Shown: piece after piece, positions 1 through 23,089 of the stretch
Position numbering within the stretch: position 1 is the stretch's first letter
Layout: the number at the start of each line of letters is the position of its first letter
Virus record (IMG/VR): IMGVR_UViG_3300025168_000710
Span: 1-23,089 of that record
Length of the DNA: 23,089 bases
Origin: a virus
Strand: one strand, 5' to 3'
Made by a program: the position numbers and the translations under genes
The notes under the pieces: generated by a model
What the model was told of the DNA's origin: nothing
Database searches by the model: none
What the model saw: the letters and a program-made list of their open reading frames with translations, nothing else

Positions 1-21
1 TTCTAATTCTTTTCTTGTCAT
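1..21 (-). CDS. 5' end of a leftward gene cut by the window edge
   Basis: On the minus strand an ATG at 21 opens a frame (MTRKELE) that runs off the left edge. Its start overlaps the stop of the next gene upstream as ATGA, the usual sign of translational coupling, so the early operon continues to the left. Nothing can be said about function from seven residues. Confidence 0.45.
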
Positions 22-209
22 ATATTTTCTTTTTTTATGTTTATCTCAAAATTATCATCTATATCTAATCCAAATACACTATTTATTTCATCTTGTATTA
101 AATCTTGTACTTCAAAATTATGCTCATCTTTAGGTAATAATTTTAGATCTATTAATTTATCTATGCATCTTATTGCAATATCTCTTGTATCATCATATGT
201 TATCTTCAT
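18..209 (-). CDS. Small acidic hypothetical protein, early operon
   Basis: This encodes 63 residues. I do not recognise the family. The protein mixes charged and isoleucine/leucine/aspartate-rich stretches, with no membrane segment and no cysteine cluster apart from one Cys near residue 15. It starts two bases after the stop of the 38-residue gene on its right and ends in an ATGA overlap with the gene on its left, so it sits inside a tightly packed leftward operon. The start is preceded by an A/T-rich leader without a Shine-Dalgarno sequence, normal for Bacteroidota. Confidence 0.7.
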   Translation of the reverse strand: MKITYDDTRDIAIRCIDKLIDLKLLPKDEHNFEVQDLIQDEINSVFGLDIDDNFEINIKKENI

Positions 210-211
210 AT

Positions 212-328
212 CTATTTAATTTTAGTTAATTTATTAATCATTTTATCACAATGCATTGCATACATTACATCTCCACTTTTTAATGCTTGTTTTAAACATT
301 GTCTCCAAAAATTTATATCTTTTTCCAT
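212..328 (-). CDS. 38-residue hypothetical protein, early operon
   Basis: A short frame, MEKDINFWRQ to KLTKIK, fills the gap between two better supported genes almost exactly: one base separates it from the stop on the right and two from the start on the left. It has three methionines and two cysteines in the middle and a basic C-terminus. No family is recognised. The reason to believe it is packing: without it the operon would have an unexplained 120-base hole while neighbouring genes almost touch. Confidence 0.55.
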   Translation of the reverse strand: MEKDINFWRQCLKQALKSGDVMYAMHCDKMINKLTKIK

Positions 329-329
329 A

Positions 330-554
330 TTATTTAATTTTATAGTATTCAATAAGTAAACTATCGTTCTTTACTTGATACTCGTTATACAATTTGTTCA
401 TCTCATAATCAATCTTACTTCTTTGATGCAATTGCTCATCTGATAGTTTGTTCATCATTCCACAACTACTCATCATCAGAGTAATCCATACTACTAATAT
501 TGTGTAGTAGTATCTTGCTAACCATTTCATTGGTATTCCTAATATTTCTTTCAT
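330..554 (-). CDS. Putative phage lipoprotein
   Basis: This 74-residue protein has a hydrophobic segment at about residues 13-28 that ends in a lipobox-like stretch (LMMSSCGMM, Cys about residue 31), followed by a polar, charged, helix-forming tail of about 43 residues. That is the layout of a small lipoprotein. Known phage proteins of this shape include Rz1-type outer-membrane spanins and superinfection-exclusion lipoproteins. Its place in an early-type operon, far from the lysis genes at 9451-11137, favours a membrane-modifying or exclusion role, but this is inference. The start lies two bases from the upstream stop. A later Met at residue 9 is also possible. Confidence 0.65.
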   Translation of the reverse strand: MKEILGIPMKWLARYYYTILVVWITLMMSSCGMMNKLSDEQLHQRSKIDYEMNKLYNEYQVKNDSLLIEYYKIK

Positions 555-556
555 AT

Positions 557-781
557 CTATATTGTTTTAATTAATACCTCATTCTCATAGAATCCTTCAT
601 AATCTATCTCTACTTGTACGATATAAGATTCTTTATTATCTTCTTTATTGTAGATGCTATCTAATACTTCATTATCATTGTCTATCCATATTGTACAACC
701 TCTACCATTCATACTCCATCCATTTTCGGATGCTACTTTTCCCCAAAATTTTTGGGATTCTTTAACCATTGCTTTATACAT
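557..781 (-). CDS. Hypothetical protein behind the hammerhead ribozyme
   Basis: This encodes 74 residues starting MYKAMVKESQ. A longer frame opens at 850, but its first 23 codons are the hammerhead ribozyme and leader, and the ATG at 781 is preceded by the same ACACACA leader as four other genes of this operon, so I take 781 as the true start. The protein has a Trp-containing central part (GWSMNGRGCTIWIDNDNEV) and an acidic, probably beta-rich C-terminal half. No family is recognised. It would be translated from an mRNA whose 5' end is made by ribozyme cleavage at 814/813. Confidence 0.7.
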   Translation of the reverse strand: MYKAMVKESQKFWGKVASENGWSMNGRGCTIWIDNDNEVLDSIYNKEDNKESYIVQVEIDYEGFYENEVLIKTI

Positions 782-798
782 TGTGTGTGTTTTTGTTG

Positions 799-812
799 GT
801 ATCTTATGATAC
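799..812 (-). promoter_or_regulatory. 5' hairpin released by ribozyme cleavage
   Basis: On the minus strand GTATC (812-808), loop ATAA (807-804) and GATAC (803-799) form a perfect 5-bp hairpin one base inside the predicted cleavage product. Its left arm is also the 3' strand of ribozyme stem I, so the two structures compete. After cleavage the hairpin would cap the 5'-hydroxyl end of the mRNA for the gene at 781. Confidence 0.65.
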
Positions 813-859
813 TGACTACCTTTCGGTAGTTTCGTCCCATTAGGACTCATCAGAGTATC
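808..859 (-). ncRNA. Type I hammerhead ribozyme
   Basis: All core elements of the hammerhead fold are present in order on the minus strand. Stem I is GATACT (859-854) with AGTATC (813-808), 6 bp. Core CTGATGA is 853-847. Stem II is GTCC (846-843) with GGAC (837-834) and loop TAATG. Core GAA is 833-831. Stem III is ACTACC (830-825) with GGTAGT (820-815), capped by a GAAA tetraloop. C814 is the residue 5' of the cleavage site, so cleavage is expected between 814 and 813. Strands enter through stem I, which makes it type I. It lies between the stop at 869 and the start at 781. A loop-loop tertiary contact is not obvious, so the rate cannot be judged. Confidence 0.93.
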
Positions 860-868
860 TTATAGTAA

Positions 869-1219
869 TTATACTTGGTATTTATACTTATATCCCTCAA
901 CTAATCTATCGGAATATCTCTCAATTACCTCATTCCAATTGATAAGATTAATATCACTCATCTCAAATTCTTCATCAGATACTAAATAAAAGAATCTCTC
1001 TAAAGGATTATAAGAGCATTCAGTCGGCTCATTGTCTAATACTAAACATAATCGGTAGGTTTGGATGTTTGTGTATCCGTTAACCTTAACATCTTTTGTT
1101 TCAATTAACAATTCTTGTAATTCACTTGTTAATCTTGTGTTTGAATTCTCTAATTTTTCTACTCTCATTACTAATTCATCTTTTGTGAATTTTTTTAATG
1201 TTTCTAAATCTGTTCTCAT
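869..1219 (-). CDS. Hypothetical protein with N-terminal coiled coil
   Basis: This encodes 116 residues. The first 45 or so (KFTKDELVMRVEKLENSN and onward) form an amphipathic, coiled-coil-like helix. The remainder is mixed and acidic with aromatic clusters (ERFFYLVSDEEF, INLINWNEVIERY). No family is recognised. The start at 1219 is directly preceded on the minus strand by the AAAACACACACA leader and two-hairpin RNA element A, and its stop is followed after nine bases by the hammerhead ribozyme, so its transcript would be trimmed at the 3' side by the ribozyme. Confidence 0.75.
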   Translation of the reverse strand: MRTDLETLKKFTKDELVMRVEKLENSNTRLTSELQELLIETKDVKVNGYTNIQTYRLCLVLDNEPTECSYNPLERFFYLVSDEEFEMSDINLINWNEVIERYSDRLVEGYKYKYQV

Positions 1220-1294
1220 TGTGTGTGTTTTAAATTGTAGGAATCAATCATTGACTCCCTCTACTACGAAAACCTCGCATATCTCTATGCAAGG
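1220..1294 (-). promoter_or_regulatory. Two-hairpin leader RNA element, copy A
   Basis: In minus-strand order: hairpin 1 CCTTGCATA (1294-1286), loop GAGA, TATGCGAGG (1281-1273), nine pairs with one wobble. Then linker TTTTCGTA (1272-1265). Then hairpin 2, GTA plus a GAG bulge plus GGAGTCA (1264-1252), pairing with TGATTCC and TAC (1243-1237). Then the leader AATTTAAAACACACACA up to the ATG at 1219. Compared with copies B and C the stem bases change in pairs while the linker and leader stay fixed, so the RNA fold is what is conserved. Confidence 0.85.
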
Positions 1295-1314
1295 CAATCA
1301 GTAGTGATTAGTTT

Positions 1315-1740
1315 CTATCCGTATATCTCATTAGGCATATTGTCCCAATCAGGTCTTTGCATTAGTTTATCTCTTTTAAGACATACCTTAACAAACTCCC
1401 AACATTGCTTAAGATTAGGTAAGATATCTTCCCATTCTCCCTCTTCTACATCCATCTCCGCTCCTTTCATTTGATAGTACATTGTATCATTATAATCTCC
1501 TCCACTTTGATTATGGAATGCATCGCAAATATTCTCATATAACTGCATACACTTTTCCATTGTCTCATCTACTATGTACTCAGATGACCATTCTTTAACT
1601 TGATTATTAGATACCTCTACATCTATTGTATCAGATAGATTGTCATTCCATACTGCTAAGTATACCTTGTTATCATAGACTCTTGCATCCATTCCGTACT
1701 TACTTTTAAGTACTTCTACTGCTTTGTTTACTGCTTTCAT
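1315..1740 (-). CDS. Acidic hypothetical protein, early operon
   Basis: This encodes 141 residues and is the largest gene of the leftward operon. It is acidic, tryptophan-rich (Trp in VWNDN, EWSSE, EGEWED, QCWEF, PDWDN) and has four cysteines spread through the second half. The N-terminus (KAVNKAVEVLKSKYGMDARVYDNKVYLAV) looks like a helix followed by beta strands. No membrane segment or known motif is seen. The start at 1740 is fixed by the ACACACA leader and RNA element B directly upstream. The role is unknown; small acidic early phage proteins often bind host enzymes, which is only a general prior. Confidence 0.75.
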   Translation of the reverse strand: MKAVNKAVEVLKSKYGMDARVYDNKVYLAVWNDNLSDTIDVEVSNNQVKEWSSEYIVDETMEKCMQLYENICDAFHNQSGGDYNDTMYYQMKGAEMDVEEGEWEDILPNLKQCWEFVKVCLKRDKLMQRPDWDNMPNEIYG

Positions 1741-1810
1741 TGTGTGTGTTTTAAATTGTAAGAAACAATATGTCTCCTACTACGAAAACCTCGCTATTTT
1801 CATAGCAAGG
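1741..1810 (-). promoter_or_regulatory. Two-hairpin leader RNA element, copy B
   Basis: Minus-strand order: hairpin 1 CCTTGCTAT (1810-1802), loop GAAA, ATAGCGAGG (1797-1789). Linker TTTTCGTA (1788-1781). Hairpin 2 GTAGGAGACA (1780-1771), loop TAT, TGTTTCTTAC (1767-1758), ten pairs with two G-U wobbles. Leader AATTTAAAACACACACA, then the ATG at 1740. The three outer-loop pairs of hairpin 1 are reversed relative to copy A (TAT/ATA instead of ATA/TAT), which is compensatory change. Confidence 0.87.
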
Positions 1811-1829
1811 CAATCTGATTAGGATTAGG

Positions 1830-1994
1830 TTAGTCAAAATCTTTACTTGGTATATTACCAAAAACTCTCTCCTCTTGTAGTTTTTTCAAAATACTTATAA
1901 TATTTTGTTGAGTCTTCCCTTTAAAATTTTCTACATCTAAACTTAATATATAAGCTATTACTTCCTTTTCTTGTTTGTTAAAATTAGTTTTCAT
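1830..1994 (-). CDS. 54-residue hypothetical protein, early operon
   Basis: I place the start at 1994 (MKTNFNKQEK), nine codons inside the longest frame, because this ATG is preceded by the same ACACACA leader as its neighbours and the extra codons would be made of that leader. The protein is short, helical and basic/hydrophobic (EVIAYILSLDVENF, NIISILKKLQEERVF). It may be a small DNA- or protein-binding helix bundle, but no family is recognised. It lies between RNA elements B and C. Confidence 0.65.
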   Translation of the reverse strand: MKTNFNKQEKEVIAYILSLDVENFKGKTQQNIISILKKLQEERVFGNIPSKDFD

Positions 1995-2064
1995 TGTGTG
2001 TGTTTTAAATGTAGGAAACACTATTGTCTCCTACTGCGAAAACCCCACTATTTTCATAGTGAGG
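1995..2064 (-). promoter_or_regulatory. Two-hairpin leader RNA element, copy C
   Basis: Minus-strand order: hairpin 1 CCTCACTAT (2064-2056), loop GAAA, ATAGTGGGG (2051-2043). Linker TTTTCGCA (2042-2035). Hairpin 2 GTAGGAGACA (2034-2025), loop ATAG, TGTTTCCTAC (2020-2011), ten pairs with one wobble. Leader ATTTAAAACACACACA, then the ATG at 1994. Relative to copies A and B a G-C pair of hairpin 1 has become A-T with both partners changed. Confidence 0.87.
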
Positions 2065-2085
2065 TGTCGTTCTGGAGAGAGGTTT

Positions 2086-2283
2086 TTATGCTGAGAAATC
2101 TACTTTATGGTTATGTCTATGTAATAATTTTTCTCTAATATCAAATAAAGAAGAACAAGCTTGTAAGAATGTACCATACTGAAACCAATACTCTTGTGAG
2201 TCTTTGTCAAATTTCATCATCTCTTCTCTTGCCGAATCTCTGTCTTGCATAAATTGTGTTTCTAATAAAAATAATGTATCCAT
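2086..2283 (-). CDS. First gene of the leftward operon, hypothetical
   Basis: This encodes 65 residues (MDTLFLLETQ onward), apparently all-helical and rich in Glu, Gln, Asp and Phe, with a histidine-rich end (LLHRHNHKVDF). No family is recognised. It is the promoter-proximal gene: a TAnnTTTG box lies about 45 bases upstream, and its leader AAAACACACACACAAAATG resembles the other leaders. Unlike genes further down, it has no two-hairpin element, which fits the idea that those elements act at internal boundaries of a long transcript. Confidence 0.7.
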   Translation of the reverse strand: MDTLFLLETQFMQDRDSAREEMMKFDKDSQEYWFQYGTFLQACSSLFDIREKLLHRHNHKVDFSA

Positions 2284-2326
2284 TTTGTGTGTGTGTTTTA
2301 AGTTAATGTTATGTTTAAATTATGTG

Positions 2327-2334
2327 CAAATCTA
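2327..2334 (-). promoter_or_regulatory. Bacteroidota-type -7 box for the leftward operon
   Basis: The minus strand reads TAGATTTG, matching TAnnTTTG, followed by an A/T-rich leader of roughly 40 bases to the ATG at 2283. No TTG -33 element is visible at the normal distance, so it may be weak or activator-dependent. It is the only such box found upstream of this operon. Confidence 0.55.
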
Positions 2335-2792
2335 CGACAATTATTTTAATAATACACTATAAATCTTGTCCCATTTTAATTTTATATTTAAACTAACTGA
2401 TAGTCAAGCAGTTATATTGTTAATAACTTTATTGTTTTGTTTATGTATTTTGAGACTCGGGCAGTTATTAACCTTCTCTTCTCTTTGTCTTCACAAAGCA
2501 TTTAAGGGAAGGTATTACTCTTATCTCTCTCCTTTATGTACGGAACGAGGGAAGGTAGGCACATATGCGTAGACATTAAGCAGTCAACTAAAGTAGACAA
2601 GGAACGAATCAAGGCAGTCGGTTTAGGGATTAGTGAGTGTCGGTAGTCAGTCAGTAAAAAACGGCAAAATGTTCCGCTGAAACTTTTCAAATCAAACAAA
2701 ATCAAACAACCCCCCCCACCACTTTTCTGACGGGACATCTCAGCGTATGACATATAATAACCCTCAACCCCCAGACATCTAAAAAAATTTTA
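2335..2792. other. Long gene-free divergent region
   Basis: About 460 bases without a convincing gene separate the leftward and rightward transcription units. Its right part (about 2450-2760) is clearly less AT-rich than the surroundings. It holds a hairpin with inner stem CTTTG/CAAAG and outer ACCTTC/GAAGGT around 2470-2516, two copies of GGGAAGGTA, several CAGTC-type repeats (2580-2665), the direct repeat AATCAAACAA near 2690-2710, and a run of eight C at 2710-2717. No tRNA is seen. It could contain an origin or a non-coding RNA, but nothing here proves either. Confidence 0.5.
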
Positions 2793-2800
2793 TATCTTTG
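2793..2800 (+). promoter_or_regulatory. TATCTTTG promoter box
   Basis: TATCTTTG matches the Bacteroidota -7 element and lies 14 bases before the ATG at 2815, so the leader would be very short. No TTG -33 element is visible at 17-23 bases upstream. Confidence 0.75.
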
Positions 2801-2814
2801 TAAAAAATAAAACA

Positions 2815-2997
2815 ATGAAAACAAAAAAACCATCCATGGCAAAATTAGCTGTAAAGGGAGCAAAGAACGCAGCAAAAAATGTTAGAAAAGTTACTAAAAT
2901 TCAAAAGCTAAATAAAAAAGTAAAGACAAACAACAAGACTGGTAAAGTTACTATTGGTAAGACTCCAGGAAGAATATTAAATAAGAAAAAATATTAA
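2815..2997 (+). CDS. Lysine-rich small protein
   Basis: This encodes 60 residues with a very high Lys content, alternating with Ala, Val, Asn and Thr (KLAVKGAKNAAKNVRKVTK), no acidic residue and no hydrophobic segment. This suggests nucleic-acid binding or a virion-internal role; I do not recognise the family. It is the first gene after a TATCTTTG box and is followed two bases later by the next gene. Similar basic proteins recur at 6082-8394 and 9987-10745, which makes it look like an outlying member of the same set. Confidence 0.75.
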   Translation: MKTKKPSMAKLAVKGAKNAAKNVRKVTKIQKLNKKVKTNNKTGKVTIGKTPGRILNKKKY

Positions 2998-2999
2998 TT

Positions 3000-3221
3000 A
3001 TGAAAAAAATGACAAACCCTTTTATTGGCTCTTCTAATGTTGGAGGCCTTTATGTACAGGACGGTAGATTAAAGAATGAGCGTAGAGACGGTGAGTCTGG
3101 AATAGCAGAAGCTGCAAGACACAGAGCTCAAATGAAAAAACAATATAAGATTGATGAGATCGCTGATGGTATCGAAAGAGCCGACATGCGTAAGAACCAC
3201 AAAGACATTTACAAATTTTAA
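3000..3221 (+). CDS. Hypothetical protein, second gene of a short operon
   Basis: This encodes 73 residues, polar and charged. It has a glycine-rich N-terminal part (NPFIGSSNVGGLYVQDGRL) and a helical basic/acidic C-terminal part rich in Arg, Lys, Glu and Asp. No family is recognised. It starts two bases after the previous stop in the AATTATG context shared by many rightward genes here; the Met at residue 4 is an alternative start. A strong terminator follows 24 bases after its stop, so with 2815-2997 it forms a complete two-gene unit. Confidence 0.72.
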   Translation: MKKMTNPFIGSSNVGGLYVQDGRLKNERRDGESGIAEAARHRAQMKKQYKIDEIADGIERADMRKNHKDIYKF

Positions 3222-3245
3222 AAAACCATTTGTTCTGTTGTGAAG

Positions 3246-3277
3246 AGAGGTTAGACTACGGTCTGCCTCTTTTTTTT
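3246..3277 (+). terminator. Rho-independent terminator
   Basis: AGAGG (3246-3250) pairs with CCTCT (3266-3270), and inside it AGAC pairs with GTCT around a short TACG loop. The stem runs directly into eight T. This closes the two-gene unit at 2815-3221 and isolates it from the chaperonin operon. Confidence 0.85.
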
Positions 3278-3282
3278 ATATA

Positions 3283-3478
3283 TATGACAAGAGTCGTCAT
3301 AGTTATGACGATATAAAACAAAGTCGTCATAGACTTAACTTACTGATTTATAATATATTATATTCTTTTTATGACGAGATGACAAGTTTAAAGTATATTT
3401 TATACTATAAATATATAAAGAAGAATAGTAAATATATATATATAAGTATTGAAAAGAAAAATTCATCATGTTGTCATA
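3283..3478. repeat. Seven TATGACRA sites, operator-like cluster
   Basis: TATGACAA or TATGACGA occurs in both orientations at 3283-3290, 3294-3301 (inverted), 3304-3311, 3324-3331 (inverted), 3370-3377, 3379-3385 (without the first T) and 3471-3478 (inverted). Sites 3294-3301 and 3304-3311 form a perfect 8-bp palindrome with a 2-base spacer. The last site supplies the only TTG near a -33 position for the groEL promoter. This is the layout of a multi-site operator, or less likely of replication iterons. The rest of the 3278-3537 gap is A/T-rich and holds no gene. Confidence 0.65.
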
Positions 3479-3497
3479 TATGTTATTATTATTTTAT

Positions 3498-3505
3498 TAT
3501 CTTTG
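3498..3505 (+). promoter_or_regulatory. TATCTTTG promoter of the chaperonin operon
   Basis: TATCTTTG lies 32 bases ahead of the groEL start. A TTG at 3471-3473, inside the last TATGACRA-type site, is 24 bases upstream, slightly longer than the usual -33 spacing. Binding of a regulator at that site could block or modulate this promoter. Confidence 0.8.
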
Positions 3506-3537
3506 CCTCAAATTAAATTTAATTAAATCACAACAAA

Positions 3538-5121
3538 ATGCAAGAACAATCTGGGTACATTCCAAAAGACCTATCTTTTAATGAGGAGGCAAGAGAAAAG
3601 CTAATATCGGGAATCTCTAAAATATCTAATGCAGTTAAGTCAACACTGGGCCCACAGGGCCAGACTGTATTGATAGAATCATCAAACCATACACAAGGAT
3701 TAACAGTAACTAAGGATGGTGTTACTGTAGCTAAGAGTATATTTCTTATTGATCCTATAGAGAACTTAGCGGTTAGGATGATGAAGCAGGCTTCTGAGAA
3801 GACAGCTAATACTGCGGGAGATGGTACAACTACAGCTATTGTCTTAACGGAGGCTTTAGTTAAGGCAGGTCAAAAATATATTAAGGATAGTGATAATACG
3901 ATACAGGTCGTTAGAGATATTAGAGCTGCAGGAGATATTCTTTTAGAAAAAATTAAATCAGAGTCTATTGATGTAACTGATGACATGTTAAAAGACATTG
4001 CTACAATCTCTGCAAACAATGACAGCGAGATCGGTGAGATTATTGCTAAGGCTTACAATGAGGTTGGTAAGGATGGTATAGTAACAGTTGAGCGTTCTCA
4101 AACTGACGAGACATATGCTGAGGTTACTAATGGTATAAAGATAGATAGAGGTTGGACATCTCCAATGTTTATTAATGATCAAAGAAAAGATGAGTGTATA
4201 TATGAGGGAGTAAAGGTCTTGATATGCGATACTGAGATCAGTAACATACTTCAGATTGAAAATATCCTGAAGCCAATTATTAATTCTGCAGACAAGTTAC
4301 TTATAATTGGAGACTGCTCACAGAATGTTATTAATACTATGGCCGCTAATGTACAGCGTAATGGATTAAAGTTCTGTAATATTAAACCACCATCATTTGG
4401 ATATAAGACTCACGAGTTAATGCAGGATATTGCATTCTCAGTTGGAGCTAAATACTTTTCTGAAAAGACTGGAGATGATTTATCTTTAATAACTACAGAG
4501 GACTTAGGTTATGCTGATAAGGTTATTGTTGGTAAAGACTCTACTATCATTATGAAAAACGGAGAGATCAGTAAAGAAACACTTGATAGGGTTGCAGAAC
4601 TTAAGGACCAGCAAGAAAGATTAACTGCAAAACATGAGAAAGACTTTATTAACGAAAGGATAGCCTCATTAGTTGGGGGGATTGGTTGTATCTATGTAGG
4701 TGCTACATCGGACATAGAGCAAAAAGAAAAATTCGACAGAGTCGATGACTCTGTCTGTGCAGTGCGTTCCGCACTACAGGAGGGAATAGTAGCAGGTGGA
4801 GGATTGTTATTAGATACTTTATCTAAGAAATTAAAAGGAAAGACTGTAGTAGATAAGATTCTTAAAGAAACATTACAAGCACCTCTACAACAAATTCTTT
4901 TAAATGCAGGGTTAGATGCTTGTAGAATATATACAAAGCCATTAAAAAAGAATGAAGGATATAATGTTGTTACTGGTGAATACGGTGATATGTTTGAGAT
5001 GGGTGTTATTGATCCAGCTAAAGTTACATCACAAGCCTTGTCTAATGCTATTAGTGTGGCAACCACCATACTTACTACTAATGCTATAATTACTCACGCA
5101 AGAGCTCCGCAAGATGATTAG
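3538..5121 (+). CDS. groEL: Phage-encoded group I chaperonin GroEL
   Basis: This is 527 residues, near the usual group I length of about 540. It is an ATP-driven folding chamber, here presumably for phage virion proteins. The equatorial signature is intact: STLGPQGQ (35-42), TKDGVTVAKSI (58-68), the ATPase motif AGDGTTTA with Asp95, and near the C-terminus the hinge/catalytic block DRVDDSVCAVRSALQEG followed by GIVAGGG. The intermediate block ISANNDSEIGEIIAKAY is also typical. The apical domain is divergent, and the Gly-Gly-Met tail of bacterial GroEL is missing (ends in RAPQDD). It heads an operon with groES, behind a strong promoter. Phage GroELs are known but uncommon. Function is near certain; substrates are inferred. 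Confidence 0.97.
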   Translation: MQEQSGYIPKDLSFNEEAREKLISGISKISNAVKSTLGPQGQTVLIESSNHTQGLTVTKDGVTVAKSIFLIDPIENLAVRMMKQASEKTANTAGDGTTTAIVLTEALVKAGQKYIKDSDNTIQVVRDIRAAGDILLEKIKSESIDVTDDMLKDIATISANNDSEIGEIIAKAYNEVGKDGIVTVERSQTDETYAEVTNGIKIDRGWTSPMFINDQRKDECIYEGVKVLICDTEISNILQIENILKPIINSADKLLIIGDCSQNVINTMAANVQRNGLKFCNIKPPSFGYKTHELMQDIAFSVGAKYFSEKTGDDLSLITTEDLGYADKVIVGKDSTIIMKNGEISKETLDRVAELKDQQERLTAKHEKDFINERIASLVGGIGCIYVGATSDIEQKEKFDRVDDSVCAVRSALQEGIVAGGGLLLDTLSKKLKGKTVVDKILKETLQAPLQQILLNAGLDACRIYTKPLKKNEGYNVVTGEYGDMFEMGVIDPAKVTSQALSNAISVATTILTTNAIITHARAPQDD

Positions 5122-5296
5122 GTTATTAAAAAATATTTTTAAAAAGAAAGTAGGTCCAAATCATAAATTATTAAAAAACTTAGAAGAGTATGGCAAAAAA
5201 GAGAAAGCTAAACAGCAAGAATCCAAAGTATTGGAACAAAAGCCAGTTAAACAAAAAAGAGGAAAAGAAAAGAGTACACGCATGTACCACTCCTAA
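5114..5296 (+). CDS. Basic small protein overlapping the groEL end
   Basis: This encodes 60 residues, starting inside the last codons of groEL (8-base overlap). The N-terminal half is an amphipathic basic helix (MIRLLKNIFKKKVGPNHKLL), the rest is Lys/Gln/Glu-rich and looks disordered. Most of its second half overlaps, in another frame, the 46-residue frame at 5190-5330. The coupled start supports translation, but the low complexity makes it hard to be sure. It may be a spacer gene or a small membrane- or RNA-binding peptide. Confidence 0.5.
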   Translation: MIRLLKNIFKKKVGPNHKLLKNLEEYGKKEKAKQQESKVLEQKPVKQKRGKEKSTRMYHS

Positions 5297-5330
5297 TGGG
5301 TGTAAGGTGTATGCTGTGTGGTATAAATAA
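5190..5330 (+). CDS. 46-residue protein in an overlapping frame
   Basis: The frame begins MAKKRKLNSKNP, a start type common among the small basic proteins of this phage, and ends in a more protein-like segment with Trp, Tyr and two Cys (CTTPNGCKVYAVWYK). It ends 11 bases before groES, and it overlaps the frame at 5114-5296 by 107 bases. The aromatic and cysteine-containing C-terminus argues it is real, perhaps more so than its partner. No family is recognised. Confidence 0.5.
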   Translation: MAKKRKLNSKNPKYWNKSQLNKKEEKKRVHACTTPNGCKVYAVWYK

Positions 5331-5341
5331 AATAGAATTAA

Positions 5342-5599
5342 ATGAAACCAATAGGGAAATACATAGTAATAAAAAAGATTGAGGAAGAATTAAAAACAGA
5401 ATCAGGTCTTCTTCTTTCTGCTCAGGACGCTTCTGCCTTTAGATATAAAAAGGCGGAGGTAATTAAAGAAGGAACTAATGTTGATGTCATAAAGAAAGGA
5501 GATGTAATTTATTATGACGGTGCAACTGGACATCAAATGCTTATAAATGATAATCCATATACGATTATTCAGGAGCGAGATGTCGTTGTTGTTTTATAA
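5342..5599 (+). CDS. groES: Phage co-chaperonin GroES
   Basis: This is 85 residues, slightly shorter than the usual 95-97. It matches the Cpn10 fold: an N-terminal strand (KYIVIKKIEEE), a mobile-loop region at about 15-32 with the hydrophobic GLLL element that docks on GroEL, a middle strand (KKAEVIKEG), the KKGDVIYYDG turn (51-60) and a final strand pair (YTIIQERDVVVVL). It caps the GroEL chamber. Lying in the same operon as the phage groEL, it is presumably its dedicated partner. Its 3' end overlaps the oppositely oriented gene at 5565-6038 by 35 bases. Confidence 0.93.
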   Translation: MKPIGKYIVIKKIEEELKTESGLLLSAQDASAFRYKKAEVIKEGTNVDVIKKGDVIYYDGATGHQMLINDNPYTIIQERDVVVVL

Positions 5600-6038
5600 A
5601 CTGATTCATTTCTATAATCATATTGCGATAAACCTTATCCATATAAGAGGCATCGTGTCTAAATAAAGGGTTAGCCTGCGGGCTTTCCCCTATCTCTTCA
5701 CCATTTAATTTCTTATATAGTGTGTTAACCAAGCGTTTACCTTTGTATGATAGTTCATATAGAGTTGTTTCTTTACCTTGACGTTTTCTCCATATATGAA
5801 TCCATCCTTCTTTTAGCAGTCTATGAAACCTGGGCTCGTCCCAAGACATACATTCTTCAAACTCTTTAAACTTTGTTTTATTAAATATCTGTTCGCTATA
5901 AAGGAAGAATAGCATATCAATGTCGGGAGTTCCGATCTTGTATTTGGCTTTAGCCCAATACCTTATCACCCTCCAATACTTCATGTAATCATGTGAGGGC
6001 TGAACTCTATCGTAGTTCTTTCTTATTATATTTGACAT
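5565..6038 (-). CDS. Putative winged-helix regulator
   Basis: This is 157 residues with the start at 6038 (MSNIIRKNYD); codons further upstream would run into promoter sequence. It is helical with a segment like a winged-helix DNA-binding domain: PDIDMLFFLYSEQIF, then FKEFEECMSWDEPRFHRLL as the probable helix-turn-helix, then WIHIWRKRQGKETTLYELS as the wing, followed by YKGKRLVNTLYKKL, as in MarR-like proteins. It is the only minus-strand gene within the rightward block and its promoter interlocks with the rightward promoter at 6052. That fits a regulator of late transcription, which is inference. Confidence 0.75.
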   Translation of the reverse strand: MSNIIRKNYDRVQPSHDYMKYWRVIRYWAKAKYKIGTPDIDMLFFLYSEQIFNKTKFKEFEECMSWDEPRFHRLLKEGWIHIWRKRQGKETTLYELSYKGKRLVNTLYKKLNGEEIGESPQANPLFRHDASYMDKVYRNMIIEMNQFIKQQRHLAPE

Positions 6039-6051
6039 TAAATTTAATTTG

Positions 6052-6059
6052 TATCTTTG
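6052..6059 (+). promoter_or_regulatory. TATCTTTG promoter for the basic-protein genes
   Basis: TATCTTTG lies 22 bases before the ATG at 6082, with TTTGACA (6031-6037) 14 bases upstream giving a TTG at 6032-6034, 17 bases from the box. It overlaps the start region of the leftward gene at 6038. Confidence 0.75.
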
Positions 6060-6065
6060 CAAGAA

Positions 6066-6073
6066 CAAAAGTA
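6066..6073 (-). promoter_or_regulatory. Candidate promoter of the leftward regulator gene
   Basis: The minus strand reads TACTTTTG, a TAnnTTTG match 27 bases before the start at 6038. It lies just right of the rightward box at 6052-6059, so polymerase at one site should exclude the other. Confidence 0.45.
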
Positions 6074-6081
6074 ATAAAATT

Positions 6082-6366
6082 ATGCCAGATTCTAATAAAA
6101 AGATAGCTCGACTTACAAAGAGAATAAATAAAGTTAGAGCAAAGACAGAGTCTAAGACTCAAAAGCAAATAGGTAAGACTGAAAGAAAATTAAAGAGAAC
6201 TGCTAACAGAACTACTGGTACTTTTGTAAATCTATCAGAACAAAAGAAAGATAAAACTATTGCTCAAGGAAATAAAAGAATAACAAGGATTAGCAAAAGG
6301 GGTAATAAAAGAGAGCAGAGATTATTAGATAGATTAGCTAAAGTTAAAGAAAGCATGCAAAACTAA
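6082..6366 (+). CDS. Lysine/arginine-rich small protein
   Basis: This encodes 94 residues starting MPDSNKKIARLTKR, the ATG at 6082; frames opening further upstream would begin inside the promoter. It is almost entirely Lys, Arg, Thr, Gln and Asn, with short repeats of the type KR-IxK and K-RxxxTxx (TKRINKVRAKTESKTQKQ), and no hydrophobic core, so it is probably extended or coiled. It begins a run of basic genes with the AAAATTATG start context. A DNA-condensing or virion-internal role is plausible but unproven. Confidence 0.78.
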   Translation: MPDSNKKIARLTKRINKVRAKTESKTQKQIGKTERKLKRTANRTTGTFVNLSEQKKDKTIAQGNKRITRISKRGNKREQRLLDRLAKVKESMQN

Positions 6367-6370
6367 AATT

Positions 6371-7057
6371 ATGTCACACAAACCATTTCATAGAGCTAAT
6401 GTAGAAAAGAAGACTTCTGTTAAGTCTAAGTCTACTCTTAAAAAAGAATCTCAGAAAAAGAAAAGAGATGAGGCTGATCAAAAGAGAGACGCTAAGATTG
6501 CTGCAGCTGAGGCACAGCAGGCTAAAACACAAGCAAGTGAAAAATCTAAAAATAAGGTTAAGAAAATAGCGGAGACTTCTAAAGAAAAACTTACTAAAAA
6601 GAAAAAGTCATTAGAAGAAAAAATGGCTAAGACTACCAATAAGTCAACTAAGAAGATGAATAAGTCTGCTTCTAAGAATAAAGCTAAAAAGTCTGAGCTT
6701 GAAGATAAAATAAGATTAGCTACGACAAATAAGAAGAATGAAACAGACGCAAAGAAAAAAGCTAAACTTCAAAAAAGAATAGAAAAACTTAGAGAGAAAA
6801 AAGAAAAACTATTTGTTAAGCGTAGAAGTCAGGTTGAAAAAGAAATATCAAAGTACGAAAAGAAGGGAGAGAAGTTTGAAGAGAAAACTAAGAAAGCAGA
6901 ATCCAGAAGTGCTAAGAGAAAACTAAGAAGAACTGAAAGAGCTACAGGTCAAACTAAGATGTCAAGTCAAAAACGTAGAGCTACTAAGAGGGCAGCTCGT
7001 AAAAAAAGAAACCAAGCAGTAACAGGTATTAAGCGTTGGGATTCAACTTGGAACTAA
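6371..7057 (+). CDS. Extremely basic coiled-coil protein
   Basis: This is 228 residues, of which I count about 63 Lys and 20 Arg, roughly 36 percent. The middle part (about 95-170) has heptad-like alternation of Lys/Glu with Leu/Ile (AKLQKRIEKLREKKEKLF), indicating a long charged coiled coil. Both ends are basic and low in complexity, and the C-terminus is hydrophobic-aromatic (GIKRWDSTWN). Such proteins recall histone- or protamine-like packaging proteins, yet low complexity makes homology unreliable. It starts four bases after the previous stop and is probably co-transcribed from 6052. Confidence 0.8.
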   Translation: MSHKPFHRANVEKKTSVKSKSTLKKESQKKKRDEADQKRDAKIAAAEAQQAKTQASEKSKNKVKKIAETSKEKLTKKKKSLEEKMAKTTNKSTKKMNKSASKNKAKKSELEDKIRLATTNKKNETDAKKKAKLQKRIEKLREKKEKLFVKRRSQVEKEISKYEKKGEKFEEKTKKAESRSAKRKLRRTERATGQTKMSSQKRRATKRAARKKRNQAVTGIKRWDSTWN

Positions 7058-7071
7058 GTAAAAAAAATAAC

Positions 7072-7079
7072 TATCTTTG
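7072..7079 (+). promoter_or_regulatory. TATCTTTG promoter with -33 TTG
   Basis: TATCTTTG with TTG at 7048-7050 exactly 21 bases upstream is the best-formed Bacteroidota promoter in the window. It drives the gene at 7101 and probably those up to 9356. Confidence 0.85.
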
Positions 7080-7100
7080 TAAAATAAATAAATAAAAATT

Positions 7101-7652
7101 ATGCCAGATCCTAAAAAGAAAAAAGTTGTAAAAAGAAAGAATAGAGTTACTGCTGTAAAAAATGCAGATGGAACTACTACCAAAACAAGAGTTCGTAGAG
7201 ACGGATCTGTTAAGAAAGTAAAAACTTATAAAGGTAAAAAAACGGTTGCTTCTAAAGTTGTTAAGTATAGAAAAGACGGTAGTAAGAAAAAAACAGTAAC
7301 AAGACCTGGGGATAAATCAGGTACTGTTGTAACTAAAACAAATAAGAAAGGAAAAACTACAACTTATAACAAAAAGAAAAGACTAAAAAGCAATTTAAAA
7401 GATGCAGGGAAGTTAGCAGGAATTGGTGCAGGAATTGCAGCGGCTTCTGCTTCTGGAGCTATAGTGCCTATTGTAACGGGTATGGCAGGAAAAGCTGCTT
7501 TTGATACTGCAAAGTACTACGCTACCGATAGTCGTGGTAAATTAAAAAAAGTAAGGCCTCTTAAATCTATGCAAAATGCAGCAAACTGGATAAAGAAAGG
7601 AGTTAAAAATAAAATACAAACTGGAAACAGGAAAGGTAAAACTAAAAAATAA
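7101..7652 (+). CDS. Basic protein with a glycine/alanine hydrophobic segment
   Basis: This encodes 183 residues in three parts. The first 95 or so are Lys/Thr/Val-rich with repeated beta-type units such as TTKTRVRRDGSVKKVKTYKG and KVVKYRKDGSKKKTVTRPG, a periodic DG-containing repeat. A hydrophobic Gly/Ala stretch at about 103-130 (AGIGAGIAAASASGAIVPIV) could cross or insert into a membrane. The tail is basic again. A hydrophobic helix between basic ends could fit a virion protein ejected with the genome or acting at the cell envelope. No family is recognised. It has its own promoter at 7072. Confidence 0.78.
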   Translation: MPDPKKKKVVKRKNRVTAVKNADGTTTKTRVRRDGSVKKVKTYKGKKTVASKVVKYRKDGSKKKTVTRPGDKSGTVVTKTNKKGKTTTYNKKKRLKSNLKDAGKLAGIGAGIAAASASGAIVPIVTGMAGKAAFDTAKYYATDSRGKLKKVRPLKSMQNAANWIKKGVKNKIQTGNRKGKTKK

Positions 7653-7661
7653 ATAAAAATT

Positions 7662-7868
7662 ATGAAAAAGCAAGGTTACAATTCAAGACTTGATGAGTCA
7701 TTAGGAGCTAAGAACGGAAAGAAATCTCAATCTATGAAATCAAGAAGAGACGAATCTAAAGCAATGTCTAAAAAAGATTACGGTCATGCATACGGTGGAG
7801 ATCACAATATGTCTTACGAGTGTATCAACAACGTAAAGAAAAAGATCGGAGCTGCAATACGTAAGTAA
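7662..7868 (+). CDS. Basic small protein
   Basis: This encodes 68 residues starting MKKQGYNSRLDESLGAK, Lys/Ser/Arg-rich, with an RRDES motif and one Cys near the C-terminus (MSYECINNVKKK). From memory, short proteins beginning with this kind of sequence occur in several uncultured marine phages, but I know no function. It is followed by the next gene in a TAATG stop-start overlap, which implies translational coupling. Confidence 0.75.
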   Translation: MKKQGYNSRLDESLGAKNGKKSQSMKSRRDESKAMSKKDYGHAYGGDHNMSYECINNVKKKIGAAIRK

Positions 7869-8065
7869 TGGCTGGTAGAACTAAAAAGAAATTCCCAGAA
7901 ATAAAAGAATCTCGTCAGGGAGCTTTTACTAAGTGGGCTAAGAATAACGGATTCAAAGATGCGTGTAGTGCAGCCTCAGCTGTCATGAAAAAGACTGATA
8001 AGTATTCTGAAAAGGTGGTGAAGATGGCTAACTACGCTAACAACTTTGGGTGTAAAGCAAAATAA
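7868..8065 (+). CDS. Small conserved-looking protein
   Basis: This encodes 65 residues. After a basic start (MAGRTKKKFPEIKESRQ) comes a compact helical domain with aromatic and Cys residues (AFTKWAKNNGFKDACSAAS, then KVVKMANYANNFGCKAK). It looks more like a folded domain than its Lys-rich neighbours. The start overlaps the previous stop by one base (TAATG). Function is unknown; a minor virion component is possible because it lies among late genes. Confidence 0.75.
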   Translation: MAGRTKKKFPEIKESRQGAFTKWAKNNGFKDACSAASAVMKKTDKYSEKVVKMANYANNFGCKAK

Positions 8066-8068
8066 AAT

Positions 8069-8209
8069 ATGGGTAAATTATTAATATGGTTAGGAGAGTC
8101 AATCTCTAATTTATGGTGTAAGTTTCAATGTCAATGGAATTGGTTAGTATCTAAAGTAATGTTTAGTGTAGAGTCTTGTCCTAACAAACTGTGTACTTGC
8201 AAGAAATGA
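8069..8209 (+). CDS. 46-residue cysteine/tryptophan-rich protein
   Basis: MGKLLIWLGESISNLWCKFQ and onward: 46 residues with four Trp and five Cys, including a CPNKLCTC motif at the end that could bind a metal or form disulfides. The N-terminal half is amphipathic and could lie on a membrane. The frame starts three bases after the previous stop, and its TGA overlaps the next ATG as ATGA, so it fits the coupled gene string. Confidence 0.65.
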   Translation: MGKLLIWLGESISNLWCKFQCQWNWLVSKVMFSVESCPNKLCTCKK

Positions 8210-8394
8210 AAAGACATAAATCTAATATAGTAAACGAAATGAAATCAAGAGGATTAGGAGATACTATAGAGAAGTTTACTAAAGCAACAGGAATAAAAAA
8301 AGTAGTTGATACTGTAGCGAAAGCAACAGGAGGAGACTGTGGATGCAATAAAAGAAAGGATAGTTTAAATAGAGCGTTTCCTTACAACAAATAA
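8206..8394 (+). CDS. Small basic protein with a CGC motif
   Basis: This encodes 62 residues. The ATG at 8206 is chosen over an upstream GTG because it overlaps the previous stop as ATGA. It has a basic N-terminus (MKRHKSNIVNEMKSRG), a helical middle (TIEKFTKATGIKKVVDTVAKATGG) and the motif DCGCNKRK near the end. The CxC here and in the preceding protein are the only close cysteine pairs in this block. Function is unknown. Confidence 0.72.
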   Translation: MKRHKSNIVNEMKSRGLGDTIEKFTKATGIKKVVDTVAKATGGDCGCNKRKDSLNRAFPYNK

Positions 8395-8404
8395 AAATAA
8401 AAAA

Positions 8405-8935
8405 ATGGCATATCAAAAGTTACAAAGTAGAGAAGCATTAAGAGTTATACCAAGCGATACAGTTCGTATACCTGATCCTTCATCAGTAGTTATTATAGAC
8501 ACAGCTACAGGGGCACCTGAAGGAAAAGCGAACTTTGCTACTCTTAATACATTAACAGATGTAGGCACTAAATTTAAAGAAGCTGGAATTTTACCTGGAG
8601 CTATTATTTATAACACTGCTACGCAAGGAGCTTATAATGTTGTAAGTGTAGATAGTGATACTCAACTTACTATTTCAGGTGGTGCTGCAGGTGGTGCTGC
8701 GGATACTTATTATATATATAATGCAGCCACTAACGGGTGTACTTTATATATAGAAACAGGAGGAAATTTAAATGTTAGAATGGCTGAACAAAATGGAAAT
8801 ACCTCTACATTAGCAGCACCTGGTAATCAAACAGTAGTATTTGGTGTCATACCTGGCTCATCTTTTTTACCTATTCAAGTAGTGCAAGTTTTAACAACAG
8901 ACACCTCTGCAAAGGGTATTATAGCAATGTGGTAG
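8405..8935 (+). CDS. Putative virion decoration or spike protein
   Basis: This encodes 176 residues, rich in beta-prone residues, Gly, Ala and Thr, with few Lys, unlike its basic neighbours. The C-terminal part (NQTVVFGVIPGSSFLPIQVVQVL, ending KGIIAMW) resembles small structural proteins of marine phages that end in a similar strand and aromatic tip; this is recollection. The likely product is a capsid decoration or short fibre protein. It begins ten bases after the previous gene and is followed one base later by the next virion-type gene. Confidence 0.75.
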   Translation: MAYQKLQSREALRVIPSDTVRIPDPSSVVIIDTATGAPEGKANFATLNTLTDVGTKFKEAGILPGAIIYNTATQGAYNVVSVDSDTQLTISGGAAGGAADTYYIYNAATNGCTLYIETGGNLNVRMAEQNGNTSTLAAPGNQTVVFGVIPGSSFLPIQVVQVLTTDTSAKGIIAMW

Positions 8936-8936
8936 T

Positions 8937-9356
8937 ATGATTAGTAACGCAATCGCTAACGCAGTGGGATCTAAAGAGACACCAAGTGGTGGTAGGTCAA
9001 ACCCAGAACTTATTTCTAATGGAGATTTTTCAAACGGATTAACAGGATGGACTGTTGTTCCTATTGTTAGTGAAAAGTTAGGTCAAGTGTCTATAGGAAC
9101 AGGTAGACCAACAGCATCTATATCTCAATCTATTTTAACAGTTGGAAAAACTTATAATGTTGTAATAGAAGTTGTAAGTACTCCAGCAAAAGGAACTGCT
9201 ACAGTAAATGATTCTAAGGGAGGTGTGTTACAAACTCTTACTTCAATTGGTTCTATTTCATTTAGTTTCTTAAATAAAACAGGGACTGATATTTATATTA
9301 CAAGTAATAGTGGGGCTGTATTTGTAATTAATAGTGTATCTATAAAAGAATCTTAA
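8937..9356 (+). CDS. Carbohydrate-binding-like jelly-roll protein
   Basis: This encodes 139 residues. After a short leader comes NPELISNGDFSNGLTGWTVV, the classic opening strand of CBM4/9/22-type jelly-roll domains (NGDFS.GLTGW), and the rest is a run of beta strands. In phages such domains sit on virion surfaces and may bind host glycans. It directly follows the gene at 8405 and ends just ahead of a promoter, so it closes this transcription unit. The ligand is unknown. Confidence 0.75.
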   Translation: MISNAIANAVGSKETPSGGRSNPELISNGDFSNGLTGWTVVPIVSEKLGQVSIGTGRPTASISQSILTVGKTYNVVIEVVSTPAKGTATVNDSKGGVLQTLTSIGSISFSFLNKTGTDIYITSNSGAVFVINSVSIKES

Positions 9357-9364
9357 AAAAATAT

Positions 9365-9372
9365 TATCTTTG
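9365..9372 (+). promoter_or_regulatory. TATCTTTG promoter of the lysis region
   Basis: TATCTTTG starts nine bases after the previous stop. No -33 TTG is visible. An ATG at 9378 would lie at about the transcription start; the first well-supported gene begins at 9451. Confidence 0.75.
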
Positions 9373-9450
9373 TAACTATGAATTACACGCAAACAACAAC
9401 AGGAGGAGGTATTATACATTGGTATGAAACCTCAACCTATATAATAAAAA

Positions 9451-9606
9451 ATGGCTAAAGAAATGAAAGATACAGTAGAAGTAGTAGCTGCCAATGGAGG
9501 GGCTTTAGGATTAACATTAATGCAGGCTAATGAAATACTTCAGTTTGTTTCGCTTTCACTTGCTATTGCATTTACAATTTATAAGTTTATAAAAAAGAAA
9601 AAGTAA
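9451..9606 (+). CDS. Single-TM protein, possible holin
   Basis: This encodes 51 residues: a soluble N-terminal half (MAKEMKDTVEVVAANGGALG), one hydrophobic segment at about 29-47 (ILQFVSLSLAIAFTIYKFI) and a KKKK tail. The positive C-terminus predicts a cytoplasmic tail. It lies two bases before the endolysin gene, which suggests a holin or pinholin-like role. A second, better holin candidate lies at 10745, so this one could instead be an antiholin. Confidence 0.7.
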   Translation: MAKEMKDTVEVVAANGGALGLTLMQANEILQFVSLSLAIAFTIYKFIKKKK

Positions 9607-9608
9607 TT

Positions 9609-9977
9609 ATGAAATATTTTACCTACAGCGAGTTCGATTCTCCTGATGAGACTGGTTCAGGAAAAAATATGAGACATGACTTTTTAGAGATGTTAGACTT
9701 TGCTCGTGAAGAATCGGGCATACCTTTTAAGATAACATCAGGATTCAGAACACAAGCATACAATAAAGATTTAATAAAAAGAGGATATCAAGCCTCTAAG
9801 AATAGTGCACACTTAAAAGGATGTGCTGCAGATATTGCTTGTGGAAACTCAGCACAAAGATCTATAATGGTTAGAGCATTAGTTAATGTCGGGTTCACTC
9901 GTTTAGGTATTTCAAAAACCTTCATACACGTAGATAATGATCAGGCTAAGTCTGACGCAATTTGGTTATACTCATAA
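9609..9977 (+). CDS. Endolysin, M15-family peptidase
   Basis: This is 122 residues, a single catalytic domain of the peptidase M15 type (zinc D,D- or L,D-endopeptidase of peptidoglycan). The zinc site is visible as SAHLKGCAADI, with His68 and Asp75 (the SxHxxGxAxD motif), and IHVD with His107. SGFRTQAYN (44-52) is the usual conserved loop ahead of it. It has no signal peptide, so it needs a holin to reach the wall. Neighbours on either side include membrane proteins consistent with a lysis set. Confidence 0.92.
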   Translation: MKYFTYSEFDSPDETGSGKNMRHDFLEMLDFAREESGIPFKITSGFRTQAYNKDLIKRGYQASKNSAHLKGCAADIACGNSAQRSIMVRALVNVGFTRLGISKTFIHVDNDQAKSDAIWLYS

Positions 9978-9986
9978 ATAAATAAT

Positions 9987-10208
9987 ATGCCTAATAAAAA
10001 AACTAAGAATACAAAAAAACATCGTACTAAGCTTAAAAACAAAAAGCGAGATATTGACACTACATTTGCGGATAGAGTATATAACAAATCTAAAATAGAC
10101 AAAACTCTTATATCAAGAGGTTACCATACGGAAGGAAAATTAAGAGGAAAGGTTAATACTTCTGTTAAGAGAGGGGGTAATAATCAGATGATTGATATGA
10201 GTGTATAA
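9987..10208 (+). CDS. Basic small protein
   Basis: This encodes 73 residues, very rich in Lys, Thr and Arg in the first half (MPNKKTKNTKKHRTKLKNKK). The second half has a more ordered look (KTLISRGYHTEGKLRGKV, NQMIDMSV). No family is recognised. Its stop overlaps the next start as TAATG, beginning a chain of four coupled basic genes between the endolysin and the holin. Confidence 0.75.
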   Translation: MPNKKTKNTKKHRTKLKNKKRDIDTTFADRVYNKSKIDKTLISRGYHTEGKLRGKVNTSVKRGGNNQMIDMSV

Positions 10209-10363
10209 TGGCAAAGAAAGGAAGAACAGGAAAAAAAATATGTTGGGAATACGGTAAAGGAAAATACTGTGGTACACTAATACCAAGTAAAGAAACTAAA
10301 ACTCATAGATACGCAAGAACAGAAAACGGAAAGATTAAGTCTTTACCTAAAAATAAAAAATAA
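10208..10363 (+). CDS. 51-residue basic protein with CGT motif
   Basis: MAKKGRTGKKICWEYGKGKY and onward, with two cysteines (KICWEY, KYCGTL) ten residues apart, which could form a small zinc or disulfide unit, and a basic tail. Both its start and stop are in TAATG overlaps with neighbours, which is the main reason to accept it. Function is unknown. Confidence 0.68.
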   Translation: MAKKGRTGKKICWEYGKGKYCGTLIPSKETKTHRYARTENGKIKSLPKNKK

Positions 10364-10491
10364 TGGCAAAGAAATTTAAGATACATAATATGTATAGTAA
10401 GACTGGAATAAAGAAAGTTGCTAAAACTATGAAAGACCATTTAGCTTTAAAGAAAAAAGGTTACAATCATACTCCAAAGAAAAAGAAGTAA
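10363..10491 (+). CDS. 42-residue basic protein
   Basis: MAKKFKIHNMYSKTGIKKVA and onward: Lys-rich, three His, a helical stretch (KKVAKTMKDHLALKKKG) and a KKKK end. It is coupled at both ends by TAATG overlaps to the genes at 10208 and 10491. It is too small and biased for family assignment. Confidence 0.66.
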   Translation: MAKKFKIHNMYSKTGIKKVAKTMKDHLALKKKGYNHTPKKKK

Positions 10492-10745
10492 TGGCAACAC
10501 CAAGAAAAGGAAAGGCTAAAGTAAAAATTACTGCAAGCGGTAAGAAGGTTAGCTATGGTCAAGCTGGTAAAGCTAAGGGTGGTGGTTCAAGAGTTAAACC
10601 TGGAACGTCAAAAGGAGACGCTTATTGTGCAAGAAGCTATGGAATTAAAATGGGACTACCTATAGGTAAACGAAATGATCCTAACACACCTAACAACTTA
10701 TCTCGTAAGAGTTGGAAATGTGTAGGTAAAAAATCAAAAAGATAA
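10491..10745 (+). CDS. Conserved small basic phage protein
   Basis: This encodes 84 residues. The N-terminus is MATPRKGKAKVKITASGKKV, then a glycine-rich stretch (GQAGKAKGGGSRVKPGTSKG), then a defined C-terminal part DAYCARSYGIKMG with NDPNTPNNLSRKSWKCVGKK. From memory, the latter combination (YCARS followed by DPN.PNNLSRK.WKC) recurs in marine phage proteins of unknown function, so it is probably a real conserved domain with a pair of cysteines. It is coupled to the holin gene by TAATG. Confidence 0.75.
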   Translation: MATPRKGKAKVKITASGKKVSYGQAGKAKGGGSRVKPGTSKGDAYCARSYGIKMGLPIGKRNDPNTPNNLSRKSWKCVGKKSKR

Positions 10746-11137
10746 TGAGCATTTGGACTAAGATATTTGGAAAAGGAGCATTAGATGTAGCTGGTAAAGT
10801 TGCAGGAATTGCTGATAGATTTATTCAAACAAAAGAAGAAAAAGCATCTTTTGAAATGGAGATGAAAAAAATCTTTATAGAAGCAGAGGCTGAGATTCAA
10901 AAGAATGTAACAGAAAGATGGAGACATGATATGACCAGTGATTCCTGGTTAAGTAAAAATGTGAGACCTATGGTTTTGATATTTTTAGTTGTATGTACCG
11001 TCTTAATGATATTTATAGATGCGGGATCTATTAGTTTTGAGGTGGAAGAAAAATGGACTGATCTTTTACAATTAGTTTTAATAACAGTAATTGGAGCTTA
11101 CTTTGGAGGCAGGTCATTTGAGAAAATAAAAAAGTAA
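10745..11137 (+). CDS. Holin, Holin_3TM-like
   Basis: This is 130 residues: a soluble helical N-terminal part of about 70 residues, then TM segments at about 75-91 (RPMVLIFLVVCTVLMIFI) and 105-121 (TDLLQLVLITVIGAYFGGR), ending in GGRSFEKIKK. The RP-hydrophobic segment and the GAYFGGRSFEK ending are characteristic of the Holin_3TM family. It forms the membrane lesion that lets the endolysin at 9609 reach peptidoglycan. It lies at the end of the lysis transcription unit, just before a new promoter. Confidence 0.85.
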   Translation: MSIWTKIFGKGALDVAGKVAGIADRFIQTKEEKASFEMEMKKIFIEAEAEIQKNVTERWRHDMTSDSWLSKNVRPMVLIFLVVCTVLMIFIDAGSISFEVEEKWTDLLQLVLITVIGAYFGGRSFEKIKK

Positions 11138-11158
11138 AATACATTCCATAAGTTTTCT

Positions 11159-11166
11159 TATCTTTG
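11159..11166 (+). promoter_or_regulatory. TATCTTTG promoter of the fibre genes
   Basis: TATCTTTG lies 31 bases before the ATG at 11198. No -33 TTG is seen at the normal spacing. Confidence 0.75.
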
Positions 11167-11197
11167 TAAAAATTAATTACAATCTAAATTTATTAAA

Positions 11198-11443
11198 ATG
11201 AAAAAAATTGAAGAACAAGAATTATTAAATTTACAAACTTTAAATGGTGAGTTTAATAAATTAAAAACACAACTGGGTGATTTATCTCTACAAAAGCATG
11301 GAATATGTTTACGAGTAGAAGAATTAAAGAATGATTTCCAAACAGCGGAAAAAGCTTTGATAGATAAATACGGAGTTAACTCAGTTATTAATTTAGAAAC
11401 AGGAGAAATAAAAGAAAAAGAAGAAGATGGCGAAAATAAGTAA
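11198..11443 (+). CDS. Coiled-coil small protein ahead of the fibre genes
   Basis: This encodes 81 residues. The first 55 form an amphipathic helix with Leu/Ile heptads (EQELLNLQTLNGEFNKLKTQ), then YGVNSVINLETGEI, a strand-turn pattern, and an acidic end. It may be a trimerising or linker virion protein, or a fibre assembly factor; this is inferred from position and shape only. It overlaps the next gene by 17 bases, so the two are likely translationally coupled. Confidence 0.75.
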   Translation: MKKIEEQELLNLQTLNGEFNKLKTQLGDLSLQKHGICLRVEELKNDFQTAEKALIDKYGVNSVINLETGEIKEKEEDGENK

Positions 11444-11957
11444 TACTACAGCGTATCCTAATATAATACCTACCGCTAATGATTTTGTTGTTTTAACTGA
11501 TGTAAGTGACAATGATGAAACAAAAACTTGTACGTTAGAGTCAGTTGGTCAATATTTAGGAACATCTGTTGCTGAAGTTACTTTAACTCCATTTCAAATA
11601 TTAAATTCATTTACTAATCCAGTTGAATTAGTGCCAGCTCAGGGAGCTAATAAATATATTGTTCCTTTTGGATCTGTAATTATAAGAAACCTGGCGGATG
11701 ATTCTTTGCCAGTTGCATATGATTTTGCAGGTAATATACCTCAACTATGGTATGGCAGTACAGCTTGGGCAGACATAACGTTTGCTATTTTTCAAACAAC
11801 AGCTCCTTATACTGGGTACGCAATAATGAATCCTTCTGGAGCAGGAAATATTACACCTAATAAACCCTTACAATTTAGAACTCCATTAGCAAATCCAACT
11901 CTGGGTAACAGTAATGTAGTAATAAATTTACAATATAGAATAGTAGAAATAGCATAG
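11427..11957 (+). CDS. Short fibre-type protein sharing the fibre N-terminus
   Basis: This encodes 176 residues. The first 40 (MAKISNTTAYPNIIPTANDF and onward, DVSDNDETKT) align with the start of the large fibre protein at 11960, sharing MAKI.NT..YP, P...D, TDVS and ET.T. The remainder is beta-rich with aromatic residues (LWYGSTAWADITFAIFQTT) and ends in a strand-rich part (NVVINLQYRIVEI). It is probably a second receptor-binding or collar protein attached to the same virion site as the large fibre. Confidence 0.75.
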   Translation: MAKISNTTAYPNIIPTANDFVVLTDVSDNDETKTCTLESVGQYLGTSVAEVTLTPFQILNSFTNPVELVPAQGANKYIVPFGSVIIRNLADDSLPVAYDFAGNIPQLWYGSTAWADITFAIFQTTAPYTGYAIMNPSGAGNITPNKPLQFRTPLANPTLGNSNVVINLQYRIVEIA

Positions 11958-11959
11958 AT

Positions 11960-14017
11960 ATGGCAAAAATTGAAAACACTAAAGTTTACCCTACAGTCAC
12001 ACCAGCAATGGATGACTTACTTATTGCTACAGATGTAAGTAATAAAAATGAAACAGTTACATTTTTAGTAAGTGATTTAATAGGTGGTACTGGTGTTCTT
12101 CAAGGATTACAGTCTGTTTTAAATACAGGTAATACTGCTACTCAAAATATTAATCTAACAGGTAATGTAACGGTTATTGGAACTGTAGCCCCTACTACTA
12201 TTACAGCTTTAGGTTCTACAGGTAATGCAGGTCAAATACTAAGTTCTACAGCAACTGGGTTACAATGGATTAACAGTCCTTCAACATCTTGCTGTACTTG
12301 GAACGACTCTTTGATTTCTGGAAACATTGCTACTACTAAGGCTATTGTAGATGGAGTGTTATTCGAGGTTATAAATGCAGGTGGAGGAATTAATATTATT
12401 AACCCCGCTACCTTATCTAATAGTGGAATATCTAATTTTAGTGGTCAGGTAAATATAAATTCTACTATATTAAATTTTAACACTACTGGTCAGATTAATG
12501 ATGGAGCAGGTGCTACAGGTACAGCAGGTCAGTGGTTAACATCTACAGGAACAGGGTTAGCTTGGAGTAGCACTATCCCTCCTTCATCATGTTGTGATTT
12601 GCAAAGCACTTTAAATATTGGCTCTACATCTTTGAATCAAGGAATGAGTTTTACAGGCACAAGCAGTATTACAATGGCTGCAGGTGTTAGTATAGGCTCA
12701 TCAGGAGATAATGTGTTTGGTGGAACTAACACCTTTAACGGAGTAGTAGAAATTAATGCCTGTTTAGAAGATTCTAATGGATTGTGTGGAACTGTAGGCC
12801 AAGTATTAACAGCTACAGGTGGTGCAGTATTATGGACAAGTGGAGGGGCAATAGGAACTCAAAACTTACAAGGTGTTTTAGATACTGGTAATACTGCTAC
12901 AGGAGCAAATGCAAGTATAACAATTTCTGGAACAATAGATCCTGGAAGTATAACTGATGGATCAGGAAGTATAGGAGCAGCAGGCCAAGTATTAAGTTGG
13001 AACGGAGCATCTCTCTCTTGGATAAACACAGCAACAACTGGAGTAGCTAATATAGCTTTAACGACTGCTTTATTTAATACAACCGCAATAAATTCAGGTG
13101 CTCTTATAAGTAATATAGCTGGAGGAACATCCTCACTTACTCTATTAAAATATAATGGTGGTTTAGATATAGGTATGGTTCCTGAAGGTGGTACCGCATC
13201 TACTTTTTTAAGAGGAGATGGAACATGGGTTACGCCTGGTGCTGGTGGGGGAGTAACATCTATTACTTCAAGTTCTATTGTTAGTTCTGTTGGCCAAGCT
13301 ATAACGGTTAATGCTGCTGCAACTGGAGCAGTAACACTTAATGTATTTGAGTACGCAGGGGATACTAATATAGGATATGTACCAAGAGGTTCAGCTAATG
13401 ATGCTACAAAATATTTAGACGGTACAGGAAGCTGGACAGTTCCAGCGGGTGGTGGTTCCTCAGTAAATAGCTTTATTAATAATTATAAAGTATGGGCAAG
13501 TAAATTAGTACCTAATCCTGTTACATTAAATACTTATAATTCTTTTACTACTCCCGTTGCTTCTACAGGTTATGTTCCATATAGAATATTTGATCAAGTC
13601 TCTACTTCGGCACCAAGTGTTTCACCAGGATGGACAGTAGTGCAACAGTTTCAGGGACAATTGATGGGTGCAGGATCAGCTACGGGGTGTGGTAGTTCCG
13701 ATACAAAATCAACACTATGTGGAATGCAGTCTACTTTTATAGGCAGTAAGGCTGCTATTCATGAATTTGAATTATGGAAAGGAGATATATGTGCAGGAAC
13801 CCCTCCCATACCAATAAAAGTTGGTGAAGCAGCTATTGACTATTCTTCGATTGGAATACCAGTATGTAAAACATGGACAATTTTACCAGCAGGTAACCCA
13901 GGTTTATCTCTGACTGGAAGTGAGACATTCTTTATAACTTATAGAACTAATGGTATTGCTGTTGGCGATGATGTAGCTTTTACACTAAATATCACTACAC
14001 AACAATTCTTAATATAA
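11960..14017 (+). CDS. Tail or head fibre protein with repeats
   Basis: This encodes 685 residues. The N-terminal 40 residues match the preceding protein and are probably the virion anchor. The shaft has four copies of GxxGxxGQxLxxxGxxLxW at about 85-103, 184-202, 274-292 and 336-354. It has two LQ..L.TGNTAT units (47-61 and 303-314) and two VP.G.A...L.G.G.W units (about 407-424 and 474-493), all typical of trimeric phage fibres. From about 505 the sequence becomes unique, with aromatic residues and a Cys pair (GCGSSDTKSTLCG), as expected for a receptor-binding tip. It likely sets host range. Confidence 0.85.
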   Translation: MAKIENTKVYPTVTPAMDDLLIATDVSNKNETVTFLVSDLIGGTGVLQGLQSVLNTGNTATQNINLTGNVTVIGTVAPTTITALGSTGNAGQILSSTATGLQWINSPSTSCCTWNDSLISGNIATTKAIVDGVLFEVINAGGGINIINPATLSNSGISNFSGQVNINSTILNFNTTGQINDGAGATGTAGQWLTSTGTGLAWSSTIPPSSCCDLQSTLNIGSTSLNQGMSFTGTSSITMAAGVSIGSSGDNVFGGTNTFNGVVEINACLEDSNGLCGTVGQVLTATGGAVLWTSGGAIGTQNLQGVLDTGNTATGANASITISGTIDPGSITDGSGSIGAAGQVLSWNGASLSWINTATTGVANIALTTALFNTTAINSGALISNIAGGTSSLTLLKYNGGLDIGMVPEGGTASTFLRGDGTWVTPGAGGGVTSITSSSIVSSVGQAITVNAAATGAVTLNVFEYAGDTNIGYVPRGSANDATKYLDGTGSWTVPAGGGSSVNSFINNYKVWASKLVPNPVTLNTYNSFTTPVASTGYVPYRIFDQVSTSAPSVSPGWTVVQQFQGQLMGAGSATGCGSSDTKSTLCGMQSTFIGSKAAIHEFELWKGDICAGTPPIPIKVGEAAIDYSSIGIPVCKTWTILPAGNPGLSLTGSETFFITYRTNGIAVGDDVAFTLNITTQQFLI

Positions 14018-14032
14018 ATTAAATTAAATGAA

Positions 14033-14251
14033 ATGGACATTAGAAAAATATCAATCGGCTCAGACTATAAGTCTGGAGCAATGCACTACATAGTTGGTCA
14101 AGAAGTTTTAGGAGGATCACATATTATACACCTTATACAAGGATCAGAAAATTCATATAAAATTTGGATACAAAGAGGTAATGAGGTATATATGTGGAAA
14201 GAATTTTTAAGTACACTTCCTATTTCAATTGAATACAACATTAACTTTTAA
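14033..14251 (+). CDS. Small beta-rich hypothetical protein
   Basis: This encodes 72 residues: MDIRKISIGSDYKSGAMHYI, then alternating hydrophobic/polar strands (HIIHLIQGSENSYKIWIQRG, VYMWKEFLSTLPISIEYNI). It looks like a small folded beta domain. I have the impression that similar short proteins occur next to fibre and oxygenase genes in marine phages, but no function is known to me. Its TAA overlaps the next ATG, so it is coupled to the tandem GroES-like gene. The ATG at 14033 gives this frame; one five bases earlier does not. Confidence 0.75.
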   Translation: MDIRKISIGSDYKSGAMHYIVGQEVLGGSHIIHLIQGSENSYKIWIQRGNEVYMWKEFLSTLPISIEYNINF

Positions 14252-14814
14252 TGAGGTCTCCATATAACTTTATTGTTACTCCTTTAAATAAAAGGAGGTA
14301 TGATAATATAAAAGAAATTGGTGATACTCAATTTATTACCAGTACATCTCAAGAAGATCATGAAGCTTCTAATAGATTTGCTTCTGTTGTATCCTTACCC
14401 ATAAACTATACTGGTCCTATAAAAGAAGGAGACACTTTATTAGTACATCATAATGTATTTAAGTTTTATTATGATATGCAGGGTAGGGAAAAAAGCGGAA
14501 GAAGTTTTTTAAAAGATAATTTATTTTTGATAGATAATGAGCAGTTTTTTTTATATAAACAAAACAACAAATGGATCGCTCATGGAAAATATTGTTTTGT
14601 AAAACCAGCACCACTACAAGAATCGTATATATTTAAAGGAGGAAATGAAGAACCTTTATTTGGTACTATTAAATATATTAACAAACAGTTATTAGACTTA
14701 GGTGTAAAGGAGGGAGATAAAATATCTTTTACTCCTGATAGTGAATATCCTTTTACAGTAGATGATGAAAAGCTTTACAGAATGTTTACTAATAATATAA
14801 CAATGATTATATGA
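14251..14814 (+). CDS. Probable tandem GroES-like co-chaperonin
   Basis: This is 187 residues that read as two Cpn10-type folds in series. Domain 1 (about 5-105) has YNFIVTPL, a loop region, SVVSLP, the turn PIKEGDTLLVHHNVF (56-70), and LFLIDNEQFFLYK. Domain 2 (about 113-187) has KYCFVKPAP, GTIKYIN, the turn VKEGDKISFTPDSEYPF (152-168), and DDEKLYRMFTNNITMII. Each repeats the GroES order of first strand, V/I-K-E-G-D turn, and ending D-x-h-y-R/K strand pair. It may fit GroEL during folding of a particular virion protein, as T4 gp31 does for the capsid protein. It is coupled to both neighbours. Confidence 0.62.
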   Translation: MRSPYNFIVTPLNKRRYDNIKEIGDTQFITSTSQEDHEASNRFASVVSLPINYTGPIKEGDTLLVHHNVFKFYYDMQGREKSGRSFLKDNLFLIDNEQFFLYKQNNKWIAHGKYCFVKPAPLQESYIFKGGNEEPLFGTIKYINKQLLDLGVKEGDKISFTPDSEYPFTVDDEKLYRMFTNNITMII

Positions 14815-15386
14815 TATATACAAAAGATAATTTTATTGATAAAGACCTTTTTAATATAGCGTGTAATTATTTAAAAAAAGGTGAGTTTAAAAAACATAAA
14901 GCTGGTGAAAAGAATTTTTATATTCAAGAATCAATCAAAGCATTTGATGATTATGTATTAGCTAAATTAGGATTTATAGAGGGTAGGCCTTTAGAAAATA
15001 TATTAAGTTTTTTTAGAGTATCAACAAATGAGTTAGATAATACCTGGAGAATACATTCAGATTTAAATATAAATGGTCAGAGGCCTGATAGGGCAGCTGT
15101 TCTTTATATGTCTCCGAGAGAATTAGAAGAGTTGCATGGGACTGCTTTTTGGGAACACGAGGTTTATGGAAAAGATTTGCCTTCTCATATTAGTGATGAA
15201 GATTATGATAATCTAATAAAAGTAGATTCGGAAAACTTAGATATGTGGAGGTTAGTTTCTGTTTCAGGTTATGAACAAAATAGATTAGTTTCTTATCCAG
15301 CAAATTATTTTCACAGTAAGTATCCAAATAAATCATGGAAAGAAGGACGAGAAGTATTTGTTATATTTTATAAATTTAAAAATTAA
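14811..15386 (+). CDS. 2-oxoglutarate/Fe(II) oxygenase-like protein
   Basis: This is 191 residues with the double-stranded beta-helix oxygenase pattern: WRIHSDL with His82 and Asp84 as the HxD iron ligands, a strand DRAAVLYMSP, HGTAFWEHEVYG in the middle, then NRLVSYPANYFHSKYP with His168 as the second His ligand, and Arg180 twelve residues later as the likely 2-oxoglutarate anchor. Phages use such enzymes to hydroxylate proteins or nucleic acids; the substrate here cannot be told. It overlaps the tandem GroES-like gene by ATGA and precedes the packaging genes, so a virion protein is a reasonable guess for its target. Confidence 0.8.
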   Translation: MIYTKDNFIDKDLFNIACNYLKKGEFKKHKAGEKNFYIQESIKAFDDYVLAKLGFIEGRPLENILSFFRVSTNELDNTWRIHSDLNINGQRPDRAAVLYMSPRELEELHGTAFWEHEVYGKDLPSHISDEDYDNLIKVDSENLDMWRLVSVSGYEQNRLVSYPANYFHSKYPNKSWKEGREVFVIFYKFKN

Positions 15387-15389
15387 ATC

Positions 15390-15590
15390 ATGGGAGTACA
15401 AAAAAATATTGGATTATTAAAAGCAAAAAATGAACAGCTAACAGAAAATTTAAAACTTCTTATTAAAGAAGAGCAACAAACGAGAGAGCTTGCTGTAGGT
15501 TGTTTAGAGTTATTAAAGTTAATGCCAGGATATGAAAAGGCTTTAGAAAAATTACAAAAAAATAATACAGATGGACATAAGGGAGCTTAA
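15390..15590 (+). CDS. Coiled-coil small protein before the terminase
   Basis: This encodes 66 residues, nearly all helical, with a Leu/Glu/Lys coiled coil (QKNIGLLKAKNEQLTENLKL) and a single Cys (VGCLELLKLM). No family is recognised. It overlaps the next gene by 20 bases in another frame. Position suggests a packaging or assembly accessory protein. Confidence 0.72.
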   Translation: MGVQKNIGLLKAKNEQLTENLKLLIKEEQQTRELAVGCLELLKLMPGYEKALEKLQKNNTDGHKGA

Positions 15591-15849
15591 GTCAAATATT
15601 ATAGAGGCAGGAGAAAAGGCTGTAAAGCAACTAATTAAAGTAGCTAAAGAGGATATTATCAAATATGATAAAGATGACGAGTTGGCTGCTGATAGGTTAA
15701 AGAACGCAGCTGCTACTAAAAAATTATGTATTATGGATGCGTTTGAGATTTTAAAACGTATAGAAGAAGAGAAAGCTTTATTAGATGGTAATGTAATAGA
15801 AAAGAAAAATAATATACCTAAAGGATTTGCAGAGTCAAGATCAAAATAA
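15571..15849 (+). CDS. Probable small terminase subunit
   Basis: This encodes 92 residues, helical, without a membrane segment: MDIRELKSNIIEAGEKAVKQ, KEDIIKYDKDDELAADRLKN, AAATKKLCIMDAFEILKRI. It lies directly upstream of, and overlapping by 23 bases, the large terminase gene. The position and the size of a small helical DNA-binding or oligomerising protein fit TerS, which recognises phage DNA and feeds it to the large subunit. I see no sure helix-turn-helix, so the call rests mainly on position. Confidence 0.6.
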   Translation: MDIRELKSNIIEAGEKAVKQLIKVAKEDIIKYDKDDELAADRLKNAAATKKLCIMDAFEILKRIEEEKALLDGNVIEKKNNIPKGFAESRSK

Positions 15850-18073
15850 ATTATATAGAGAATTAAATAAGTTTATTCCAAACTCTGTTATTGCAAATAA
15901 AAACAGAGCACGAAGCTGGTTGTATGGTTATAATGAGAAATATGATGTTGTTGTAATATCAAGAACAGGCCAAATAGAAAGTATTATTGATATTAATGGA
16001 TTAAAGATAGCATTACCAAAACCTACTAAAAATATATATAAAAGATCTAAAGATAAAAAAGATCAATACTGGGAGTCGTCCCCTATACCTAAAGAATTGG
16101 GTAGAATGAAATCTATATTTCAGTGGCACAATACTCCAGAGAACTTTAAATCACAGTGGGTAGATTATATAGAAGAAGAGTTTGACAGAAGAGAGCAGGG
16201 TTACTGGTTTATGAATAACGGAAACCCTACTTATATAACAGGAACTCATTACATGTATTTACAGTGGACAAAAATAGATGTCGGTAATCCTGATTTTAGA
16301 GAGGCTAATAGAATATTTTATATATTCTGGGAAGCTTGTAAGGCTGATAAGAGAAGTTTTGGAATGTGTTATTTAAAAATTAGACGTTCAGGATTTTCAT
16401 TTATGAGTTCTTGCGAGGGAGTTAATCAAGCAACTATTACAAAGGACTCAAGAATAGGAATACTTTCTAAAACAGGATCTGATGCTAAGAAAATGTTTAC
16501 CGATAAGGTTGTTCCTATATCTAATAATTATCCGTTCTTTTTTAAGCCGATACAAGATGGTATGGATAAACCTAAAACAGAATTAGCATATAGAGTTCCA
16601 GCATCTAAGATCACAAAAAAGAATATGCACGCTTTAGCTGATGAAGAGTTAGAAGGATTAGATACAACTATTGACTGGAAAAATACAGGAGATAATAGTT
16701 ATGATGGTGAGAAGCTACAATTATTATTACATGATGAAAGTGGTAAATGGGAAAAGCCTGATAACATCTTGAATAACTGGCGGGTAACTAAAACTTGTTT
16801 ACGATTAGGTAGTAAGATTATTGGTAAATGTATGATGGGATCTACATCTAATGCTTTAGATAAAGGAGGAAGAAATTTTAAGGCTTTGTATGAGGACTCT
16901 ATGCCTTCTAAAAGAAATGCTAATGGTCAAACAAAGTCAGGATTATATTGTTTGTTTGTACCTATGGAGTGGAACTTTGAGGGATATATAGATAGATATG
17001 GTATGCCTGTTTTTAAAACACCAATCAAACCAATTGTAGGTATAGATGGAGAGGATATAAAAATAGGAGCTATTGATTATTGGGAGAATGAAGTTAACTC
17101 TTTAACACAAGATCCAGACGCTTTAAATGAATTTTATAGGCAATTTCCAAGAAGCGAGTCTCATGCTTTTAGAGATGAAAGCAAACAATCTATATTTAAT
17201 CTAACAAAGATATATCAACAAATAGATTACAATGATTCATTAATAACTGATCATCATTTAACAAGAGGATCTTTTTCGTGGAAGAACGGTATTAAAGATA
17301 CTGAAGTTATATGGAGCCCTAATAATAGAGGTAGGTTTTTAGTTAGTTGGACACCCCCTCCACATTTACAAAATAATATAGTAACCAGTAGAGGAATGAA
17401 AAAGCCTGGTAACGAACACATTGGCTCCTTTGGGTGTGACTCTTATGATATATCTGGAGTGGTAGTAGGGAAGGGATCTAATGGAGCTTTACATGGACTA
17501 ACTAAGTTTAGTATGGAAGATGCTCCTGCTAATGAATTCTTTTTAGAATATATTGCTCGACCACAAACTGCTGAGATATTTTTTGAAGAAGTTTTAATGG
17601 CTTGTATTTTTTATGGTATGCCTATACTTTGTGAAAATAATAAACCTCGTTTATTATATCATTTTAAAAATAGAGGATATAGAGGGTTTTCATTAAACAG
17701 GCCAGATAAAACTTATAATAAATTATCTAAAACAGAAAGGGAGTTAGGTGGAATTCCTAACACTTCTGAAGATGTAAAACAGTCACACGCATCTGCAATA
17801 GAATCTTATATAGAAAAATATGTAGGAATAGATTTTAATGGAGAATATAGGGATTCGGGAGATATGGGAACTATGTATTTTGGTAAAACATTAGAGGACT
17901 GGGCAAAGTTTGATATTAGCAACAGAACTAAGTTTGATGCAGCTATTAGTTCTGGCTTAGCTATCATGGCTAACCAGAAACACTTATATACACCATCTAA
18001 ACAACAATCAAAAATAATCGTTAACTTTGCAAGATATAATAATACCAGCAACAAAAGTCAAATAATCACATGA
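15827..18073 (+). CDS. terL: Terminase large subunit
   Basis: This is 748 residues, the DNA-packaging motor ATPase plus headful nuclease. The ATPase part has KIRRSGFSFMSS at about 184-195 in the Walker A position (Gly189 present, but Phe190 where Lys is usual), Walker B LLLHDE with Asp303 and Glu304, and a coupling-type MGSTSN. The nuclease (RNase H fold) part shows FGCDSYD with Asp538, LCENN with Glu603, and SEDVK with Asp649 as candidate metal ligands. The start is a TTG overlapping the preceding gene by 23 bases; no ATG precedes the conserved region. It overlaps the portal gene by four bases (ATGA). Confidence 0.9.
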   Translation: MQSQDQNKLYRELNKFIPNSVIANKNRARSWLYGYNEKYDVVVISRTGQIESIIDINGLKIALPKPTKNIYKRSKDKKDQYWESSPIPKELGRMKSIFQWHNTPENFKSQWVDYIEEEFDRREQGYWFMNNGNPTYITGTHYMYLQWTKIDVGNPDFREANRIFYIFWEACKADKRSFGMCYLKIRRSGFSFMSSCEGVNQATITKDSRIGILSKTGSDAKKMFTDKVVPISNNYPFFFKPIQDGMDKPKTELAYRVPASKITKKNMHALADEELEGLDTTIDWKNTGDNSYDGEKLQLLLHDESGKWEKPDNILNNWRVTKTCLRLGSKIIGKCMMGSTSNALDKGGRNFKALYEDSMPSKRNANGQTKSGLYCLFVPMEWNFEGYIDRYGMPVFKTPIKPIVGIDGEDIKIGAIDYWENEVNSLTQDPDALNEFYRQFPRSESHAFRDESKQSIFNLTKIYQQIDYNDSLITDHHLTRGSFSWKNGIKDTEVIWSPNNRGRFLVSWTPPPHLQNNIVTSRGMKKPGNEHIGSFGCDSYDISGVVVGKGSNGALHGLTKFSMEDAPANEFFLEYIARPQTAEIFFEEVLMACIFYGMPILCENNKPRLLYHFKNRGYRGFSLNRPDKTYNKLSKTERELGGIPNTSEDVKQSHASAIESYIEKYVGIDFNGEYRDSGDMGTMYFGKTLEDWAKFDISNRTKFDAAISSGLAIMANQKHLYTPSKQQSKIIVNFARYNNTSNKSQIIT

Positions 18074-20505
18074 AAGATGTCAAAATAAATATTAGTTCTG
18101 CTGTATTCCCTAATCAATTTGCTACAGATAAACAAAAGGCAACAGATGAGTTTGGATTACAGGTGGGGCAAGCAATACAATACGAATGGTTTAGAAAAGA
18201 TGGAATGCGTTGTAGATTCTACAATCAATGGAATGAATTTCATAGATTAAGACTTTATGCTCGTGGAGAACAATCAGTTGCTAAGTATAAAAATGAATTA
18301 GCAGTAGACGGAGATTTATCATATTTAAATTTAGACTGGACTCCTGTCCCTATTATACCTAAGTTTGTAGACATTGTTGTTAATGGAATGTCAGACAGAT
18401 TGTTTAAAGTTAATTGTATTGCTCAAGATGCTATGTCAGCAGAAAAGAGAAATCAGTTTCAAACAATGGTTGAGACTAATGTGGCAGCAGAGCAGTTGTG
18501 GGGACAAATAGAAAAAGACTTCCAAGTTCAAATGTTTAATGTTGATCCTGAAACATTACCTCAAAGTGACTCTGAGATGGAGTTGTATATGCAACTTAAT
18601 TATAAGCCAGGGATTGAGATTGCAAATGAAATTGCTATCAATACTATGCTGGAAGAAAATCATTATGTAGACACTCGTAAAAGAGTGGATTATGATATTG
18701 CTACATTAGGTATAGGGATAGCTCGACACTCATTTCAACCAGGTGACGGTATTAAGGTAGACTATGTTGATCCTGCTAATGTTGTTTATAGTTATACAGA
18801 AGATCCTTACTTTAAAGATTGTTTTTATTGGGGTGAAATTAAAACTCTCCCTATTACAGAATTAATAAAGATTGATCCTGATATTACTAACGAACAAATG
18901 GAGGAAATATCTAAATACAGTCAGTCGTGGTACGATTATTACAATGTAGCACAGATGTATGAGAACAGCATGTTCTCCAGAGACACTTGTACTTTATTAT
19001 ATTTTAATTATAAGACTACTAATAGTTTTGTATATAAAAAGAAAAAAACTGCAGAGGGTACTTATAAAACCGTAGAAAAGAATGATGAGTTTAATCCTCC
19101 ACAAGAAATGATGGATGAAGGTGGCTTTGAAAAAGTAGAAAAAAGAATTGACGTTTGGTATGAGGGTGTAATGGTTATGGGAACAAATATTATCCTGAAA
19201 TGGCAAATGATGGAGAATATGGTAAGGCCTAATTCTGCTAATCAATTTGCTATGCCAAATTATGTGGCTTGTGCACCAAGAATGTATAAAGGTGTTTTAG
19301 AATCTTTAGTAAGAAGAATGATTCCTTTTGCTGATCTAATTCAAATAAGTCATTTAAAAATACAACAGGTAGTATCTAAAGTAGTGCCTGATGGTGTGTT
19401 TATAGATGCTGATGGTTTAAGTGAAGTTGATCTTGGAACAGGAGCAGCATATAACCCAGAGGATGCGTTAAGATTATATTTTCAAACAGGTAGTGTAGTA
19501 GGTAGAAGTTATACGCAAGACGGGGAATATAACAATGCTAAAGTTCCTATTACTCAACTAACCTCAAGTAGTGGTCAAAGTAAAATGCAAATGCTTATAG
19601 GTAATTATAATCATTACTTAGGAATGTTAAGACAAGTAACAGGTCTTAATGAAGCACGTGATGGTTCGATGCCAGATCCAAATTCATTAGTTGGAGTTCA
19701 GAAATTAGCTGCTTTAAATTCTAATGTAGCTACTCGACATATATTAAATGCAAGTTTATATATAACAAAAACTTTAGCTGAAGCTCTTTCAATAAGGACT
19801 GCAGATATTTTACAGTATGCAGATTTCAGAGATGAGTTTGCGATGCAGATTGGTAAATATAACTTAGGTATTTTAGAAGAGATTAAAAATCTTTATATAT
19901 ATGACTTTGGAATCTTTATTGAAATGAGTCCTGATGAAGAAGAAAAACAACAGTTAGAACAGAATATACAGATGGCTTTACAAAATGGAGGTATTGACTT
20001 AGAAGACGCTATTGATATTAGAACGATTAGTAATTTAAAAATGGCTAATCAATTATTAAAAGTAAAGCGTAAGCAAACAGAAGCTGAAAAACAAAAACAA
20101 ACTCAACAGGCTCAAGCTATGCAGAACCAACAAGCTCAACAATTACAACAAGCTCAAGCTCAAGCTAAGATGCAACAAACTCAGCAAGAGATTCAAGCTA
20201 AGATTCAAATTAAACAAGCCGAAATTTCTTTTGAAATTGAGAAACAAAACAATGAAGCTAACCTTAAGCGTAGACTAATGGATGTTGAATTTAATTATAA
20301 CATGCAACTTAGAGGTATGGAGCAATCACAAATAGATACACGTGAACAAAAGAAAGAAGACGGTAAGTCTCAAAGAATAGCTGAAGGTAATACTCAACAA
20401 TCTAAAATGATTGAACAACGTAAAAGAAATTTACCTGCTATGAACTTTGAATCTAACGAAGATAGTTTAGATGGATTTGACTTAGCTGAGTTCAATCCAA
20501 GATAG
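18070..20505 (+). CDS. Portal protein
   Basis: This encodes 811 residues. It forms the dodecameric ring at one capsid vertex through which DNA passes and to which terminase docks. Evidence is order (directly after terL, before scaffold and capsid), size, and segments such as RLYARGEQSVAKYKNEL followed by SYLNLDWTPVPIIPKFVDIV, which remind me of portals of crAss-like and related phages. Residues about 665-725 are very Gln/Ala-rich and predicted to be a coiled coil, and the C-terminus (about 760-811) is charged and probably disordered. Its ATGA start overlap couples it to terL. Confidence 0.88.
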   Translation: MKDVKINISSAVFPNQFATDKQKATDEFGLQVGQAIQYEWFRKDGMRCRFYNQWNEFHRLRLYARGEQSVAKYKNELAVDGDLSYLNLDWTPVPIIPKFVDIVVNGMSDRLFKVNCIAQDAMSAEKRNQFQTMVETNVAAEQLWGQIEKDFQVQMFNVDPETLPQSDSEMELYMQLNYKPGIEIANEIAINTMLEENHYVDTRKRVDYDIATLGIGIARHSFQPGDGIKVDYVDPANVVYSYTEDPYFKDCFYWGEIKTLPITELIKIDPDITNEQMEEISKYSQSWYDYYNVAQMYENSMFSRDTCTLLYFNYKTTNSFVYKKKKTAEGTYKTVEKNDEFNPPQEMMDEGGFEKVEKRIDVWYEGVMVMGTNIILKWQMMENMVRPNSANQFAMPNYVACAPRMYKGVLESLVRRMIPFADLIQISHLKIQQVVSKVVPDGVFIDADGLSEVDLGTGAAYNPEDALRLYFQTGSVVGRSYTQDGEYNNAKVPITQLTSSSGQSKMQMLIGNYNHYLGMLRQVTGLNEARDGSMPDPNSLVGVQKLAALNSNVATRHILNASLYITKTLAEALSIRTADILQYADFRDEFAMQIGKYNLGILEEIKNLYIYDFGIFIEMSPDEEEKQQLEQNIQMALQNGGIDLEDAIDIRTISNLKMANQLLKVKRKQTEAEKQKQTQQAQAMQNQQAQQLQQAQAQAKMQQTQQEIQAKIQIKQAEISFEIEKQNNEANLKRRLMDVEFNYNMQLRGMEQSQIDTREQKKEDGKSQRIAEGNTQQSKMIEQRKRNLPAMNFESNEDSLDGFDLAEFNPR

Positions 20506-20530
20506 CTTAAATAAATAAATAAATTAGTAT

Positions 20531-20538
20531 TAACTTTG
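20531..20538 (+). promoter_or_regulatory. TAACTTTG promoter of scaffold and capsid genes
   Basis: TAACTTTG fits TAnnTTTG and lies 23 bases before the scaffold start. A separate promoter would allow higher expression of scaffold and capsid than of terminase and portal. No clear -33 TTG is seen. Confidence 0.7.
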
Positions 20539-20561
20539 TAACCTAAATTAAATTAAATAAA

Positions 20562-21683
20562 ATGGAAGAGAATAAATTTACAGTAAAAGACGTATCAGGG
20601 GTTGAAAAATCCAAAGTAGAAGTGGAAGAAAAGCTACTTAAAGAACATGAAGAGAAGTTTGAATCAACAGAAAATACAGATTCAACAGTAGAAAAATTAG
20701 AATTAAAGAATGAGGATCAACAAGAAGTAGAAACTCAAGCGTCAGAGTTAAAAGATGCAGACGTTCTTTCTTATATTAAAAATAGATACGATAAAGATAT
20801 CGAATCAGTAGATCAGTTGTTTGACACAAAAGAATCAAACGATGATTTACCAGAAGATGTTGCAGCGTATTTTAAGTACAAAAAAGAAACTGGAAGAGGA
20901 ATTAATGATTTTGTAAAATTACAACAAAATTATGATGAAATGGACGGTGACAAATTGTTATCTCAATATTATTCTCAAACTGAAGAAGGTTTAGATAGTG
21001 AGGATATCAAAGACTTAATGGTAGATAAATTTGGTTATGACGAAGATTTAGATGAACCATCTCATATTAAGAAGATTGAGAGAGCAAAGAAAAGAGAACT
21101 TGTAAAGGCTAAAAAGTTTTTAAATGAACAGAAAGATAAATATAAAACTCCTCTTGAGTCAAGTGGGGGTGGATTATCTGGAGAGTCCATGGAAGAATTC
21201 AATAGCTATAAAAGTTATGTAGAGGAATCTACCAGTGCTAAAGAAGCACAGAAGAAAAGGTATGACTATTTTCTTAATAAAACCGATGAGGTTTTTAACG
21301 ATGAGTTCAAAGGTTTTGAGTTCAATGTCGGGGAAAAAAGTTTTACGTTTAAACCTGGTGATAATGCTGAGTTAAAAAGTAAGCAATCTAATGTTAATAA
21401 TTTCGTGGGCAAATACATGGATAAAGACAGTGGATTAATTAATGACGCTCAGGGATATCATAGAGCTATGTCAGTTGCTATGAATCTTGACAAATTTGCT
21501 GAATTCTTTTATAATCAGGGAATGACCGAAGCTGTAGATAATGTTTCTAAAAAATCTAAAAACATTAATATGGATATTCGTAAAGCCCCACAAAGTTTCA
21601 ACAAAGATGGATTGAAGATTAGAGCTGTAGGCGATAATAGCAGTGGTAAGGGACTCAAAATTAGAAGTATAAAACACAAATAA
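20562..21683 (+). CDS. Head scaffolding protein
   Basis: This encodes 373 residues, highly charged, acidic in the first half (long Glu/Asp/Lys-rich, probably disordered stretches, EVEEKLLKEHEEKFESTENT) and helical throughout, with a basic C-terminal tail (GLKIRSIKHK). This composition and its place between portal and major capsid genes are typical of scaffolding proteins, whose basic end binds the inner capsid surface. No protease motif is visible. It is separated from the capsid start by 21 bases of A/T-rich leader. Confidence 0.8.
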   Translation: MEENKFTVKDVSGVEKSKVEVEEKLLKEHEEKFESTENTDSTVEKLELKNEDQQEVETQASELKDADVLSYIKNRYDKDIESVDQLFDTKESNDDLPEDVAAYFKYKKETGRGINDFVKLQQNYDEMDGDKLLSQYYSQTEEGLDSEDIKDLMVDKFGYDEDLDEPSHIKKIERAKKRELVKAKKFLNEQKDKYKTPLESSGGGLSGESMEEFNSYKSYVEESTSAKEAQKKRYDYFLNKTDEVFNDEFKGFEFNVGEKSFTFKPGDNAELKSKQSNVNNFVGKYMDKDSGLINDAQGYHRAMSVAMNLDKFAEFFYNQGMTEAVDNVSKKSKNINMDIRKAPQSFNKDGLKIRAVGDNSSGKGLKIRSIKHK

Positions 21684-21704
21684 TAATTAAAAAAATTAAA
21701 AAAA

Positions 21705-23089
21705 ATGGCAGTAATTACACCTCCAGGATTTGATCTACAACCAAGTGGACAACAAGTAGCCCTGGCAACAAATTATATTAACAACTTTGATTTTCTTTCT
21801 CAGTATCTTCCTGATACTTATGAAAAAGAATTTGAAAGATATGGTAATAGAACAGTAGCATCATTCTTAAGAATGGTTGGTGCTGAAATGCCTTCTAACT
21901 CTGACCTTATCAAATGGGCTGAGCAAGGAAGGTTACACACTAAGTATACAGCATGTACGTCTGCAGCAGCAGCAGCGGCTAACGTAGCAGTATGGACTAT
22001 CCCTGCAGCTCAAGTTAATCCTCCAGCTCCAGCATCATCAGCTCCAGCAAATGGATTCACAGCTATTAGAGTAGGTCAAACTGTAATGATCTCTGATGAG
22101 ACAGCAGGATCTGTATTAAGTAATAAAGCAATTGTAACAAATGTTACAAACGCAGCTCCATTTGATGTGACTGTAGCTTACTATGAAGCAGGTGGTCAAG
22201 CAGTAGCGGCAGGAGTAAACAGTAGTATGTTTATTTATGGATCTGAGTTTAAGAAAGGTCAGTTAGGAATGACTGGTTCTATCGAAGCTCAAGACTATAT
22301 CTTTGAAAACTCTCCAATTATCATTAAGGACACTTACGAAGTAAATGGTTCTGACATGGCTCAAATTGGATGGGTTGAGGTAACTACGGAAAATGGTGCT
22401 AACGGATACCTATGGTACTTAAAGTCTGAGCACGAAACAAGACTTCGTTTTGAAGATTACTTAGAAACTGCAATGGTTGAAGCGGTTCCTGCAGAGGCAG
22501 GATCTGGAGCAGCTGGAGCAGCTGGTGCAGTAGGAAACAAAGGTTCTGAAGGAGTTTTCCATGTAGTAAACACAAGAGGAAATGTATGGAGTGGGGGTAA
22601 CCCAGTAGCTCTTGCAGGTTTCGATTCAGTAATCCAAAGACTTGATAAGCAAGGTGCTATTGAGGAAAATGTAATCTTTGTTAACCGTCAGTTCTCATTT
22701 GATATTGATGATATGTTAGCTGCTCAAAACTCTTACGGAGCGGGTGGTACTTCATATGGTTTATTTGATAATGATGAAGAGATGGCTTTAAACTTAGGAT
22801 TTACAGGATTCAGAAGAGGTTATGACTTCTATAAGTCAGACTGGAAATACTTAAACGATCCTACAATGAGAGGTGGTTTAACAGGAGGTGCAATCAATGG
22901 ACTTATGGTTCCAGCTGGTTCTACAACTGTATATGACCAAATCTTAGGTAAGAACGCTAAGAGACCATTCTTACACGTTAGATACAGAGCTTCTGAAACT
23001 GAAGATAGACGTTACAAAACTTGGATCACTGGTTCTGCTGGTGGAGCAAGAACATCTTCTTTAGATGCGATGACAGTTAACTTCTTATC
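21705..23089 (+). CDS. Major capsid protein, 3' end outside window
   Basis: At least 461 residues from MAVITPPGFD, still open at the window end. A C-terminal block (GYDFYKSDWKYLND, then GLMVPAGSTTVYDQILGKNAKRPFL and HVRYRASETEDRRYKTWITG) reminds me of major capsid proteins of crAss-like or related Bacteroidota phages, of the HK97 fold. Acidic and aromatic N-terminal residues (FLSQYLPDTYEKEFERYG) are consistent with an N-arm. An Ala/Gly-rich insertion lies near residues 265-280. Codons are cleaner and less A-rich than in neighbouring genes, as expected for a highly expressed gene. Confidence 0.88.
   Translation, partial: MAVITPPGFDLQPSGQQVALATNYINNFDFLSQYLPDTYEKEFERYGNRTVASFLRMVGAEMPSNSDLIKWAEQGRLHTKYTACTSAAAAAANVAVWTIPAAQVNPPAPASSAPANGFTAIRVGQTVMISDETAGSVLSNKAIVTNVTNAAPFDVTVAYYEAGGQAVAAGVNSSMFIYGSEFKKGQLGMTGSIEAQDYIFENSPIIIKDTYEVNGSDMAQIGWVEVTTENGANGYLWYLKSEHETRLRFEDYLETAMVEAVPAEAGSGAAGAAGAVGNKGSEGVFHVVNTRGNVWSGGNPVALAGFDSVIQRLDKQGAIEENVIFVNRQFSFDIDDMLAAQNSYGAGGTSYGLFDNDEEMALNLGFTGFRRGYDFYKSDWKYLNDPTMRGGLTGGAINGLMVPAGSTTVYDQILGKNAKRPFLHVRYRASETEDRRYKTWITGSAGGARTSSLDAMTVNFL

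Follow-up and report, generated by a model that had tools for sequence, protein, structure and literature searches.

The window, by which we mean the whole stretch of DNA analysed, is a record of viral DNA, 23,089 bases long, in which TerL, portal and GroEL genes match PHROG families. The closest named records are an uncultured podovirus of 60.9 kb (72% TerL identity), Flavobacterium phages of the elemo group, Maribacter phage Panino and Cellulophaga phages, which identifies the window as a relative of Flavobacteriia podoviruses whose genomes measure about 60 kb. The late genes are oriented rightward, and the early genes leftward from about position 2283. The first early gene (ATG at 2283) is preceded, at a distance of about 45 nt, by a match to TAnnTTTG, the −7 motif of Bacteroidota; a −33 motif is not clear in the window, but relatives have TTG-N17-23-TAnnTTTG at the same place. 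In about half of 28 genomes, a host-type promoter motif occurs at the operon head, near 3.2–3.7 kb after the start of the wHTH gene. Elsewhere in the window, a phage-encoded GroEL (3538–5121) and a GroES-like protein (5342–5599) are found, and inverted and direct repeats around CGTCATAACTATGACG / ATGACGAC, possibly operators, lie upstream of groEL (3263–3390). The block TAGATGTCTGGGGGTTGAGGGTTATTATA (minus strand, 2750–2790) between the divergent operons looks conserved in L102, L107, L112 and L116, and is possibly a late promoter or an origin element.

The early boundaries carry the features listed here, with bit scores referring to R1, a covariance model built from 17 copies of the element (those of the window and of relatives).

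2327–2334, minus strand: TAGATTTG, the match to the −7 motif, read from the sequence
2028–2075, minus strand: element copy 1, hairpin 1 and linker TTTTCGCAGTAG; R1 48.6 bits, fold z −6.3
2065–2042, minus strand: upper stem of hairpin 1, copy 1, with GAAA loop
2011–2034, minus strand: element copy 1, hairpin 2, GTAGGAGACA / TGTTTCCTAC; followed by the leader and the ATG of a 54-aa ORF (1994–1830)
1774–1821, minus strand: element copy 2, hairpin 1 and linker TTTTCGTAGTAG; R1 54.2 bits, fold z −6.2
1811–1788, minus strand: upper stem of hairpin 1, copy 2, with GAAA loop
1758–1780, minus strand: element copy 2, hairpin 2, GTAGGAGACA / TGTTTCTTAC; followed by the leader and the ATG of a 141-aa ORF (1740–1315)
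1258–1305, minus strand: element copy 3, hairpin 1; R1 51.8 bits, fold z −6.1, and sequence
1295–1272, minus strand: upper stem of hairpin 1, copy 3, with GAGA loop
1304–1298 with 1269–1264, minus strand: lower stem of hairpin 1, copy 3, CTAC.GA / TC.GTAG, with U-rich internal loop
1240–1258, minus strand: element copy 3, hairpin 2, GGAGTCAA / TTGATTCC, from sequence and fold
1220–1236, minus strand: A-rich leader of copy 3, AATTTAAAACACACACA, followed by the ATG of a 116-aa ORF (1219–869)
808–859, minus strand: predicted hammerhead ribozyme with open stem I at the fourth early boundary; core CUGAUGA..GAAA..GUC and three stems
799–812, minus strand: possible post-cleavage 5′ hairpin GTATC-ATAA-GATAC, in which the stem I strand GTATC re-pairs with the downstream GATAC

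The original prediction described three minus-strand copies of a two-hairpin element at 1220–1294, 1741–1810 and 1995–2064, and both the positions and the shared plan are borne out by sequence and folding. The minimum free energies have z-scores of −6.1, −6.2 and −6.3, and none of 200 shuffles was equally stable. The predicted GNRA loops are present (GAGA, GAAA and GAAA), as are the stem exchanges of ATA/TAT to TAT/ATA and of G–C to A–U, and the linker TTTTCGYA(GTAG). Hairpin 1 exists as described but has 10 bp, not 9, and is usually stacked on a lower stem with a U-rich internal loop in between; hairpin 2, given as 10 bp, is likewise present, with 8–9 bp and a bulge in the copy at 1220. Each copy precedes an ORF of the leftward gene set, and the three are alike, with 82% mean column identity. 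The A-rich leader AAAACACACACA had been counted as part of the plan. It is present, but is common to five early start codons, two of which, those of the first gene (leader at 2284–2298) and of the hammerhead-led gene (782–794), have no element. The leader is therefore a feature separate from the element, and probably a translational one; its motif has 7 matches where 0.66 are expected.

A covariance-model search, as suggested originally, yielded 76 distinct copies spread over dozens of viral contigs, and compensatory change among them is strong. The core of the element is a hairpin of 9–10 bp with the base CCUC/GGGG, in which the third pair is a U–G wobble conserved in 58 of 76 copies, followed by UUU[G/C]GUGGUA. 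This strand, nearly invariant in the 76-copy alignment and with six of its ten letters mostly unpaired, usually pairs back to form the short lower stem, and a second hairpin is often present between the core and the A-rich leader and start codon. The upper stem has 95.6% paired cells, and five pairs are changed on both sides. In the same alignment, which was fitted to the structure, doubly changed cells number 159 as compared with 47 ± 7 in shuffles, and fall to 4–22 when the partners are slid; the covariation score is 0.51 against 0.21 in shuffles. On a MAFFT alignment of 17 sequences (A3) the score is 0.525 against 0.20. The lower stem averages 6.9 against 5.8 in 300 shuffles (maximum 6.4), but is weak or absent in some distant copies, and a further outer stem, AAUUGUGUG/CACACAAUU, is found in several. 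Unpaired substitutions in both stems, which the original prediction named as evidence against it, were not what the relatives displayed: hairpin 1 stays paired, whereas hairpin 2 is variable and missing in some. The dozens of distinct covarying copies thus support the claim of selection on RNA structure, and the observation as a whole is confirmed.

Further copies came from motif scans of viral contigs, and since part of the set was fetched by the motif GGGGTTTTGGTGGTA, motif conservation is biased in that part. In 28 genomes not selected by motif, the element-positive ones have 25 early-strand occurrences of TTT[GC]GTGGTA, and the negative ones a single occurrence. The core-motif scan pointed to at least 120 viral stretches, with the structure kept in most of those fetched; many distant carriers have no TerL relative in the record, and several are fragments. 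R1 matches at E < 0.003 in the first 100 sources, a redundant set with overlapping loci, all lie on the early strand (62 of 62). Among bacterial genomes, 68 stretches hold the exact motif and only 5 contigs keep the structure, so that most of these are chance occurrences and the element is essentially viral. Element-like copies are seen in Mucilaginibacter genome contigs (L482 at 4174–4220 and 4557–4603; L515; L532), perhaps prophages. The pattern TTTTCGYAGTAG-N-AAAACACA was also sought in viral contigs, and gave only a near-identical contig and chance matches. Cultured relatives, i.e., phages of Cellulophaga, Flavobacterium, Maribacter and Tenacibaculum, have no copy at E 0.001, and published infections of these isolates are for that reason not usable. 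As had been stated at the outset, no known class is recognised: the element has no match in Rfam 15, even at permissive E-values. No Rfam ribozyme matched the window copies or L121 up to E 10, and none was found on four further loci. The literature searched contains no account of the element.

At the fourth boundary, overlooked in the original prediction, the segment 808–859 (minus strand) is a hammerhead ribozyme, as judged from its sequence. It has CTGATGA, GAAA and GUC with stems of 6, 5 and 5 bp, and this core with three stems recurs in relatives. Self-cleavage is predicted between C814 and A813, which would place the cut about 32 nt ahead of the start codon at 781. The match to Rfam RF00163 (25.2 bits, E 0.0047) is under the gathering score of 34, and RF03152 is matched with 28.8 bits; the hammerhead of a relative scores 35.9 bits. 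A structural scan of 80 related loci and the window gave 31 distinct hammerheads, each of them on the early strand; the opposite strand and reversed sequence gave none. The possible re-pairing GTATC-ATAA-GATAC recurs in three relatives, and four hammerhead leaders, with that of the window counted, can re-pair the stem I strand into a 5′ hairpin.

Element and hammerhead share the same part of the genome. Among 28 near-complete related genomes, 16 carry 31 copies of the element and 18 carry 35 hammerheads, with nine carrying both. All of these (31/31 and 35/35) are on the strand opposite TerL, i.e., the early strand, and all sit in a single part of the early operon a few kb long, 3.6–10.7 kb after the start of the wHTH gene. 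The median distance to the start codon is 26 nt for the element and 18 nt for hammerheads. Copy number and gene neighbours of the element vary between phages, and clusters of downstream proteins mix element-led and hammerhead-led genes. The element-led proteins of L174 and L179 are 76% and 72% identical to the hammerhead-led protein of L391 over about 220 aa (76% over 217 aa), and the window gene starting at 1740, led by an element, has 66–68% identity to hammerhead-led genes of L106 and L119 over the N-terminal 57–58 aa. Additional relationships connect L339 with L264 and L391 (49–50% over 126–130 aa), and L179 and L264 with L136 (33% over 257–265 aa). Upstream genes, where callable, have no clear similarity, and the conserved link is therefore to the downstream gene. 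Early-gene boundaries in these marine Bacteroidota-type phages are thus marked by either a hammerhead or the element. A point against a common function is that the alternation might arise simply from both kinds favouring the same gaps. In one gene gap (L100, 19340–19500, minus strand), a hammerhead-like sequence in degenerate form stands in tandem with a copy of the element, a possible snapshot of replacement.

The element represents an uncatalogued and widespread RNA family that probably serves in a familiar way, as intercistronic punctuation of early mRNA in phages, and its relation to hammerheads is unusual and informative. As to what it does, we give about even chances to its being a cis-acting intercistronic processing and 5′-leader element of a host-transcribed early operon that does the job of the hammerheads. 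Among the roles listed in the original prediction, mRNA processing and 5′ protection are favoured because the element alternates with hammerhead ribozymes; a hairpin promoter and small-molecule binding fare worse, as discussed below. Structure, covariation, strand, place and alternation are direct observations, and a possible course of events can be built on them. Host RNA polymerase would transcribe the early genes as a single unit from one host-type promoter, and promoter-proximal boundaries of the transcript would carry a hammerhead or an element, each of which would provide the downstream gene with a 5′ leader that is new, short and A-rich. The site of recognition and cutting within the element would consist of hairpin 1 and the invariant UUU[G/C]GUGGUA strand, and a host enzyme, for which an RNase III-type enzyme is our first guess, might cut endonucleolytically in or beside the UUU loop. 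The released GUGGUA/GUAG strand would then leave the lower stem and join hairpin 2 (or UGGU..ACCA), which may cap the newly made 5′ terminus, upstream of leader and start codon. If both devices cut early mRNA into single-gene units, the role of hammerheads in these phages would be defined, and a second solution, protein- or RNA-catalysed, would be directly testable. The alternation at orthologous genes is in this respect a natural experiment on the purpose of hammerheads in phages, a long-standing open question.

Hammerhead cleavage leaves a 5′-OH. A hairpin is found within the leader in 51 of 73 cases after an element but in 6 of 52 downstream of a hammerhead cleavage site. The greater length of the element leaders explains part of this difference, though 43% of them, as compared with 8% of hammerhead leaders, beat 90% of their shuffles. 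The hairpin-rich element leaders would fit a cut leaving a 5′-phosphate in need of protection. Close to the presumed new 5′ end and followed by an unstructured leader, hairpin 2 resembles ompA-type stabilising stem-loops, with the difference that it would arise by processing and not by transcription start. The early operon of T7, transcribed by host polymerase, has intercistronic hairpins with an internal loop. Relative to these sites, the element has a shorter helix, a strict UUU[G/C]GUGGUA, an attached second hairpin and an alternation with ribozymes, and its cleavage is conjectural. With about 10 bp plus a lower stem of 4–6 bp, weak in some copies, the helix is short for substrates of E. 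coli-type RNase III, for which an extended double-stranded hairpin of about 20 bp or more, or one with an internal loop, would be expected, and conservation of UUU[G/C]GUGGUA is stricter than a site of plain double-stranded RNA would call for. A precedent is T7, whose early RNAs are cleaved by RNase III of the host (Dunn and Studier 1973, as cited in PMC5371410). An RNase III gene was not found in 20 phage records, so that a host enzyme would be required. A comparison of 16 element-positive with 12 negative genomes identified no gene that fits as a partner by co-occurrence, and no consistent trans-acting antisense copy of the conserved 10-mer was found. In haloviruses HF1/HF2, a further precedent, a hammerhead variant stands 13 nt before an early gene and agrees with the mapped 5′ end to within three nucleotides (PMC3088659).

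A fairly unlikely alternative is that the element, as part of the 5′ leader, binds a regulator of phage or host origin, and controls translation or stability without an RNA cut. Sequence conservation in the CCUC/GGGG base with its U–G wobble and in UUU[G/C]GUGGUA, together with a start codon at a median of 26 nt, would suit such a site, but no phage gene co-occurs with the element, and a hammerhead at orthologous genes cannot be a binding site of this sort.

It is unlikely that early polycistronic mRNAs are cut at either a new class of self-cleaving ribozyme or a sequence-specific host endonuclease site, freely exchanged with hammerheads. The first of these, a new ribozyme class standing in place of hammerheads, is by itself quite improbable. 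Association with known ribozymes was once used to seek new classes, and the element both alternates with hammerheads at orthologous genes and has ten nearly invariant letters. It occupies the same early-boundary slot, on the sense strand and tens of nucleotides before the start, as type I hammerheads (RF00163) and RAGATH-1 (RF03152) of phages including HF1/HF2 (PMC3088659), in the same genomes and at orthologous genes, but without a CUGAUGA/GAAA core or a three-way junction it is not a hammerhead. With HDV-like and other small self-cleaving phage ribozymes it has in common that it is a small structured intergenic RNA, but no sequence or structure match exists in Rfam. Copies differ in how long the 5′ side of the internal loop is and in its sequence, and some have pairs there instead (L100 612–661, L168 17484–17531); few conserved unpaired letters are available for an active site, and no pseudoknot is seen.

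We are similarly doubtful that the element acts between early genes as an intrinsic terminator or as an attenuator. The run of GGGG followed by UUUU resembles a terminator, but none of the three window copies passes a scan that demands at least 5 U in 8, as only 3–4 U precede the nearly invariant GUGGUA. At the third pair the stem has a conserved U–G wobble instead of G–C, the U tract is inside a longer stem in many copies, and there is little space before the ATG for another promoter; hammerheads, which occupy these boundaries too, are no terminators.

Very unlikely, in our judgement, is a selfish repeat that spreads among early-gene gaps without a role. The likeness of copies within one phage (82% in the window) and the differences in copy number and neighbours between phages agree with it, but compensatory changes, proximity to start codons and strict strand bias point to selection, and no mobile gene is seen beside the element.

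Hairpin promoters used by a phage RNA polymerase were among the roles originally suggested, and such a promoter, formed in DNA as in N4, is extremely improbable. The hairpin is indeed repeated upstream of early genes on one strand, but the U–G wobble (58/76) corresponds to a C–A mismatch on the template strand, where pairing drops from 87.5% to 70% when conserved G–U pairs count as mismatches, and many relatives have a host-like promoter at the operon head. No T7-type polymerase (PF00940) was found, although control genomes gave no match either. A small-molecule riboswitch is unlikely because copies in one phage precede unrelated genes, from many unrelated downstream clusters, and conservation is strongest in a short linear motif beside a small hairpin, with no multi-helix core.

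One further early operon, that of G045 (L442–L445 and L391; 60323–64631 and 340), holds eight hammerheads and two copies of the element.
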